Source: Selenomonas sp. TAMA-11512 | GTDB taxonomy: Bacteria; Bacillota; Negativicutes; Selenomonadales; Selenomonadaceae | Length of the DNA stretch: 64,000 bases | Reading direction: 5' to 3' | Assembly: GCF_037076525.1 (NCBI RefSeq) | Contig: NZ_AP029018.1 | Location: 682,001-746,000 of the forward strand | In this document: positions 1 to 64,000 of the stretch, piece by piece | Layout: every line of letters starts with the position of its first letter | How positions within the stretch are numbered: the first letter of the stretch is position 1 | Translations under genes and position numbers: made by a program | The notes under the pieces: generated by a model | The model's database searches: none | The model's input: only the letters and a program-made list of their open reading frames with translations | Told to the model about the DNA's origin: nothing

Positions 1-378
1 ACAACACCGGAGCCGACGGCATTGACGGATGCCTATGCCGTCCTAAAGGCGTACAGCATGTATGCGGCGAACCCGAATATGAAGCTGATCGTCAACCGCG
101 TCTACGATCCGGAAGAATCAAAGGAAGTGTCCGCGAAGCTCACGAGAACGGCAGAGAAGTTCTTAAAGCTTGAGGTGGAAAGTCTCGGATACATCTTCGA
201 GGATCGGCAGGTCATACAGGCGGTACGCAGACAAAAGCCCGTCGTTGAGATGTTTCCGAACTCTATGGCAGCCAAGTGTATTGTTGCTATTGCAAAATCT
301 GTTTTATATGGAGATAAGGTCCTGGTAAAGAAGGGCTGGAGAACCTTTTTGCAATATTTCTTAGATTTTTCCCGTTAA
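1..378 (+). CDS. flhG: FlhG/MinD-like ATPase, C-terminal part
   Basis: The reading frame is open from the first base, so the N-terminus with the Walker A motif lies outside the window; about 125 residues remain. They begin with the TTPEPT segment followed by a TDAYA-type helix, typical of the MinD/ParA ATPases FlhG and YlxH. FlhG acts with the SRP-like GTPase FlhF to set the number and site of flagella. A PilZ gene follows after 18 bp, then cheA, matching the Firmicutes order flhF-flhG-che-fliA. MinD itself is a less likely reading because of this flagellar context. Confidence 0.88.
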   Translation, partial: TTPEPTALTDAYAVLKAYSMYAANPNMKLIVNRVYDPEESKEVSAKLTRTAEKFLKLEVESLGYIFEDRQVIQAVRRQKPVVEMFPNSMAAKCIVAIAKSVLYGDKVLVKKGWRTFLQYFLDFSR

Positions 379-396
379 AATGGAGGGACATAGGAC

Positions 397-1074
397 ATGT
401 CGGGCGAAATGATACAGGCAGAGAAAGTATTAAAAATCGGGCAGAGAGTCGAATTTTTCTTGGAAGACGACGATATAAAGTATTCCAGTCGCATTGAAAA
501 CATCGACTCCGAGCACCTGATTGTGGCAATGCCGTTCGACGATAAACGCCGCCCCGTCATTCCGATGGTGGGAGGAAAGCTTTATGCCGTTGCCGTCGGC
601 GATCAATGCCGCTATCGTTTCTTTTCCGTGTACAAGGGAAATGCGCATGGTATTGTCCCTGTGTGGTATATCACAAAGCCGGAAATAGTGGAAAAACATC
701 AGAATCGCACGTTTGTACGCGCTGCTATCCATATACCATTATCCTTGCATATCATTGACAGGGAAGGGCGGCAGAGCGATCGTATCAATGCGTCGACGCT
801 GGATCTGTCCGGCAGCGGAGTGTCCTTTATCCTGCCGAAAAACGTGGCGGCGGGGTCCATGGCGGCAATTGAGTTCCACAATTTGCCCGGAATCGGGACG
901 CTGGAGGTCATGAGCCGCGTCGTGCGCGTTTTGCCGCTTGTACCGAAGGAGCGAGGTTATCGCATAGGGGTACAGTTTCTGAACCTCTCAAGGCGAAACC
1001 AAAACAGTCTGATTCGCTTTATATTCGGTGAGCTCCGAGCGCAGTTGGCGAAAGAGGCTGAAGAGGAGCTGTAA
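397..1074 (+). CDS. PilZ-domain flagellar brake protein (YcgR/YpfA-like)
   Basis: A 225-residue protein with an N-terminal YcgR-type beta domain (about 1-95) and a C-terminal PilZ domain (about 100-215). The two cyclic-di-GMP signatures are visible: RxxxR at R104-R108 and DxSxxG at D136-G141. PilZ proteins of this build bind cyclic-di-GMP and slow the flagellar motor. The gene lies between flhG and cheA, where Bacillus subtilis carries cheB. A GGAGG ribosome site precedes the ATG. Function is inferred from motifs and context. Confidence 0.85.
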   Translation: MSGEMIQAEKVLKIGQRVEFFLEDDDIKYSSRIENIDSEHLIVAMPFDDKRRPVIPMVGGKLYAVAVGDQCRYRFFSVYKGNAHGIVPVWYITKPEIVEKHQNRTFVRAAIHIPLSLHIIDREGRQSDRINASTLDLSGSGVSFILPKNVAAGSMAAIEFHNLPGIGTLEVMSRVVRVLPLVPKERGYRIGVQFLNLSRRNQNSLIRFIFGELRAQLAKEAEEEL

Positions 1075-1188
1075 AGGGATAGCGAAGGGTTCGCGTGCTG
1101 CTAAAGAAGGCATGATGCTCAGTCATTGCGAATCGAAGGATGCAAAAAAGCCTTACAAGGCAGCATAAACGAAACAGGGGGATTTGAA

Positions 1189-3288
1189 ATGGAAACCAAT
1201 CAGTACATGGATATGTTCTTGGATGAGTCTCGTGAGCATTTGCAGCAGCTCAACGACGGACTTTTGCGTTTGGAAGATACGCCGGAGGATGTAGGCATTG
1301 TCAATGATATCTTCCGAAATGCGCATACTCTGAAGGGCATGTCCGCTACGATGGGATACAACAAGATTGCCGAACTCACCCATGAAATGGAAGATGTACT
1401 TGATCTTATCCGCAAAGAGCAGCTGACGGTCACGGAGGATATCATCGATACCATCTTTAAGTGCCTTGATTCTCTGCAGGAAATGGTAGAGAACGTGGGT
1501 AACGGGGATCCGGAAGATCTTGTCGATGTCTCTGATCTCGTCGCGAAGCTGTCCTCGATTTCCAAGGGAGAACCGCAGCCGGCAGCGGCGGCTGCAGCGC
1601 CGGTGCAGGAAGTCGCTGCTGCGCCTGCCGAGGCCGCTGCGGCTGTATCGGGACCGAGTATTCCGCTGGATGACGTGGATCTGGATATGATCCGCGAAGC
1701 CAAGAAGAACGGACTGACGGCGTTCCATATCAACATCCGATTGGCGGACACCTGCCTTTTGAAGGCGGTTCGTTCCTATATGGTTATGAATGCCTTGGAC
1801 GAACTCGGTGACGTCATTAAGTCCGTGCCGCCGGCAGAGGACATTGAGCAAGAGAAATTTGACCACAGCTTTGATCTTGTGTTCGTGACAAGTTCTGAAG
1901 CGGAGGCTGTTTCCTCTGCCCTTGGCGCCATTTCAGAGCTGGAAGAGGCGCGCATAGAGGAGATTGATCCCGACGCGGCGCAAGCCGCTTCGGCTCCTGC
2001 CGCGGCAGAGACGCCGGCTGCACAGCCTGCGCCGGCAGCCACTCCGGCACCCGCTCCGAAGCCTGCCGCCGCTCCGAAGCCTGCCGCCGCTCCGAAAAAA
2101 GCCGCTGCAGGAGGAGATAAAAAGGCGCATCACGCCAGTCAGTCGGTTCGTGTCGATATCGATCGTCTGGATACGCTGATGAACCTCGTCGGCGAGCTCG
2201 TTATCAACAAAGTTCGCTTGGAGCAGATCGGCACGACGCATCGCATCGCGGAGCTCACGGAAACACTGGAGCAGATGGATCGCGTTGCCGCCGATCTCCA
2301 GAGTATCGTCATGAAGATCCGCATGGTTCCTGTCAGCCAGGTATTCAATCGCTTCCCTCGCATGGTTCGCGATATTGCGAAGGAACTCAATAAGGATATC
2401 AACCTTACCGTTGAGGGCGAGGAGACGGAGCTTGACCGTACCGTTATTGATGAGATCGGCGATCCGCTCATGCATCTCCTGCGCAACTCGCTTGACCATG
2501 GTGTCGAGCATCCGGATGATCGTGAGAAGAAGGGCAAACCGCGTACGGGTGAGGTCGGTCTCATCGCGCGTCACGAGGGCAATAACGTCGTCATCATGGT
2601 CACCGATGACGGCGCCGGCATTCCGGCGGATAAGATCCGCAACAAGGCGATTGAGAAGGGTGTAATCACCCAAGATGAGGCGGACTCCATGTCGGACGCG
2701 GATGCCGTTCGCCTCATCTTCCTCCCCGGCTTCTCGACAGCCGAGCAGATCACCGATATCTCCGGACGCGGCGTCGGCATGGACGTTGTTCGTTCGAAGA
2801 TTGAGTCCCTCGGCGGTCTTGTCGACGTGGAGACCAAGATTGATGAAGGCTCCGTCTTTAAGATCAAGCTTCCGCTGACACTGGCAATCATTCAGGCTCT
2901 TCTCGTCAAAGTGCAGGAAGAGATGTATGCGATTCCGCTCGGCTCGATTGATTCGACGATCAACGTTCAGCCGGACGAGATCAAGACCGTTCAGAATAAG
3001 GAAGTTATTGTTCTCCGCGGCGAGATCATTCCGATCATCAATCTCGGCAATGTGCTTGATGTGCCTCGTACAGAGGAATCCGACAGCGATGATATCTTTG
3101 TCGTTGTCGTCTACATCGGTGACCGCAAGGCGGGTATCGTGGTTGACAACCTTGTCGGTCAGCAGGAAATCGTCATCAAGACGCTCGGTACGCTCCTCGC
3201 AGGGCTCAAGATCTTCTCCGGCGCAACCGTCATGGGAGATGGCCGTGTCGCTTTGATTCTCGATGTCGGCACATTGATGCAGCAGTGA
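1189..3288 (+). CDS. cheA: Chemotaxis histidine kinase CheA
   Basis: CheA of 699 residues. In order: P1 Hpt domain with the phosphorylated histidine in AHTLKG (H46), a P2 region flanked by Ala/Pro-rich linkers, P3 dimerisation helices (near MNLVGELVINK), P4 ATPase with N box (LRNSLDHGVE), DDGAGI and GRGVGMDVV motifs, and a C-terminal CheW-like P5. It phosphorylates CheY in response to receptors. The ATG at 1189 is chosen because it follows a CAGGGGG ribosome site and starts the Hpt domain directly; an in-frame TTG at 1126 would only add a non-conserved extension. cheW, cheC and cheD follow. Confidence 0.97.
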   Translation: METNQYMDMFLDESREHLQQLNDGLLRLEDTPEDVGIVNDIFRNAHTLKGMSATMGYNKIAELTHEMEDVLDLIRKEQLTVTEDIIDTIFKCLDSLQEMVENVGNGDPEDLVDVSDLVAKLSSISKGEPQPAAAAAAPVQEVAAAPAEAAAAVSGPSIPLDDVDLDMIREAKKNGLTAFHINIRLADTCLLKAVRSYMVMNALDELGDVIKSVPPAEDIEQEKFDHSFDLVFVTSSEAEAVSSALGAISELEEARIEEIDPDAAQAASAPAAAETPAAQPAPAATPAPAPKPAAAPKPAAAPKKAAAGGDKKAHHASQSVRVDIDRLDTLMNLVGELVINKVRLEQIGTTHRIAELTETLEQMDRVAADLQSIVMKIRMVPVSQVFNRFPRMVRDIAKELNKDINLTVEGEETELDRTVIDEIGDPLMHLLRNSLDHGVEHPDDREKKGKPRTGEVGLIARHEGNNVVIMVTDDGAGIPADKIRNKAIEKGVITQDEADSMSDADAVRLIFLPGFSTAEQITDISGRGVGMDVVRSKIESLGGLVDVETKIDEGSVFKIKLPLTLAIIQALLVKVQEEMYAIPLGSIDSTINVQPDEIKTVQNKEVIVLRGEIIPIINLGNVLDVPRTEESDSDDIFVVVVYIGDRKAGIVVDNLVGQQEIVIKTLGTLLAGLKIFSGATVMGDGRVALILDVGTLMQQ
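2053..2096 (+). repeat. 18-bp tandem repeat in the cheA linker
   Basis: Two perfect 18-bp units (2053-2070 and 2071-2088) plus 8 bp of a third encode Ala-Pro-Lys-Pro-Ala-Ala repeats in the flexible linker before the P3 domain. Its length could change by slippage without frameshift. Confidence 0.85.
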
Positions 3289-3304
3289 GGGGGAGGAACG
3301 AATC

Positions 3305-3766
3305 ATGGCTAGTGATAACAAGATGGTAGATGATATTCAAGTTGGCGCATTCAAGCTTCTCAATGAAGAGTATGGAGTCAATATCCTGAATGTGCAGGAA
3401 ATAAAGGTGATGACGGACATAACGCGCATTCCTTTCGCACCGGATTATGTCAAAGGAGTCATGAACCTTCGAGGCAGCGTGCTTCCCGTTATTGATTTGA
3501 AGCGACGACTGGGGCTTGCGGATGCCCCCTACACGGATGCTTCGCGCATTATCGTCATGAAGATCGGTGAGCTCTCTGTCGGTATGATTGTTGACGCCGT
3601 GACCGAAGTCATGACGATTGACGGCCGGCGCATCGAGTCGGCGAAATCCGTCAGCGACGGCGGCGCCCCGAACCCCTTTATCGACGGTATCGGCAAGGTC
3701 AACGATCGATTGATCATTATGCTGAACCTGGATGAAATTGTAGATCTTCCGGAGGAACTGAAGTAA
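3305..3766 (+). CDS. cheW: Chemotaxis coupling protein CheW
   Basis: A single CheW domain of 153 residues, the usual length. It bridges chemoreceptors and CheA at the inner membrane. The conserved stretches are visible: the N-terminal EEYGVNILNVQEI region, the PDYVKGVMNLRG segment, and a VLPVIDL strand. A GGGGGAGG ribosome site starts 16 bp after cheA ends, and cheC follows after 40 bp, so the genes are probably co-transcribed. Confidence 0.97.
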   Translation: MASDNKMVDDIQVGAFKLLNEEYGVNILNVQEIKVMTDITRIPFAPDYVKGVMNLRGSVLPVIDLKRRLGLADAPYTDASRIIVMKIGELSVGMIVDAVTEVMTIDGRRIESAKSVSDGGAPNPFIDGIGKVNDRLIIMLNLDEIVDLPEELK

Positions 3767-3806
3767 TGTCTCTGCTCTTTGTAAAGACTACAACGAGGTA
3801 TGCATA

Positions 3807-4424
3807 ATGAGCGACGAACTGTTCGACTTGACGCCGATACAGATGGATGTACTGCGAGAGATTGGAAACATCGGCGCGGGAAATTCCGCGACGGCGCTCT
3901 CACAGCTGATCAATCGGCGTATCGATATCAATGTCCCAAAGGTCTCCATCGTCCCCATTGAAGAGGTTCCGGATCTTGTCGGCGGTCCGGAAACTCTCGT
4001 GGCGGGCGTGTTTTTGCGTGCTTTCGGCAAAGCTCCCAGCAATATCCTGTTTCTGATGCCGAAGGAGAGCGCATTCTATCTCGTGGATGCTCTTATGGGC
4101 AAGGGGAAAGGCGAAACCGATGAAATGGATCTGATGGCGGAGTCTGCCTTGATGGAAATCGGCAACATTCTGGCAGGCACCTATTTAAATGCCATCTACA
4201 GCTTTACGGATATTTCCCTGGTGCCGTCCATTCCTGCACTTGCTATGGATATGGCCGGTGCCATCTTGAATATCGTTCTCGTTCAGCTTGGGCAGATGGG
4301 CGATCACGCGATGGTCATAGAGACTGATTTCCTCGATGAGGAGGAAGATCTGCACGGACATTTCTTCCTCGTGCCGGATCCGGGCTCCATGGAGACAATT
4401 CTGGCAGCAGTGGGGGTAGGTTGA
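3807..4424 (+). CDS. cheC: CheY-P phosphatase CheC
   Basis: A 205-residue protein with both active-site signatures of CheC: E18/N21 in REIGNIGAGN and E117/N120 in MEIGNILAG. Two sites distinguish CheC from the single-site FliY-type variants. CheC dephosphorylates CheY-P and is activated by binding CheD. The stop codon is one base before the cheD start, so translation is probably coupled and the two products made in similar amounts. Confidence 0.96.
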   Translation: MSDELFDLTPIQMDVLREIGNIGAGNSATALSQLINRRIDINVPKVSIVPIEEVPDLVGGPETLVAGVFLRAFGKAPSNILFLMPKESAFYLVDALMGKGKGETDEMDLMAESALMEIGNILAGTYLNAIYSFTDISLVPSIPALAMDMAGAILNIVLVQLGQMGDHAMVIETDFLDEEEDLHGHFFLVPDPGSMETILAAVGVG

Positions 4425-4425
4425 T

Positions 4426-4911
4426 ATGGCCGCTACATTACGCGTGGGCATAGCGGATTACAAAGTCAGCAAGGCGCCGGATGTCATCATCAGCTATGGA
4501 TTGGGGTCTTGCGTAGGTGTATCGCTATACGATCCACAGACGAAAATAGGAGGTCTTTTGCACATTCTATTGCCGGACAGCACACAGGCAAGAGCGCAGG
4601 AAAAAGAGGCGAAATTCGCCGACACAGGCGTCCCTCTTCTCGTGAAAGACGTCGTTGCCAAGGGCGCCAGCAAGGGACGCTTAGTCGCTAAAGTCGCCGG
4701 CGGTGCACAGATGTTTGCCTTTGCCAATGCGTCCGATCTCATGAAAGTCGGTACGCGCAATGTCGAGGCTGTCAAGGCGGCTTTGAAAAAGGAAGGTATC
4801 CGGATTGTCGGTGAGGATACGGGAGCCAATTACGGACGAACCGTTCAGATTGATTTGGAGACCGGTGTCTATACAGTCAAGGCGATTGGCAAACCGGAGA
4901 AGCAAATTTAG
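4426..4911 (+). CDS. cheD: Chemoreceptor glutamine deamidase CheD
   Basis: A 161-residue protein with the CheD catalytic cysteine in GLGSCVG (C29) and the histidine in LLHILLPDS (H46). CheD deamidates selected receptor glutamines and regulates CheC, forming the Firmicutes CheC/CheD/CheY adaptation loop. It starts one base after cheC. No cheB or cheR lies in the visible part of this operon. Confidence 0.96.
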   Translation: MAATLRVGIADYKVSKAPDVIISYGLGSCVGVSLYDPQTKIGGLLHILLPDSTQARAQEKEAKFADTGVPLLVKDVVAKGASKGRLVAKVAGGAQMFAFANASDLMKVGTRNVEAVKAALKKEGIRIVGEDTGANYGRTVQIDLETGVYTVKAIGKPEKQI

Positions 4912-4922
4912 CAGGTGATGGC

Positions 4923-5333
4923 TTGGATGCATTCAAGATAGGATTAGTTCTTTTTACAGCTGCTGCTGCAGGACTTGTAATCGTGATTTCCGGACTTGCG
5001 TCGGGGGCCAGATTTTCTACGATTTTTCTGCGAATGTTGATCGGCTTCATGGTCGTTGCTTCGCTTGTTTGGTTGGCTTCCTATCTCTTCCGGCACTATT
5101 TTTTCAGCAGGCTGGTTCGCCTGGGGATTATGGATGCCAGGCTTGCCGGAGCAGCCGCAGCGGAATCGGAAAAGGAAAGCGGCGAAGATTCTCTTGATGA
5201 AGTGCCGCCGGCGGAGGATTTAGAGGTGTCGGAAGAAGCGTCTGACGAGACGGATGACGCCGCAGACTTCTCGCCGTTGGGGCAGGAGGTTCCTCGCCTC
5301 CAGGTTGTGGAGGAGCCGAAGGATCAGGTATAA
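4923..5333 (+). CDS. Small membrane protein between cheD and fliA, unknown function
   Basis: A 136-residue protein with two predicted membrane segments (about 4-24 and 33-55), then a long acidic tail rich in Glu, Asp and Ser. I do not recognise a family. The start is a TTG preceded by AGGTGATG; the nearby ATG at 4927 is in another frame and stops quickly. The stop overlaps the ribosome site of fliA, so the gene is embedded in the operon. The topology suggests a cytoplasmic acidic tail, but no function can be read from it. Confidence 0.75.
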   Translation: MDAFKIGLVLFTAAAAGLVIVISGLASGARFSTIFLRMLIGFMVVASLVWLASYLFRHYFFSRLVRLGIMDARLAGAAAAESEKESGEDSLDEVPPAEDLEVSEEASDETDDAADFSPLGQEVPRLQVVEEPKDQV

Positions 5334-5346
5334 GGAGGCGGTTTGA

Positions 5347-6108
5347 TTGGCTGCAACAACTGAATCTGCCGCCGTGGATACGATCCGGCTCTGGGAGGAG
5401 TATCGAGAAACCGGATCGACCGAGATCCGGGATCGAATTGTAGAGATCTATTTGCCGCTGGTCAATATCATTGCGGGCCGAGTTGCGATCGGGCTGCCCT
5501 CGCACGTCGACCGCGATGATTTGATATCGAGCGGTTTTTTTGGGTTATTGGATGCCATTGAGCGTTATGAGCCTTCTCGAGGAAATAAATTTGAAACGTA
5601 CGGCGGGCTCCGGATTCGAGGCGCTATGCTTGACTATCTTCGTTCGATCGATTGGATTCCCGTATCCAAGAGACAGAAAATTCGACGATATGAGCAGGCT
5701 GTCGCCACGCTGGAAGGCCGACTCGGGCGTTCCGCGAGAGATGCGGAGGTTGCCGCGGAACTGCAAATCTCCATGGAAGAGCTCAATGATCTGATCAACC
5801 AGTCCAACGTGGCAACGATCATCCCCTTGGAGGAATACCTGCGCAGTGACTCCCCGGTCGCACAGACCATATCTCCCGAGGCAAGTGCGGAGAAAAATGA
5901 GATCAAGGAGATCCTGGCAGGTGCCATTGACCGGCTGGGAGAAAAAGAGCGCATCGTGGTGTCCCTGTACTACTATGAAGAACTGACGTTGAAGGAAATC
6001 AGTCTGATATTACATCTATCTGAGGCTCGTATATCACAGATTCACACAAAAGCCGTTACCCGACTGCGTGGAGCACTCACTCGCATGAAGGCCAACATGA
6101 TCGAGTGA
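5347..6108 (+). CDS. fliA: Flagellar sigma factor FliA (sigma-28/SigD)
   Basis: A 253-residue group 3 sigma factor. Region 2 is clear (DDLISSGFFGLLDAIERYEP, then the FETYGGLRIRGAMLDYLR recognition helix), followed by region 3 and a region 4 helix-turn-helix (LKEISLILHLSEARISQIH). It directs RNA polymerase to late flagellar and chemotaxis genes. The TTG start is supported by a perfect AAGGAGG 8 bases upstream. The place at the end of the che operon matches sigD in Bacillus. Confidence 0.96.
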   Translation: MAATTESAAVDTIRLWEEYRETGSTEIRDRIVEIYLPLVNIIAGRVAIGLPSHVDRDDLISSGFFGLLDAIERYEPSRGNKFETYGGLRIRGAMLDYLRSIDWIPVSKRQKIRRYEQAVATLEGRLGRSARDAEVAAELQISMEELNDLINQSNVATIIPLEEYLRSDSPVAQTISPEASAEKNEIKEILAGAIDRLGEKERIVVSLYYYEELTLKEISLILHLSEARISQIHTKAVTRLRGALTRMKANMIE

Positions 6109-6138
6109 TGATGCACGTACAGGAAAGGATGTACCAGT

Positions 6139-7584
6139 ATGGCGGACGAAACGACCACAGAAGAGAAAGAATTACAGCAAACGGCGGATACAGCCGTCGC
6201 GTCGGAGGGCAGCGGATTGCCGGAGCCTGCGTACGGCACCGTCAAAATTTCCGTGAGCAGCGACAAGATGACAGCGCGCATCGAATTGAATATAGAAAAA
6301 GGGCAGCTGCATCCGACATCGGATATGCTGAAGAGCGCGCTTGATGATGCAGGGGTCGTCTTCGGAATTCATGAAGACGAGCTGGAGGCGGTCTGTAAAT
6401 ATGGGACGAGCAGGGACGTTGCCTTCGGGCAGTCGCCGGAAAATGGAACGGATGCGGAGATTATACGTCATTTCAATTTAGGTGAAAAGGGAAGACCTAA
6501 ATTGATCGAATACGATCGCGTCGACTACAAGGACATGAATCTCTTTGTGCTTGCAAAGAAGGGGCAGCTTCTGGCTGAACGCAAACGGCAGACAGGCGGT
6601 GTCCCCGGGACGAACGTGTTGGGCGGAACCATCAAGGCGAAAGCGGGGAAGCCGATACAGCTGAAAGAAGGCAAGAATACGTATATAGAAAATGAGGATT
6701 TTCTCTATGCGAATATGGACGGACAGATTCTCGACACGGGTAAGGTCATCAGTATCGATCCCTTTCTGCAGATTCAGCAGGATATCAGCGTAGGCACAGG
6801 CAATATAGATTTCACGGGTGCTGTCTCCGTCAAGGGCAGCATCGATTACGGATTTAAACTCCGGGCGACAGGTGATGTCGAGATCAGCGGAATGGTCAAC
6901 GGCGGTGAAATTGAAGCGGAGAATATCATCGTCAAGGGCGGCATCCAGGGGATGAACCGCGGAAGCATCGTGGCGCGCGGCGAGATACACGCAAGCTATG
7001 CGGAAAACGCGAAGCTTATAGCGGATGGCAGCATCTTTATCTCTGATGTAGCGCTTCATTCGACGATGCAGGCGGGGCACAAGATCTGTGTAACGGGAAA
7101 GCGCGGGAGAATTGTAGGAGGACGAGTGCAGGCCGGGGAACTCGTTGAGGCCACGCAAATCGGCAATAAATCCAATGTCGTTACCGAGATACAGGTGGGT
7201 GTCAATCCCATGCTGCAAGAGCGACATACAGAAGCGATCAATGCCTATAAAGCAGCGAAAAAAAAGCTGGATCAGATAAAGAAGACGGCTGAAACACTTG
7301 CGAATATGGATCAATCAAAGATGTCGGAAGATCGTCAGCGGCTTGTGCGCGAGACGGCTGCGGCGAAATTCAAACTGCTTGGCGAGATAGAGAAGAATGA
7401 CAAGCTGATCGAAGCGCTGGAAGAGGAGATGAAGGCGCTTCAGCAAGGTTTTGTCCGTGTTAGCGACGTCATGTTCCCGGGGGTCAAGCTCAAGATCTCC
7501 AATGTCATCAAGACCGTCCAAACAGCCGAACAGCACTGTGTTCTCAAGGTGGATGGAGACACTATTCGAACGGCCCCCTATTGA
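6139..7584 (+). CDS. fapA: FapA / DUF342 flagellar assembly protein A domain protein
   Basis: A 481-residue protein of the DUF342 (FapA) family. An N-terminal domain leads into a long right-handed beta-helix-like section (about 215-350) with Gly-rich repeats such as GDVEISGMVNGG and KGGIQGMNRGS. A coiled-coil (about 355-440) and a small C-terminal beta domain follow. Family members are linked to flagellation control in Vibrio and sit near fliA in many Firmicutes, as here 30 bp downstream. The biochemical role is not settled. Confidence 0.88.
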   Translation: MADETTTEEKELQQTADTAVASEGSGLPEPAYGTVKISVSSDKMTARIELNIEKGQLHPTSDMLKSALDDAGVVFGIHEDELEAVCKYGTSRDVAFGQSPENGTDAEIIRHFNLGEKGRPKLIEYDRVDYKDMNLFVLAKKGQLLAERKRQTGGVPGTNVLGGTIKAKAGKPIQLKEGKNTYIENEDFLYANMDGQILDTGKVISIDPFLQIQQDISVGTGNIDFTGAVSVKGSIDYGFKLRATGDVEISGMVNGGEIEAENIIVKGGIQGMNRGSIVARGEIHASYAENAKLIADGSIFISDVALHSTMQAGHKICVTGKRGRIVGGRVQAGELVEATQIGNKSNVVTEIQVGVNPMLQERHTEAINAYKAAKKKLDQIKKTAETLANMDQSKMSEDRQRLVRETAAAKFKLLGEIEKNDKLIEALEEEMKALQQGFVRVSDVMFPGVKLKISNVIKTVQTAEQHCVLKVDGDTIRTAPY

Positions 7585-7637
7585 CAGATGACGGACATGT
7601 CGGCGGCAGTGGAATACGAGAAAGGATGGGGAGCATC

Positions 7638-7961
7638 ATGGATGTCATGCCGATGAGTATGCAGGCGATCATTCCGCGTACAGGGGAAGCCTCACAGGTG
7701 CAGCACAACCTCAACCAGCAGGTGAACATCGCGCAGAATCAGGAGGCGCAGCAGGGCAAGGAAGATGCTCGCATGAAAGAGCAGCAGGTGCTGGCAAAGG
7801 ATAATGCCGAGGGCGGCCGGGTTCGAGAAGATCTCAATCGCAACGGCAACGGGCACGGCTATCGGGGAAATCGCCGCAATGCGCAGACCGAGGAAGAAGA
7901 GCCGAGGGAAAAGATGGCGGTAGACACGTTCCGAGGCCACCATATCGATATTTCATTTTAA
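7638..7961 (+). CDS. Small hydrophilic protein of the flagellar operon, unknown function
   Basis: A protein of about 107 residues with no signal peptide or membrane segment. It is rich in Gln, Asn, Glu and Arg and carries a central heptad-like Gln/Val pattern (QVQHNLNQQVNIAQNQ). The ATG at 7638 is preferred because GGGGAG lies 6 bases upstream; an in-frame start at 7581 would overlap fapA, and the ATG at 7626 has poor spacing. It sits between fapA and the SwrB-position gene. No family recognised. Confidence 0.65.
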   Translation: MDVMPMSMQAIIPRTGEASQVQHNLNQQVNIAQNQEAQQGKEDARMKEQQVLAKDNAEGGRVREDLNRNGNGHGYRGNRRNAQTEEEEPREKMAVDTFRGHHIDISF

Positions 7962-7981
7962 GTTAAGAGGAGTGCTGGACC

Positions 7982-8920
7982 GTGGTGACAGAGATACTCG
8001 GAATACTCATTGTCATCGGCGCGGTGATGGTGCTTCTCTTGCGTTATTTTTCAGGAAAGCGCGCGGAGCAGAGGAAAAGAGAGCAAAAGGCGGAGCAAAT
8101 GGAAGTCGGAGCGGCCGCGGTGCAGCTGCGCCGAGAGCTCGAGCGCGCGGCGGACGGCATCATTGAGCGCATGGGAGAGCGGGTTGACCGCTTGGAGCAG
8201 CTGATCGCGGAAGCCACCCGTCGAGAGGCTGCTCTAAGGGCGCGCATTCGGGAACTCGAGGCGCGAGAGCGGCACATTCCCGAGACGAGCTTTGAAAGCG
8301 CGCTGGCCAATCACATGAATGAAACGGCAGAGATGCCCATGCCTGCACATGTCGAAGCCGTTGAATTGGCAAATATGAGGATAGAGACGCCGTCTGCGCG
8401 TCTTTCGAGGAATATCGGGAAGCCTGCCGAGGAGCGCGGCGAAGAAATCGTTGAAAAACAGCAGCACATCGAACTTATTTCTGTCGAAGAGACGCCGTTC
8501 GTGCCCGAGCCGGCTGCCGATAGTGAAGATGTCGAGTCGGAGTCTCCGGAAATTGAAGCTGTCGCCGCGCCTGCGGAGGAAGTGCCTTTTGCGGCGGCGG
8601 AGTCCATAAATGCATCTGCGGATGAAACGCCTATCCTGCCCGCCGGACATGAGGGGGAGGGCCTTGCAGACGAGACGTTGATTTCGGATTCTGAAAATGA
8701 ATCGAATGACTCTGTGCATGAGACATCTGCTCCGAACTCTGAACATGCGCCGGATGTCCTCTCGGAGACAACTTCCCCGAATGCTCCGCAGCAGGAGCCG
8801 TCGACGAGAGATGTAGCGGCAGCGCTCCTGGAAGACGGCATGGAGGTGGAGGAAGTTGCTAGGGTCACGGGGATCGGCCGAGGAGCGCTCGAACTTTTGC
8901 AGCGAATGCAGGCCAAATGA
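7982..8920 (+). CDS. Single-pass membrane protein with C-terminal helix-turn-helix-like segment (SwrB position)
   Basis: A 312-residue protein: one N-terminal membrane helix (about 2-20), a charged coiled coil (about 25-95), a long acidic Ala/Glu/Ser-rich linker, and a conserved-looking tail (about 275-312) of the form ALLEDGMEVEEVARVTGIGR that resembles a resolvase-like helix-turn-helix (DUF6115-type). GTG start after a GAGGAG site. By position after fliA it corresponds to swrB/ylxL of Bacillus, which promotes flagellar export assembly. Homology is inferred from topology and context only. Confidence 0.7.
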   Translation: MVTEILGILIVIGAVMVLLLRYFSGKRAEQRKREQKAEQMEVGAAAVQLRRELERAADGIIERMGERVDRLEQLIAEATRREAALRARIRELEARERHIPETSFESALANHMNETAEMPMPAHVEAVELANMRIETPSARLSRNIGKPAEERGEEIVEKQQHIELISVEETPFVPEPAADSEDVESESPEIEAVAAPAEEVPFAAAESINASADETPILPAGHEGEGLADETLISDSENESNDSVHETSAPNSEHAPDVLSETTSPNAPQQEPSTRDVAAALLEDGMEVEEVARVTGIGRGALELLQRMQAK

Positions 8921-8921
8921 G

Positions 8922-8950
8922 TTGCAACAAAAGACGGAAAAATGTATAAT
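8922..8950 (+). promoter_or_regulatory. Sigma-A type promoter for the ftsZ-like gene
   Basis: TTGCAA at 8922-8927 and TATAAT at 8945-8950 are separated by 17 bp, about 40 bp before the start codon. The gene therefore has its own vegetative promoter independent of the flagellar operon. Confidence 0.8.
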
Positions 8951-8991
8951 ATACAAGTTCATATAAATCGTCCGGGGAGAGGTGATCGGCA

Positions 8992-10164
8992 ATGGCGGAG
9001 ATGGGACGCGGACTGAAAAGAGCGATTGTCACGATAAAAATCATAGGCGTCGGCGGCGGCGGAAACAGTGTCCTGCGGCGCATTGCAGAATACAATTTTC
9101 CGGGTGTCGAGCTCGTGGCCGTCAATACGGATGTAAACCAGCTGGAGAGCCTTGCGGGCACGGATATTCGTCGGCTGCAGATTGGAGAGGGACTGACAAA
9201 AGGGCGCGGGACGGGCGGTGTCACATCGCTCGGAGAGACGGCGGCAAAGGCGGACGCGGCTCTGATCAAGACGGAACTGCAAGGCGCCGACCTCGTATTC
9301 ATTATCGCGGCAATGGGCGGAGGCGTCGGGACGGGTGCCGCTCCCGTCATCGCGAAGTATGCGAAAGAGATGGGAATATTGACGATGGGGGTCGTCACGA
9401 TTCCGTTTGCCTTTGAAGGTGAGCGCAAGAAAGCGACAGCCATGAACGGCATCTCTAAGCTGAAGGCGATGATGGACGCGCTCATTGTCATCGAGAACGA
9501 GAGCCTCTTAAAGCTTCCCGAATATCGGCAGATTTCCTTCCTGGAGGCCTTCAAGGCTGCCGATGACATTCTGATTACAGCCATTCGATGCGTGTCCGAG
9601 CTGATTTTGACAACGGGCGGCATCAATGTGGACTTTGCGGATCTGCGCACCATCTTGAAGAGCTCGATCGGCTCCGATGCGCTGCTGGGTGTCGGCTCTT
9701 CCGTGAACAACGCCGTGCAGGCGGTCAAGAATGCGATTGAAAGCCCGCTGGTGAACCGACCGCTCGAAGGCGCACGGGCTGTCATCCTGAACATCAGCGG
9801 AGATGAGAGTCTGCGGCTTCTCGACGTGCAGGACGCAACACAGTATATTCAAGGGCATGCGCACCCGGATGTCAATATCATCGTGGGAACGGTCCTCGAC
9901 GAACGGTTGGGTGACGAGATCAAGGTCATGATCATAGCGACGGACTTTGCCGACACGGCCGCAACCGTCATGCCGCATATTGAGCCCCTGGAAGAGAAGC
10001 TGGAAGAGATTGCGCCTCTGCTGGGAACGAAGGTGGGGCAAAAAGAGATTGAGCTGCCGGATTTTATGAATCATGGAAAAAGAGTGGAAAAGCCCGCCTT
10101 TTCAGAAGGCGGAGGATTCTCCATCCCACGGTTCCGAACCTCGAACGAAGACGAAAACAGATAG
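8992..10164 (+). CDS. Divergent FtsZ-like tubulin GTPase
   Basis: A 390-residue FtsZ-family protein. The nucleotide loop GVGGGGNS (19-26), the tubulin signature GGGVGTG (109-115, Val where FtsZ normally has Thr) and the T7 catalytic loop NVDFAD (N212-D217) are present, so polymerisation-coupled GTP hydrolysis is plausible. Several FtsZ hallmarks differ: GRGTGG replaces GLGAG, and IENESLL (167-173) replaces the IPND segment. The C-terminus keeps short peptides like the FtsA/EzrA-binding tail (LPDF, SIPRF). It is not in a division gene cluster and lies between flagellar genes and tcdA. It could be a second FtsZ or, less likely, the only one. Confidence 0.85.
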   Translation: MAEMGRGLKRAIVTIKIIGVGGGGNSVLRRIAEYNFPGVELVAVNTDVNQLESLAGTDIRRLQIGEGLTKGRGTGGVTSLGETAAKADAALIKTELQGADLVFIIAAMGGGVGTGAAPVIAKYAKEMGILTMGVVTIPFAFEGERKKATAMNGISKLKAMMDALIVIENESLLKLPEYRQISFLEAFKAADDILITAIRCVSELILTTGGINVDFADLRTILKSSIGSDALLGVGSSVNNAVQAVKNAIESPLVNRPLEGARAVILNISGDESLRLLDVQDATQYIQGHAHPDVNIIVGTVLDERLGDEIKVMIIATDFADTAATVMPHIEPLEEKLEEIAPLLGTKVGQKEIELPDFMNHGKRVEKPAFSEGGGFSIPRFRTSNEDENR

Positions 10165-10241
10165 CATGGAAAAGGGATGTTACACGATGCTTCTTCGTGC
10201 GGCACCCTTTTTCTTATGAAGACGCAAAGGAGCGTGCATAC

Positions 10242-10940
10242 ATGGAGGAGCGGCTTGCGAGAACGGCTCTTTTAGTCGGTGAAGAGCGCGTCGAGCGCCT
10301 GCGTGATAAAACCGTTGCCGTATTCGGCGTGGGAGGTGTGGGCTCCTATACCATTGAAGCGCTTGCCAGAAGCGGCGTCGGGCACCTTGTCCTCATCGAT
10401 AAGGATGATGTCGACGCGACGAATATCAACCGTCAGCTTCCGGCGCTCTCGACAACGGTCGGACAGCGTAAGGCGGAGGTCATGGCGGCACGCGTAAAGA
10501 CGATTGCGCCGGAGATCGAGGTCGATGTGATCGATGCGTTCTACCTGCCGGATACGGCCGAGGATTTTTTCCGGATGCACTACGATTATGTCGTTGACGC
10601 AATTGACAACATGGCGGCGAAGGTCAGCCTGGCCGTGGAGACAGAGAAGCGCGGCATCCCTTGCGCCGCAAGCATGGGGGCAGCAAACAAGCTCGATCCG
10701 GCCCGATTCGAGGTTGCGGACATCTACGCGACGAGTGTCTGTCCGATGGCGCGGATCATGCGAAAAAAACTTAGAGAATACGGAGTGCAGTCCCTGACCG
10801 TCGTCTATTCAAAAGAAGAACCGTGCCGCAGAGACGGGCCGCCCGGAAGCGTTCCCTTCGTTCCGCCCGTCGCGGGGATGATCTTAGCAGGTGTCGTCAT
10901 TAAGGATTTGATGGGGCTTCGGCCCGAGGAGGTGAGATAA
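10242..10940 (+). CDS. tcdA: tRNA threonylcarbamoyladenosine dehydratase TcdA (ThiF/E1-like)
   Basis: A 232-residue ThiF-family enzyme with the ATP-binding GVGGVGSYTIEALARSGVG motif near residue 30 and DKDDVDATNINRQ downstream. TcdA uses ATP to cyclise t6A37 to ct6A in tRNAs. The ATG at 10242 is chosen because AAAGGAG sits 9 bases upstream and the family normally starts with the RTALLVGEE helix; an in-frame GTG at 10197 lacks a comparable site. Its stop overlaps the next gene by one base. Confidence 0.9.
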   Translation: MEERLARTALLVGEERVERLRDKTVAVFGVGGVGSYTIEALARSGVGHLVLIDKDDVDATNINRQLPALSTTVGQRKAEVMAARVKTIAPEIEVDVIDAFYLPDTAEDFFRMHYDYVVDAIDNMAAKVSLAVETEKRGIPCAASMGAANKLDPARFEVADIYATSVCPMARIMRKKLREYGVQSLTVVYSKEEPCRRDGPPGSVPFVPPVAGMILAGVVIKDLMGLRPEEVR

Positions 10941-11896
10941 TGCGCGTAACCGTCTTTGGATGCGGCCGATGGGGGACATTTCACGCGTGGCATGCCGATC
11001 ACATCGGTCATGACGTCATGCTCTGGGGACGACCGGGCTCGAAGAACCTTCAGGAGCTCCAAGCGACAGGAAGGAATGCGTATCAGGAAATACCCGCTTC
11101 CGTCACGCTGACCGATGATTTGGAGAAGGCCGTGCGCCATGCGGAGCTGTGCCTTGTCGTCGTCTCCTCGCAGGGGATGCGAAGCCTTTTGGAGCGCATT
11201 CGGAACGTCGAGGGCGCTGCCGGCAAGGTATACGTGCTCTGCATGAAGGGCTTGGAGATAGAGACAGGCAAGCGCCTGAGCGAGGTTTTTTGCGAGTGCA
11301 TGCCGAAGACTCGGGTCGCAGTATGGGTAGGCCCCGGTCACGTGCAGGACTTCCTCCGCGGCATCCCGAACTGCATGGTGATCGCATCGTCGGACGCGCA
11401 GGTGACGGAGCTCGTCATCGAGGCGATGAAAAGTCCGTTGATTCGATATTATTACGGTACGGATCTGATCGGCACGGAGCTTGGAGCGGCCGTCAAGAAT
11501 GTCGTCGGACTTGCAGCGGGGATGCTGGACGGTTTTCATTACGGCAGTCTGAAGGGAGCTCTGATGGCGCGCGGTACGAAGGAGCTCTCACGCCTTGTCG
11601 AGGCGATGGGCGGCGACCGCATGACCATCTACGGCCTCTGTCATCTGGGCGATTACGAGGCGACGCTCTTCTCCCCGCACAGCCACAACCGGCGCTTCGG
11701 TGAAGATCTGATACGCGGCATACCCTTTACAAAACTCGCCGAAGGTGTCCACACGGTCAGGGCGGTTATGGAGCTGTCCAAAGAATATCATGTCGAGCTT
11801 CCCATTGCACGGGCTGTCTATGACATCGTACATGGCGGAGAGGATCCGAAGACCGTGCTGACAGGACTCTTCCTGCGGGAGCAAAAGCCGGAATAA
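10940..11896 (+). CDS. gpsA: NAD(P)H-dependent glycerol-3-phosphate dehydrogenase family protein
   Basis: A 318-residue GpsA-type protein. The Rossmann motif GCGRWGTFHA is at residues 7-16, and the conserved catalytic-lysine segment GAAVKNVVGLAAG lies in the C-terminal domain. GpsA reduces dihydroxyacetone phosphate to sn-glycerol-3-phosphate for phospholipids. The usual GxGxxG is degenerate (GCGRWG), so a diverged paralogue is possible. It overlaps tcdA by one base (TAATG), so the two are coupled. Confidence 0.8.
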   Translation: MRVTVFGCGRWGTFHAWHADHIGHDVMLWGRPGSKNLQELQATGRNAYQEIPASVTLTDDLEKAVRHAELCLVVVSSQGMRSLLERIRNVEGAAGKVYVLCMKGLEIETGKRLSEVFCECMPKTRVAVWVGPGHVQDFLRGIPNCMVIASSDAQVTELVIEAMKSPLIRYYYGTDLIGTELGAAVKNVVGLAAGMLDGFHYGSLKGALMARGTKELSRLVEAMGGDRMTIYGLCHLGDYEATLFSPHSHNRRFGEDLIRGIPFTKLAEGVHTVRAVMELSKEYHVELPIARAVYDIVHGGEDPKTVLTGLFLREQKPE

Positions 11897-11927
11897 ACAG
11901 CGAAAAACCGGAATAAACGGCTGCCCG

Positions 11928-11956
11928 TTGAAAACAATCCCGGCTTGCCGTATAAT
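11928..11956 (+). promoter_or_regulatory. Sigma-A type promoter for queF-cobO
   Basis: TTGAAA (11928-11933) and TATAAT (11951-11956) with a 17-bp spacer. Transcription would begin near 11963, leaving a leader of about 105 nt with GC-rich hairpins before queF. Confidence 0.8.
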
Positions 11957-12067
11957 GCGTATAGGGCGGATGCGCTCTGCCGCATTCGGCCGCAGGAGCT
12001 TCGGGCGGCCTCGCCGCCGGATGCAGGCGGTATGTAAAAGATCACTGATGAAGGATGGTGGACGACC

Positions 12068-12559
12068 TTGCACAACAGAGAAAAGGAAGGCTTGACCCTT
12101 TTGGGATCGCAGGGGACGACGTATGCGAGCGACTACGACCCGAATCTGCTCGAGGTCTTCGCCAACAAGCACCCGGACAACGACTATTGGGTGAAGTTTA
12201 ACTGCCCCGAGTTTACGAGTCTCTGCCCGATCACCGGACAGCCGGATTTCGCGGCCGTCTACATCGCCTATGTGCCGCACGAGAAGATGATCGAGAGCAA
12301 GTCCTTGAAGCTCTATCTTTTCAGCTTCCGCAACCACGGCGATTTTCACGAGGATGTCGTCAACATCATCATGAAGGACATCATTCGGTGCATTGACCCT
12401 CGCTACATTGAAGTGTGGGGAAAATTCCTGCCGCGCGGGGGCATCTCCATCGATCCGTATGCAAACTACGGCCGCAAGGGCACAAAGTACGAGGAGCTTG
12501 CGTGGAAGCGATTCTCCGAGCACGATCTATACGGAATGGAAAAGGTGGATAATCGATGA
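12068..12559 (+). CDS. queF: NADPH-dependent 7-cyano-7-deazaguanine reductase QueF
   Basis: A 163-residue single-domain (YkvM-type) QueF, which reduces preQ0 to preQ1 in queuosine synthesis. The catalytic pair is visible as C53 and D60 in [13 protein letters not shown], and the NADPH/substrate motif [20 protein letters not shown] follows. Start is TTG; no in-frame ATG lies near. It overlaps cobO by four bases (ATGA). Other queuosine genes are not in the window. Confidence 0.94.
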
Positions 12560-13143
12560 TACAGGTCTACACGGGGGACGGAAAGGGCAAGACGACGGCA
12601 GCCGTGGGACTTGCCGTGCGTGCCGCGGGCGCTGGAAAGTCCGTCTATATCGTTCAGTTTATGAAGGGACGCGCCTATTCCGAGCAGCGTATTCTTGCGG
12701 GCTTGCCGCACCTCCGTTTGGACGTGACCGGCAAGCCCTTTTTCGTTGCCAAGGAAGGGATGCTCACCGAGGAAGAGCGTGCCGCGTGGGGCGATGATGT
12801 TGTCGTATTCGCTGAGGGCCATCCGCCCGAGGACTATGTGCGGGAGCTCGAGGCAGGCGTTGAGCGCGCGATCCGGGCAGTTTCCGAGCACGCCTGCGAC
12901 GTGCTGATCCTCGATGAGATCAACGTCGCACTCCACTTCGGACTCGTGCGCAGAGAGCTTATAGAGCTGCTTCTCGCGCGCGTCGCGGAGGCGTCGGCGA
13001 ACGGGCATGAAACGGAGGTTGTCTGCACGGGGAGAAAAACACCCGATTGGCTGCTCGAGCGGGCGGATCTGATCACCGAGATGAGAGAAGTACGTCATTA
13101 TTATCAAAAGGGCATTGAGGCTCGCATCGGGATAGAATGCTGA
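12556..13143 (+). CDS. cobO: Corrinoid adenosyltransferase (CobA/CobO/BtuR)
   Basis: A 195-residue P-loop enzyme with Walker A GDGKGKTT at 7-14 and the family Asp/Glu motif [10 protein letters not shown]. It transfers the adenosyl group of ATP to cob(I)alamin or cobyrinic acid diamide, making the coenzyme B12 form. The family length (about 170-200) fits. The four-base overlap with queF implies translational coupling, an unusual pairing of queuosine and cobalamin functions. Confidence 0.92.
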
Positions 13144-13188
13144 AGTAGGAAGTTCTCATTAAATTTTTATCTGTCTAGGTCCTTTAGC

Positions 13189-13217
13189 TTGAAATTTTAC
13201 GGAAGATATCATATAAT
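13189..13217 (+). promoter_or_regulatory. Sigma-A type promoter for mbl
   Basis: TTGAAA (13189-13194) and TATAAT (13212-13217) with a 17-bp spacer in the AT-rich gap before mbl. Confidence 0.75.
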
Positions 13218-13271
13218 AGGTATGTTTGAATATGACTCGGCAAGAGATGTGCTGGAGGGGGAATCCGACAG

Positions 13272-14291
13272 ATGTTTGGGATGTCAAATGACATCGGGAT
13301 AGATTTGGGAACAGCGAATGTGCTTGTTTACGTCAAGGGCAGGGGGATTGTCCTGAACGAGCCCTCTGTCGTTGCGATCAATAGAGATAACGGAACGGTA
13401 CTCGCCATTGGGGAGGAAGCGCGCCGCATGATCGGCAGGACGCCCGGCAACATTGTAGCGATTCGTCCGCTGCGGGCAGGTGTCATCGCGGATTACGAAG
13501 TCACGGAGCGCATGATCCGCTACTTTATCGAGAAAGTCACGGGCAAGCGGTTCATGTTCCGCCCGCGGATCATGATCTGCATTCCTTCCTCCGTCACGAC
13601 CGTTGAACAGCGTGCCGTGCAGGAGGCGACGGAGCAAGCCGGCGCCCGCTATACCGAGCTCATTGAAGAGCCTCTGGCGGCGGCGCTCGGAGCCGGTCTC
13701 AACATCGAAGAGCCTTTCGGCTCCATGATTGTCGATATCGGCGGCGGTACGACTGATGTGGCGGTCATCTCCCTGGGCGGCATTGTCAACAGCGAGAGCC
13801 TGCGCATCGCGGGAGATACGTTTGACGAAGATATCATCGCCTATGTCAAGCGCAAGTACAATGTGATGATCGGCGAACGCACCGCGGAGGAAATAAAAAA
13901 GACGATAGGCGCCGCCTATCCGAAAGCGAGAAGTGCACAGATGAACATCAAGGGACGCGACCTGCTGACGGGTCTCCCCAAGAACCTGGAGATCGACTCG
14001 GCGGAGATTGCGGACGCGATCGGGGATTCTGTCGCGGGGGTGATCCACTGCATCAAGAAAGTCCTGGAGGAGACACCGCCGGAGCTTGCCGCGGACATTA
14101 TGGAGCGAGGCATCGTCATGACGGGCGGAGGAGCGCTCCTATACGGACTGCCCGAGCTTGTCCGTCATGAGACGGGAATCGTCGCCGCGCTCGCGGATGA
14201 TCCGACAGATTGTGTCGCAATCGGAACGGGAAAAGCGCTTGACTATATCGGTAAATTTTCCGATAAGGCAAAGAGGGATGCATCCAGGTAG
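13272..14291 (+). CDS. mbl: Rod-shape actin homologue Mbl/MreB
   Basis: A 339-residue bacterial actin. ATPase motifs are visible: phosphate 1 IGIDLGTANVLVY, phosphate 2 IVDIGGGTTDVAVI, and the adenosine segment MTGGGALLYGL. MreB-family filaments guide lateral wall synthesis. It is called Mbl rather than MreB because it lies directly upstream of flagellar rod genes, as mbl-flhO-flhP does in Bacillus, and no mreC follows. ATG start after GGAGGGGG. Confidence 0.9.
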   Translation: MFGMSNDIGIDLGTANVLVYVKGRGIVLNEPSVVAINRDNGTVLAIGEEARRMIGRTPGNIVAIRPLRAGVIADYEVTERMIRYFIEKVTGKRFMFRPRIMICIPSSVTTVEQRAVQEATEQAGARYTELIEEPLAAALGAGLNIEEPFGSMIVDIGGGTTDVAVISLGGIVNSESLRIAGDTFDEDIIAYVKRKYNVMIGERTAEEIKKTIGAAYPKARSAQMNIKGRDLLTGLPKNLEIDSAEIADAIGDSVAGVIHCIKKVLEETPPELAADIMERGIVMTGGGALLYGLPELVRHETGIVAALADDPTDCVAIGTGKALDYIGKFSDKAKRDASR

Positions 14292-14325
14292 ACGGAAGAG
14301 CACTCTTTAGTGGGAGGTTTTATAT

Positions 14326-15123
14326 ATGTGGCGTGGTTTATACATTGCCGGCTCCGGCATGATTACGGAGACAAACCGTACGGATGTCATAGCGAACAAC
14401 ATTGCCAATGCCGCTTCGTCGGGCTATAAGCGCGATGAGGCGGTGCATCGGGAATTCGCTCCGATGCTGCTTCGCAGAATCAACGATACGCAGGATGAGA
14501 AGATTACCTCCGTCAAGCAGTTCCGCCTTGAGCAGGGCGCTCCGGCGGTCGGAATCCTCGGGCTCGGCTCGTATACGGATGAGATTGTGACCGACCATGC
14601 GCAGGGCGCGTTCCTGTCGACGGGCAACACCTATGATGTGGCGATTGCGGGGGAGGGCTTCTTCGCCGTCGAGACGCCGCAGGGGGTCCGCTATACGAGA
14701 GACGGCAGCTTCTATCGGCAGACGGACGGCACGCTCGTCACCTCGAAGGGATACCTCGTCCTCAACGAGCGAAATCGTCCCATCAACATTCCCGAAGCGC
14801 GCCAGTCCGTGGCGATCGGGGGAGCCGGAGAGATCATGGTCGACGGCGCGCTCATCGACACGCTTGCCTTTGTCCAGTTTGACAGTCCGCGCGCGGCCGT
14901 TAAGCAGGGGGACAATTTGTACGTCCCGCGTGAGGGGGCGCAGCCGCAGGCGGCGACGGGCTCCATTCAGCAGGGACTCCTGGAGCGGTCGAATGTCAAC
15001 ATCGCGTCCGAGATGGTCAACCTCATTCACAACTACCGCATCTACGAGGCAGGCTCCAAGGCCGTCACGACACAGGACAGCATGGCGGATAAAGCGGTCA
15101 ACGATGTAGGCCGCATCAGCTGA
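14326..15123 (+). CDS. flgF: Flagellar proximal rod protein FlgF-like (FlhO)
   Basis: A 265-residue flagellar rod/hook protein. The N-terminal rod signature (NNIANAASSGYKRDE), a central domain with GEGFFAVETPQGVRYTRDG, and the C-terminal coiled-coil segment (ASEMVNLIHNYRIYEAGSKA) are all present. These helices pack into the axial rod. Being the first of two paralogues, and more divergent than the next, it is called FlgF. GGGAGG precedes the ATG. Confidence 0.88.
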   Translation: MWRGLYIAGSGMITETNRTDVIANNIANAASSGYKRDEAVHREFAPMLLRRINDTQDEKITSVKQFRLEQGAPAVGILGLGSYTDEIVTDHAQGAFLSTGNTYDVAIAGEGFFAVETPQGVRYTRDGSFYRQTDGTLVTSKGYLVLNERNRPINIPEARQSVAIGGAGEIMVDGALIDTLAFVQFDSPRAAVKQGDNLYVPREGAQPQAATGSIQQGLLERSNVNIASEMVNLIHNYRIYEAGSKAVTTQDSMADKAVNDVGRIS

Positions 15124-15249
15124 TAAATAAGTTTCGGTCATCGTCTCCCGTTCCTCCGACACTCTCTTTGAGAGGGCCGTCGGCAGAGCGGATCGGGGAG
15201 CATGACAGAGCGATGATGTATGTATAGAGATGAGAGGAAGTAATACATT

Positions 15250-16041
15250 ATGATGAGAGCACTCTGGTCCGCAGCTTCCGGCATGAAAGCCCAGCAGGAC
15301 AACATGGATGTCGTCGCGCACAACATCGCCAACGTCAATTCCTTCGGCGCGAAGAAGGTACGCGCGGAGTTTCAGGATTTAGTCTATCAGAACCTTCGCG
15401 CGGCAGGAGCTCCGTCGGGAGCGGATTCCACGTATCCGTCGGCGCTCGCGATCGGCCTCGGCGTCAAGACCGCCGCAACCCAGCGCATCTTCACACAGGG
15501 CAACTTCCAGTCCTCGGGCAATCCCACGGATGTCGCCATTCAGGGCGACGGCTTCTTCCGTATTGAGATGCCGGACGGGACGATTGCGTATACGCGCGAC
15601 GGATCCTTCAAGCTCGATCAGGATCGCCGCCTCGTCACGACGGATGGCTATCCCTTGGCTGACGGCATCACGATAAATGAGGCCTCGCCGGCCGATACGA
15701 TTTCGATCGGCGGTGACGGACAGGTTTCCTCAACTCCGGCGGGAGGTACGGTTGAGAATGCGGGACAGATCACGCTGGCTCGCTTCGTCAATCCGGCGGG
15801 GCTCCTCGCCATCGGCAAAAACCTGTTCCAGGAGACGGATGCGTCGGGTGCTCCCATCGAGGGCAACCCGGGCGAGGACGGCGCGGGTACGCTGACGCAA
15901 GGCGTCGTTGAAATGTCCAATGTGCAGATCGTCGAGGAAATGGTCAATATGATTGTCGCGCAGAGAGCGTATGAGTCGAACTCCAAGGCAATCACGACAT
16001 CCGATTCCATGCTTGAGATTGCAAACGGTCTCAAGCGCTGA
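15250..16041 (+). CDS. flgG: Flagellar distal rod protein FlgG
   Basis: A 263-residue distal-rod protein. It has the FlgG start [15 protein letters not shown], the [12 protein letters not shown] rod motif, [12 protein letters not shown], and the terminal [21 protein letters not shown] helix. FlgG forms the drive-shaft section that passes through the P and L rings encoded just downstream. Two adjacent ATGs are possible starts (15250, 15253). Confidence 0.95.
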
Positions 16042-16056
16042 TAGAGAGCTTGTATA

Positions 16057-16809
16057 ATGCGTAGATGGCAAGCGACAGGCATCGCACTCCTCCTGCTGCT
16101 CTTCCTGCGGCTGTCGAGCGCGGAAGCGGCCTACGGGCCGGGGATGTATGAGGAGAAGTTCTCGCAGAAGGTCACAACCGCCATGATGGAGGAAAAGGCG
16201 CGCGAAAAGCTGGATGCCATGCTCCGGGACAGCGGTGAGACGAGACGTCATGAGATCACGTTGGAAAAGCCCGCCAATGATATGCAGATCCCTGCGGGGC
16301 AGATATCCGTAGACGCGAGCATACCGACAGGCGTGCACTACGGCAAGCGCACGCCCGTGCACGCCATCGTCTATCTAGACGGAAAGGTATATCGACGGGC
16401 GATCTTCTACTATCGCGTGCGCGTCTATGATCGGGTGCTCGTTGCCAGCCGCAATCTCTTTCCGAGCGATGAGCTCACGGCGGCTGACGTTCATCTGGAA
16501 GAGCGCGAAGTGTTCGGAAGGGAAGACAAGTGGCTGCGAAGTGCGGACGCCGTCGTCGGCAAACAGCCGCGCAGTCTGATTGAAATGGGGAAGGTGCTCA
16601 CGAAGAGCTCCGTCGTCTCGCCCATCCTGATTGAAGCCGGCACGGAGGTCACGATGGTCAGCGAGTACAACGGCATCGAGGTCCGGGCCGCAGGCGTGGC
16701 GCTCGCGAGGGGCCGCGCTGGACAGCGCATCCGCGTGCGGAACGCCCTGTCCAGGCGCGTGGTCATAGCGGAAGTCATCAACAGTACAACGGTGAGGATC
16801 GTCAAGTGA
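16057..16809 (+). CDS. flgA: P-ring assembly chaperone FlgA
   Basis: A 250-residue periplasmic protein: a signal peptide (about 1-25, ending SAEAA), a variable N-terminal region, then a SAF-type domain (about 130-195) and a C-terminal flap (AGQRIRVRNALSRRVV). FlgA escorts FlgI subunits during P-ring assembly. It starts 15 bp after flgG, and flgH overlaps its end region. Presence of flgA implies a diderm flagellum. Confidence 0.92.
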   Translation: MRRWQATGIALLLLLFLRLSSAEAAYGPGMYEEKFSQKVTTAMMEEKAREKLDAMLRDSGETRRHEITLEKPANDMQIPAGQISVDASIPTGVHYGKRTPVHAIVYLDGKVYRRAIFYYRVRVYDRVLVASRNLFPSDELTAADVHLEEREVFGREDKWLRSADAVVGKQPRSLIEMGKVLTKSSVVSPILIEAGTEVTMVSEYNGIEVRAAGVALARGRAGQRIRVRNALSRRVVIAEVINSTTVRIVK

Positions 16810-16823
16810 GAGGAGAAAGGGAC

Positions 16824-17438
16824 ATGAAAAAGACGAAGAAGTTCGCTTCGCTCGTCATGGCAGCCGTATTTTCTTTGAGCCTGTGCCTGCCGCAGGCGGA
16901 TGTGGCCGCCCGTTCTCTGTGGTCGGATACCTCGGAGACGGGAACTTCATCCGTCAATCTGTTTGCCGATCGAAAGGCGAGACAGGTGGGCGATACGCTG
17001 ACGATCGTCATCAATGAATCCACGACGACGACACAGTCCAAGAAGCGGTCAAACAGCAAATCCGGAAGCGCGAATCTGAATGCCGGCATAGGCATATTTG
17101 ATTTCTTCAAGGCCGCTTCCATCAGCGGCAGCGATAAATTCTCGGCGAACGGGTCGGCCAACGATACGAGTAGATTCCAGGGCAATATCACCGTCACCGT
17201 CGTGGATGTCGAACCGAACGGCAACATGGTTGTCGAGGGTACACAGTCCATCTGGCAGAACCGCGACGAGCACAAGATCACCCTGACGGGCGTTGTCCGA
17301 CGCGATGACGTGACGTATGACAATACCGTCCCGTCGACGAAGGTCGCAAACGCAGCCGTACGCTTCGACGGCAAGGGTCCGCTCAATGCAAAGCAGCGCC
17401 AGGGCATTCTGACGCAGATATTCAACTTCTTGTTCTAA
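16824..17438 (+). CDS. flgH: Flagellar L-ring protein FlgH
   Basis: A 204-residue L-ring protein with core motifs RQVGDTLTIVINESTTT, GNMVVEGTQ and ILTQIF near the end. It forms the outer-membrane bushing of the motor. An N-terminal signal sequence is clear, but no standard lipobox is seen: the only cysteine is in SLSLCLP, with Leu at -1, and a signal-peptidase-I site after ADVAA looks more likely. The ATG at 16824 has a GGAG site; the in-frame GTG at 16806 overlaps flgA and adds six residues. Confidence 0.92.
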   Translation: MKKTKKFASLVMAAVFSLSLCLPQADVAARSLWSDTSETGTSSVNLFADRKARQVGDTLTIVINESTTTTQSKKRSNSKSGSANLNAGIGIFDFFKAASISGSDKFSANGSANDTSRFQGNITVTVVDVEPNGNMVVEGTQSIWQNRDEHKITLTGVVRRDDVTYDNTVPSTKVANAAVRFDGKGPLNAKQRQGILTQIFNFLF

Positions 17439-17451
17439 TGGAGGACTGCGT

Positions 17452-18561
17452 ATGAAAAAGATGTGGCTGCTCGCCCTCTTGCTCGTCGGTGTTTTCGCCT
17501 TTCAGACGACCGCCGATGCCGCCGCTGCCGCGACGCGTATCAAGGATATCGCGAGAGTGCAGGGCGTTCGCGACAACCAGCTCATCGGCTACGGTCTTGT
17601 CGTCGGCTTGAACGGGACGGGCGATTCCAACAAGACACTGCAGACGCTGCAGTCCGTCGCGAATATGCTGCGCGGCTTCGGCGTCACCATCAACCAGGCA
17701 AATCTGAAGACAAAGAACGTCGCGGCCGTCATGGTCACGGCGACGCTCCCTCCGTTCGCGCGTGAGGGCGATACGCTCGATATTACCGTTTCATCGATGG
17801 GTGACGCGAAGAATATCCAGGGCGGCACGCTCCTGCAGACGCCGCTGCAGGCGGGAAACGGCGAAATCTATGCCGTGGCGCAGGGTGCTGTCTCCATCGG
17901 AGGCTTCTCCGCGGGGCAGGGGGGCAGCAGCTCCCAGAAGAATCATCCGACCGTCGGCATGACGCCGAATGGCGCCATCGTTGAGCGCACGATCGAGGAC
18001 AACATCGGCAGCGGAGGAACGATATCGCTGTCGCTCGGACGCGGCGATTTCACGACGGCGGCGCGCGTCGCCGACGCGATCAACGCCCAGTATGGCCGCG
18101 TGGCTACCGCGGCGAACGCGGGACGCGTCGATGTCACCGTGCCGACCTACTATCAGGGCAACATCGTCAGCTTTATAGCGAGCCTTGAAGATCTGTACAT
18201 CACGCCGGACAATCCGGCAAAGATCGTCGTCAATGAGCGCACAGGAACCATCGTCATGGGCGGAAACGTCGCCGTGGATGAAGTCGCCATCACGCAGGGC
18301 GGACTGTCAATCGCGATCAGCCGTGACTACGACGTCAATCAGCCGGGGCCGTTCAGCATGGGGAGCACAGTTATTTCGCAGAATGACAATGTCGATGCCC
18401 AGGAGCAGAAGGCAAATTCCGTCATCCTGCCGGCAACGGCGAATATCAGCGACGTCATCGGCGCGCTGAACTCCATCGGCGCGACCGCGCGGGATATCAT
18501 CTCGATCCTGCAGGCGATGAAAGCGGCCGGTGCTCTGCATGCGGATTTGGAGATTATTTGA
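17452..18561 (+). CDS. flgI: Flagellar P-ring protein FlgI
   Basis: A 369-residue periplasmic ring protein with a signal peptide (about 1-25) and hallmark segments TRIKDIARVQGVRDNQLIGYG, VVGLNGTGDSNKTLQTLQS and GGTLLQTPL. FlgI forms the P ring in the peptidoglycan layer around the rod. Length matches the family. The stop overlaps the flgJ region, so translation is likely coupled. Confidence 0.96.
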   Translation: MKKMWLLALLLVGVFAFQTTADAAAAATRIKDIARVQGVRDNQLIGYGLVVGLNGTGDSNKTLQTLQSVANMLRGFGVTINQANLKTKNVAAVMVTATLPPFAREGDTLDITVSSMGDAKNIQGGTLLQTPLQAGNGEIYAVAQGAVSIGGFSAGQGGSSSQKNHPTVGMTPNGAIVERTIEDNIGSGGTISLSLGRGDFTTAARVADAINAQYGRVATAANAGRVDVTVPTYYQGNIVSFIASLEDLYITPDNPAKIVVNERTGTIVMGGNVAVDEVAITQGGLSIAISRDYDVNQPGPFSMGSTVISQNDNVDAQEQKANSVILPATANISDVIGALNSIGATARDIISILQAMKAAGALHADLEII

Positions 18562-18575
18562 TGGGAGTTAATGCG

Positions 18576-18980
18576 ATGCAAATCGGTGCGATCGGAAGCA
18601 ATACAGCAGTCATGGCAGGCGGCACGGATGCCGGCGCTTCCGTACAGGCGGCGGAACGGGCAAAGTTCGACGCGGCGCTGAAGGAGGCCGAGCAGAAGCT
18701 TTCCGTCCGCTCCGGCGAGCTCAGTCCCGCCGAGGATAAAAAGCTCAGAGAGGCTTGCCAGGGCTTTGAGGCGATGTTCCTCAACATCATGTATACGCAG
18801 ATGCGCAACACCGTGCCGAAGAACGATCTCTTCGGACACGACAACGCGGATGAAATCCTGCAGTCCATGCGCGATACGGCGATGATGAACGCCGCGGCCG
18901 AGTCCGGTGGCATAGGACTTGCAAAGATGCTCTACGAGCAGCTCAAGCTGGACAGCAAGGCGATCGTGACGCCTAAGTAA
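18576..18980 (+). CDS. flgJ: Rod-binding protein, FlgJ N-terminal domain only
   Basis: A 134-residue protein carrying the FlgJ rod-binding domain (LREACQGFEAMFLNIMYTQMRNTVP, then SGGIGLAKMLYEQL). It caps the growing rod. The C-terminal glucosaminidase domain of enterobacterial FlgJ is absent, as in many other phyla, so another muramidase must open the wall. The ATG at 18576 has GGAG 8 bases upstream; an ATG at 18561 overlapping flgI is the alternative. A terminator follows directly. Confidence 0.88.
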   Translation: MQIGAIGSNTAVMAGGTDAGASVQAAERAKFDAALKEAEQKLSVRSGELSPAEDKKLREACQGFEAMFLNIMYTQMRNTVPKNDLFGHDNADEILQSMRDTAMMNAAAESGGIGLAKMLYEQLKLDSKAIVTPK

Positions 18981-18997
18981 ACGACAAAGCCTATAAG

Positions 18998-19032
18998 AAA
19001 TTCCCCTTGACGGCAGGTCAGGGGGAATTTTT
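18998..19032 (+). terminator. Rho-independent terminator after flgJ
   Basis: A 14-bp stem with one G-T pair (18998-19011 and 19017-19030), a 5-nt loop and a T tract closes the flagellar operon. Confidence 0.85.
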
Positions 19033-19170
19033 CCATGCAATTTTCACAAAATCGTGTTAAAATGATAAACGGAGAAATTTTGTATAGGCGGCGTGGAATG
19101 TTCCGAAGGGGAGCGTTTGCGCGTGCGGTTTGTTGTATTATACATAACGACATAAAGGAGTAATCGATTC

Positions 19171-20574
19171 ATGATGCTGCACAGATGGATACAGCTGCGT
19201 ATACTGTTTGCCGCGGCGGTGCTGCTGCTCGCCGCGCAAAGCGTAACGTCGGCGGCCGCAGGCGCTGGGGAGCTCACGGGAATTCGCTTCGGAAGGAACG
19301 CGGAATACGACCGCATCGTGCTTGACCTGTCGGTCATGCCGAAGTATACGGTGACGACGGAGAATGGCGATCAGCGCATCCTCGTGACGCTGCCGAACGT
19401 GAAGAATCAGGCTGCCGTCACGGCGTTTAAGAGCGATGTTGTTCGACGTCTCTCGATTGTTCCCGCTGCCGGCGGAGTGGCCCTGCAGATCGATCTTACG
19501 GCAAAGACGCCGTACAGGGTGACGACGTTTGTCAACCCGCCGCGCATCGCGATCGATGTGCAGACAAGCTATGAGGATGTACAGGAGTCAACGCCTGCGG
19601 CGGGCATGCGTCAGATTAAGTATGTCAAGAAGGACGCCAAAGGATTTCTGACCGCGTACTTCATCATCGCGAACCGCAATGCGTTCAAGCCCGAGACGGT
19701 ACTCGCGAACGGTGTTGTGCCGGGACGCGCGCCCGTCAGCCAAATGGCTCGGTCTGTCGGCGCGGCGGCGGCGGTCAATTCCGTGTACTTTGCCCCGAAC
19801 GGCGATATCATCGGCATGCTCAAGATCGATGATAAAATGGCGGGGACGACCTACTTCCGCCGCAGCGCGGTGGGCTTCTATCCCGACGGGGAGACGTATT
19901 TCGATTTCATCACCTATGGCGGCAAGCTGACCATGGGCGGCATTACGTGCGATGTGGCGGGGATTGATATCGAGCGGAGCGCCGACAATCTCATCATCTA
20001 CAACACGCACTACGGTGCTTCGACGAAGACGAATGAATACGGTATGGAATACACCGTCCGGGGAGGCAAGGTTGTCTCGATACAGACGAATAACAGCCGC
20101 ATCCCCGCCGACGGATATGTTGTCAGCGTGCACGGAAAACGCAAGGACGATTACAAGGATGTCAAGGTCGGCGACAGCGCTGTCCTCTATGAGACCCTGG
20201 GGGATTTCTGGGACGGGATTCCGAATATTGTGGGGGCAGGGCCTACGCTCGTCCGCGCGGGCGAGGTGCAGGTGACGGCGGGGGAAGAGCAGTTCCCGGC
20301 GGATATCGCGAGAGGCAGAGCTCCCCGCACGGCGTTCGGCGTGACGGAATCGGGGGATTATATCCTTGCCGTTGCCGACGGACGCCAGTCGCACAGCATC
20401 GGCTGCACGCTGCAGGAGATGGGCGCGCTCATGAAGAAGTTCGGTGCGGTGGACGCGATTAACTTCGACGGCGGCGGCTCGTCAGAGCTTGTCGTCAAAA
20501 ACGCGATTGTCAATCGTCCCTCGGACGGTCACGAGCGTTCTGTAAGCGCCGCTTTGGCGCTGGTGGCGAGATAA
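19171..20574 (+). CDS. Secreted AMIN + phosphodiester glycosidase (NAGPA) domain protein
   Basis: A 467-residue exported protein. Order: signal peptide (about 1-30), an AMIN-like beta domain (about 35-130), and a C-terminal NAGPA domain (about 170-467) with RAPRTAFGV, ILAVADGR, LQEMGALMKKFGAVDAINFDGGGSSEL. NAGPA domains cleave GlcNAc-phosphodiester links in eukaryotes; bacterial members are tied to wall or exopolysaccharide sugars. AMIN domains often bind peptidoglycan or target periplasmic complexes. ATG start after AAAGGAG. Substrate unknown. Confidence 0.85.
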   Translation: MMLHRWIQLRILFAAAVLLLAAQSVTSAAAGAGELTGIRFGRNAEYDRIVLDLSVMPKYTVTTENGDQRILVTLPNVKNQAAVTAFKSDVVRRLSIVPAAGGVALQIDLTAKTPYRVTTFVNPPRIAIDVQTSYEDVQESTPAAGMRQIKYVKKDAKGFLTAYFIIANRNAFKPETVLANGVVPGRAPVSQMARSVGAAAAVNSVYFAPNGDIIGMLKIDDKMAGTTYFRRSAVGFYPDGETYFDFITYGGKLTMGGITCDVAGIDIERSADNLIIYNTHYGASTKTNEYGMEYTVRGGKVVSIQTNNSRIPADGYVVSVHGKRKDDYKDVKVGDSAVLYETLGDFWDGIPNIVGAGPTLVRAGEVQVTAGEEQFPADIARGRAPRTAFGVTESGDYILAVADGRQSHSIGCTLQEMGALMKKFGAVDAINFDGGGSSELVVKNAIVNRPSDGHERSVSAALALVAR

Positions 20575-20580
20575 AGGCAG

Positions 20581-20608
20581 TTGCAGATTTCTGTAAATCC
20601 GCTATAAT
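20581..20608 (+). promoter_or_regulatory. Sigma-A type promoter before the lipoyl-like gene
   Basis: TTGCAG (20581-20586) and TATAAT (20603-20608) with a 16-bp spacer, 18 bp upstream of the start codon; the transcript leader would be very short. Confidence 0.7.
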
Positions 20609-20626
20609 AAAAGGAAGTGCATCGTC

Positions 20627-20938
20627 ATGCGGACATATAAAAGAGTGTTGGTATTCGTCGGCGCGCTGGCCGTACTGTGCCTCGTTCACGCGGCCGCGCA
20701 GATGATGAACGCATCGGAAGTGCGCTCCGCCCTGTCCGGTACAGTGACATGGGCGGCTGAGAAGGGAGACGTTCTGCCTCCGGGCGGTGAGCTTGTCCGC
20801 ATCAAGACGCTCACGGGAGAGGCGGCAGCCGCTCGTGTGGAGGCGACTTCGGAAGTGGTCGAGGTCTTGGTGGCGCCCGGTGATGAGATTACCGCGGGAA
20901 TGGTCATCGCGAAGGTACAGCCGGCAGAGAAGAAATGA
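20627..20938 (+). CDS. Small anchored protein with biotinyl/lipoyl-like (barrel-sandwich) fold
   Basis: A 103-residue protein: an N-terminal membrane or signal segment (about 6-24), then about 75 residues that resemble the barrel-sandwich hybrid fold of HlyD-type and lipoyl domains (SGTVTWAAEKGDVLPPGGELVRI and VVEVLVAPGDEITAGMVIAKV, two pseudo-symmetric halves). No modifiable lysine motif is obvious, so it is more like an adaptor domain than a carrier. It stands alone, without the coiled coil of full HlyD adaptors. Function unknown. Confidence 0.7.
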   Translation: MRTYKRVLVFVGALAVLCLVHAAAQMMNASEVRSALSGTVTWAAEKGDVLPPGGELVRIKTLTGEAAAARVEATSEVVEVLVAPGDEITAGMVIAKVQPAEKK

Positions 20939-20975
20939 CAGAAGATAATATAGGAAGCATCTACGAGGTGGCATT

Positions 20976-23024
20976 TTGAGAAACTGGAAGAAGAAGGCCT
21001 TGGCGCTTTCTGTGGGGATCACGCTCCTGTATCAATCGGCGGCGTACGCGCTCTCTCCGACCATGGCGGTGGAAGACGTTGTTCCCGGCATGCGGGGGAC
21101 GGCGTATACGATCATTGACAACAGTGGAGAGATACGCCCGTTCAACGTCGAGATTGTGGGTACGATGGATGGCGGTAAGGGAGGCGAGCAGCGCATCATG
21201 GCGCTTGCGTCCGGCTCGCTCATTGACGTTACAGGCGGCGCGCTGCAGGGAATGAGCGGCAGCCCTGTCTACATTGACGGCAGGCTTGTCGGCGCCCTCT
21301 CGGCCGGTATCAAGGGGATGGATCCGCACACGTTTCTGATCACGCCGATCGCCGATATGCTTGATATCTGGACTCTCCCTGACCGAAAGAACAAGACGCA
21401 GCTGGCAAACAGTATTGATCTCAGGGAGCGTATCGAGGAGAGGGAAAAGAAGGGGGACGAGGAAAAGGGAATCGATGAGACGTATGAAAGCCTTGAGAAG
21501 GCAGTCAAGTCCATCGAAGAGAAGTATAAGAAGCTCTTCGGAGCGAGCGATACCGCGGATGAGGAAATCTTAGTGGAAGAGAAACCTGCGGACGAGACAT
21601 CGCCTGCGGAGGAGTCCTCCGCAGGCGGCGAGGCATCCTCCGACAGCGTCGCGTCCGACAAGGAGCCGAAGAGCGCTGTCTATCTGTCGGGCTTTAATTC
21701 CACGGGCTTTTCCTATATGGAAAGGGAATTTAAAAAGATGGGAATCGATGCGCTCGATACGCCCGTGTTCGGCGCACCTACGGGAAATGTAACGACGCGC
21801 TATGACGCGAACCTTTTTCCGGGCAGTTCTGTCGGCGTTGCCGTCGTCTATGGCGACTTCTCCGTCGGCGCGACAGGAACCGTCACGGAGGTGGACGGCA
21901 AGCGGATCCTGGGATTCGGTCACCCGTTCCTGCACAAGGGCAATGTCAACTACTTTATGACGGATGCATCGATCGTCGGCACGGTGCACGGCGTATCGGA
22001 CGGCATGAAGATTGCGAACGTCGGGCAGATCATCGGCCGTATCAGTCAGGACCGCGAAGCGGGCATTGCGGGCACGCTCGGAGAGTTTCCCTCCGTTGTG
22101 CCGATTCGCGTCCATGTACTCGACAAGACGCTCGAGCGAAACGGCAGCTACACGGCGCACATTGCCTATGATGAGGATTTTCTGCCGCTTCTGTCGGCGG
22201 GCATTGTCTACGCAGCCATCGGCAAGGTCTCCGATGCGGTGGATGAAGGTACGGCGGATATCAAGTTCACCATCAAGACGGACATGTCGAAGGACGGAAA
22301 GCTCGAGCGCAGCAATATGTACTATATGCCGTCCGATGTCGGGCAGACGGCGGTCGGCGAGCTCTCGGCGCTCATGAACATCCTGAGCTCGAACGCGGAG
22401 CGCGAGGCGGATATTCTCGGCGTCGATATCGATGTAAAGCTGGAAAACGATCGTAAGACCGCCTACATTGTTTCGGCCGTTCCCGATCAGATGAGCGTCA
22501 AGCCGGGGGATACCGTCACATTTAAGACGACGATTAAGCCCTATCGCCGTGAGCAGGAGGTCCTGGAGATTCCCTATAAGGTCAGCGAGAACCAGCGGCC
22601 GGGCCGCCTCCATCTCGATGTGCGGGGCGGCGGATACATGCCCCCGCTTTCCATGCTGCTGCAGGCGGTCATGACGGCGAATCCGAATGCTGCCGTGGAG
22701 GAAGAGGAGCGGGAGACGACCGAGGAAAAAATAGAGAAGTTCCTTAAGATGGACAAGAACAACGAAATCATCATCGAGCCTTCCATTCCCGTCGCCATGA
22801 CGGAGAAGGAGCAGAAGAAGATGGTGAAGGAAGCCATCAAGGAGCACAAGCGCCGTATGCGGGAAGAAAAGAATAAGAAAAGTGAAAAGCAGGTCGACCT
22901 CCTGGACGCGAACGGGATGGAAAAAGCGGAGGATATGCAGGAAGAGGGAACAAAGCGCTATCAGGCTCCGTATATCATTGATAATGTGATTCACGCGACG
23001 TTGAAGGTTGAGGAGAGAAAATAA
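20976..23024 (+). CDS. Exported S55 (SpoIVB-like) serine peptidase family protein, halves apparently swapped
   Basis: A 682-residue exported protein: signal peptide (about 1-25), a segment with GMSGSPVYIDGRLVGAL (candidate nucleophile S94), an acidic coiled-coil-like insert (about 135-230), then a segment with SVGATGTVTEVDGKRILGFGHPF (candidate H316), a beta-rich region, and a charged C-terminal tail rich in Lys and Glu. The S and H segments match the SpoIVB peptidase S55 domain, but in SpoIVB the His part precedes the Ser part. TTG start after GAGGTGG. It overlaps mlaE by one base. SpoIVB signals in sporulation; here the context is the envelope. Confidence 0.78.
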   Translation: MRNWKKKALALSVGITLLYQSAAYALSPTMAVEDVVPGMRGTAYTIIDNSGEIRPFNVEIVGTMDGGKGGEQRIMALASGSLIDVTGGALQGMSGSPVYIDGRLVGALSAGIKGMDPHTFLITPIADMLDIWTLPDRKNKTQLANSIDLRERIEEREKKGDEEKGIDETYESLEKAVKSIEEKYKKLFGASDTADEEILVEEKPADETSPAEESSAGGEASSDSVASDKEPKSAVYLSGFNSTGFSYMEREFKKMGIDALDTPVFGAPTGNVTTRYDANLFPGSSVGVAVVYGDFSVGATGTVTEVDGKRILGFGHPFLHKGNVNYFMTDASIVGTVHGVSDGMKIANVGQIIGRISQDREAGIAGTLGEFPSVVPIRVHVLDKTLERNGSYTAHIAYDEDFLPLLSAGIVYAAIGKVSDAVDEGTADIKFTIKTDMSKDGKLERSNMYYMPSDVGQTAVGELSALMNILSSNAEREADILGVDIDVKLENDRKTAYIVSAVPDQMSVKPGDTVTFKTTIKPYRREQEVLEIPYKVSENQRPGRLHLDVRGGGYMPPLSMLLQAVMTANPNAAVEEEERETTEEKIEKFLKMDKNNEIIIEPSIPVAMTEKEQKKMVKEAIKEHKRRMREEKNKKSEKQVDLLDANGMEKAEDMQEEGTKRYQAPYIIDNVIHATLKVEERK

Positions 23025-23788
23025 TGGCGATACTGGAGCGGATTGGCAAAAACGTTCTCACACTATTGTCCTTCATAGGAGCAGTTGTGCTGCTCCTCTT
23101 TGACACGCTGCGGGAGCTCAAACAGCCGATTCGCTTTCGCCATCTCTTTCGACAGATGTCGCACTTGGGGGTTGACTCGCTGACGATTGTGGGTTTGACA
23201 CTGCTCTTTACAGGCATGGTCATGACGCTGCAGATAGCGCATGAGTTCATCCGCTTCGGAGCGCAGTCCACGATTGGCGGTGTGGTTGCGATCGCTATCG
23301 GCCGCGAGCTCGGACCTGTCCTCGTTGGTGTCGTCTGCGCGGGTCGTGTCGGCGCCGCTATCACGGCAGAGATATCGACGATGAAGGTCACGGAGCAGAT
23401 TGACGCACTGCGTGTTTTGGCGACAAGCCCGATCGGCTACCTCGTCGTGCCGCGCATGCTGGCATGTATGCTGATGGTACCGGTGCTGACGGTCTTCGGC
23501 GATGTGATCGGTGTCTTCGGCGGCTGGCTGGTGGCGACGAAGATCTACCACATCAGCTCCTTTGTCTACATGCATTCCATCGATGTATTCGCAACGCTGC
23601 ACGATGTCACGGGCGGCCTTATCAAAGCGATCGTCTTCGGCATCGTCATTGCCATCCTGGGCTGCTACTACGGACTGCATGCTCCGGAGGGCGCGGAGGG
23701 CGTCGGCAAGGCAACGACGCGCACGGTTGTCGCATCGATCATCATGATCTTCCTGCTGAATGTGTTCCTGTCCTTTTTGCTCTATTAG
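23024..23788 (+). CDS. mlaE: MlaE-type lipid ABC transporter permease
   Basis: A 254-residue polytopic membrane protein of the MlaE/YrbE family, with about five hydrophobic helices and the family segments FTGMVMTLQIAHEF, GRELGPVLVGVVCAGRVGAA and ISTMKVTEQIDALRV. It forms the inner-membrane channel of the Mla phospholipid transporter together with MlaF and MlaD, encoded next. The start overlaps the preceding stop by one base. Confidence 0.95.
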   Translation: MAILERIGKNVLTLLSFIGAVVLLLFDTLRELKQPIRFRHLFRQMSHLGVDSLTIVGLTLLFTGMVMTLQIAHEFIRFGAQSTIGGVVAIAIGRELGPVLVGVVCAGRVGAAITAEISTMKVTEQIDALRVLATSPIGYLVVPRMLACMLMVPVLTVFGDVIGVFGGWLVATKIYHISSFVYMHSIDVFATLHDVTGGLIKAIVFGIVIAILGCYYGLHAPEGAEGVGKATTRTVVASIIMIFLLNVFLSFLLY

Positions 23789-23802
23789 TGAGGATGTACA
23801 TT

Positions 23803-24552
23803 ATGATACAAGTAAAGCATGTCTCCAAGTCCTTTAAGGACACCGAGGTGTTGCACGGTGTCGACCTCACGATTCGAGAAGGGGAAACGCTCGTAATCAT
23901 CGGAGGCTCCGGATCAGGCAAGAGTACTCTGCTGCGTCTGATGATCGGACTCATTCGGCCGACCTCGGGAGAAATCTGGGTTGAGGGGGAAGAGATCACG
24001 CGGATGGACGAGCGTGAGCTCGACCGTGTGCGACTCAAGATGGGTATGGTATTTCAGTATTCGGCCCTCTTCGATTCGATGACGGTCGGCGACAACGTCG
24101 CCTTCGGCCTTCGAGAGCATACGGATAAGGATGAGACGGAAATCTCCCGCATCGTCAAGGACAAGCTGCACCTCGTGGGCCTTGACGGCGTGGAGGACAA
24201 GATGCCGAGCGAGCTGTCCGGCGGCATGAAGAAACGCGTTTCCCTGGCGCGTGCCATTGCCATAGAACCGTCGATCGTATTTTACGATGAACCGTCTTCC
24301 GGTCTTGATCCGATCATGACGGACAAGATTGACGAACTTATCATACATACACAGCAGAAGCTGCATGTCACTTCCGTTGTTGTCACACACGATATGGAGA
24401 GCGCCTGTAAGATTGCCGACCGCATAGCGATGATTCAGGCAGGCGATATCATAGCTCTGGGGACGCCGGAGGAGTTTATAGCTTCAAGCGATCCTCGTGT
24501 ACGAGCGTTTTTCCGAGGAGTTTCGAAAAATGGTCAGGAGGTGCTCAGATGA
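23803..24552 (+). CDS. mlaF: MlaF-type lipid ABC transporter ATPase
   Basis: A 249-residue ABC ATPase: Walker A GGSGSGKST, Q-loop VFQYSALFDSMTV, signature LSGGMKKR, Walker B IVFYDEPSSGLDP and switch His in VVTHDM. LSGGMKKR is typical of Mla and TGD3 ATPases. It powers phospholipid transfer with MlaE and MlaD. The ATG at 23803 is used; the frame is open far upstream but that part lies inside mlaE. It overlaps mlaD by four bases. Confidence 0.95.
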   Translation: MIQVKHVSKSFKDTEVLHGVDLTIREGETLVIIGGSGSGKSTLLRLMIGLIRPTSGEIWVEGEEITRMDERELDRVRLKMGMVFQYSALFDSMTVGDNVAFGLREHTDKDETEISRIVKDKLHLVGLDGVEDKMPSELSGGMKKRVSLARAIAIEPSIVFYDEPSSGLDPIMTDKIDELIIHTQQKLHVTSVVVTHDMESACKIADRIAMIQAGDIIALGTPEEFIASSDPRVRAFFRGVSKNGQEVLR

Positions 24553-25826
24553 CAGCAGAGGCAAAGGTTGGAGCTTTTACACTCGTGGGACTTATTCTGT
24601 TCGGATCCATAGTTGCGGGTCTTGGAGGTTTTTCTCTCTTCGGTGAACCGGGATATACCGTGTATGTCGGGTACAAGCAGGTGCTCGGGCTCAATCCCGA
24701 CGCGGATGTGCGCTTTGCGGGCATTCGTGCGGGCAAGGTCAAGGCCATCGAGCCGGAGGGACAGGGCGTCAAGGTCACGATCTCCATCAATGAGGGAATC
24801 CGGGTGCCGAAGGATGCGCAGTTCTCACTCGGTTCGGACAGCATGCTGGGGGACAGATTCGTCCTCATCTCACCTGCCGGGTCGACGAGTACGGAATACC
24901 TCAAGGACGGCGATTACGTTTACGCTTCTTCCGAGGCGACGATGGAAGATGTCATGGCGGGCATCAGCGATGTGCTCCACGATGTGCAGGATCTCCTGCA
25001 CTCGATGAACGATGTCATCGGCGATCCGCACATGAAGGATTCCATCATCCACTCTGCGGAAAACTTGCAGCAGATGACGGTGAATATGCGGGAAGTGACG
25101 GCCGTCTTGGCCCGCGTAGCCGCGAACAACGAATCGAACGCGAACCGGATTCTGGAAAATCTGGCAGGCATGACGGCGAATCTCAATGCCGCGGCGGCGA
25201 CGGTCGAGCAAATGTCAAGGGATGTTTCCGGCGACGGTGAAACGGCGGCAAATCTTCGTTTGACGCTCCTGAATGTCAAGGATGCCAGCGAGGATATCAA
25301 GAAGATTGCCGCCGGCATTGCCAATGTGGCGGGTGATCCCGAGGTACAGGAGAACGCCAGGGTCACCATAAAAAATGCCCGCGAGGTCACCGAAAAGGCT
25401 AACAGTCTATTAAAAAACGGCCTGGGGCTTGCGGTGGATCCGACCGTTGATGTATACTACACTCATGAGGATGACGACTGGATGACGGACTTCAATGTCG
25501 ACGTTTCCATGAACAGAAAGGATTATCTTCGGCTCGGTGTAGAGGACATCGGAGACGGGAACGATCTCAACCTTATGGTGGGCAAGCGCGGCCGGTCTTT
25601 TGGTGCGAGAGCCGGCATCATCGCGGGTGATCCGGGAGTTGGCGTGGACGCTTACCTGGGAAAGAATGTCCGCCTTTCGGCTGACGCCTACGATATGAAC
25701 GATGTACGCGTGCGGCTCGGAGCGGAGTATAAGTTCTCAAAGGATACATCCGTTCTCGGCCGATTTACGGATGTGAATGACCGCAGGAAGAGAGCCGGTT
25801 ATCTCGGCATCCGGCACGCATTCTGA
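24549..25826 (+). CDS. mlaD: Long MlaD: MCE domain, coiled coil and C-terminal beta-barrel
   Basis: A 425-residue protein, over twice the length of E. coli MlaD. Order: N-terminal membrane helix (about 7-29), MCE domain (about 35-120, with GLNPDADVRFAGIRAGKV), a long helical region (about 130-290), and a C-terminal section of alternating beta strands (about 300-425) ending in HAF, with a terminal Phe as in outer-membrane barrels. This matches the trans-envelope MlaD described for Veillonella parvula, where one protein spans both membranes. No MlaA, MlaB or MlaC is adjacent, consistent with that minimal system. Confidence 0.9.
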   Translation: MTAEAKVGAFTLVGLILFGSIVAGLGGFSLFGEPGYTVYVGYKQVLGLNPDADVRFAGIRAGKVKAIEPEGQGVKVTISINEGIRVPKDAQFSLGSDSMLGDRFVLISPAGSTSTEYLKDGDYVYASSEATMEDVMAGISDVLHDVQDLLHSMNDVIGDPHMKDSIIHSAENLQQMTVNMREVTAVLARVAANNESNANRILENLAGMTANLNAAAATVEQMSRDVSGDGETAANLRLTLLNVKDASEDIKKIAAGIANVAGDPEVQENARVTIKNAREVTEKANSLLKNGLGLAVDPTVDVYYTHEDDDWMTDFNVDVSMNRKDYLRLGVEDIGDGNDLNLMVGKRGRSFGARAGIIAGDPGVGVDAYLGKNVRLSADAYDMNDVRVRLGAEYKFSKDTSVLGRFTDVNDRRKRAGYLGIRHAF

Positions 25827-25967
25827 CATGCTTCGGTGAGCGTGTTCGGCGGCGCTGACGCTTCAAGGAAGAGGGATGATCCGTCCCGGACGAACTTTTC
25901 GGCGCGGACGGGTGCGGACGAACGGATAAGTATACAGACGATATACAACTTTGAGGGGGATTATTTC

Positions 25968-27554
25968 ATGAACAAGCGCTTTAAACGACTGACGGCGCTC
26001 GTTGTCGGAGGTCTTGTGATGGCAAGCCTTTCATCGACTGCCTTGGCGGCGGATATTGTGAGCCTCAAGCTCGATGAAAGTGTGGAATTGGCGCTTGAGA
26101 ATAACCGTACGATCAAGTCGGCTGTGACAGATGTCGATGCCGCGGAGTGGGCATATCGCGAAGCTCGCCGCTCGGCGGGACCGACGCTGACGCTTTCCCA
26201 TACGAGCACGCGTACGGGCGGTGAGCGTGGAGATATACAGTTCCGCACCTATGGCAGCCGCTCTTCGCATCAGCATGCGGCGACGGTCAGCATGCCCCTG
26301 TATACAGGCGGCCGCCTCGAAAATACGATGGAGGCGGCTCGCTACGGCCGCTCTGCCGCCGATCTCAGCCTTGAGACGACGAAGCAGGCGATTCGCTACC
26401 GCACGACGCAGCAGTACTATCAGGTGCTCCAGTACAGAAATCTCATCGGCGTCTATCGCATGTCGGTGGATAATCTCCAGCAGCATCTCGACAACTCCAA
26501 TGCGCAGTACCGCGTAGGTACGGTCGCCAAGTCTGATGTGCTCTCTTCGCAGGTCTCACTGGCGAATGCGGAGCAGAATCTCGTCAATGCGCAGAACAAC
26601 TACGATGTCTCGGCGGCACAGCTCAACAATCTCATAGGTCTGCCTACCGGGACGGTCTTAAACCTTGCGGATGAGCTTTCCTATACGAAGTATGCGATGA
26701 CGCTTCCGGATTTGACGGATTATGCGCTTGTCCATCGTCCCGACGCCATTGCCGCCGACTATCAGGTCAAGAGTGCAGAGGCGCAGATGAAAGCGGCACG
26801 TTCGGGCAATCTTCCGACGGTCAGCGCATCTGTCGGCCGCACGAGCGGCAGCTATGGCGGCTCCGCCGCTTCGGGAGATTTCGACGGGATGCACGGGTGG
26901 ACGGGAGAGATCTCCGTCGGCTGGACGCCGTTTGACAACAATGTGACACTCGCGAAGATTAACCAGCAAAAGGCGGCGCTGCACAAGGCGCAGCAGACGG
27001 CGGAATCGACGCGGGAGCAGATTCGTCTCGACGTGCAGACGGCATATCTGAACCTTGTCGCCGCGGAGAAGAACATCGCGACGACGAGGACGGCCGTCGA
27101 GCAGGCAAAGGAAGACTATAAGATCGCGCAGGCGCGCTACGCCGCCGGTGTCGGTACGAACCTCGATGTCACGGACGCCGATGAGCGTCTTGTCACGGCG
27201 CAGACAAACTACTATACGGCACTGTATAATTACAATGTCAGCAAGGCGGCGCTTGACCAGTCGATCGGCACGCCGGTTGATCTCGACGCGGCGAGCTTCC
27301 GTCAGAACATCGACATGGAACGCTTGAGAGAGGCTCGCAGACAGGCTGAGAAAGCGATGTATCACAATGAGAGCGCGCAGACGAAAGCCGTTGAGGAGCA
27401 GAAGGCACTGGATCGGAAGCTGGATGAAAAACCGGTGGAAAGAGTGCTGGCGGCGGAGCCGCCCATCCGTGTGATGGGGGCGTCGGCGCCGGCTGACGGA
27501 TCCTCGAAAGGGAATCGTACGGCGCAGGAAGCAGCAGCGAACGCCGCGAAATAA
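25968..27554 (+). CDS. tolC: TolC-family outer-membrane efflux channel
   Basis: A 528-residue protein with a signal peptide (cut near LSSTALA-A), followed by two outer-membrane efflux repeats of long helices and strands. Typical segments: LALENNRTI, YRVGTVAKSDVLSSQVSLANAEQNL and YAAGVGTNLDVTDADERLVTAQ. TolC trimers form an exit duct for efflux and secretion. The ATG at 25968 has a GAGGGGGA site; upstream in-frame sequence lacks a signal peptide. The C-terminal ~75 residues are charged and low complexity. A terminator follows. Confidence 0.93.
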   Translation: MNKRFKRLTALVVGGLVMASLSSTALAADIVSLKLDESVELALENNRTIKSAVTDVDAAEWAYREARRSAGPTLTLSHTSTRTGGERGDIQFRTYGSRSSHQHAATVSMPLYTGGRLENTMEAARYGRSAADLSLETTKQAIRYRTTQQYYQVLQYRNLIGVYRMSVDNLQQHLDNSNAQYRVGTVAKSDVLSSQVSLANAEQNLVNAQNNYDVSAAQLNNLIGLPTGTVLNLADELSYTKYAMTLPDLTDYALVHRPDAIAADYQVKSAEAQMKAARSGNLPTVSASVGRTSGSYGGSAASGDFDGMHGWTGEISVGWTPFDNNVTLAKINQQKAALHKAQQTAESTREQIRLDVQTAYLNLVAAEKNIATTRTAVEQAKEDYKIAQARYAAGVGTNLDVTDADERLVTAQTNYYTALYNYNVSKAALDQSIGTPVDLDAASFRQNIDMERLREARRQAEKAMYHNESAQTKAVEEQKALDRKLDEKPVERVLAAEPPIRVMGASAPADGSSKGNRTAQEAAANAAK

Positions 27555-27560
27555 AGCAAT

Positions 27561-27592
27561 AGAGGCTGTTGAAAATCCCAACAGCCTCTTTG
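27561..27592 (+). terminator. Rho-independent terminator after tolC
   Basis: Perfect 11-bp stem (27561-27571 and 27579-27589) with a 7-nt loop and a short T run. The T run is brief, so some read-through into tamB is possible. Confidence 0.75.
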
Positions 27593-27600
27593 CCGTGTAA

Positions 27601-27766
27601 TTAGAAAACACTGATAAATGCAGCACAGCCATCTTGGCGCATCTTTTCCGCTCTCTCTGCGTCGGCAAATCCTCCACAGAGCACCACTCTGCGTCCGGTT
27701 TGCCTCCTTGATAGAACGAAAAATCTACACCAATCTGACAGGCTTCATTTTATCAGCGCTTCCTTA
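27601..27766 (-). repeat. MITE-like element, copy 1 (~166 bp)
   Basis: Non-coding element nearly identical, in opposite orientation, to 39982-40149. Its right end carries the terminal repeat ending in GCGCTTCCTTAA; the left end is eroded (ACTGATAAATGC preserved, outer GGAAGC changed). Internal sequence differs from copy 2 at only about four positions by eye. It fills the gap between the tolC terminator and the tamB ribosome site. Strand is given relative to copy 2. Confidence 0.8.
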
Positions 27767-27784
27767 AGGAAAAGAGGTGAGCAC

Positions 27785-30700
27785 ATGAAAAATTCGAAAT
27801 ACATACGCATGGTAGCCGGTGTCGCCGCCATGCTTTTCATCGTGCTCGCCATTGTGATCGTCATGCGCATAAGCGCTTTCACGGAGGGAATCGCGCAATA
27901 CGCCGCGACGCAGGCAAGCGACGCACTGGGCGTTCCGGTCAGCATCGGCGGCGTGGAGGTCACATCGTTCCGCACGGTACATATCTCGGATATCACGATC
28001 CGAGACCGCGAGCAAAAGATGATGCTGGAGGCGCCGAGCGCCGATGTGGAGGTCGGACTCCTCTCCATGCTGTCATCGCCGGTCGGCTCCATTCGCACGG
28101 TGACCGTGGACGCGCCGAAGGCAATTCTGCGCGAGCGCGCCGACGGCAGCTTCAACATTGGAGATATCCGGACGAGCGAAGAAGGCAATCGTGATTTCAC
28201 CGGCGAGATCGTCGTCAACGACGCGTCGGCGGACATACATCTGCAGACAGGCGATTTCCTGGCGGAGCGCATTGGAGCGACGATTGATTTCGACGATCCG
28301 AAGGCACCTGCCGTCAAGGCGGCGTTTGCCGTGGACGAAGCGGAGATCGAACTGTCCGGCGTATACAGCGCGGAGGAGCAGACTTTGCGCATCCGGGGAG
28401 AAAACATTGATATTCAGCCGTATCTCGCCTTCCTGCCGGATGATTTCCTGCTCGGCGACGCATCGCTCCGGGAAGGGCGGCTTGATTCCGTAGATGTCGA
28501 ACTGCAGAGAGCCGGAGAGGACATCTCTCTGGAAGGGGATGCGCACCTTGTCAATGCCAAGATGCGCGTCCTGGAGACGGACGTCGAAGACGTCGAGGCG
28601 AAGGCGCACTTCACGGGCGAGGAGGCGCTTCTCTACGTCCGCGGCACAGCGGCGGAGCAGACCGCGTCCGCTTACGGGCGCATCCGTTACAGGGAGCAGG
28701 ATCCGAGCTTTAACTTCGTCGTGCGATCCGTCTCCTTTGATCCCGGACGGGTATTGACGAATCTGGATTACAGCGGCGCGGCATCCGTGCTCGCTTCGCT
28801 CTACGGCACGGTGAAGAATCCCGTCATTGACGGCGATGTGGAAGTTGCCGAAGGCGTCGCCCGCGGCATCGTGTTTACGGATGCCAAGGCGCACGTCCAC
28901 TTTGAGGACAGCCAGCTTTCGGTGTCGCGCTTCTCGCTGAACGCCTTGGACGGAAAGCTGGAGGGCATGGGCGGTCTGTCGGTGGAGGATCAGCGGTATC
29001 ACGTGCGCTTGAAGGCCGCGGGACTTGATGCGGCACAGCTTGCCTCCCTTGTCGGCACGGAAGGGGTCACGGGCGGACTCTCGGCGGATGTCATGGTACA
29101 CGGCAGAGGCGCCGACACGAACGCTGTCTCCGCCTACGGCACGGCGCACGGGGAGGGACTTGCCTACCGCGGCGTGATGACATCCTCATCCGCTTCGTCC
29201 TTCTACATCGCCAAGGGCAGCGTTCACTTTGACTATCTCGGCTTTGATTTTGCCGATGGAGGCAGCCTTGCCGTCGAGGGAGAAGCATCAAGAGAGAATC
29301 TGGCGCTCTCCTACTATGGTTCGGATATGCCGCTGGCGCTCGTCACGACGTTTGTTCCGCAGGCTTCGGCGGCAGGCCGTCTCGATGTGAGCGGGCGCAT
29401 CGAGGGCAGCACGGAAAACCCGTATGTCACGGCCGATTTCCAGGGGCGTGAGGGAGTCCTTTTCGAGCAGCCCTTTGACCGATTCACGGGACGCGCGGCA
29501 GGCAGCTTGGACGGCGTGGAGCTGACGGACTTCACGGCGGAAAAAAACGGCAAGATTACGTGGTACGCCAAGGGCTCCGTCGGCTTTGTCGGCGAGCGGC
29601 GCGTGCACATACAGCTGGATACGGTCGGCGCGCGCATGGAAGATATCATGGCGCTTGTCGCGCCGGAACAGCCGCTGACCGGCAATGTGGACAACATCAT
29701 CACGATTACGGGCACGTTGGACAATCCGAGCGCCGTGGGATACATTCACTTCTACGAGGGCAGCTATCACGGCTACTTCCTGACGGGCATGGACGGCGAC
29801 TACTTCATCGACGACGGGGTTCTGCGGCTGCAGGACTTCCACATCTTCTCTCCGCTGATCGATATGGATCTCAACGGCACGATGAAGAACGGGCAGCTTG
29901 ACATGGAAGTTGTCGCGCGCGATATCGATCTCAACCGCATGAGTGGACACCTGCCCTATCCGGTGGAGGGGCACGGCGTGTTCCTGGGCAGGATCATGGG
30001 GACGATAAACGACCCGCATTTTGACGGAATGCTTACGGCCGATCGGCTGCTCTTAAACGGGGCCGTCATCACGAATGCCCATGGCGATCTCCGCTATCAG
30101 GACGGGGTACTTCGCCTCTCGGATTGGGGCTTTACGCAAAACGCCGGACTGTATAGCTTGGACGCCGCGATCAGCCTGACGAATGAGACGGTCACGGGCA
30201 AGCTCGAGGTCGATGACGGCGATATTGCCGGACTCCTCTCGATGGCAAACCTCAAGAACGATGTGCTCGCAGGAAAGCTCAACGGCAGCATTGAGATGAA
30301 CGGAGAGTGGACGAATCCGGATGTCAAGCTGACGGCGACTCTCGATGAAGCTTCCGTGGCCGGCTATGGCGTAACGGATGCCGCCATGAGGCTCAAGTTT
30401 GCGGACCGCAAGCTCTACATTCATGAGCTCCATGCAAGGCAGGGCAGCGGCGTCCTGGCGGCGACGGGCACGGTGCCTTTCGACGGAGGCGCGATGAGTG
30501 CGCAATTCTCCTCGCAGGGCGTTGCGGCCGGTATGCTGACGAAGGCGTTCGGCTCGGATCTGCCCGTCACGGGCGATATCGATCTCGAGATGCAGTTCCG
30601 CGGGACCGTGGATAATCCGATTGTGGACGCCTCGCTCAAGATTACGGACGGTGGCGTCGCGGGCAGCAGCTTTGATATGCTGACGGGACTTTTCTGGCTG

Positions 30701-32095
30701 TCGGACGGCAAGGTGCGGCTCAATCAGCTCCTCGTACAGAAGGCTGTCGCGGAGAAGATATACACGGCAAGCGCCAAGGGCGAAGTCGGTGTGAAGACAC
30801 TGCTTCACGGAGAGAATTGGCTGGATTCCAACGACCCCATAGACCTTCACTTTATGCTGGACGATGCGGATCTGTCACTGCTTCCCGTTCTTTCTGACGA
30901 GGTTGAATGGGCGCTCGGTCCGATGGACGGCAGGGTCGATGTCCGCGGCACGATGGCTTCTCCGCAGATGGACGGCTATGTCGGCTTCAACGACGGAGCT
31001 GTGAAACTCAAGCACCTCGAGCGGCCTTTCCGTGATATGCAGGGACGCATCGCTGTGGACGGCAATCGCGTCACATTGGAGGATTTCCGGGGATCGCTCG
31101 GTGAGGGCAGCTACCAGGGAACGGGAACGGCACGGCTCTCGGGCGGTTCGGTGAGGGACTATCATCTCGATATTACGGCGGATAAGCTCGGCATCGAGAG
31201 TAGTTTCTATCGCGGTCCGCTCTCCGCGGAGATGCACGTCTCGGAGGGAGATTTCTACGGACAGACGCTGCCGAAGATACAGGCAAGCGCAAACCTCGAG
31301 AACGCATTGATCTCCGTGCCGACGATTCCGGATACCGACAGCGAACTTCCGCATGTCATCCTTGATCTCGATGTGGACATGGGACGAGGCGTGCACTTCT
31401 ACAGCTCGCAGCTCTATGATATATGGCTTGTGGGCAGAGCGCACTTTGGTGGGACGACGAGATACGTCTCACCGTCCGGCTCGATCAGCGTCAGGAAGGG
31501 GAACTTTACCTACAATACGAAGCGCTTTACCATTCGCGACGGGGAAGCGTACTTCAACCAGGTCGAATCCTTCCTGCCGAGCATATCCATGCATGCGGAC
31601 ACGCGCGTCGGTAAGACGCGTGTCTACATCGAATTGGAAGGGCCTCTGTCCGCCATGGATGTTCGGCTGACATCGAGTCCCGAGATGAGCGAGACGGAGA
31701 TCTTGAAGCTGCTGACGTTCCAGACGACGGATACAAGCGACATGGATGTGACGGCATCGCTCCTGAACTTCGGCCTATCCATGACGCTCCTGAGCAGCAT
31801 TGAAGACGCCATGCGCAATTCGCTGGGCATCGATGAGTTCCGCATCGCCGGCGAAGAGGCGGACAGCCGGAGACGATCAAACGAAGACCCGGACAGCGGC
31901 CGCGTGGAATACAATGTAGAATTGGGCAAGTACGTGGGTGAGAAGTGGATGCTGCGCTATAAGTTCGGCATCGGCAACGATACGCAGGAATACGGCGTGC
32001 GATACGATATGGATGATCGCTTCAGCTTGTACACGGGGCGTGATGAGGACGCGAAGGCGAATGTCTTCGGGCTTGAGGCGCGCATCCGGTTTTAG
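27785..32095 (+). CDS. tamB: TamB-like translocation and assembly module / lipid bridge protein
   Basis: A 1436-residue AsmA-like protein with one N-terminal membrane helix (about 8-28), more than a thousand residues of repeated beta-strand segments, and the C-terminal DUF490/TamB domain (about 1150-1436) with ITADKLGIESSFYRGPLSAEM-type repeats and LGKYVGEKWMLRYKFGI near the end. It finishes in ARIRF, a terminal Phe as in TamB. TamB proteins are thought to form hydrophobic grooves that carry phospholipid across the periplasm and help outer-membrane assembly. ATG start after GAGGTGA. Its neighbourhood with mlaEFD and bamA is typical of diderm Firmicutes. Confidence 0.95.
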   Translation: MKNSKYIRMVAGVAAMLFIVLAIVIVMRISAFTEGIAQYAATQASDALGVPVSIGGVEVTSFRTVHISDITIRDREQKMMLEAPSADVEVGLLSMLSSPVGSIRTVTVDAPKAILRERADGSFNIGDIRTSEEGNRDFTGEIVVNDASADIHLQTGDFLAERIGATIDFDDPKAPAVKAAFAVDEAEIELSGVYSAEEQTLRIRGENIDIQPYLAFLPDDFLLGDASLREGRLDSVDVELQRAGEDISLEGDAHLVNAKMRVLETDVEDVEAKAHFTGEEALLYVRGTAAEQTASAYGRIRYREQDPSFNFVVRSVSFDPGRVLTNLDYSGAASVLASLYGTVKNPVIDGDVEVAEGVARGIVFTDAKAHVHFEDSQLSVSRFSLNALDGKLEGMGGLSVEDQRYHVRLKAAGLDAAQLASLVGTEGVTGGLSADVMVHGRGADTNAVSAYGTAHGEGLAYRGVMTSSSASSFYIAKGSVHFDYLGFDFADGGSLAVEGEASRENLALSYYGSDMPLALVTTFVPQASAAGRLDVSGRIEGSTENPYVTADFQGREGVLFEQPFDRFTGRAAGSLDGVELTDFTAEKNGKITWYAKGSVGFVGERRVHIQLDTVGARMEDIMALVAPEQPLTGNVDNIITITGTLDNPSAVGYIHFYEGSYHGYFLTGMDGDYFIDDGVLRLQDFHIFSPLIDMDLNGTMKNGQLDMEVVARDIDLNRMSGHLPYPVEGHGVFLGRIMGTINDPHFDGMLTADRLLLNGAVITNAHGDLRYQDGVLRLSDWGFTQNAGLYSLDAAISLTNETVTGKLEVDDGDIAGLLSMANLKNDVLAGKLNGSIEMNGEWTNPDVKLTATLDEASVAGYGVTDAAMRLKFADRKLYIHELHARQGSGVLAATGTVPFDGGAMSAQFSSQGVAAGMLTKAFGSDLPVTGDIDLEMQFRGTVDNPIVDASLKITDGGVAGSSFDMLTGLFWLSDGKVRLNQLLVQKAVAEKIYTASAKGEVGVKTLLHGENWLDSNDPIDLHFMLDDADLSLLPVLSDEVEWALGPMDGRVDVRGTMASPQMDGYVGFNDGAVKLKHLERPFRDMQGRIAVDGNRVTLEDFRGSLGEGSYQGTGTARLSGGSVRDYHLDITADKLGIESSFYRGPLSAEMHVSEGDFYGQTLPKIQASANLENALISVPTIPDTDSELPHVILDLDVDMGRGVHFYSSQLYDIWLVGRAHFGGTTRYVSPSGSISVRKGNFTYNTKRFTIRDGEAYFNQVESFLPSISMHADTRVGKTRVYIELEGPLSAMDVRLTSSPEMSETEILKLLTFQTTDTSDMDVTASLLNFGLSMTLLSSIEDAMRNSLGIDEFRIAGEEADSRRRSNEDPDSGRVEYNVELGKYVGEKWMLRYKFGIGNDTQEYGVRYDMDDRFSLYTGRDEDAKANVFGLEARIRF

Positions 32096-32124
32096 GAAGC
32101 ACGGATAAATTCAGCGTTTCCTTA
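32092..32124 (+). repeat. 33-bp remnant of the MITE-like element
   Basis: The tamB-sigma gap begins TTAGGAAGCACGGATAAA and ends TTCAGCGTTTCCTTAG, matching the two termini of the ~167-bp element fused with no interior. The tamB stop codon (32093-32095) lies in its first bases, and its last bases abut the sigma gene ribosome site AGGAGGTG. Confidence 0.6.
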
Positions 32125-32136
32125 GGAGGTGATGTC

Positions 32137-32781
32137 ATGCAGCTCCAAGATTATATGGAGGAATTGAAAAGGGTGGCGCTTCTGACCCGTGCGGAGGAAG
32201 CGGAGCTCTGGATCAACATACGGCAGGGGGACGCGGCGGCTCGCAGCAAGCTCATCGAGTCGTATCAACCGCTCGTGTTCAAGGCGGCGATCCGGCTCAT
32301 GAAGCTGCTCGATTCCGAAGAGGAAATCTTTGATATGCTGCAGGAGGGGACGGTGGCTCTCATAGAGTCCGTCGAGCGCTACGAGCCCGAGCGCGGGGTG
32401 GCGTTCAGCCTCTACGCGACACATCGGATTCGCGGCCGGATGCTCAACTTCCTTGCGAGCGAAGGACGCAGCGATATCGCGCTGCTCGATGACGAACGCA
32501 GGGGCGGCAGCCTCGGAGACTGCCTTCCGGATCCGGCTCCCGCCGTTCCCGAGCAGGCGGAGAGCGGCGTCCTAGCGGAGACCGTCCGCCAGGTGCTCGA
32601 TCGCCTTCCCGAAAAGGAGCGGCTTGTGTTGGACAAGCTTTACATGAAGAGCCAGCTGACGCAGGAAGTTGCCGATGACATGGAACTGAGCACATCCTAC
32701 ATACTGCGTCTTCAAAAGCAGGCCATTCGGCGCATGCGCGGGATGCTCTCCCGCTTTATGCGCCAGTGGCAGAGCGCCTAG
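32137..32781 (+). CDS. Sigma-70 family factor embedded in the outer-membrane operon
   Basis: A 214-residue sigma factor. Residues 10-45 look like region 1.2 (LTRAEEAELWINIRQGD), 45-110 are region 2 (EEEIFDMLQEGTVALIESVERYEPE, then FSLYATHRIRGRMLNFL), and 150-205 are region 4 with a helix-turn-helix (TQEVADDMELSTSYILRLQKQA). Region 3 is missing, replaced by an acidic Pro-rich linker (about 112-145). It is unlike FliA at 5347 and unlike typical ECF factors, which lack region 1.2. A perfect AGGAGGTGATG ribosome site precedes the ATG. It lies between tamB and a gene for a membrane protein. Confidence 0.9.
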   Translation: MQLQDYMEELKRVALLTRAEEAELWINIRQGDAAARSKLIESYQPLVFKAAIRLMKLLDSEEEIFDMLQEGTVALIESVERYEPERGVAFSLYATHRIRGRMLNFLASEGRSDIALLDDERRGGSLGDCLPDPAPAVPEQAESGVLAETVRQVLDRLPEKERLVLDKLYMKSQLTQEVADDMELSTSYILRLQKQAIRRMRGMLSRFMRQWQSA

Positions 32782-32794
32782 GGGGGTGAGAGGG

Positions 32795-33415
32795 ATGGCG
32801 GAACGGGACAAGTTAGCGCACAAGGCTCACATTCAAGCGGCGCAGAATTGGCTGGGCAAGGCCGCTTCTTCGCTCGAGGCGGAAAATGAAATACGAAGCG
32901 ATCTGCATCTCATGCTCGCCGAAGCGGAACTGCGCCGTGCCAACCGACACTCCCTCCTCACACGGGGGGTGAAGCTGGCACTGCCGCCGCTCGCGGCCGT
33001 TCTCATTGTGCTTGCGGGAAATGCCCTCCTTCATTCGGAATGGCAGAAAGATGCGCAGACGACGGAGCTTCCGGTCGTTGGAGCGGGCACACAAGAAGTT
33101 TTTCAAGAAAATAAAAAGCTTGCAGGAAAAGAGGAAAGTCGTGTAGAATACTTCAAAGATAGTGAAAATATGTCCGTCGCTCCAGCAATGACCTCACCCG
33201 ACACGAATGAGACGGTACAATCACGAGTATCAGCCGACGAGCGGTCTTTGCAGCCTGTTCTGCAGGAAGCCGCGCAGGAGGCTGCGCCGGAAAACGCTTT
33301 GACGGTGGAACAGCCGTCATCCGTGCTGGCGGAGAACAGTGCAGAAAGAAGAACTGTTCCCGATCCGGATATGCAGCAGCTGATGCAGTCGGCTGCTGTC
33401 ATCCTGCGAAAATAA
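32795..33415 (+). CDS. Single-pass membrane protein, candidate anti-sigma factor
   Basis: A 206-residue protein: a charged N-terminal part (about 1-52) with Ala/Glu-rich helices, one membrane helix (about 53-75, LALPPLAAVLIVLAGNALL), and a low-complexity extracytoplasmic tail ending in a short helix. There is no signal peptide or lipobox. It starts 13 bp after the sigma gene, with AGGGGGG overlapping that stop; the ATG at 32795 is preferred to the GTG at 32786. The layout (cytoplasmic domain, one helix, periplasmic tail, next to a sigma gene) fits an anti-sigma factor, but I see no zinc-binding ASD motif. Role is inference. Confidence 0.7.
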   Translation: MAERDKLAHKAHIQAAQNWLGKAASSLEAENEIRSDLHLMLAEAELRRANRHSLLTRGVKLALPPLAAVLIVLAGNALLHSEWQKDAQTTELPVVGAGTQEVFQENKKLAGKEESRVEYFKDSENMSVAPAMTSPDTNETVQSRVSADERSLQPVLQEAAQEAAPENALTVEQPSSVLAENSAERRTVPDPDMQQLMQSAAVILRK

Positions 33416-33453
33416 TGTGATTCCATAGAATCAGCATAGGAGGAAAAAGCTGT

Positions 33454-35370
33454 ATGAAGAGAAAACAAGTCTTGACCTGTGCCTTGGCGCTTGTGACGGG
33501 GTTTTCGGCATATGCGTCAGAAGCATCGGCGGAGACAACTCGCGATGTCATCGAGAATGCGCAGGAGATGAAAAACAGCGCAGCGGATGCAGCCGAGGTG
33601 GCTCGTGTCGAGGCAAATGTTAAGCTTGACAATGTAGAGTCTGTCTCCAATATAGATGATGAGGCGATGCGCAAGTGGCAGGAGAGCCGTCCGAAGGAAG
33701 AGGACGTTGCGTCGCGCAGCGGCGCACTTGCCGGACGTACCATCGTTGCCCTGAATATCGAGGGAGCGAGTGAGGCACAGAAGGCGGACGCACTTGCCGC
33801 GATTACGTCTCGTGTCGGCGATGCTTACAGCGTAGAGACAGGCGATGCGGATCGAGCGGCGATTTTCGATACAGGCTGGTTCTACGATATCTATCCCACG
33901 TGGGAAGAGGTTCCTGAGGGCGTGCGTCTTACGTATCATGTCCTGGAGAACCCCGTTCTGAAGTCCATCGAGCTGCAGGGCAATACGGTCGAGTCGACGG
34001 AGAAGCTGCTTGATCTCATGACGGTCAAGACGGGTACGATCCTCAATTCCCGTGAACTGCAGTCGAGCGTCGCGCGTCTCCAGGAGGAGTACCGCAAGGA
34101 CGGCTACATTCTCGCCAAGATCAGCGACATGAACATCGACCAGACGGGAGAACTCAAGATCTGGATCAATGAGGGCGTTCTTGAGGGATATGCGGTCAAC
34201 GGCAACAAGAAGACGAAGGATCGTGTCATCATCCGTGAAATGCGCATGAAGCCGGGCGATCCGTTCGATGTCAAGAAGGCGCGCCGCAGCATGCAGCGTG
34301 TATATAACCTCGGATTCTTCGAGGATGTCAACATGAAGCTCAATCCGGGCTCCACCGACGGCGCGGTCATTTTGGAGACGGATGTCGTCGAGAAGCGTAC
34401 GGGCAACTTCGGCGTCGGCGCCGGCTACAGCACGGACGACGGATTCCTCGGGATGGTCAACATCGGGGATACGAACTTCCGCGGTACGGGCGACGCCATT
34501 TCGGCATCGTACGAGTTTGGCGGTGATGCGGACGACGCGCACGGCTTCTCCTTCTCGTATCGCCGTCCGTGGCTTGACAGCAAGGAGACGACCGGTATAC
34601 TCCGCGTCTACAACCGTACATATAAGTACAGCGACTACGATGTAAAGGGAAACCTCAAGGAAAAGTACATGCGCAAGTACTCCGGCGGCGAAGTCACCCT
34701 AGGCCGTCCGATCAGCGAGTACTCGACGAACTTCATCACGCTTCGCAGCCGCAAGGATGAGTACAAGCGCCATACAAACGACGGCAACATGGGCGATCGC
34801 AGCAAGACGGAAGCCGGCCGCCAGTGGATCAAGGACAACTTCGGGCAGACGAACAGCGTCATCCTGCAGCACGTTACCGATACGCGCGACAACATCTACT
34901 ATCCGTCGAGCGGCAACCGCACCTCCTTGGAAGTCGAGGCGGCAGGTCTTGGCGGCGACTTTGACTATCGCAAGTATACGATTGAGGACAGCCACTTCTT
35001 CAAGGCGGGCAAATCCCAGGTATGGGCGTTCCGCGCGCAGTACGGCTTCGGCGACGGCAAGATCCCGGAGACGAACGAGTACCGCATCGGCGGACAGGAC
35101 AGCCTCCGCGGCTATCGCGACGATCAGTTCCGCGGCGATCATATGTACCTCTTCACCGCCGAGTACCGCTTCCCGCTCTTCAAGAAGGTGCAGGCGGCCA
35201 TCTTCACCGATTGGGGCGCCGCTTGGGATTCCGGATTTGCACCGGAGAACTCGAAGGGCAGCGTCGGCCTCGGCGTACAGCTTGAGACACCGGTCGGTCC
35301 GATCCGTCTCGACTACGGCCGCGGAGACGACGGCGGACGTGTCCACTTCAGCATCGGCGGTGCATTCTAA
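33454..35370 (+). CDS. bamA: Outer-membrane protein assembly factor BamA, three POTRA domains
   Basis: A 638-residue Omp85 protein. After a signal peptide (about 1-27) comes a polar helical stretch (about 28-90), then three POTRA domains (about 93-170, 172-245, 247-310) and a C-terminal barrel (about 312-638) with the conserved loop motif LRGYRDDQFRG and a terminal SIGGAF signature. BamA inserts beta-barrel proteins into the outer membrane. Proteobacterial BamA has five POTRAs; three is a reduced set. It is followed after 3 bp by an unidentified barrel-like protein. Confidence 0.95.
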   Translation: MKRKQVLTCALALVTGFSAYASEASAETTRDVIENAQEMKNSAADAAEVARVEANVKLDNVESVSNIDDEAMRKWQESRPKEEDVASRSGALAGRTIVALNIEGASEAQKADALAAITSRVGDAYSVETGDADRAAIFDTGWFYDIYPTWEEVPEGVRLTYHVLENPVLKSIELQGNTVESTEKLLDLMTVKTGTILNSRELQSSVARLQEEYRKDGYILAKISDMNIDQTGELKIWINEGVLEGYAVNGNKKTKDRVIIREMRMKPGDPFDVKKARRSMQRVYNLGFFEDVNMKLNPGSTDGAVILETDVVEKRTGNFGVGAGYSTDDGFLGMVNIGDTNFRGTGDAISASYEFGGDADDAHGFSFSYRRPWLDSKETTGILRVYNRTYKYSDYDVKGNLKEKYMRKYSGGEVTLGRPISEYSTNFITLRSRKDEYKRHTNDGNMGDRSKTEAGRQWIKDNFGQTNSVILQHVTDTRDNIYYPSSGNRTSLEVEAAGLGGDFDYRKYTIEDSHFFKAGKSQVWAFRAQYGFGDGKIPETNEYRIGGQDSLRGYRDDQFRGDHMYLFTAEYRFPLFKKVQAAIFTDWGAAWDSGFAPENSKGSVGLGVQLETPVGPIRLDYGRGDDGGRVHFSIGGAF

Positions 35371-35373
35371 GAT

Positions 35374-36771
35374 ATGAAACGACACGCGCAAGTGTTCGCG
35401 CCGCGGATACGGTTCGCCGCTCTCTGCGCAGGCAGGAGAGCAGCCTTCTCCGACTGGCTCGGCTTCTTGGTGTTTCATAGGAAAAACATAGCTTGTCACA
35501 TGCTCCTCGCGGCTCTGCTGTGGGGAATGTGTGGCTCGGGAATAGCGACAGCGGCAGAGGCTCGGAGCATTGAGCAGCTGACCGTCCGGGTAGAGGCAGC
35601 GACATCGCTGCCTCTTGCTGTAGAACGGCGCATGGAGTCGAGTGTGCAGGCGATCGCCGAGCAGCTCCTGCTCGGACAGAAGCTCGCCGCCTACGAAGAG
35701 CGGAGAGAAAAGGACGAGACTCTCATACGAGATGTATTTGATCGCGTGCTCGTCGGATACACCGTGTCGGAGGTCAGCATCACAGCCGATGTAAATACGC
35801 GGATACGGGTGACGCTTCTGCCGTGGCAGGATACGATTGAAGCCGTCGAGACGGACATCGCCGTCGAGAGCCTTGAGCCGCCGATGGCGTCGCTCGTTTT
35901 GAAGGACATGGAGGGCGTCGATGAAATCTATGCGGATACGCTGCTGGGGCTCCCCCTCGCCGCGACGGATTGGGTGCAGGGCGTCCTGAAGGAGCGTATT
36001 CAGCGCTATCTCGATGAACACCTTCCGGAGTTTCGAGCCGATTTCGACATCGAACCGGGACGGGAGGCGAAGGTAAAGCTCCTTCTCTATCCGCGCCTTC
36101 CCGTTATACGCAGTGTGGATCTGTCCATGCGCTCAAGCTCCATTCCGAACTTTACACTTCTGGCGTACCGCGGTCGGATGCAGCGGGAGGCGAACCATCT
36201 CCTGGGCGTGCCCGTTGCCTTTGTCAAGCGGCATGCACGGGAACTTGCCGAGGACATGGCGCATGCCCTCGATGAGGAGCCGGGTGTCCGCGCGCTCACG
36301 CTCCAGACCCAGGTCTCTTACCGCATCGGTGAAAAGACGGCTGTGGAGACACGCTCCGATACGAAGGCATGGAAGCTGCGGACGGAAGGATGGGCGGACA
36401 TCGGCAGAAAAGACGCGAAGGACCGGGATATTCGATTCCGCGTGCACGCGGGAAAGTACCTGTCCGATCGGGATGAGCTGTTCTATGAGCTTGACTTCTA
36501 TCCGCAGGAGAATCGCTGGCGGCATTTCTTCGGCTATGAGAGAGAGCTTTTTCCGCGTTGGTGGGCGGCGTTGAAGTACGATACCCATGAGCACGGCAGC
36601 ATCGCAGCCTTTCGCACACGGATCTCGCCCAAGCTGCAGCTTCGCTATGAGTACCGCGATTCCGAGCGCATGAGCGAGGTCGGGCTGTCCTATTACCTTC
36701 ATGGCTTTCTTCGTCTTGAGCTCGTCAAGGATGAAGATGACGAATGGCTTCGTCTGATTGGAGACTTTTAA
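35374..36771 (+). CDS. Putative outer-membrane protein beside BamA, unrecognised family
   Basis: A 465-residue exported protein of no family I recognise. The mature part seems to have a helical/beta periplasmic half (about 63-310), including a stretch resembling a POTRA fold (about 205-310), and a C-terminal section (about 320-465) of alternating amphipathic strands ending in LRLIGDF, a terminal Phe like a barrel beta-signal. The start is uncertain: the ATG at 35374 gives a 42-residue lead before the hydrophobic core, while a GTG at 35470 or ATG at 35500 gives a normal signal peptide. It lies 3 bp after bamA. Confidence 0.7.
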   Translation: MKRHAQVFAPRIRFAALCAGRRAAFSDWLGFLVFHRKNIACHMLLAALLWGMCGSGIATAAEARSIEQLTVRVEAATSLPLAVERRMESSVQAIAEQLLLGQKLAAYEERREKDETLIRDVFDRVLVGYTVSEVSITADVNTRIRVTLLPWQDTIEAVETDIAVESLEPPMASLVLKDMEGVDEIYADTLLGLPLAATDWVQGVLKERIQRYLDEHLPEFRADFDIEPGREAKVKLLLYPRLPVIRSVDLSMRSSSIPNFTLLAYRGRMQREANHLLGVPVAFVKRHARELAEDMAHALDEEPGVRALTLQTQVSYRIGEKTAVETRSDTKAWKLRTEGWADIGRKDAKDRDIRFRVHAGKYLSDRDELFYELDFYPQENRWRHFFGYERELFPRWWAALKYDTHEHGSIAAFRTRISPKLQLRYEYRDSERMSEVGLSYYLHGFLRLELVKDEDDEWLRLIGDF

Positions 36772-36792
36772 TAAAAATTCCATCTCTACCGG

Positions 36793-36821
36793 TTGCACGG
36801 CGGATAAATGTTTGCTATAAT
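36793..36821 (+). promoter_or_regulatory. Sigma-A type promoter for the ompH genes and lpxD
   Basis: TTGCAC (36793-36798) and TATAAT (36816-36821) with a 17-bp spacer. It allows the chaperone genes to be transcribed separately from bamA. Confidence 0.85.
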
Positions 36822-36896
36822 ACACCGTATATGGCATTGCGGTCCGCAAACCGCAAGCAGCATATAAGTAATAGGGAATCAAAGGAGATTATAAGC

Positions 36897-37361
36897 ATGC
36901 TTAAACTACAGAAGACACAGGTCAAGATTTTCAGTATTGTCATTGCGCTCGTCTTTATCGGCTCGGTGGTAGCGATCGCTCTTACGCAGAGCGGCGCGGG
37001 AATCGCCTCCGCGGCGGGGAATTCCAATGTCGGTGTCGTGGACTATCGTCGCGTGATGATGGCGCACCCGGACTTCAACAAGGCAAACGGTGAAATGCAG
37101 AAGGCTGTGCAGGAGGCGCAGATGCGTTTCGAGGCAAACAACGCCAATAAGAGCGATGAGGAAAAGTCAAAGGCTTACCAGGATATCCAGCGTGAGCTCG
37201 CTCAGAAAGAGCAGACACTTATCAGTGCGATTCAGGACAAGGTCAATGCCGCTGTCAAGCAGGCGGCAGATGCTCGCGGCATGACGGTCGTTCTTGACAA
37301 GTCCTCTGTTGTCTATGGCGGCGAAGACATCACTGCGGATGTGGAGAAGCTTCTGAAATAA
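36897..37361 (+). CDS. skp: OmpH/Skp-family periplasmic chaperone
   Basis: A 154-residue OmpH protein: a hydrophobic N-terminal signal or anchor (about 10-40), then the OmpH start VGVVDYRRVMMAHPDF, a helical arm, and the closing beta strand MTVVLDKSSVVYGGEDIT. Skp-type trimers hold unfolded outer-membrane proteins for BamA. The ATG at 36897 has AAAGGAG 9 bases upstream, and the promoter excludes an upstream start at 36744. A terminator-like hairpin follows. Confidence 0.93.
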   Translation: MLKLQKTQVKIFSIVIALVFIGSVVAIALTQSGAGIASAAGNSNVGVVDYRRVMMAHPDFNKANGEMQKAVQEAQMRFEANNANKSDEEKSKAYQDIQRELAQKEQTLISAIQDKVNAAVKQAADARGMTVVLDKSSVVYGGEDITADVEKLLK

Positions 37362-37369
37362 GATATATG

Positions 37370-37403
37370 AAAAGGCGCCGTGCCGCAAGCGCGGCGTCTT
37401 TTT
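37370..37403 (+). terminator. Terminator-like hairpin after the first ompH gene
   Basis: An 11-bp stem with one G-T pair (37370-37380 with 37392-37402) and a T run. It could attenuate expression of the downstream ompH-type genes and lpxD relative to the first chaperone. Confidence 0.7.
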
Positions 37404-37434
37404 AGGTTTTTCGCGGGCATAGGAGGGGGAAGCG

Positions 37435-38493
37435 ATGGACAACGAGGAACAGAGAGGTGCCGATGCCTCGAAGCAAACGGACACCGCGCGGACAAAAAGT
37501 GTATATATTGCCGTGATCCTCCTTCTTCTATGCGGCATAGGCGGCTATGTGTGGATGCATACCGAATCGGAGAAAGAGCCTGTGGAGACTCCGATTGCGG
37601 CGCCCGCCGCGGCCTTCATCGATATGCATAAGGTGATAGAAGCGCATCGCGCGTCTTCCGAACTCGAACGCCTCGAAGAAGAGCGCTCGCAGCTGATGGA
37701 AGAGCTGGAGCACCTCCTGTCCCTGCGTCGGGCAGTATCGGCTCCGCCGCTTGAAGAGGAGCCCTTCCGCATGGCGGAGGAACAGAAGGAACGGCAGCAG
37801 CTCAGGATCAAACAGACGGAACTCAAGAAGGAACAGGAAAAAGCGGTGAAGCGCTGGGAAGAGGAGCATGAGCCGCTGTTCTTTGAAAAGAGGAAGGAAA
37901 TCGAGGAGCTCTACAAAAATCGCATTGTCAACCTGGAGATGAAGATCGACAACGCCAAGCCGATGGGGCTTTCAGAGGCGGAGCAGGAACGGCTTCAGCA
38001 GGAGTTGGAATACCTGCGTTCAGAGCGCGGCAATAAGATACGCGCCGTCTTTGACGCGTATCTCGCCGAGCGGAACGCCTATGCGCAGAGTCTCGCACTG
38101 AAGGATCAGAGCGCCGCGGTCAGCGATGCCGTCTCGGTTCGAGCGAAGGCGATGGAAAAGAAGGACGCTGCGGAAAAACGCAATACGGAGAATATGCGTG
38201 AGGAGATGCAGGATGTCGATCTTGCTGTACTGATTCGTCAGAAGCAGGCGGCGCTGGCGGCAAAGCTCGATGAGATCAGGATTCTTGAAGAGCACATCCG
38301 CAGGGATATCGAGAGCCGCGCCGAAAAACTTGCAATTATGCATCATCTGGATATCATATATACAGGCAATACGATGCCCTATTCGGCGGGATTGCCGGGC
38401 GCGGCGGACGAAGACGCCGTTCCGACATGGCTGCCGCAGGGAAGCAATATGCTTGATTTGACCGATGAGCTCATCAGAGAGCTCTCAGAATAG
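37435..38493 (+). CDS. Membrane-anchored OmpH-like coiled-coil protein
   Basis: A 352-residue protein: a short cytoplasmic N-terminus, one membrane helix (about 22-42), an OmpH-like start (AAFIDMHKVIEAHRASSEL), and a long charged coiled coil (about 70-290), over twice the length of a normal Skp arm. The C-terminal ~60 residues are neutral and include LDIIYTGNTMPYS, similar to the OmpH closing strand. It may be an anchored holdase or a spacer between membranes. ATG start after AGGAGGGGG. Assignment to OmpH is by local similarity and position. Confidence 0.75.
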   Translation: MDNEEQRGADASKQTDTARTKSVYIAVILLLLCGIGGYVWMHTESEKEPVETPIAAPAAAFIDMHKVIEAHRASSELERLEEERSQLMEELEHLLSLRRAVSAPPLEEEPFRMAEEQKERQQLRIKQTELKKEQEKAVKRWEEEHEPLFFEKRKEIEELYKNRIVNLEMKIDNAKPMGLSEAEQERLQQELEYLRSERGNKIRAVFDAYLAERNAYAQSLALKDQSAAVSDAVSVRAKAMEKKDAAEKRNTENMREEMQDVDLAVLIRQKQAALAAKLDEIRILEEHIRRDIESRAEKLAIMHHLDIIYTGNTMPYSAGLPGAADEDAVPTWLPQGSNMLDLTDELIRELSE

Positions 38494-38511
38494 GAGTTGG
38501 AAGGTAGACCT

Positions 38512-38958
38512 ATGAATATGAAAAGAAGACTGCTTGCCGTAGGGATGATCGCTATGTTTTCATTGGCCGCCGCCGGCTGCGGATCGACCGAGATCGGCTA
38601 CATGGATTCGCTCCGCGTGCAGAATGAGTCGCCGCAGCTCAAGACAATCATCGAGGATGCGCAGCAGAAGATGATTGACGCGCAGATGGCGGCGGAGGCG
38701 GACCTCAAGGCAAAGCAGGACGCCGGTATGAGTGAAGAGGAGCTGCAGCAGGAGATGCAGAAGGCAGCCGCAAAGCTGCAGGGACAGCAGCAGCAGGTCT
38801 CCTTGCAGATTGAGCAGAAGGTGCAGGCCGTCATCGGTGAAATCGCGCGCGAGAAAAAGCTCGATGCCGTTGTCAGACAGGATGCGCAGCATAACGCCAA
38901 AGTCGTCGTTCAAGGCGGTACGGACATCACGGACGAAGTCATTGCAAAGCTGCAGTAA
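38512..38958 (+). CDS. OmpH-like lipoprotein
   Basis: A 148-residue lipoprotein with a signal peptide ending in the lipobox AAGC (residues about 21-24). The mature part begins TEIGYMDSLRV as OmpH proteins do, continues as a Gln/Glu/Ala-rich helical arm (about 45-100), and ends with KLDAVVRQD...VVVQGGTDITDEVIAKL, the OmpH closing strand and helix. It would be a lipid-anchored Skp-type chaperone. AAGG lies 8 bases before the ATG at 38512. It is followed by lpxD. Confidence 0.85.
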   Translation: MNMKRRLLAVGMIAMFSLAAAGCGSTEIGYMDSLRVQNESPQLKTIIEDAQQKMIDAQMAAEADLKAKQDAGMSEEELQQEMQKAAAKLQGQQQQVSLQIEQKVQAVIGEIAREKKLDAVVRQDAQHNAKVVVQGGTDITDEVIAKLQ

Positions 38959-38985
38959 ATCTCCCAGCAAAGGAGCTGTAGACGA

Positions 38986-39996
38986 ATGAAAAAGACCTTA
39001 CAGGAGATTGCGGATCTCATCCACGGCAAGCCGGTCGGCGATGTCGATACCGTGATCACCGGTCTGAGCAATATATCGGACGCGCGTGCGGGCGATATCA
39101 TCTTTGCTGTCGGATCGCATATCGAAGAGGCCCGCGAGAGCCTTGCCTCAGCGGTGCTTTTGCCAGAAGGCGTGGACGGATTCAGGCAGTCCGTCATCCA
39201 CGTGCAGGATCCGAAGGCGGCGTTTGCCGTGCTGCTCGCGCACTTCACGCCGCCGCTTGAGCATCCCATGGGCGTCAGTGATCTTGCCTATATCGGTCCC
39301 GGCGTCAAGATTGCCGGATCGGCAAAGATCCTTCCCTACGCCGTCGTTGACGCGCACGCGGAGATCGGGGAAAATGTCATTCTGTATCCGCATACCTATA
39401 TCGGACAGTATGCCTCCATCGGCGATGACAGCGTCGTCCACGCGGGGGCTGTCGTGCGGGAGCACTGTAAGCTCGGCAAGCGCTGTGTCATTCAGAACGG
39501 CGCGGTGATCGGCGCGGACGGGTTCGGCTTCACGACGTCAGACGGCATCCATACAAAAGTTCCGCAGGTCGGCAACGTCATCATTGAAGATGATGTGGAG
39601 GTCGGCGCGCAGGTCGGCATCGATCGCGCGGCGATGGGCTCGACCGTCATCGGAAAGGGCACGAAGATCGACAACCTTGTGCATGTGGGGCACAACTGCA
39701 GCATCGGCGCAAACAACCTGATCGTCGCGCAGACGGGGATTTCCGGCTCGACCTCGACGGGAGAGAACGTCACCTTTGGCGGGCAGACAGGTGTGGTCGG
39801 GCATATCCATATCGGTGCGCACTCTACATACGCGGCGCGCAGCGGCATCATCACGGACATGCCGGAGGGCTACTTCGGCGCCGGCTTCCCTGCGCAGAGC
39901 CACCAGGAATGGCTCCGTATGCAGGCGGCGATGCGCCATCTCGCGGAATTGATGAAAAAAGTCAAGCGGCTCGAAAAGGAATTAAGGAATCGCTGA
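38986..39996 (+). CDS. lpxD: UDP-3-O-acylglucosamine N-acyltransferase LpxD
   Basis: A 336-residue LpxD, the third enzyme of lipid A synthesis. It has an N-terminal uridine-binding domain (about 1-100), a left-handed beta-helix of hexapeptide repeats (about 100-300) with the catalytic-His segment [11 protein letters not shown], and a C-terminal helix pair. The last residues and the TGA stop lie inside the terminal repeat of the MITE-like element at 39982, so the original tail may have been replaced. lpxC, fabZ and lpxA do not follow in this window. Confidence 0.95.
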
Positions 39997-40149
39997 TAAA
40001 ATGAAGTCTGTCAGATTGGTGTAGATTTTTCGTTCTATCAAGGAGGGAAACCGGACGCAGAGTGGTGCTCTGTGGAGGATTTGCCGACGCAGAGAGAGCG
40101 GAAAAGATGCGCCAAGATGGCTGTGTTGCATTTATCAGTGCTTCCCTAA
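39982..40149 (+). repeat. MITE-like element, copy 2 (~168 bp)
   Basis: Non-coding element with imperfect terminal inverted repeats (left TTAAGGAATCGCTGATAAA, right complement of TTAGGGAAGCACTGATAAA) and ends rich in TTA/TAA. It is near-identical to the reverse complement of 27601-27766. No transposase is present, so it would need an enzyme supplied elsewhere. It contains the lpxD stop codon. Confidence 0.8.
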
Positions 40150-40170
40150 GCAAAGCAATAACGGGCAGAA

Positions 40171-40213
40171 ACAGAAGAAGCGGCTCTGCAGGATGCGGAG
40201 CCGCTTCTTCTGT
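40171..40213. terminator. Bidirectional terminator between lpxD and the VTT gene
   Basis: Perfect 16-bp stem (40171-40186 and 40198-40213) with an 11-nt loop between two convergent genes. T tracts are short on both sides, but position and stem strength support termination in both directions. Confidence 0.75.
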
Positions 40214-40220
40214 TTAATGC

Positions 40221-40922
40221 CTATTTATTTAAATAGCGCCTCTCATAATACCATGCCCCGGACATGAGGATGGCGGCGACGACGCAGGCGAGGATGATGC
40301 GCGTCGGATCGTTTTCCTGCGAGACCGTATCGTGACCAATGATCGCCTCGATGGCGGTTGACGGGAACTTGCCGATGAAAGCGGCAATCGTATAATCTCG
40401 AAGCGATATCGCGCTGAGCGCGCCGACCGCGTTGATGAACCCCGAGGGGAGGTATGGAACGACGCGCGCAATCAGCATGATGATGAAGCCCTTCTCCCCG
40501 CTGTACTTATCGATCTTGGCGAGCTTCGGATGCTTCGCGATAACCTTTTCGGCAGCGCCGCGGAAGAGGTAGCGCAGGAGGAGGAAGCTGATGACGACCC
40601 CGACCGTTTCCGCGATGACCGAAAGAATGATGCCCGGGACGATGCCGAAGATGATCGTGTTTGCCGTCGAAAAGATGAAGGCGGGAGGGAAGCCGATCGC
40701 GTTCGCGAACACCACGAGCAGGAAGCTGCATAGGATGGCCCATGAGCCGAACGAGCGAATGTAGTCCGCCGTTGCTATAAAATCTCCCGTCGCGAGCACC
40801 TGCCAGAGCGTCGGGAAGAACGACGGATTTAAGAGGTGAATGACGCCGAGAAGCGCGATGGCCAAGAAAAGCGCAATGAGATTTATGATTTTCGCGGAGC
40901 GTTCCTGAGTCTTTTCCTGCAT
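40221..40922 (-). CDS. VTT-domain (TVP38/DedA-like) membrane protein
   Basis: A 233-residue polytopic protein of the TVP38/TMEM64 (VTT) family, with about five or six hydrophobic helices. Family segments are visible: ANAIGFPPAFIFSTANTIIFG, GAAEKVIAKHPKL and ARVVPYLPSGFINAVGALSAI. VTT proteins are implicated in lipid scrambling or envelope homeostasis. It is the only gene of this section on the - strand and converges on lpxD. A GAAAGGA site precedes its ATG. Confidence 0.88.
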   Translation of the reverse strand: MQEKTQERSAKIINLIALFLAIALLGVIHLLNPSFFPTLWQVLATGDFIATADYIRSFGSWAILCSFLLVVFANAIGFPPAFIFSTANTIIFGIVPGIILSVIAETVGVVISFLLLRYLFRGAAEKVIAKHPKLAKIDKYSGEKGFIIMLIARVVPYLPSGFINAVGALSAISLRDYTIAAFIGKFPSTAIEAIIGHDTVSQENDPTRIILACVVAAILMSGAWYYERRYLNK

Positions 40923-40971
40923 GAGAGATTATATCATCCTTTCAAAATACGGAGTAAGGTGTGACCTCATC

Positions 40972-41000
40972 ATTATAATACAAAAGGGAGAAAATGGAAA
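40972..41000 (-). promoter_or_regulatory. Probable promoter for the VTT gene (- strand)
   Basis: On the - strand, TTTCCA (40995-41000) and TATAAT (40972-40977) are 17 bp apart, about 50 bp before the start codon. The -35 box is weak. Confidence 0.5.
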
Positions 41001-41009
41001 TGTGATTCC

Positions 41010-41038
41010 TTTACGCTTTTTTATCTTCGTGCTATAAT
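41010..41038 (+). promoter_or_regulatory. Probable promoter for hpt
   Basis: TTTACG (41010-41015) and TATAAT (41033-41038), 17-bp spacer. Transcription would start near 41045, so the hpt start must lie downstream of that. Confidence 0.6.
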
Positions 41039-41115
41039 CTATTATGATTTATAGAATTTACCATTTGTGCGTGCGGATTTTGCGCGCTTCACAGAGAGAG
41101 AAAGGACGTCCTACC

Positions 41116-41658
41116 GTGAGAGATGACATGCAGGAGATTTTTTTGGAAGAGATTGCCATTCACGATATCGTGACGCGTCTGGGAGATGAGATTACGCGTG
41201 ATTTCCAAGGCGAAGAGGTATATGCCGTCTGTATTTTAAAGGGAGCCGCGCTCTTCTTTTCAGATCTCGTGCGCGCCATCAAGCTTCCCGTGCAGCTTGA
41301 CTTCATGCAGCTCTCCAGCTATGGAAGCGGCTCCGCCTCCTCCGGACAGGTCAAGATCCTGCTCGACCTTGCCTCCAGCGTTGAGGGAAAGAATGTCATC
41401 ATCGTCGAGGATATCGTTGATACGGGATTGTCCATGCACTATCTCATGGAAAATTTTCGCCATCGCAGAGCGAAGAGTGTCCGCCTCTGTTCACTGCTTT
41501 CCAAGCCTTCGCGCCGCAAGGTCGATGTCCGAGTGGACTACTGCGGAATCGAGGCGCCGGATGCGTTCCTCGTCGGCTACGGGCTGGACTATGCGCAGAA
41601 GTATCGCAACCTGCCTTACATCGGTGTCTTGAAGCCCGAGATTTATGCAAAAAATTGA
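41116..41658 (+). CDS. hpt: Hypoxanthine phosphoribosyltransferase
   Basis: A 180-residue purine salvage enzyme with the PRPP-binding motif VIIVEDIVDTGLS and the FMQLSSYGSG loop. It makes IMP/GMP from hypoxanthine or guanine and PRPP. The GTG at 41116 is chosen because AAAGGA sits 9 bases upstream, the length matches the family, and the promoter rules out the in-frame ATG at 41044; an ATG at 41128 is also possible. hpt next to ftsH is a common Firmicutes arrangement. Confidence 0.93.
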   Translation: MRDDMQEIFLEEIAIHDIVTRLGDEITRDFQGEEVYAVCILKGAALFFSDLVRAIKLPVQLDFMQLSSYGSGSASSGQVKILLDLASSVEGKNVIIVEDIVDTGLSMHYLMENFRHRRAKSVRLCSLLSKPSRRKVDVRVDYCGIEAPDAFLVGYGLDYAQKYRNLPYIGVLKPEIYAKN

Positions 41659-41669
41659 TGTCGGTTTGT

Positions 41670-41698
41670 TTGTATATTTTTCCCGTTGATGGTATAAT
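41670..41698 (+). promoter_or_regulatory. Sigma-A type promoter for ftsH
   Basis: TTGTAT (41670-41675) and TATAAT (41693-41698) with a 17-bp spacer, just after hpt. Confidence 0.7.
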
Positions 41699-41734
41699 AT
41701 TGCCTTGTACAGCGGAAACAAGGAGGAAGATCGG

Positions 41735-43729
41735 TTGAATAAATTTTTTCGAAGCGTTGTATTCTATCTCTTGATCATACTGGTTGCCATTTCCTTCATA
41801 GACTACTTTCAGCAGAAGGAGGCGGCGCCTCAGGAGGAGATCAATTACAGTGATTTTGTAAAGCGCGTGGACGGCGGTGAGGTATCAAAGGTTGCCATCG
41901 AGCGCAACCTCATCCGCGGAACGCTGTCCGACGGCACGGAGTTCGCGACGGTGACGCCGGATGCCCCGTACCAGGACGATGCGCTGTTAAAGAACCTGCA
42001 GGAAAAGGGCGTTGAAATTACGGCAGAGCGCCCGGCGGAGTCGCCGTGGTGGGTATCGATGTTCTCGTCCATCCTGCCGATTCTCCTGCTTGTCGGCGTC
42101 TGGTTCTTCATCATGCAGCAGACGCAGGGCGGCGGGGGCCGCGTGATGTCGTTCGGCAAAAGCCGTGCGCGCATGACGGTCAGCGACAAGATCAAGGTTA
42201 CGTTCCAGGATGTCGCGGGCGCCGATGAGGCGAAGCAGGAGCTTGAGGAAGTCGTTGAGTTCCTGAAGGAGCCGAAGAAGTTTAACGATCTCGGCGCGAG
42301 GATACCGAAGGGCGTCCTGCTCTTCGGCCCTCCGGGTACGGGTAAGACGCTCTTGGCGCGCGCCGTTGCCGGTGAGGCGGGTGTGCCGTTCTTCACGATC
42401 AGCGGCTCGGATTTTGTCGAGATGTTCGTCGGCGTCGGCGCTTCGCGTGTCCGTGATCTCTTTGAGCAGGCGAAGAAAAATGCGCCCTGCATCGTCTTCA
42501 TCGATGAAATCGATGCTGTCGGACGACAGCGCGGTGCTGGTGTAGGCGGCGGTCATGATGAGCGCGAGCAGACATTAAATCAGCTTCTCGTGGAAATGGA
42601 CGGGTTTGCCGCCAACGAGGGAATCATCATCATGGCGGCGACAAACCGTCCCGATATTCTCGATCCGGCGCTTCTGCGTCCGGGGCGCTTCGACCGTCAG
42701 GTCGTCGTGGACAAGCCGGACGTCAAGGGCCGCTGTGCCATCCTCAAGGTGCACGCGAAGGGCAAGCCGATTGCCGAGGGCGCGGATCTCGATATCCTCG
42801 CGCGCCGCACGCCGGGCTTTACGGGAGCGGATCTCTCGAATCTCATCAATGAGGCGGCGCTCCTGACGGCGCGCCGCAACAAGAAAAAGATCGGCATGGA
42901 GGAGCTTGAGGAGTCTATCGAACGCGTCATGGCGGGACCCGAGCGCAAGTCCAAGGTCATCAACGACAGGGAAAAGCGCCTTACGGCATACCACGAAGGC
43001 GGTCATACGATCGTCGGCATGCTCTTAGAGCACGCCGATCCCGTCCATAAGGTCACGATCATTCCGCGCGGCAGGGCAGGCGGCTATACGCTCATGCTGC
43101 CGAAGGAAGACCGCTCCTATGCGACGCGCAGCGAGCTCATGGACCGCATCAAGGTGGCGATGGGCGGCCGTGTCGCAGAGGAGATCGTGCTTGGAGAGAT
43201 TTCGACAGGCGCTTCGAACGATATTCAGCAGGCATCCCGCATTGTGCGCGGCATGATCACACAGTACGGCATGAGCGATCTTCTCGGTCCGATTGCCTAC
43301 GGTGAGGGACAGGAGCATCAGGTATTCCTTGGCCGCGACTTCAGCCAGCAGAGGAATTACTCCGAGGATGTGGCGGCGGAGATTGATAAGGAAGTCCGCC
43401 GCATCATCGATGAGGCCTACGAGGCCTGCCGCACGATCATCAACGAGCATCGTCATGAGCTTGATCTGATCGCGGAAGCGCTCATTGAGCGTGAGACGCT
43501 TGACGCCAAGGAGCTGGAAGAGCTTGTTAAAACAGGCAGGATCAGTGAAAAGGAAGAGAAGCCCGAGAACGATCAAAGTGACGATGACGACAAGGACGCC
43601 GTCATCGTGGAGCCGCTGAAGGAAGCGGATGCGGTGGAGACGACGAAGCACGTCGAAGTCGGCAATGAGGATGAAGAGTACGTCAAGGAGTCAGCACCGC
43701 GGCTGAATCTGACAAAGCATGATGAGTAA
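41735..43729 (+). CDS. ftsH: ATP-dependent zinc metalloprotease FtsH
   Basis: A 664-residue membrane AAA+ protease: two membrane helices (about 5-22 and 102-122), AAA module with Walker A GPPGTGKT, Walker [12 protein letters not shown] and the second region of homology ([19 protein letters not shown]), then the zinc site HEGGH. It degrades membrane and short-lived cytoplasmic proteins; in diderms it also controls LpxC. The TTG start has AAGGAGG 8 bases upstream, while the frame continues up to 41705 without a ribosome site. The last ~60 residues form an acidic tail. Confidence 0.97.
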
Positions 43730-43870
43730 ATGCTTTCCGCATCCGATGCGAAAGGCATGTCATGGGCATCGGGACGGATCCTCTTTCGGAGTATTGACAC
43801 GGCCATGATATGCGCGCGGCTTGGCAAAGCCGACGAACGGCATGTGGAAGCATATGTTGGAGGTTTGAAG

Positions 43871-43912
43871 AGAGGGGCTGACGGTAAGGGTGTCCTTACC
43901 GTCAGCCCCTCT
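43871..43912 (+). promoter_or_regulatory. Perfect 19-bp hairpin just before the birA ribosome site
   Basis: Arms 43871-43889 and 43894-43912 pair without mismatch around a 4-nt loop. There is no T tract after it, and the GGAGG of birA starts 5 nt later. It may stop transcription of ftsH, protect an mRNA end, or affect birA translation. The rest of the 200-bp gap (43730-43870) shows no convincing gene. Confidence 0.65.
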
Positions 43913-43929
43913 CTGCGGAGGTGTATGCG

Positions 43930-44916
43930 TTGCGGCAGCGAATTTTATCGCTCCTCAAAGGAGCGAAGGACGACTATCTTTCCGGCGAAGAGATAGCCGG
44001 ACGTCTCGGCATATCGAGGACAGCCGTTTGGAAGCACATCACGGCGCTCAAAGAAGCCGGATTTCAGATTCACAGCCGGTTCAAGAAGGGATACAGCCTG
44101 ACCGGCGCACCGGACATTCTCCTGCTTACGGACATCGAGGAGGCAATGGCGGGCCATACCGTCGGCCGCTCCATCGTTTACTTTGACGATGTGGACTCGA
44201 CGAACAATGTCGCCAAAGAGTTCGCCCGCCGAGGAGGCGAGACGGGGACCGTCGTTCTCGCCGATGGACAGGGAAAGGGACGCGGCAGATTGGAGCGCGT
44301 CTTTTACTGCCCGCCGGGCAAGGGGCTGTGGTTCTCCGTGATCCTTCGGCCCGACTTCCTTCCGAAGGACGCGCCGAAGTGCACGCTCCTTGCTGCTGTC
44401 GCCGTTGTGCAGGCGATGGAGGAGTTCGGCCTGTCCGCGGGCATCAAGTGGCCGAACGACATCCTCGCCGGAGGAAAAAAGCTCGTCGGCATTCTGACGG
44501 AGATGCACGCGGAAATTGACCGCGTCAAGGATATCGTCATCGGCATCGGCATCGATGTGAATTTCCAACCGGAGGACTTCCCGGAGGACGTGCGTGAAAT
44601 AGCGACGTCACTGGCAATCTTAAAAGGAGAGAACGTCGATCGGACATCGTTTTTGATTGCCGTCCTGAAGCGGCTTGACGCCCTTTATGCGGAAGTCATG
44701 CGGAAGGGATTCGGCCCCGTGCTTGAAGCATGGCGGAAGCACTCCGTCACACTCGGGCAGGAGGTGCAGGCTCTCTCGCAGACGGGGGAGGGCTCCTTTA
44801 CCGGTATCGCCAGGGATATTGATGACGACGGCGCGCTCCTCATCGATACGGAAGACGGATGCAGGCGCGTATTGGCGGGCGAGGTCTCCCTCCGCCCCGT
44901 TACCCGCCGCAAGTAA
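43930..44916 (+). CDS. birA: Bifunctional biotin ligase / biotin operon repressor BirA
   Basis: A 328-residue BirA. The N-terminal winged helix (about 1-60; LSGEEIAGRLGISRTAVWKHI) is followed by the ligase domain with GRGRLERVFYCPPGKGLWFS (biotinyl-AMP loop, here GRGRLE), and KWPNDILAGGKKLVGIL, and a C-terminal SH3-like domain. It biotinylates carboxylases and represses biotin genes. The TTG at 43930 has GGAGG 8 bases upstream; the GTG at 43921 overlaps that site and is unlikely. coaX and dusB follow. Confidence 0.94.
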   Translation: MRQRILSLLKGAKDDYLSGEEIAGRLGISRTAVWKHITALKEAGFQIHSRFKKGYSLTGAPDILLLTDIEEAMAGHTVGRSIVYFDDVDSTNNVAKEFARRGGETGTVVLADGQGKGRGRLERVFYCPPGKGLWFSVILRPDFLPKDAPKCTLLAAVAVVQAMEEFGLSAGIKWPNDILAGGKKLVGILTEMHAEIDRVKDIVIGIGIDVNFQPEDFPEDVREIATSLAILKGENVDRTSFLIAVLKRLDALYAEVMRKGFGPVLEAWRKHSVTLGQEVQALSQTGEGSFTGIARDIDDDGALLIDTEDGCRRVLAGEVSLRPVTRRK

Positions 44917-45038
44917 TGCGGGGGAGGGCAGGCAGCCGGGACGCCCGGGCGCGGCAATTCGTGAATCCTGCGGCGAGGATAGCGTGCTTGCAGGAAGTAT
45001 GTTTCAATCCATGAACTATACAATAAAGGAGTAAATCT

Positions 45039-45815
45039 ATGCTGCTCGTGTTTGACATCGGCAACAGCAATATCGTTCTGGGCACCTACGAGGGAAAGAA
45101 GCTCGTCCGTCATTGGCGCATCTCCACCGATCGTCAGAAGACCGGCGATGAGTACGGCATGCTGATGAACGCCCTCTTTTCCTATCATGGCATCAAGATG
45201 AAGGACATCCACGCAATCATCATTTCTTCCGTTGTTCCGCCGCTTACCGTTCCCATGATGAAGATGTGCGAGCGATACTTCAAGCTCAGGCCGCTCATCG
45301 TCGGTCCCGGCGTCAAGACGGGGATTCGCCTCCGGTATGAGAATCCGCGTGAAATCGGCGCCGACCGTATCGTCAATGTAGTCGGCGCGCATGACCAGTA
45401 CGGAGGCCCTCTCATCGTCATCGATATCGGTACGGCGACGACGTTCGATGTGGTCGCGGAGAACGGCGACTTTCTCGGAGGTGTCATCGCTCCGGGGCTT
45501 TCGAGTTCCGCCGATGCCCTTTTCCAGCGGGCGGCAAAGCTTCCCCGCATCGAGCTCGTCACGCCGAAGCGCATCATCAGCCGCAACACCGTCAGCGGTA
45601 TGCAGGCGGGCATCATCTTCGGCTACGTCGGACAGATCGACGCCATTGTCCGGCGAATCAAGCAGGAGATGGATGTGGAGAAGTCCGAGGACATTAAGGT
45701 TGTCGCAACGGGCGGCTACGCGACGATGATCTCGAAAGAGTCGCAGACCATCGATCACATCGACCATTTCCTGACACTCACAGGGTTGCGCGTACTGTAT
45801 GAAAGGAATATTTGA
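45039..45815 (+). CDS. coaX: Type III pantothenate kinase CoaX
   Basis: A 258-residue type III pantothenate kinase of the ASKHA fold, with the N-terminal phosphate motif [11 protein letters not shown], the [12 protein letters not shown] segment, and [12 protein letters not shown]. It performs the first step of coenzyme A synthesis and is insensitive to CoA feedback. The stop overlaps the dusB start by one base. Confidence 0.95.
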
Positions 45816-46768
45816 TGAAAATCGGAAATCTCTCCTTTGCTGTGCCGATTTTCCTTGCTCCGATGGCGGGAGTGACCGATCGTGCCTACCGTATTCTCGC
45901 ACATGAGCTGGGATGTTCGCTCGTCTTTTCCGAGATGGTTTCCGCAAGCGGCATCGGCTATCGCAATGAGCACACACTGGCGATGCTCGAAACGGACGCG
46001 GGCGAGCACCCGATTGCCATTCAGCTCTTCGGGCATGATCCCAAGCGCGCGGCACAGGCGGCGGCTTTCGTCGAGGAGCTGGGGGCGGCGGATATCATCG
46101 ATTTCAATATGGGCTGTCCCGCTCCGAAAATTGTGGGCAACGGCGACGGGTGCGCGCTGATGAAGACGCCGGAGCTTGCCGGTGAAATTATGAAAGCGCT
46201 CAAGCGCGCCGTTTCGCTGCCCGTTACCGTCAAGATGCGCCTCGGCTGGGATGACGATTCCGTCAATGTGCTTGATCTGGCAAAGAGGGCGGAAGACGCC
46301 GGCGTGGACGCCATTGCCGTCCACGGCAGGACGCGGCGGCAGTTCTACAGCGGAAATGCCGACTGGAAGAGGATTGCCGAGGTCGTTGAAGCCGTCTCCA
46401 TTCCCGTGATTGCCAACGGCGATGTGCGAACCGTCGACGATTTCGACCGGATATGCAAGGTGACGGGCGCGGCAGGTGTGATGATCGGCCGCGCGGCGCA
46501 GGGCGATCCGTGGGTGTTTCAGCGGATGCGCGCATACTTCGAGCGGGGAGAGCGACTGCCGATGCCGACGCCTGCGCAGAGGAGAGAACTCGTCCTGCGC
46601 CATCTGGATATGCTCATCGCGTACAAAGGGGAGTACATCGGCATACGGGAGATGCGCCGCCATGCGACGTGGTATACGCGGGGGCTGCTGGGTTCCGCCC
46701 GACTTCGGGAGAGATTCAATCGCGCCGAGAGCCGGGAGGATTTTGAATCAATTTTAGCGGATCTGTAA
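45815..46768 (+). CDS. dusB: tRNA-dihydrouridine synthase (DusB-type)
   Basis: A 317-residue FMN-dependent TIM-barrel enzyme with APMAGVTDRAYR, the active-site segment DFNMGCPAPKIVGNGDGCALM (catalytic Cys in GCPAP) and VHGRTRRQFYSG. It reduces uridines in the tRNA D-loop. The ATG overlaps the coaX stop, so the genes are coupled; birA-coaX-dus is a recurrent Firmicutes order. Confidence 0.95.
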   Translation: MKIGNLSFAVPIFLAPMAGVTDRAYRILAHELGCSLVFSEMVSASGIGYRNEHTLAMLETDAGEHPIAIQLFGHDPKRAAQAAAFVEELGAADIIDFNMGCPAPKIVGNGDGCALMKTPELAGEIMKALKRAVSLPVTVKMRLGWDDDSVNVLDLAKRAEDAGVDAIAVHGRTRRQFYSGNADWKRIAEVVEAVSIPVIANGDVRTVDDFDRICKVTGAAGVMIGRAAQGDPWVFQRMRAYFERGERLPMPTPAQRRELVLRHLDMLIAYKGEYIGIREMRRHATWYTRGLLGSARLRERFNRAESREDFESILADL

Positions 46769-46810
46769 TTGCCGCTTAAGATATATAATGAATTGCGAAA
46801 GGAGCAAATT

Positions 46811-48241
46811 ATGCCTACACCGAAAAAAGCAAAAGCAGCGAAGGAAAAAGATACGAGCAAGAAGCCCGCTGTATGGACAACGTATACAGCCGCGCAGAAG
46901 AAAGAGCTTGAAGCGCTTGCCAAGGGCTATCGCGAGTTCATCTCCGACTGCAAAACCGAGCGCGAGAGCGTCCGGGAGATTGTCCGACAGGCGAAAGCCG
47001 CAGGCTATAAAGATCTCGACGACATTATCGGGAGCGGAAAAAAGCTGAAAGCCGGAGATAAAGTCTATCGCATCATCATGAAGAAAGCGGCCGTGCTCTT
47101 CCATATCGGCAAGGCTCCTCTCGCCGACGGCATGGCGATTCTCGGTGCGCATATCGACACCTGCCGCCTCGACGTCAAGCAGAATCCTCTCTACGAGGAC
47201 GGCGGCCTTGCCTATCTCGATACCCACTACTACGGAGGCATCAAGAAGTACCAGTGGGTAACGACGCCGCTTGCCCTGCACGGCGTGGTCGTCAAGCCTT
47301 CGGGCGAAACTCTCGATGTCGTCATCGGCGAAGACGCGGACGATCCCGTATTCTGCGTGACCGATCTCCTCGTACACCTTTCGCAGGACCAGCTGCAGAA
47401 GGCCGCATCCAAGGTCATTGAAGGCGAGAAGCTCGATGTCCTCGTCGGCACGCTGCCCATCGATGCGAAGCAGAAAGACGCCGTCAAGGAAAACATCAAG
47501 AAGCTCATCAAGGATAAATACGGCATAGAAGAGGACGACTTCGTCTCCTCCGAATTGACGCTTGTACCTGCCGGAAGAGCGCGAGACATGGGCTTTGACC
47601 GCAGCATGATCCTGGGCTACGGACAGGACGATCGCATCTGCTCCTACACATCCCTTGTTGCAATGCTCGAACTCGGTAAGACGACGCCGGCGAAGACCGC
47701 CTGCTGCCTTCTCGTTGACAAGGAAGAGATCGGCAGTGTCGGGGCGACGGGGATGCAGTCCCGCTTCTTCGAGAATGCGCTTGCCGACCTCCTCGAGGCA
47801 ATGGGTCAGTATTCCGAGCTCACCGTGCGGCGCTCACTTGCCAATTCCAAGATGCTGTCCTCCGATGTCAGCTCCGGCTTCGATGCGCTCTATGCGGAGG
47901 CGTATGACAAGAAAAACGTCGCCTATCTGGGCGGCGGCATGGTCTTCAATAAGTTTACGGGCTCCCGCGGCAAGTCCGGCTCCAACGACGCCAATGCCGA
48001 ATACCTCGGGGAGCTTCGCCGGATGCTCGAAAAGCACGGTGTGCGCTTCCAGACCGCGGAGCTGGGGAAGGTCGACCTGGGCGGAGGCGGCACTATCGCC
48101 TACATCATGTCCCTCTACGGCATGCAGGTCATCGACAGCGGCGTTCCCGTGCTCTCCATGCACGCCCCGTGGGAAGTCACGAGCAAGGTCGACATCTACG
48201 AGGTCAAGCGAGGCTATCAGGCGTTTTTGAAGGAGGCTTAA
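46811..48241 (+). CDS. M18-family aminopeptidase
   Basis: A 476-residue zinc aminopeptidase of family M18. Metal-site motifs are visible: LGAHIDTCRLDVK, the catalytic DKEEIGSVG, and the late MHAPWE. These enzymes remove N-terminal acidic or hydrophobic residues from peptides in the cytoplasm. The ATG at 46811 has AAAGGAG 6 bases upstream; upstream in-frame sequence overlaps dusB. The first ~25 residues are Lys/Ala-rich and not conserved. Confidence 0.92.
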   Translation: MPTPKKAKAAKEKDTSKKPAVWTTYTAAQKKELEALAKGYREFISDCKTERESVREIVRQAKAAGYKDLDDIIGSGKKLKAGDKVYRIIMKKAAVLFHIGKAPLADGMAILGAHIDTCRLDVKQNPLYEDGGLAYLDTHYYGGIKKYQWVTTPLALHGVVVKPSGETLDVVIGEDADDPVFCVTDLLVHLSQDQLQKAASKVIEGEKLDVLVGTLPIDAKQKDAVKENIKKLIKDKYGIEEDDFVSSELTLVPAGRARDMGFDRSMILGYGQDDRICSYTSLVAMLELGKTTPAKTACCLLVDKEEIGSVGATGMQSRFFENALADLLEAMGQYSELTVRRSLANSKMLSSDVSSGFDALYAEAYDKKNVAYLGGGMVFNKFTGSRGKSGSNDANAEYLGELRRMLEKHGVRFQTAELGKVDLGGGGTIAYIMSLYGMQVIDSGVPVLSMHAPWEVTSKVDIYEVKRGYQAFLKEA

Positions 48242-48247
48242 TCCGGT

Positions 48248-49441
48248 ATGATGCCTTGGCGCATCGCAGAAGAGACACTGATTCGCAAGGTGATACCGCG
48301 GCACGAGGAGGTCCATCTGCCGGAGGTTCGCTTCGCGTACGGCAACCTTTCCGGGTACGTGGGGATTATCGTCAATCTCTGCCTCTGCATCATCAAACTC
48401 GTCATGGGGCTTCTCTCGGGAGCCGTCTCCGTCGTCGCCGACGCTATACACAATCTTGCCGATGCCGCGGCCTCTCTCACTACACTTTGGGGATTTCACC
48501 TGTCGATAAAGCCCGCAGACGAGGAGCACCCCTTCGGGCACGGGCGCGTTGAATACATTGCCGGGCTCGTTATCGCAGGGTCCATCCTGCTCATCGGAGC
48601 GAAGCTCCTGGAGACTTCGATTGATAAGATCATGCAACCGGACGAGCTGTCTGCCGATGGCGCCATGCTCTTTATCCTTATGGCGACCGTTGTGATGCAG
48701 CTTTGGCTCGGCAGCTTCAATATGCGTCTCGGTGAGCGCATCGACTCCGCCGCCATCAAGGCGGCGGCAGCGGACAGCCTGAGTGATTGCATGGCGACCG
48801 TTTTCGTTATTGTGAGTCTGGGGCTTCACTTTCTGTTCGATATCAATGTTGACGGCTATGCAGGAATCATCGTCGCCGCCTTCATCCTCCACAGCGGATG
48901 GAATGCTGCACGAGATACGATTCAGCCTCTTTTGGGAAAGCCTCCGTCCGAGACGCTTGTCCGGGAAATCGAAGAGACAGTGCTGGCAGATCCGGTAATC
49001 CGGGATATGCACGACCTCATCATACACGACTATGGTCCGGGGCGTATATACGCCTCCCTTCACGCGGAGGTGCCGGCGAGCATGGACATGATGGCGGCGC
49101 ATGCTGTAATCGACGCCATCGAGGAAAAACTTCGCCAGAAGTTTCGGATCATAGTTACCGTCCACACCGATCCCGTTGTCATCGACGATCCCGAGACGAA
49201 TCGCCTCAGAGAAGAGGTCGAGCGTATCGTGCGGGAGGAGCAGATTGGAGATTCCATTCATGACTTCCGCGTGACAAGTCGGAGAGACGGCGGAAAAAAG
49301 CTCATCTTTGACATTAACGTTCCCCCGACGAATAAGATGCGGGACGAGGATATACGATACTTTGTGAAGCACAGTATCAAAAAGCTCAACGAGAATTATG
49401 AAGTCGCCGTGCACATTGATCGCTTTTATGCAAGCAGCTGA
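48248..49441 (+). CDS. Cation diffusion facilitator (CDF) transporter
   Basis: A 397-residue CDF protein with about six membrane helices (about 35-215) and a long C-terminal cytoplasmic domain (about 220-397). The metal-site helices carry DAIHNLADAAAS and ADSLSDCMAT, and HPFGHGRVEYIAGL is the family loop. The C-terminal half (residues ~220-397) is longer than the usual ~90-residue domain and may hold a second regulatory module. It exports Zn, Mn or Fe by proton exchange; the ion cannot be told from sequence. Confidence 0.92.
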   Translation: MMPWRIAEETLIRKVIPRHEEVHLPEVRFAYGNLSGYVGIIVNLCLCIIKLVMGLLSGAVSVVADAIHNLADAAASLTTLWGFHLSIKPADEEHPFGHGRVEYIAGLVIAGSILLIGAKLLETSIDKIMQPDELSADGAMLFILMATVVMQLWLGSFNMRLGERIDSAAIKAAAADSLSDCMATVFVIVSLGLHFLFDINVDGYAGIIVAAFILHSGWNAARDTIQPLLGKPPSETLVREIEETVLADPVIRDMHDLIIHDYGPGRIYASLHAEVPASMDMMAAHAVIDAIEEKLRQKFRIIVTVHTDPVVIDDPETNRLREEVERIVREEQIGDSIHDFRVTSRRDGGKKLIFDINVPPTNKMRDEDIRYFVKHSIKKLNENYEVAVHIDRFYASS

Positions 49442-49635
49442 CGGCGTCTTTGCCGCAAGAGGAACCGAAGGCGGAGATCAGGGGCGGGAATGCGGTCGGC
49501 AGCGCTTGAAGAGGAGCGAAGGAAAAGACCGCGTTTGTGAGAATTTATTTGGAGCGGAATCAAAAAACACTTGCAAAAATTTTTAAAAAAGGTTAATCTT
49601 TCTTTATGTGCTAAAAAGAGGAGGCTATAATCAAA

Positions 49636-50274
49636 ATGTTAAATCTTATGAAGAAATGCTTTGCAGGACTTGCCTTTGCGCTTGCTGCTGTCGCCGTAAT
49701 TCCACAGGCACAGGCTTATTCCGAGCTTGATTACCTGGAGGGCAACTGGTACGATTCCGACGGCGAGCTCTTCGCGATCGTGCATAACGGCGTGCTCAAC
49801 ACGTATTCGATGGATCTCATCACGATTGCCGGCAACCCGGCGGACTTCGCGGCCGCTGTGCAGGTGCGCGAGCCGTACGGCTATCGCAATATTCCGCTCG
49901 AGTTCTCCGCTGTCCGTGCGGATGAGCGCGCGCAGAACAACCCGTTCTTCCGTCCGACCGTCCGCATGAACGGCATTCCTGTTCATAAGGAGTGGTTCAC
50001 CGTTCCGGCGGGTGTCTACAGCTGCCTGGAGGGCGACTGGAAGGATGCCGGCGGCAAAGTCGTCGCGCAGTTCCGCGGCAATCACTTCAACTCCTATCCC
50101 ATTACGTTCCTTTCCTTTTATGGCGTGGCGAATCACTTCGATGCCGCGTTCAAGCTCGATGAGAACGGCATGGAGAAGTTCTTCCGCATCAATCTCTCCC
50201 AGGTTGACGGCAGATACATTCTCTCCATTCATCGCATGAACGATCCTTGGGGATTTGACGCGCTCACGCGGTGA
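49636..50274 (+). CDS. Small exported protein with two related domains, unknown function
   Basis: A 212-residue protein with a signal peptide (about 1-27, ending AQAQA). The mature part holds two related halves: LEGNWYDSDGELFAIVHNG...DFAAAVQV and LEGDWKDAGGKVVAQFRGN...HFDAAFKL, each about 85 residues with a conserved LEG-x-W start. No known family recognised; the shape suggests a small beta-rich periplasmic or surface protein. GAGGAGG lies 11 bases before the ATG. It is monocistronic, with a strong terminator. Confidence 0.8.
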   Translation: MLNLMKKCFAGLAFALAAVAVIPQAQAYSELDYLEGNWYDSDGELFAIVHNGVLNTYSMDLITIAGNPADFAAAVQVREPYGYRNIPLEFSAVRADERAQNNPFFRPTVRMNGIPVHKEWFTVPAGVYSCLEGDWKDAGGKVVAQFRGNHFNSYPITFLSFYGVANHFDAAFKLDENGMEKFFRINLSQVDGRYILSIHRMNDPWGFDALTR

Positions 50275-50301
50275 TATTGAGCAATACAGGAATAAACGAC
50301 A

Positions 50302-50334
50302 AAAAGACGGCTGCTCGGTCAGCCGTCTTTTTTG
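50302..50334 (+). terminator. Rho-independent terminator after the exported protein
   Basis: 9-bp GC-rich stem (50305-50313 and 50320-50328), 6-nt loop, six T residues. Confidence 0.9.
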
Positions 50335-50343
50335 TCGCTTTGC

Positions 50344-50383
50344 CTGAAAAAAACAGGCACCGTCCGCATAGGACAGTGCCTGT
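50344..50383 (-). terminator. Rho-independent terminator of tRNA-Pro (- strand)
   Basis: On the - strand a 13-bp stem with one mismatch (50371-50383 with 50353-50365) and a 5-nt loop leads into seven T residues, 15 bp after the tRNA CCA end. Confidence 0.88.
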
Positions 50384-50397
50384 CTCATATACAATTA

Positions 50398-50474
50398 TGG
50401 TCGGGATGACAGGATTCGAACCTGCGGCCTCATCGTCCCGAACGATGCGCGCTACCAAACTGTGCCACATCCCG
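50398..50474 (-). tRNA. tRNA-Pro (anticodon CGG)
   Basis: Complete 77-nt cloverleaf on the - strand: acceptor CGGGATG pairing with CATCCCG, anticodon stem CATCG/CGATG around loop TTCGGGA (anticodon CGG), T-arm with GGTTCGAATCC, and an encoded CCA end. It has its own promoter and terminator. Confidence 0.97.
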
Positions 50475-50486
50475 ACAACATTTGAT

Positions 50487-50515
50487 ATTATACTACGAGT
50501 TTCGGAGTTTGGCAA
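50487..50515 (-). promoter_or_regulatory. Promoter of tRNA-Pro (- strand)
   Basis: On the - strand TTGCCA (50510-50515) and TATAAT (50487-50492) are 17 bp apart, 12 bp upstream of the tRNA. The stretch 50516-50650 between this and uppS shows nothing else I can support. Confidence 0.82.
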
Positions 50516-50744
50516 GAGAAAAAACCCGCTTATTTCCATTTTCGCCCGAATTTGCCAGCGATCATCTCGAAATACCCGCCGCATCCGGATTTATCGAAAA
50601 ACACGGGAAAGATCCGGACAGATGCGTCCCGCAAGAATTTTATCATTCCATCATTTCCCTTTTCCCGCGTTTCTGCTATAATAGTAGCGATTATGTAAGA
50701 AAGGCGGCGGACATCGTGCTTTTCCGGAGGAGGGCGAGGAATCA

Positions 50745-51521
50745 ATGGCAATCTTAAAACGACTTTTCAGCAAGCGGGATACCTCTGCCTCAATCCGTAC
50801 AGACGCGATTCCGAGCGCGCTGCCTCGCCACGTCGCCATCATCATGGACGGCAACGGCCGCTGGGCGAAGGGACAGGGACTCCTCCGGACGGCGGGTCAC
50901 GCGCAGGGCGTTGAGGTTCTGCACGACATCGTGCAGACGGCAAGCGACATCGGTCTCGAGGTGCTGACGGTCTACGCGTTTTCCACGGAGAACTGGAAGC
51001 GTCCTGCCGTGGAGGTGGATTTTCTGATGCAGCTCTTTTCGACGTATCTTGATAAGGAACTGCAGGGAATGCATGAGAACAATGTCCGAATCCGCTTCAT
51101 CGGCCGCATGGATGAGCTCTCGCCGCTCCTGCAGGAAAAGACGGCGAACGCGGAAGCGCTCATGCGTGAGAATACGGGTCTGCGGTTCAATATTGCCGTG
51201 AACTACGGCAGTCAGGACGAGCTGCTGCGCACGGTGCGGAAGCTCGCCGCGGAAGTAAAGGCGGGAGCGATCTTGCCCGAGGATATCACGGCGGAGACGA
51301 TGGAAGAGCATCTCGATACCGCCGGACTGCCGCCCGTGGATCTCGTCATTCGCACGAGCGGTGATCAGCGCATGAGCAACTTCCTCCTGTGGCAGGCGGC
51401 GTACGCGGAGTTTTACTTTACGGAGAAAAACTGGCCGGATTTCACTCCTGAAGATTTTGTGGAAGCCCTGCAGGTCTTTGCCGGACGCGACAGACGCTTC
51501 GGAGGCCTGCCGCGTTCGTAA
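50745..51521 (+). CDS. uppS: Isoprenyl (undecaprenyl) diphosphate synthase UppS
   Basis: A 258-residue cis-prenyltransferase with the catalytic MDGNGRWAK motif, FSTENWKRP and RTSGDQRMSNFLLWQ. It builds C55 undecaprenyl diphosphate, the lipid carrier for peptidoglycan and O-antigen. A TATAAT at 50677-50682 with a poor -35 may serve as promoter. It heads the cluster uppS-cdsA-dxr-rseP-ispG-proS, standard in Firmicutes. Confidence 0.96.
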   Translation: MAILKRLFSKRDTSASIRTDAIPSALPRHVAIIMDGNGRWAKGQGLLRTAGHAQGVEVLHDIVQTASDIGLEVLTVYAFSTENWKRPAVEVDFLMQLFSTYLDKELQGMHENNVRIRFIGRMDELSPLLQEKTANAEALMRENTGLRFNIAVNYGSQDELLRTVRKLAAEVKAGAILPEDITAETMEEHLDTAGLPPVDLVIRTSGDQRMSNFLLWQAAYAEFYFTEKNWPDFTPEDFVEALQVFAGRDRRFGGLPRS

Positions 51522-51549
51522 GCGATGAGATACCCATAAAGGAGCATAT

Positions 51550-52368
51550 ATGCTGACCAGAATCATATCCGGTGTCGTCGGTATCACGCTGGCGACCGCC
51601 ATCATCCAATACGGCGGAGTCCCTTATGCCGTCGCCGTATTCCTGCTTGCCCTTATCGGTTGGCGCGAATACACAGCCGCGTTTCACCATAAGGGCCTGA
51701 AGCTCCTGTCCGCGGCGGGCTATATCTCGATCATCATCCTCCTGCTCGGGGGATTGAGCGGCGACCTGTCACATCTCGGGATCCACCTGACGGTGGTCAC
51801 CTTCATCCTGCTCCTTGCGCTCGTGTACCTGCACGGGAAAATCTCGGCCGAGGGCGTCGCTTTCTCGGTGATGGGCGTGTTCTATATCGGCTGGGGCTTC
51901 CTCCACCTCCTGCTCCTCAGAAACTTCGCTCCGGATACGTCGGTGCAGACGTTTGCGGGGGAGATGACGCTCGGCTGCGCGTTCCTTTGGATCATGTTCC
52001 TCGGCACGTGGTCGAGTGATACGTTTGCCTACTTTACGGGATATTTTTTCGGCAGGCATAAGATGTCGCCGGAGATCAGTCCGAAGAAGACAATCGAGGG
52101 GTTCATCGGCGGGCTTGTCGGCACGACGGCTGTCGTGACGGCTCTCGGCGTCCACCTCGGCATGGCGGCATGGCTCATGGCGGGGCTCGGCGCGGCGGTC
52201 TGCATTCTCGCGACGCTCGGCGATCTCGTGGAGTCCGTCATCAAGCGGTATACGGGCATCAAGGACAGCGGCAATATCATCCCCGGGCACGGCGGCATCC
52301 TCGATCGGTTTGACAGCGTGATTTTTACAGCTCCATTAGTGTATTGGTTTTTGATATTGGTGAGGTAA
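51550..52368 (+). CDS. cdsA: Phosphatidate cytidylyltransferase CdsA
   Basis: A 272-residue polytopic membrane enzyme with about eight helices. The family signature SPKKTIEGFIGG and the late GDLVESVIKRYTGIKDSGNIIPGHGGILDRFDS are clear. It makes CDP-diacylglycerol, the branch point for phospholipids. ATG start after AAAGGAG. Confidence 0.96.
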   Translation: MLTRIISGVVGITLATAIIQYGGVPYAVAVFLLALIGWREYTAAFHHKGLKLLSAAGYISIIILLLGGLSGDLSHLGIHLTVVTFILLLALVYLHGKISAEGVAFSVMGVFYIGWGFLHLLLLRNFAPDTSVQTFAGEMTLGCAFLWIMFLGTWSSDTFAYFTGYFFGRHKMSPEISPKKTIEGFIGGLVGTTAVVTALGVHLGMAAWLMAGLGAAVCILATLGDLVESVIKRYTGIKDSGNIIPGHGGILDRFDSVIFTAPLVYWFLILVR

Positions 52369-52384
52369 AAGAGGAGAACATGGA

Positions 52385-53536
52385 TTGAAAAACATAGTTA
52401 TTCTCGGATCGACGGGATCGATCGGCCGTCAGACCGTCGACGTCGTCCTGCGGCATCCGGAGCTCTTCAGAGTATCCGTCATTGCCGCGCATCGAAGTGA
52501 TGAACTCGTCGAAGAGCAGATCGAAAAGCTCCGGCCCGAGGTGGCTGTCCTTGTCGATGAAGAGGCGGCGGCGCGCCTCAAGTCCCGCTATGCGGGCGGG
52601 ACGAAGATCCTCGCCGGACGGCAGGCGTTCATCGAGGCGGCGTCATATCCGGCGGCGGAAATCGTCGTCACGAGCATGATGGGCGCGGCGGGTCTCGAGC
52701 CCACCATGGCGGCCATCGCCGCGGGCAAGGACATCGCGCTTGCCAATAAGGAGACGCTCGTCGTCGCCGGTGAGGTTGTCAAGAAAGCGGCGGCGGAGAA
52801 AGGCGTCTCCATCCTGCCTGTCGACAGCGAACACTGCGCGCTCTTTCAGTGTCTGCAGGGAGAGGCGCGCAACAAGGTGTCCCGCCTTCTTCTGACGGCC
52901 TCGGGCGGACCCTTCCGCGGGAAGAAGGCGGCGGAGCTCGCGGGCGTCACAAAGGCGCAGTGCCTCGCGCATCCTACGTGGGCGATGGGGCGGAAGATCA
53001 CGATCGACTCGGCGTCCCTCGTCAATAAGGGGCTTGAAGTCATCGAGGCGCATTGGCTTTACGATATGCCGTATGAGAAGATCGATGTCGTCGTCCATCC
53101 GCAGAGCATCGTGCACTCGATGGTCGAGTATGTCGACGGGGCGGTCATGGCGCAGCTCGGCACGACGGATATGCGGCTCATGATCCAATACGCGCTGACG
53201 TATCCGAAGCGCATGGAGACGGGACTGCCGAAGCTTGACTTCAAGTCGCTCAAGTCGCTCACGTTTGAGGAGCCGGACATGGAGACATTCCGGGGACTCT
53301 CGCTTGCCTATCAGGCAGGCAGGGAGGGAGGTCTTGCGCCTTGCGTTTTCAACGCGGCGAATGAGATCGCGGTCGAGGCGTTTCTCGCCGACCGCATCAA
53401 GTTTCTCGACATCTATGCGGTCATCGAGGACGCGCTCGAAAAGAGGGAGAACAAGCAGCATCCTTCGATGGAAGAGCTCCTTGCGGAGGATGCTGCCGTA
53501 CGTGTGCTGGCTAAGGAGTACATCGATAAGATGTGA
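52385..53536 (+). CDS. dxr: 1-deoxy-D-xylulose-5-phosphate reductoisomerase
   Basis: A 383-residue Dxr of the MEP isoprenoid pathway. NADPH motif GSTGSIGRQT at the N-terminus, the metal/substrate segment PVDSEHCALFQC and HPTWAMGRKITIDSASLVNKG are present. TTG start, with GAGGAG about 8 bases upstream. ispG of the same pathway lies two genes downstream. Confidence 0.97.
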   Translation: MKNIVILGSTGSIGRQTVDVVLRHPELFRVSVIAAHRSDELVEEQIEKLRPEVAVLVDEEAAARLKSRYAGGTKILAGRQAFIEAASYPAAEIVVTSMMGAAGLEPTMAAIAAGKDIALANKETLVVAGEVVKKAAAEKGVSILPVDSEHCALFQCLQGEARNKVSRLLLTASGGPFRGKKAAELAGVTKAQCLAHPTWAMGRKITIDSASLVNKGLEVIEAHWLYDMPYEKIDVVVHPQSIVHSMVEYVDGAVMAQLGTTDMRLMIQYALTYPKRMETGLPKLDFKSLKSLTFEEPDMETFRGLSLAYQAGREGGLAPCVFNAANEIAVEAFLADRIKFLDIYAVIEDALEKRENKQHPSMEELLAEDAAVRVLAKEYIDKM

Positions 53537-53674
53537 TGGCGGCGCTGCCGTCGGCTCCGCAGGCGAAGACGTGCATGTCCGGATGCGAACACAAGCCGCC
53601 TGTGGAGCGGTAATCCGCTCTGCCGGCAGGGGATACTGTCGGGAGGATAGAAATACGGGAGGTAATCGCAACAT

Positions 53675-54712
53675 ATGGTAATCACTTTACTGTCTGCCAT
53701 CTTTGTCTTCGGGCTGCTCGTGCTCGTGCATGAGCTCGGACACTTCGTAACGGCAAAGCTGACGGATATGCGCGTGGATAAATTCGCGATCGGCTTCGGC
53801 CCGAAGCTCTTTTCCTATACGAGAGGCGAGACGGAGTACTCGGTGCGCATCGTTCCTCTTGGCGGATTCAACGATATCGCGGGAATGGATCCGGAAGCGA
53901 ATACGGCGGGAAATCGGGGCTACTGCGAGAAGTCCGTTTTCGCGCGCATGTTCGTCATCCTTGGCGGCTCGGCGATGAACTTCATCCTGCCGATATTTCT
54001 CTTCTTCGGCATCTTTTTCTTTTCCGGCGTCAATACGCCGTCGACGGAAGCTGTCCTCGGGACAGTCATAGAGGGGCAGCCCGCGGCGGAAGCGGGGCTC
54101 TTGGCGGGGGATCGCATCCTCGCCGTTGACGGACAGCCCGTCGGCTCGTGGACGGATATGACGGATATCCTGAAGAGCGTACAGAATAAGACAATCGATA
54201 TTCAGTACAGCCGTGCGGACGGCGCGCCGACGACGGTTGCCGTCACGCCGATCCGGAATGAGAAGGAGAATCGCGCACTCATCGGCGTCACGGCATCGAT
54301 GATCGTCGAGCATCCGGGCTTCTTTGAGTCCGTTGAACTCGCCGTATCGCGGACCGTGCACATCGTGCGGCTGATGTTCACAATGCTTGCGGAGATGATC
54401 ACGGGAGATCAGTCGGCAGAGCTTGCGGGGCCTTTAGGCGTTGCACAGATCGCGGGAGAGACCGCGCAGCTTGGCTTTGTGCCGCTGCTCAATCTCACGG
54501 CGCTCCTGTCGCTCAATCTCGCCATCGTCAACCTGTTCCCCATCCCGGCGCTGGACGGCGGTCACTTCATGATGCTCGTCCTGGAGGCGGTGCGCGGAAA
54601 GCCGCTTTCTCCGAAGGTGCTGAACTATGTGCAGATGATCGGTGTCGGCATTCTCGTGCTGCTCATGCTCTACGCGACGAGCAGCGATGTGGGAAGAATT
54701 TGGGGCAAGTAA
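53675..54712 (+). CDS. rseP: Site-2 intramembrane metalloprotease RseP
   Basis: A 345-residue RseP/RasP protease: HELGH zinc site in the first helix (residues about 19-23), one PDZ domain (about 115-200), and the C-terminal metal-ligand motif NLFPIPALDGGH. It cuts anti-sigma factors and signal peptides within the membrane. The single PDZ is the Firmicutes form (E. coli has two). It could process the candidate anti-sigma protein at 32795; that is inference. Confidence 0.96.
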   Translation: MVITLLSAIFVFGLLVLVHELGHFVTAKLTDMRVDKFAIGFGPKLFSYTRGETEYSVRIVPLGGFNDIAGMDPEANTAGNRGYCEKSVFARMFVILGGSAMNFILPIFLFFGIFFFSGVNTPSTEAVLGTVIEGQPAAEAGLLAGDRILAVDGQPVGSWTDMTDILKSVQNKTIDIQYSRADGAPTTVAVTPIRNEKENRALIGVTASMIVEHPGFFESVELAVSRTVHIVRLMFTMLAEMITGDQSAELAGPLGVAQIAGETAQLGFVPLLNLTALLSLNLAIVNLFPIPALDGGHFMMLVLEAVRGKPLSPKVLNYVQMIGVGILVLLMLYATSSDVGRIWGK

Positions 54713-54713
54713 G

Positions 54714-55781
54714 ATGAAAGATTTCTCTCGTAAGAATACACGGCAAATCCATATCGGCGATGTTGCCATCGGCGGCGGCGCGCCCATCTCCGTCCAGTCC
54801 ATGACGAATACGAAGACGACGGACAGGGAGGGAACGCTTGCTCAGATCCGTGCGCTCAGCGAGGCGGGCTGCGACATCGTCCGCATTGCCGTCCCCGATA
54901 TGGCAGCGGCGGAATGCGTCGGCGATCTTGTGGCGGGATCGCCCGTGCCGCTTGTGGCGGATATTCACTTTGACTATCGCTTGGCGCTCAAGGCCATAGA
55001 GCAGGGCATTCACGCGCTGCGTCTGAACCCGGGCAACATCGGTTCGGAGAAGAACGTCCGGCTCGTCGTCGAGGCGGCAAAGGAACGCCGCATACCGATT
55101 CGCATCGGTGTCAACGCGGGCTCTCTCGACGCCAGGATGCGAAAGGACTACGGCGGCGTGACGGCGGAGGCGCTTGTCGCTTCGGCGACGCGGCACATCC
55201 GCATTCTCGAAGAGCTTGATTTTTATGATATGAAGATTTCCCTAAAAGCGCATGATGTGCCGCTGACGCTGGCGGCGTACCGACTGATGAGCGAGCGTTT
55301 CGACTATCCGCTCCACCTGGGGATCACCGAGGCGGGGACGGTGCAGTCGGGCATCGTAAAGTCGGCGGTCGGCGTCGGCGCACTCCTTGCGGAGGGGATC
55401 GGCGATACATTCCGCATCTCGCTGACGGGCGATCCCGTCGTCGAGGTGCGCGTCGCACGCGAGATATTGAAGTCGCTCGGGCTGCGGGAATTCGGCGCGA
55501 CGCTCGTCTCCTGTCCGACGTGCGGCCGGACATCGATCGATCTCGCGAGGATCGCGGATCGTGTCGAGGAGCGACTCAGAGATGTCAAGAAGCCGATACA
55601 CGTCGCCGTCATGGGCTGTGTCGTCAACGGGCCGGGAGAGGCTCGGGAAGCGGACGTCGGCATTGCCGGAGGCAAGGGAGAAGGGCTCGTCTTCCGCAAG
55701 GGAGAGATCCTTCGCAAGGTGCCGGAGTCGGAGCTCGTCGATGAGCTGTTTAAAGAGATTGATCGAATACTGGAGGAATAG
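54714..55781 (+). CDS. ispG: (E)-4-hydroxy-3-methylbut-2-enyl-diphosphate synthase IspG
   Basis: A 355-residue IspG (GcpE), an iron-sulfur enzyme of the MEP pathway. Cluster cysteines are in SCPTCGRTSIDL and MGCVVNGPGEA; the barrel motif SVQSMTNTKTTD is near the start. The ATG at 54714 lies one base after the rseP stop, so they are coupled; the frame extends upstream but overlaps rseP. Confidence 0.97.
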   Translation: MKDFSRKNTRQIHIGDVAIGGGAPISVQSMTNTKTTDREGTLAQIRALSEAGCDIVRIAVPDMAAAECVGDLVAGSPVPLVADIHFDYRLALKAIEQGIHALRLNPGNIGSEKNVRLVVEAAKERRIPIRIGVNAGSLDARMRKDYGGVTAEALVASATRHIRILEELDFYDMKISLKAHDVPLTLAAYRLMSERFDYPLHLGITEAGTVQSGIVKSAVGVGALLAEGIGDTFRISLTGDPVVEVRVAREILKSLGLREFGATLVSCPTCGRTSIDLARIADRVEERLRDVKKPIHVAVMGCVVNGPGEAREADVGIAGGKGEGLVFRKGEILRKVPESELVDELFKEIDRILEE

Positions 55782-55784
55782 ATT

Positions 55785-57497
55785 TTGCGGGCAAGTAAGC
55801 TATATGCACCGACGCTTCGCGAGGTGCCGTCGGATGCCGAGGTCACGAGTCATCGTCTCATGCTCCGTGCGGGGCTCATACGCAAGGCGGCGAGCGGCAT
55901 GTATACGTATCTGCCGCTCGGATGGCGCGTCATCCGGAAGCTGGAGCGGATCATCCGTGAAGAGATGGAGGCAAAGGACGGGCAGGAGATCATGATGCCC
56001 ATCGTGCAGCCGGCGGAGATCTGGCAGGAGACGAAGCGCTGGGATGCCTTCGGGCCGGAGATGTTCCGTCTCAAGGATGTGCATGAGCACGATTTCTGCC
56101 TGGGGCCGACGCATGAGGAGATGATCACGACGCTCGTGCGCAATGAGGTGCGCTCTTATAAGCAGCTGCCGCTCAACCTCTTCCAGATACAGAACAAGTA
56201 CCGCGATGAGCGCCGTCCCCGCTTCGGTCTCATGCGCAGCCGCGAGTTCATCATGAAGGACGCGTACTCCTTCGACGCGGACGAGGCGGGAGCGGATGTC
56301 GCCTATCGCGATATGTACGATGCTTATACGCGTATCTTCACGCGTTGCGGTCTCAATTTCCGTCCCGTCGAGGCGGACTCGGGCGCCATCGGCGGCGGTC
56401 ATACGCATGAGTTCACGGTGCTCGCGGAGTCGGGCGAGTCGGAGATCGCCTCCTGCACGTCCTGCGATTTCGCGGCGAATATCGAAAAGGCGGAGCTCAA
56501 GACCGTTGCCGCGCCGGACGAGCCCTTGACGGATCTGAAAAAGATCGAGACGCCGGACTGCAAGACGATTGAAGCGGTCGCGGACTTCCTGTCGCTGCCG
56601 CTCGATAAGACGATCAAGGCGGTCGCCTTCCAGGATGAGGAGGGCACGCTCGTTCTCGCCTTTGTCCGCGGCGACCACGAGGTCAATGAAGTCAAGCTCG
56701 CGAATGCCGTGGAGGCCCGTGAGCTCGTCATGGCGGAGGAGTCAGCCATCGAAGAAGCCGGCGGCACGCCGGGCTACATGAGTCCCATCGGCATCCGGAA
56801 GGGCACGAAGATCGTCGTCGATGCGACGGTCATGCAGATGAAAAATGCCTGCGCCGGCGCGAACGAAGTCGGCTATCACTATACGGGACTGACGCCGAGC
56901 CGCGACTTTGATGCGGAGCGGATCCTCGTCCGGGACATCCGCCTCATGCAGGAAGGCGATCCCTGCCCGCACTGCGGACACGAGGTCGTAATCACGCGCG
57001 GCATCGAAGTTGGGCAGGTCTTCAAGCTCGGCACGAAGTACAGCGAGGCGCTCGGTGCGACGTTCCTCGACGAAAACGGCAAGTCAAAGCCGCTCATCAT
57101 GGGCTGCTACGGCATCGGCGTCGGACGCACGGCAGCGGCCGCCATCGAGCAGAACAACGACGAGCACGGCATTATCTGGCCGCGCGCGATTGCGCCCTTT
57201 GAGGTTTGCGTCCTCGTTGTCAACGCGAGAAAAGAGGACGAGCTCAGGCTTGCGGAGGAAGTCTATCAGGAGCTGAAGACGGCGGGCTTCGATGTGCTCC
57301 TGGATGATCGGCCGGAGCGCGCGGGCGTCAAGTTTAAGGACGCCGATCTCATCGGCTATCCCGTCCGTGTGACGATCGGGCCGAAGACGGCCGAGAGCGG
57401 TGAAATTGAGCTCAAAGTCCGCAGGACGGGCGAGACGTTCACAGCGACGAGAGAGACGTATCAGGCGAAGCTGCGGGAGCTGCTGGACACCTTGTAA
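55785..57497 (+). CDS. proS: Prolyl-tRNA synthetase
   Basis: A 570-residue class II synthetase with motif 2 (YRDERRPRFGLMRSREFIMKD) and motif 3 (GCYGIGVGRTAAA), and an inserted YbaK-like editing domain (about 225-400) that clears mischarged Ala-tRNA. This is the bacterial form. TTG start with GGAGG 8 bases upstream, 3 bp after ispG. Confidence 0.97.
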   Translation: MRASKLYAPTLREVPSDAEVTSHRLMLRAGLIRKAASGMYTYLPLGWRVIRKLERIIREEMEAKDGQEIMMPIVQPAEIWQETKRWDAFGPEMFRLKDVHEHDFCLGPTHEEMITTLVRNEVRSYKQLPLNLFQIQNKYRDERRPRFGLMRSREFIMKDAYSFDADEAGADVAYRDMYDAYTRIFTRCGLNFRPVEADSGAIGGGHTHEFTVLAESGESEIASCTSCDFAANIEKAELKTVAAPDEPLTDLKKIETPDCKTIEAVADFLSLPLDKTIKAVAFQDEEGTLVLAFVRGDHEVNEVKLANAVEARELVMAEESAIEEAGGTPGYMSPIGIRKGTKIVVDATVMQMKNACAGANEVGYHYTGLTPSRDFDAERILVRDIRLMQEGDPCPHCGHEVVITRGIEVGQVFKLGTKYSEALGATFLDENGKSKPLIMGCYGIGVGRTAAAAIEQNNDEHGIIWPRAIAPFEVCVLVVNARKEDELRLAEEVYQELKTAGFDVLLDDRPERAGVKFKDADLIGYPVRVTIGPKTAESGEIELKVRRTGETFTATRETYQAKLRELLDTL

Positions 57498-57596
57498 GCA
57501 GACCCTTATGTGCTTTGCTGCATCATTGCCGCAAAAACACTGCCGCGCTTCGGCGCGTCGTGACGAAGATATCGGGAAAAGGGGGCATCTGTACAA

Positions 57597-58271
57597 GTGA
57601 AAAGAAAACGACTGTGGAGCCTCCTTTTCATCTTTGTCCTGGCGGCCGTTCTCACGGGATGCTATCGATTCTATCAGACGCAGCAGGTCGAGTATACCGC
57701 CGGACAGATTGCGAAGGCAATCGAAACGAGGGACGCGATCCTGTTTGATCGATATGTCGATACGACGCGCCTTGCGGAGACCGGCTACGACGCGGGAAGC
57801 CGCGTGCTCTCCGAGCATGTGGCGGAGCTTCATGAACTCTATCCCGAGGATCCGTTTTTTTGGCATGACACCGCTTTTATGACGTCGTATACGGCGGAGC
57901 ACCGCATGGAAGCGATTCGCTTTATTCGCGAGGGCATGCATCGCTACTTTATCGATACGGATGAGCGTCCGGACTTTGCCGCAGATCCGACGGGATTTGT
58001 CGCCCATGAGGCGGCGGAGATCGTCGCCGCGACAGAGGCGCGTGTCGTCGAGAAGCGCGAGGAGCGTGACGGGCGCGTTGTGCTGCGGGTGCGCTTTGAC
58101 GGTGCGCCGACTTCGTACGGAGAGCTGTCGAACGACATAGAGATGGAGCTCCTCTTCGAAAAGGACGGAGCGGGAGACTGGAAGGCCGTTGAGATTGTAA
58201 ATGCGGAGGAGCTGCTGCTCCCCGTGACGGCAAGCGCGGAGGCATTCTGGACGATGCAGGGGTGGCAATGA
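57597..58271 (+). CDS. Lipoprotein of unknown function upstream of the ECF genes
   Basis: A 224-residue lipoprotein with lipobox LTGC near residue 22. The mature part looks like a helical-beta NTF2-type or DUF2939-like domain (QIAKAIETRDAILFDRYVDTTRLAE). I cannot give a precise family. GTG start after a G-rich site. Its stop overlaps ecfA1 by four bases (ATGA), so it is co-translated with the ECF transporter. It might act on the transporter or be a fortuitous neighbour. Confidence 0.75.
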   Translation: MKRKRLWSLLFIFVLAAVLTGCYRFYQTQQVEYTAGQIAKAIETRDAILFDRYVDTTRLAETGYDAGSRVLSEHVAELHELYPEDPFFWHDTAFMTSYTAEHRMEAIRFIREGMHRYFIDTDERPDFAADPTGFVAHEAAEIVAATEARVVEKREERDGRVVLRVRFDGAPTSYGELSNDIEMELLFEKDGAGDWKAVEIVNAEELLLPVTASAEAFWTMQGWQ

Positions 58272-59101
58272 GTTTTATCGAATTGAGTGGCGTATCGTAT
58301 TGCTACGATGCCTCCGGGAAGAAGGGGCAGCCTGCTTTGGACGGCGTGGATCTTGCGGTTGAACGGGGCGAATTCGTCGCCGTCCTCGGTGCGAACGGCT
58401 CGGGGAAATCGACGCTCGCGCGCCATTTGAACGGTCTGCTGCTCCCGACGGAAGGCGTTTGCCTCGTGGACGGTCTCGATACGCGAGACATCAACGACTG
58501 CAGGTGCGTGCGTCAGCGTGTGGGGATGGTCTTTCAAAATCCGGATAACCAGATCATCGCGGCGACCGTCGAGGACGATGTCGCCTTCGGCCCCGAGAAC
58601 CTCGGTGTGCCGCCTGCGGAGATACGGGAGCGCGTTCGTGAGGCGCTTTGCGCGGTGCAGATGGAGGACTATCGCCTCTATGCTCCGCATCACCTGTCGG
58701 GCGGACAAAAGCAGCGGATCGCCATCGCGGGTGTGCTTGCCATGCGGACGCAATGTCTTGTCCTCGATGAGGCGACGGCGATGCTTGACCCCGTGGGGCG
58801 AAGAGAGGTCATGGAGACGGTGCGGCGCCTGTCGGCGCAGGGCATCACCATCATCCTCATCACGCACTTCATTGAGGAGGCGGCAGTCGCCGACCGCATC
58901 GTGCTGATGGGCGCGGGACGCATAACGGCTGACGGAACGCCGCGAGAGATATTGGAGGATCGGAGCCTTCTGGAGGCACACGGGCTGGCGATGCCCTTTG
59001 CCGCATCGCTGACGGAGCGGCTCCGCAGCCGAGGTCTGATGCTGCCGCGGGATGTACTATTTCGAGAAGAGTTGGTAGAGGCGCTATGTCCATCGAACTG
59101 A
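58268..59101 (+). CDS. ecfA1: Energy-coupling factor ATPase EcfA1
   Basis: A 277-residue ABC ATPase: Walker A GANGSGKST, Q-loop VFQNPDNQIIA, signature LSGGQKQR, Walker B CLVLDEATAMLDP. VFQNPDNQ is characteristic of ECF transporters. With EcfA2 and EcfT it forms the shared energising module for vitamin and metal uptake. It overlaps both neighbours. Confidence 0.96.
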   Translation: MSFIELSGVSYCYDASGKKGQPALDGVDLAVERGEFVAVLGANGSGKSTLARHLNGLLLPTEGVCLVDGLDTRDINDCRCVRQRVGMVFQNPDNQIIAATVEDDVAFGPENLGVPPAEIRERVREALCAVQMEDYRLYAPHHLSGGQKQRIAIAGVLAMRTQCLVLDEATAMLDPVGRREVMETVRRLSAQGITIILITHFIEEAAVADRIVLMGAGRITADGTPREILEDRSLLEAHGLAMPFAASLTERLRSRGLMLPRDVLFREELVEALCPSN

Positions 59102-59961
59102 AACAGCTGTCCTATACATACATGGAGGGTACGCCGCTTGCTCGGCGTGCCCTCTCCGCCGTTTCGCTCACCTTGGCGGATGGCGAATTCGCGGCAATCG
59201 CCGGACATACCGGCTCGGGCAAATCAACGCTTGTGCTTCATTTAGCGGGACTGCTTCCGTCCCCGCAGGGGACGCTCATGGTCGACGGCGTCGATGCGGT
59301 CGGCAGAGGCGCGGAGGCAAAGACGGCACGGCAAAAGGTGGGGCTCGTATTCCAGTATCCGGAGACGCAGCTCTTTGAGGAGACCGTGGCGGCGGATATC
59401 GCCTTCGGTGCGAGAAATCAGGGACTCGATGACGCGGCGGTCGAAGTGCGCGTACAGAGGGCGATGGAATTTGTTTCGTTGCCCGTATCGTATAGGGAGC
59501 GGTCGCCGTTTTCCCTGTCGGGCGGCGAGCAGCGGAGAGTCGCCATCGCCGGCATCCTCGCCATGCAGCCCAAGTATCTCATTCTCGATGAACCGACGGC
59601 AGGGCTCGATCCGCAGAGTGCGGAGGCGCTTTTGGATAATCTGAAGCTGCTCCATGAGAGCGGGACGGCTATCCTTCTCGTATCGCATCAGATGGAGGAT
59701 GTGGCGCGGCTCGCCTCGCGCGTGACCGTGCTGCGCGAGGGAGAGGTGGTGGCGTCCGGCCGGCCGGCGGACGTGTTCGAGGAGGAAGAGACGATACGAT
59801 CGGCAGGGCTCTATCCGCCGGAGAGCGTGCTGCTTGTGCAGGCACTTCGGGCGCGAGGACTGTCGGTCGAACTCGATGACGACGTGCTGCGCGATGAGAG
59901 CATCTTGGCGGCACGCATCGCGGAGGCGCATCAAAGGAAAGGAGAGGCGGATATATGCTGA
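59086..59961 (+). CDS. ecfA2: Energy-coupling factor ATPase EcfA2
   Basis: A 291-residue ABC ATPase: Walker A GHTGSGKST, VFQYPETQLFEETV, signature LSGGEQRR, Walker B LILDEPTAGLDP. The start overlaps ecfA1 by 16 bases and its end overlaps ecfT. It pairs with EcfA1 as a heterodimer. Confidence 0.96.
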   Translation: MSIELKQLSYTYMEGTPLARRALSAVSLTLADGEFAAIAGHTGSGKSTLVLHLAGLLPSPQGTLMVDGVDAVGRGAEAKTARQKVGLVFQYPETQLFEETVAADIAFGARNQGLDDAAVEVRVQRAMEFVSLPVSYRERSPFSLSGGEQRRVAIAGILAMQPKYLILDEPTAGLDPQSAEALLDNLKLLHESGTAILLVSHQMEDVARLASRVTVLREGEVVASGRPADVFEEEETIRSAGLYPPESVLLVQALRARGLSVELDDDVLRDESILAARIAEAHQRKGEADIC

Positions 59962-60761
59962 ACGGAATGACACTCGGGCAGTATCTGCCTGTGGACAGCG
60001 TACTCCATCGCCTCGACCCGAGGGCAAAGATGTTTCTTCTGCTGCTCGTGCTGTTCGCGGTGTTTTTCTACACATCGCCGGAGCTCTACGCACTCTACAC
60101 CGTCGTGTTGCTTCTTCTGGCAGGCGCCGGACGGGTGCCGCTGCGGCTGCTCCTGTCGTCCGTGCGGCCGATTCTGCCGCTCATCGTCTTTACCTTCATC
60201 GTGCATCTCTTCACGATGAAGGGGACGCCGCTCGTGACGGTCGCAGGATTCTCCGTGACAATGGAGGGCGTGCGGCACGGCTTCTTCATCACGTATCGCC
60301 TGGTCCTGCTCCTGATGTACTCAGCGCTGCTGACGTTCACGACGTCGCCGCTCCTGATGACGGATGCCATTGAGTGGATGCTCTCGCCGTTCCGCCGCAT
60401 CGGCGTGCCGGCGCATGAGCTCGCCATGATGATGACGATTGCGCTGCGCTTTGTGCCAACGCTCCTGGAGGAGGCGGAGAAGATCATGCTGGCGCAGCGG
60501 GCGCGAGGTGTGGACTTCTCGGGCAGCATCTGGCATCGCATCAAGTCTTTCATACCGATTCTCGTGCCGCTCTTCATCTCGTCGTTCCGTCGGGCGGACG
60601 CGCTTGCCATGGCGATGGAGGCTCGATGCTACACGGGCGGCGAAGGTAGAACGAGGACGCGTGAGCTCGCGTTCCGGCGGCAGGACGGCATCGCGGCGAT
60701 CGCCGTGCTCGCTCTGTTTGTGCTCGCCGCGGTGATGAACGGTGGGGGGGACGGTTTCTGA
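59955..60761 (+). CDS. ecfT: Energy-coupling factor transmembrane protein EcfT
   Basis: A 268-residue polytopic protein with about five membrane helices and two coupling motifs: QRARGVDFSG (ARG) and MEARCYTGG (Cys in place of the usual Gly). EcfT links the ATPases to exchangeable S-components. None is encoded here, which marks a group II (shared) module. Its stop overlaps truA. Confidence 0.95.
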   Translation: MLNGMTLGQYLPVDSVLHRLDPRAKMFLLLLVLFAVFFYTSPELYALYTVVLLLLAGAGRVPLRLLLSSVRPILPLIVFTFIVHLFTMKGTPLVTVAGFSVTMEGVRHGFFITYRLVLLLMYSALLTFTTSPLLMTDAIEWMLSPFRRIGVPAHELAMMMTIALRFVPTLLEEAEKIMLAQRARGVDFSGSIWHRIKSFIPILVPLFISSFRRADALAMAMEARCYTGGEGRTRTRELAFRRQDGIAAIAVLALFVLAAVMNGGGDGF

Positions 60762-61537
60762 TGCGTGCGGAGCATATCGAGATGATGAAGGCGCGTGCGC
60801 GCAATATTGTCCTTCGCGTCGCTTACGACGGCACGGATTATCACGGATTTCAACGCCAGTCTCCGCCTGTCACGGCCGTGGCGAACGTGCTGGAGGAAAA
60901 GCTCGCACTCGTATTCAATGACTCGATTGAACTCGCCGCGGCGGGCCGTACGGACTCGGGAGTTCACGCAGCGGGGCAGGTCGTGAACTTCTTCACGGAT
61001 GGACGCATCCCCATCGAGCGCGTGCCGATGGCAGTCAACAGCCTGCTGCCGAAGGATATCAGCATTCGGGAAGCGTGGGAAGCGGGGCGGGATTTTTCCG
61101 CTCGGCACAGCGTCGTCAGCAAGGCGTACACATATCGCGTACAGCAGGGGCGTACGCCCGATCCGCTCGCCGTGCGCTATGCGTGGCATGTGAGGCAGCC
61201 GCTCGATGTGGAGAGCATGCAAAAAGCGGCTGCGTTCCTCGCGGGAGAGCAGGATTTCTCCGCATTCCGCGCGGCGGGCGGGGCGGATATGTCGCCCGTG
61301 CGAAATATGTTTGAGGCTCGCATTGAGGCGGGCTCTTGTGGTATGATAGAGATGTACTTTCACGCCAACGGATTCCTCTATCATATGGTGCGAAATATCG
61401 TCGGAACACTTGTCCACGTCGGACAGGGGCGGAAGTCGGTCGAGGACTTTGCACGGATTCTCTCAAGCCGCGATCGGCAGCAGGCATCGCCGACGGCGCC
61501 GGCAGCGGGGTTGATATTGGAGAAAGTCTGGTATTAA
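60761..61537 (+). CDS. truA: tRNA pseudouridine(38-40) synthase TruA
   Basis: A 258-residue TruA with the catalytic aspartate in AGRTDSGVHA (D65) and YDGTDYHGFQRQ near the start. It makes pseudouridine at tRNA positions 38-40. The ATG at 60761 overlaps the ecfT stop; a downstream ATG (60785) would also fit the family. The ECF-truA linkage is common in Firmicutes. Confidence 0.96.
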   Translation: MRAEHIEMMKARARNIVLRVAYDGTDYHGFQRQSPPVTAVANVLEEKLALVFNDSIELAAAGRTDSGVHAAGQVVNFFTDGRIPIERVPMAVNSLLPKDISIREAWEAGRDFSARHSVVSKAYTYRVQQGRTPDPLAVRYAWHVRQPLDVESMQKAAAFLAGEQDFSAFRAAGGADMSPVRNMFEARIEAGSCGMIEMYFHANGFLYHMVRNIVGTLVHVGQGRKSVEDFARILSSRDRQQASPTAPAAGLILEKVWY

Positions 61538-61633
61538 GTGCGTATAAAATAATTACGCCGCCGTGGAAACGTGCCGTACGCACAGTCGTGCACGCGGTGG
61601 AGACAACAAGTCGTTATAAGGAGGTAACCTGTC

Positions 61634-62191
61634 ATGTATACACTGTCCAGCAATGCCTTTCAGGGTATCACACCGAAGATTCACGCGGAAGCGTTTGTCG
61701 CGCCGCAGGTCTTCGTATCGGGAGATGTGCGCGTGGGGAAATGGTCGAGCCTTTGGCCCGGCGTCGTCGCCCGCGGCGATGTCGACTACATCGAAATCGG
61801 CGAATGCTCGAACATCCAGGATCTCACCTGCCTCCATGTCGCGGATAATTGTCCGTGCATTATCGGCGACTATGTGACGGTCGGTCACGGCGCCTGCCTC
61901 CACGGCTGCACGATTGAGGATCACGTGCTCATCGGCATGAGCGCGACGGTTCTGACGGGCGCGAAGATCGGCCGCGGTTCCATCGTTGCGGCGGGCGCGC
62001 TTGTGCTGGAGAACCAGGTCATACCGCCGAACACGCTCGTCGTCGGCTCTCCCGCCAAGGCGAAGAAGGAGATTGACCGCATCGAGACGATCCATGCGCA
62101 GGCGATCAAGTACAAGTGCGAGTGGGCGATCGGCTACGGCGTCAAGCCGGATATCGAGGGCGAGATCTATCATGGAGAGAAGATCATCTGA
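61634..62191 (+). CDS. Gamma-class carbonic anhydrase family protein
   Basis: A 185-residue left-handed beta-helix protein of the gamma-CA/YrdA family. Hexapeptide repeats run through most of the chain, with histidines in CLHVADN and VTVGHGACLHGC at the positions of the metal ligands. The C-terminal ~35 residues form a helix. Homologues hydrate CO2 or have unknown roles; activity here is not proven. AAGGAGG precedes the ATG. Confidence 0.9.
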   Translation: MYTLSSNAFQGITPKIHAEAFVAPQVFVSGDVRVGKWSSLWPGVVARGDVDYIEIGECSNIQDLTCLHVADNCPCIIGDYVTVGHGACLHGCTIEDHVLIGMSATVLTGAKIGRGSIVAAGALVLENQVIPPNTLVVGSPAKAKKEIDRIETIHAQAIKYKCEWAIGYGVKPDIEGEIYHGEKII

Positions 62192-62208
62192 TTTTTTTTC
62201 AAAAGGTA

Positions 62209-62237
62209 TTGACAGACGGACATCGATGGGTTATACT
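62209..62237 (+). promoter_or_regulatory. Strong promoter of tRNA-Arg
   Basis: Consensus TTGACA (62209-62214) and TATACT (62232-62237) with a 17-bp spacer, 34 bp upstream of the tRNA. Confidence 0.88.
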
Positions 62238-62271
62238 AACATTCGTTGGTTGCGAGAGCAGTCAGCTATGT

Positions 62272-62349
62272 GACTCAGTAGCTCAGTTGGATTAGAGTAT
62301 TTGACTACGAATCAAAGGGTCGGGGGTTCGAGTCCCTCCTGGGTCACCA
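62272..62349 (+). tRNA. tRNA-Arg (anticodon ACG)
   Basis: Cloverleaf with acceptor GACTCAG pairing with CTGGGTC (one G-T), anticodon stem TTTGA/TCAAA around loop CTACGAA (anticodon ACG, normally edited to ICG by TadA), T-arm GGGTTCGAGTCCC and an encoded CCA. About 78 nt. Confidence 0.95.
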
Positions 62350-62361
62350 TATCGATTATAC

Positions 62362-62388
62362 GGCAACTGCTATGCAGTTGCCTTTTTC
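62362..62388 (+). terminator. Rho-independent terminator after tRNA-Arg
   Basis: Perfect 9-bp stem (62362-62370 and 62374-62382), 3-nt loop, five T residues. Confidence 0.92.
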
Positions 62389-62443
62389 TTTTTCGAGGCT
62401 CGTGTGTCCGCGGGAAATGCACCGGAAGAAAGGGGGGAGGGAT

Positions 62444-64000
62444 ATGACGGAAATCGTAGAGGAGAAGCTGAAGCTCCTCCCGGACAATCCGGGCGTCTAC
62501 ATCATGAAAGACGCCGCGGGGAAGATCATCTATGTCGGCAAGGCGGTCGTGCTCAAGAACCGCGTGCGGCAATACTTCCAGTCGAGCCGCAGTCACTCGC
62601 CGAAGGTGCGCGCCATGGTCGCCAAGATTGCCGACTTCGAGACGATCCTGACGCACAGCGAGGTCGAGGCGCTCATCCTCGAGTGCAATCTCATCAAGAA
62701 GCATCGGCCGCGCTACAACATCAGCCTCAAGGACGACAAGAGCTATCCCTATGTCAAGGTCACGCTTGCCGAGGACTACCCGCGCGTCTTCATCACGCGC
62801 CGCATCGTGAAAGACGGCTCGCGCTACTTCGGGCCCTTTACCTCCGCGGGCGCCGTCCATGAGAGCCTGCGTCTCCTGCGCCGGCTCTTTCCGCTGCGCA
62901 CGTGCAAGAATATGAACGTCGAGCGTCCCTGCCTCGAGTATCACATCAAGCGCTGTCTGGCGCCCTGTACGCAGCCCGTCGATGTCGCCGAGTACCGGGC
63001 GATGATCGACGAGGTCTGCCTCTTCCTTGAGGGCCGCACGGAGCTCGTCGAGAAGGAATTGACAAAGCGTATGGAGCAGGCGGCGGAGGATTTTGCCTTT
63101 GAGCTGGCGGCGCGTCTCAGAGATCAGATTGCCGCCGTAAGAAAGGTCGCCGAGAAGCAGAACATCGTCACGGGCAGCGGTGATCAGGATGCCATAGGGA
63201 TGGCGCGCGCGGGCAACGGCGTTGTCATGCAGGTCTTCATGATACGCGCCGGCAAGATGGTCGGACGCGAGCACTTCCTCATGACGGGAAGCGAAGAAGA
63301 GACCGACGAAGCATTGCTCACAGCATTCCTGAAGCAATACTACTTTCGGGCGTCGTTCATTCCGCGTGAGGTGCTCCTCCCGGAGCCGATCACGGAGCTC
63401 ACGCTCATCGAGGAATGGCTCTCCGAGCAGAAGAAAAGCCGCGTGAGCCTCCTCATCCCGCAGCGGGGAACAAAGAGGGATGTCGTATCCATGGCGATGG
63501 ACAACGCGAAGAAAACGCTTGCCGACGAGACGGAGCGGCTCCGTGCGAGCGATGAGCAGTCGATGGGCGCGGTACGAGAGCTGGGCGAGCGTCTTGGGCT
63601 CAAGAAGGAGCCGTATCGCATGGAGTGCTTCGATATCTCGCACAACCAAGGGTCGGAGACCGTCGCTTCTATGGTTGTCTTCGAGGGAGGCGTGCCGAAG
63701 AAATCGGACTATCGACGCTTCAAGATACGGAGCGCGGAGGGGAAGCCCGATGACTTCCTATCGATGCGCGAGGTTACGACACGCCGCTACACGAAGCTGA
63801 CGGAGGACGAGTTGCCCGATCTCATCATCATTGACGGCGGCAAGGGACAGCTATCCTCCGCGTTGGAAATCATTCGCGGGGCGGGTCACAAAGATGTGGC
63901 TGTCATCGGCCTTGCCAAGCAGTTCGAGCTCGTTTTCGTCGAGGGGAGTTCAGAGCCCGTGGAGCTGGCGCGGCACAGCCAGGCTCTGTATCTCCTGCAG
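62444..64000 (+). CDS. uvrC: Excinuclease ABC subunit UvrC, C-terminus cut by window end
   Basis: The first ~519 residues of UvrC, which makes both incisions in nucleotide excision repair. In order: GIY-YIG nuclease (NPGVYIMKDAAGKIIYVGKA), a Cys-containing linker (CLEYHIKRCLAPC), UVR motif (about 200-235, binding UvrB), and the RNase H-like nuclease (ECFDISHNQGSETVASMV and IIDGGKGQL). The frame is open at base 64000, so the (HhH)2 domain lies outside. ATG start with AGGGGGGAGGG just upstream. Confidence 0.96.
   Translation, partial: MTEIVEEKLKLLPDNPGVYIMKDAAGKIIYVGKAVVLKNRVRQYFQSSRSHSPKVRAMVAKIADFETILTHSEVEALILECNLIKKHRPRYNISLKDDKSYPYVKVTLAEDYPRVFITRRIVKDGSRYFGPFTSAGAVHESLRLLRRLFPLRTCKNMNVERPCLEYHIKRCLAPCTQPVDVAEYRAMIDEVCLFLEGRTELVEKELTKRMEQAAEDFAFELAARLRDQIAAVRKVAEKQNIVTGSGDQDAIGMARAGNGVVMQVFMIRAGKMVGREHFLMTGSEEETDEALLTAFLKQYYFRASFIPREVLLPEPITELTLIEEWLSEQKKSRVSLLIPQRGTKRDVVSMAMDNAKKTLADETERLRASDEQSMGAVRELGERLGLKKEPYRMECFDISHNQGSETVASMVVFEGGVPKKSDYRRFKIRSAEGKPDDFLSMREVTTRRYTKLTEDELPDLIIIDGGKGQLSSALEIIRGAGHKDVAVIGLAKQFELVFVEGSSEPVELARHSQALYLLQ

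Follow-up and report, generated by a model that had tools for sequence, protein, structure and literature searches.

Why should a sigma factor be encoded in the middle of an outer-membrane assembly cluster? In Selenomonas sp. TAMA-11512 (Bacillota; Negativicutes; Selenomonadaceae) genes for a sigma factor and a single-pass membrane protein lie between tamB and bamA, and a preliminary description of the locus, made from the sequence alone, had proposed that the two proteins sense outer-membrane assembly in a diderm Firmicute, as a sigma factor and its membrane-bound anti-sigma factor would. To our knowledge, little has been learned of how outer-membrane biogenesis is regulated beyond Proteobacteria. 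If such a circuit exists, diderm Bacillota would own an envelope-stress response, with a sigma factor tied to the BAM and TAM genes across Negativicutes and beyond, two protein families of unknown role would gain a function, and a test of outer-membrane retention or loss in the diderm-monoderm transition would become available.

Gene organization of the locus

We studied positions 32137-33415 and their surroundings within a stretch of 64 kb (hereafter the window) of the host genome, which is a single contig of 2.59 Mb. The gene order is tolC-tamB-sigma factor gene-membrane protein gene-bamA-ORF465-skp-like genes-lpxD. Matches to Pfam and NCBIfam placed tamB and bamA on the two sides of the pair and a gene of the RseP type elsewhere in the window, in agreement with the preliminary description. 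The genes from tamB to ORF465 nearly abut (successive spacings of 41, 13, 38 and 3 nt) and therefore are likely to form a single transcript. Rfam searches gave no element in the gap between the sigma factor and membrane protein genes, the only matches in the window being two tRNAs. The features discussed below are:

5347-6108: fliA proper, a gene separate from that of the bamA-linked sigma factor
20976-23024, plus strand: S55/SpoIVB-like secreted protein, a speculative site-1 protease (partial match to PF05580, E = 1.2e-10)
27785-32095, plus strand: tamB (Pfam TamB), upstream neighbor, probably in a common operon with the pair
32137-32781, plus strand: sigma factor of 214 residues (Pfam, conserved alignments, model of a relative)
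32795-33415, plus strand: single-pass membrane partner of 206 residues, candidate anti-sigma factor (model, hydropathy, alignment)
32798-32953, plus strand: hairpin of two helices in the cytoplasmic part of the partner, residues 2-53, conserved and modeled, the candidate sigma-binding part
32975-33031, plus strand: membrane helix, residues 61-79 (hydropathy; continuous helix in the model)
33056-33355, plus strand: linker of low complexity with many P, A, E and Q residues, about residues 88-187, predicted to be disordered (pLDDT mostly 51-58)
33365-33409, plus strand: conserved C-terminal amphipathic helix, residues 191-205 (pLDDT 91-94)
33454-35370, plus strand: bamA (Pfam Omp85 and POTRA; TIGR03303)
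35374-36771, plus strand: ORF465, secreted, probably with a periplasmic domain and a small outer-membrane beta-barrel (co-occurrence, alignment)
53675-54712, plus strand: RseP-type site-2 protease, speculatively making a second cut (TIGR00054, 292 bits, above its cut-off)

The secreted protein encoded at 20976-23024 has a GMSGSP (serine) motif N-terminal to an FGHPF (histidine) motif. SpoIVB has these motifs in the opposite order and, judged by its motifs, the Selenomonas protein may be an S55 protease that has undergone circular permutation. A homologue adjoins tamB in outgroup loci.

A sigma factor lacking region 3

The open reading frame at 32137-32781 has AGGAGG ahead of its start codon, and the encoded protein matched the Pfam models of sigma region 2 (E = 1.9e-15), region 4 (E = 7.5e-7) and region 1.2 (PF00140, E = 1.6e-5), with no Pfam match to region 3. 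Region 1.2 occupies residues 3-33 and region 2 residues 39-111, followed by an unstructured linker and by region 4 at residues 153-201. An AlphaFold2 model of a relative (locus L222), in which the sigma factor was joined to its neighbor, has helices for region 1.2, sigma2 and sigma4, and residues of about 111-130, the place that region 3 would occupy, are of low confidence (about 48-55). The domain composition first given for this protein, a sigma-70 factor with regions 1.2, 2 and 4 that lacks region 3, is therefore borne out by both the matches and the model.

Membership in the sigma-70 superfamily is clear, with scores of 56.9 bits for PF04542 (cut-off 24), 29 for PF04545 (cut-off 24.1) and 93 for TIGR02937 (cut-off 42.9). 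Sigma factors of the ECF type (group 4) consist of sigma2 and sigma4 only and have neither region 1.2 nor region 3; this protein has region 1.2 and falls outside the group, as had been supposed. It also falls outside group 3 as defined by FliA and WhiG, given that it lacks region 3 and scored 90.8 bits against TIGR02479, which has a cut-off of 189.6. By profile, the closest solved relatives are Streptomyces WhiG (6pfv, 6pfj) followed by FliA (6pmi, 1rp3). Judged by layout and profile, the protein is a FliA-like factor in which region 1.2 was retained and region 3 lost, rather than an ECF factor, since WhiG and FliA are nearest, yet TIGR02479 stays below its cut-off and region 3 finds no match. 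A broad sigma profile gave 264-290 bits for members (three positive controls) and at best 105 bits in 77 genomes lacking the membrane protein gene; by this gap in scores the bamA-linked sigma factors are a discrete family. The host genome has three further sigma-70 genes that are clear by similarity, one of which is the fliA gene of the window.

The membrane partner

The downstream gene starts with an ATG at 32795, a GTG at 32786 being an alternative. Its product has one hydrophobic stretch, residues 61-79 (19-residue score 2.18; the next best is 0.06), immediately preceded by a segment rich in arginine and lysine. Basic residues flank the cytoplasmic side of membrane helices (the positive-inside rule), and hence the N-terminus is placed inside. 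AlphaFold2, given 74 sequences, modeled a hairpin of two helices (residues 2-28 and 32 onward) with pLDDT values mostly of 95-97 and a helix across the membrane. Of the remainder, about 100 residues came out as disordered (51-58), and the chain closes with a helix at residues 191-205 (91-94). Hydropathy and model thus agree with the single-pass architecture proposed at the outset, a cytoplasmic domain, one helix and an extracytoplasmic tail. In the family alignment the hairpin is the most conserved part, with a consensus around HIRAARxWLGxAExSL...GDLxLMLAxAEL in which W19, L20 and A23 are invariant, and the tail is variable up to a conserved end, VPxxxMQKLMQSAGKxLR.

Searches of Pfam and NCBIfam with the protein gave zero matches up to E = 1. 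The 74 relatives gave no consistent match in these databases, a single one matching an NCBIfam 'antisigma' model at 4.3e-4. Consistent with this, the cytoplasmic domain belongs to none of the described anti-sigma families compared (the RseA, RsiW/zinc, FecR and RsgI types). Foldseek comparison of the model with the PDB gave no match at E <= 0.001, and sequence profiles retrieved only low-complexity or chance chains from the PDB. The partner therefore lies outside the known families searched. We considered a wall protein or a substrate-binding protein, and rejected both in view of the missing family match, the single membrane pass and the disordered tail.

Conservation and range of the pair

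We sampled 121 genomes of the family, 250 of the class and 398 of the phylum, together with 80 of 537 confirmed named stretches. In the family the sigma factor gene was followed by the membrane protein gene in 60 of 60 loci (50 genomes), and tamB ahead and bamA behind were both visible in 54 of these. The same order held in all 35 loci from the wider class and phylum samples; in one of them, L111, about 3.2 kb separates the two genes in an otherwise normal locus. Among the 80 named loci, which partly overlap these 35, both genes were found in 79, tamB ahead in 78 and a recognizable bamA behind in 71. Three named-type loci (L229, L235 and L237, of the UBP15/ADurb.Bin236 type) have tamB, the sigma factor gene and the membrane protein gene, with no bamA recognized in view. 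The linkage near bamA that the preliminary description would have expected in relatives is thus well documented by these profile searches.

Genome counts gave the same picture. Of the 121 family genomes 101 have the sigma factor gene and 98 the membrane protein gene, and all 20 genomes lacking the former also lack the latter. Three genomes at first had the sigma factor gene only, and a profile search recovered the membrane protein gene in two (G077 and G084). A rumen Selenomonadaceae record (L242) has the sigma factor gene, but the membrane protein gene, tamB and bamA were unrecognized nearby; this may be an assembly error or a displaced sigma factor gene.

The membrane protein profile matched 209 of the 250 class genomes and 39 of the 398 phylum genomes. 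Twelve of the latter 39 belong to the class and 16 lie outside it and have the hairpin; the other 11 matched by the low-complexity tail alone and were set aside as chance. In all 16 loci outside the class the sigma factor gene lies ahead of the membrane protein gene. The 28 true carriers of the phylum sample are all among its 101 genomes with BamA, and 73 BamA-bearing genomes lack the pair. Carriers include at least Selenomonas, Pectinatus, Megasphaera, Sporomusa, Pelosinus and unclassified Bacillota and, outside Bacillota, at least Candidatus Sysuimicrobiota CSP1-3 together with records labeled Armatimonadota, ANGP1 and UBP15. The range thus differs from the diderm Firmicutes to which the pair had been attributed: in the phylum sample 28 of the 101 genomes with BamA carry it, and it extends beyond Bacillota. 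Sequence and order persist from genus to genus and family to family and into at least one further phylum, so that the pair is no chance arrangement. In a quick tree made without bootstraps, the rows from Negativicutes and those of the Sysuimicrobiota type formed separate well-supported groups. Such groups are what old vertical descent would give, and transfer may be an alternative.

A third member downstream of bamA

The gene downstream of bamA, ORF465, was absent from the preliminary description, as were the end helix that tracks it and the promoter-like motif described below. In the family sample 101 of the 121 genomes have ORF465: 99 have it together with the sigma factor gene, 18 have neither and four have one alone. 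The genomes with the sigma factor gene alone are G083 (77% complete) and G100 (86%), and those with ORF465 alone, G082 and G105, are fragmented drafts with 7-8% contamination. The 18 genomes that lack both fall in six genera, four of which have other members that keep both. Outside the class, full-length ORF465 was found in none of 71 BamA-bearing genomes lacking the sigma factor gene and in six of nine that have it. Twelve BamA loci without the pair all lack ORF465, and the next recognized gene follows bamA after 147 nt at most; in 11 of them tamB adjoins bamA and in the twelfth no tamB was recognized. Hence the three genes around bamA, for the sigma factor, its membrane partner and the small putative outer-membrane protein, are in most cases retained or lost jointly. 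This joint inheritance suggests that ORF465 is a third member of the system, new here.

ORF465 seems to be dispensable, since five genomes keep the sigma factor and the membrane protein without it. These emerged from 115 loci with the sigma factor gene (the 35 and the 80, which overlap), 93 of which show bamA followed by skp or lpxD; ORF465 is present in 86 of the 93 and missing from seven, which belong to the five genomes. A short open reading frame beside bamA in a genome without the sigma factor and membrane protein genes (G391:C119:8663-9049) resembles ORF465 at its barrel-like end only and is a possible remnant.

The ORF465 N-terminus is of the secretion type; an ATG at 35500 is an alternative start, which may be the one with a signal peptide. 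By eye, the protein has repeated segments that look like POTRA domains and a C-terminal half with barrel-like strands that ends in an aromatic residue or leucine, and it probably combines a periplasmic part with a barrel in the outer membrane. Searches of Pfam (with 35 members), NCBIfam and the PDB found no relative. The reading as a second Omp85 protein was rejected, the hhalign probability against the BamA alignment being 0.9%.

The end helix of the membrane protein is distributed with ORF465. With duplicates removed, a pattern for the helix, fitted after inspection of the sequences, matched 75 of 75 proteins from loci with ORF465 and none of five from loci without it (Fisher p = 4e-8); on shuffled tails it matched 160 of 8000. 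All 50 distinct family proteins have the helix. An earlier pattern that forbade proline behind the helix matched 63 of the 75, and a weight matrix built from Selenomonadaceae only, which is too narrow and misses divergent helices, matched 60 of 86. Outside the class, the three genomes with the sigma factor gene and no ORF465 are precisely those with odd membrane protein tails, an observation that belongs to the same evidence as the 75 and the five and is no second test. Since helix and ORF465 are present or absent together, the plainest reading is that the helix would bind ORF465.

Proposed contact between sigma factor and hairpin

Coevolution was computed from 122 distinct pairs (effective number 95), and the top couplings between sigma factor and hairpin exceeded those of 60 of 60 within-clade permutations. 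The value was 4.92, as compared with 4.21-4.51 for the sigma factor with TamB and 4.22 for the sigma factor with the tail of the membrane protein. As the TamB control attributes most of the signal to shared history, we count the coupling as weak. The complex was modeled as one chain, in a locus where the sigma factor and hairpin genes lie in frame, and from a second joint alignment, the first having been dropped as its partner-only rows had aligned to the sigma factor part. This one-chain model has a pTM of 0.62, and confidence in the hairpin was about 81-92 versus 95-97 for the hairpin alone. Because one-chain model and couplings are both weak, we keep it as an inference that the membrane protein is an anti-sigma factor.

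A promoter-like motif ahead of the membrane protein gene

Most relatives have 100-300 nt between the sigma factor and membrane protein genes, a gap that the host genome lacks. The sequence GGA[TCA]TATA occurs in 27 of 88 non-redundant gaps (60 shuffling runs gave a mean of 1.7 and a maximum of 6) and clusters 30-65 nt upstream of the start codon of the membrane protein gene. A two-block search on 73 of the 88 gaps (15 outgroup gaps were dropped), with 60 starts on the real set and 30 on each shuffled set, gave gc.ggtcA-N19-GAtTATAt at one fixed spacing in about 93% of the 73 gaps, with a log-likelihood of 286 versus 65-80 in five shuffled sets. An initial two-block search had paired a different block with GGAtTATA. 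The blocks do not match TTGACA-N17-TATAAT and are thus unlike a sigmaA promoter. An example of the predicted promoter, from Selenomonas ruminantium WCT3 (L173), contains GGATTATA. No such motif was found ahead of the membrane protein gene in the host genome, nor in some relatives.

It is a natural guess that the bamA-linked sigma factor reads this putative promoter. Among the best 140 of 164 sites above 13 bits in the set of loci, 43 lie within 250 nt upstream of the membrane protein gene, the kind of site on which the matrix was trained, so that this count is no independent test. The remaining sites of the 140 precede no recurring gene, and many lie where no gene was recognized. The window has four weaker sites (10033 and 36860 and, on the minus strand, 41066 and 49659), none of which seems to be positioned as a promoter of the bamA operon. 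Words enriched upstream of the motif in the gaps of relatives include AAAACAG (14 sequences versus 1.9 expected) and GATAATCG (8 versus 0.9), and perhaps are regulator sites.

Discussion

Our preferred reading, to which we give about an even chance, is that a single signaling line across the envelope, built around the BAM and TAM genes, runs from ORF465 through the membrane protein to the sigma factor. The cytoplasmic two-helix hairpin would hold the sigma factor at the inner membrane, and the disordered tail of about 100 residues would cross to the periplasmic part of ORF465, on which its end helix would dock, as their joint presence and absence suggests. This contact would be altered when the state of the outer membrane changes, the simplest cases being a failure of BamA to assemble ORF465 and an altered occupancy of ORF465. 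Either a conformational change or cleavage would then release or activate the sigma factor; candidates for the cleavage are RseP and the S55-like protease, both encoded nearby. Once released, the sigma factor would act, in most relatives, at the putative promoter before the membrane protein gene and thereby give more membrane protein, BamA and ORF465. Although the contacts, the direction of regulation and the signal are all inferred, we favor this line since it explains how the parts are built, why the genes are inherited together and why the end helix tracks ORF465, and it predicts exactly a helix-protein binding pair and a promoter read by the sigma factor.

Regulated proteolysis, the classical model behind the preliminary description, is a different reading, one we consider unlikely: once outer-membrane proteins misfold, the anti-sigma factor would be cut first in the periplasm, by the S55-like protein or a different protease, and next by RseP, with ORF465 merely a co-regulated outer-membrane protein. 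RseP is encoded in the window, and the S55-like protein has both GMSGSP and FGHPF and a homologue beside tamB in outgroups. However, the genes of both proteases also occur without the pair and hence are not tied to it; of the 12 loci that lack the pair, 10 have the S55-like gene adjoining tamB and an eleventh has it nearby. The joint occurrence of end helix and ORF465 would also be left unexplained. Alternatively, the membrane protein and ORF465 could be a structural bridge between the membranes that aids BAM and TAM, with the sigma factor regulating the operon and never touching its neighbor. A long linker and an end helix recall TonB and TolA, all three genes lie around bamA and the promoter motif sits before the membrane protein gene, as a bridge would have it. 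Such a bridge would not need the cytoplasmic hairpin, yet this is the most conserved part of the protein, and sigma factor and membrane protein stay paired even in the five genomes without ORF465; we therefore regard the bridge as quite unlikely. That the hairpin protein activates the sigma factor or recruits it to the membrane, rather than inhibiting it, fits the constant adjacency of the genes and the missing match to anti-sigma families, but is very unlikely as known membrane partners of sigma factors are mostly inhibitors, and the present data fit either direction of effect.

The signaling line would work like FecA-FecR-FecI or RseA, from unrelated parts. In the Fec system an outer-membrane protein with a periplasmic part, a single-pass inner-membrane regulator that meets the sigma factor on the cytoplasmic side and the sigma factor encoded beside it form the chain, and ORF465 (as predicted), the membrane protein and the adjacent sigma factor would take these places. 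Joint inheritance of the kind that marks Fec-type signaling was found with few exceptions, the outer-membrane location of ORF465 being a prediction. In contrast to the Fec sigma factor, which is of the ECF type, the sigma factor here resembles FliA and WhiG and has region 1.2; the regulator has no match to the FecR family, ORF465 does not resemble a TonB-dependent receptor by Pfam, and the linkage is to bamA rather than to iron uptake. Homology to Fec proteins was not seen, as 35 ORF465 members had no Pfam match and 74 membrane proteins no consistent one. RpoE-RseA(-RseB-DegS-RseP) likewise has a sigma factor with a single-pass partner in the context of outer-membrane assembly, and RseP is present here too, whereas our partner has no Pfam match, has a disordered linker and helix in place of a folded periplasmic domain, and goes with another type of sigma factor. 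FliA-FlgM and WhiG-RsiG contain the nearest solved sigma relatives, but the sigma factor here lacks region 3, and its partner is anchored in the membrane and shows no relationship to theirs by profile search. In the SigI-RsgI and SigW-RsiW systems of Bacillota, too, the gene after that of the sigma factor encodes a regulator that is anchored in the membrane and has a short cytoplasmic domain; these systems differ in that our partner has no Pfam or NCBIfam match to E = 1 and our sigma factor has clear regions 4 and 1.2.

A search of titles and the opening parts of abstracts of openly available papers gave no publication on the pair. Antunes et al. 2016 (PMC5007114) described the conserved outer-membrane locus, and 'sigma' is absent from the main text of that paper; in passages from PMC10665443 the word occurs only as the name of a supplier. 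In Poppleton et al. 2017 (PMC5491611) TamB and BamA of Veillonella parvula are Vpar_0526 and Vpar_0527, and these consecutive tags suggest that V. parvula lacks the pair. More tentatively, and with less confidence than in the signaling line itself, we propose an ancient outer-membrane surveillance system of Terrabacteria-type diderms (Negativicutes, several other Bacillota lineages and Sysuimicrobiota). It would be built from three protein families that, apart from the sigma fold, lack described relatives or function, with a small BamA-assembled barrel as sentinel, a tail spanning the periplasm and a FliA-type sigma factor without region 3, and would have gone unseen since it was lost in the model organism V. 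parvula.

A dispersed element near the locus

A MITE-like dispersed element of about 165 bp occurs in the window at 27600-27765 and at 39984-40143 (minus strand), and has at least 41 matches in the host genome (40 of 140 candidates scored). A relative of this element lies inside the gap between the sigma factor and membrane protein genes of loci L013 and L196.
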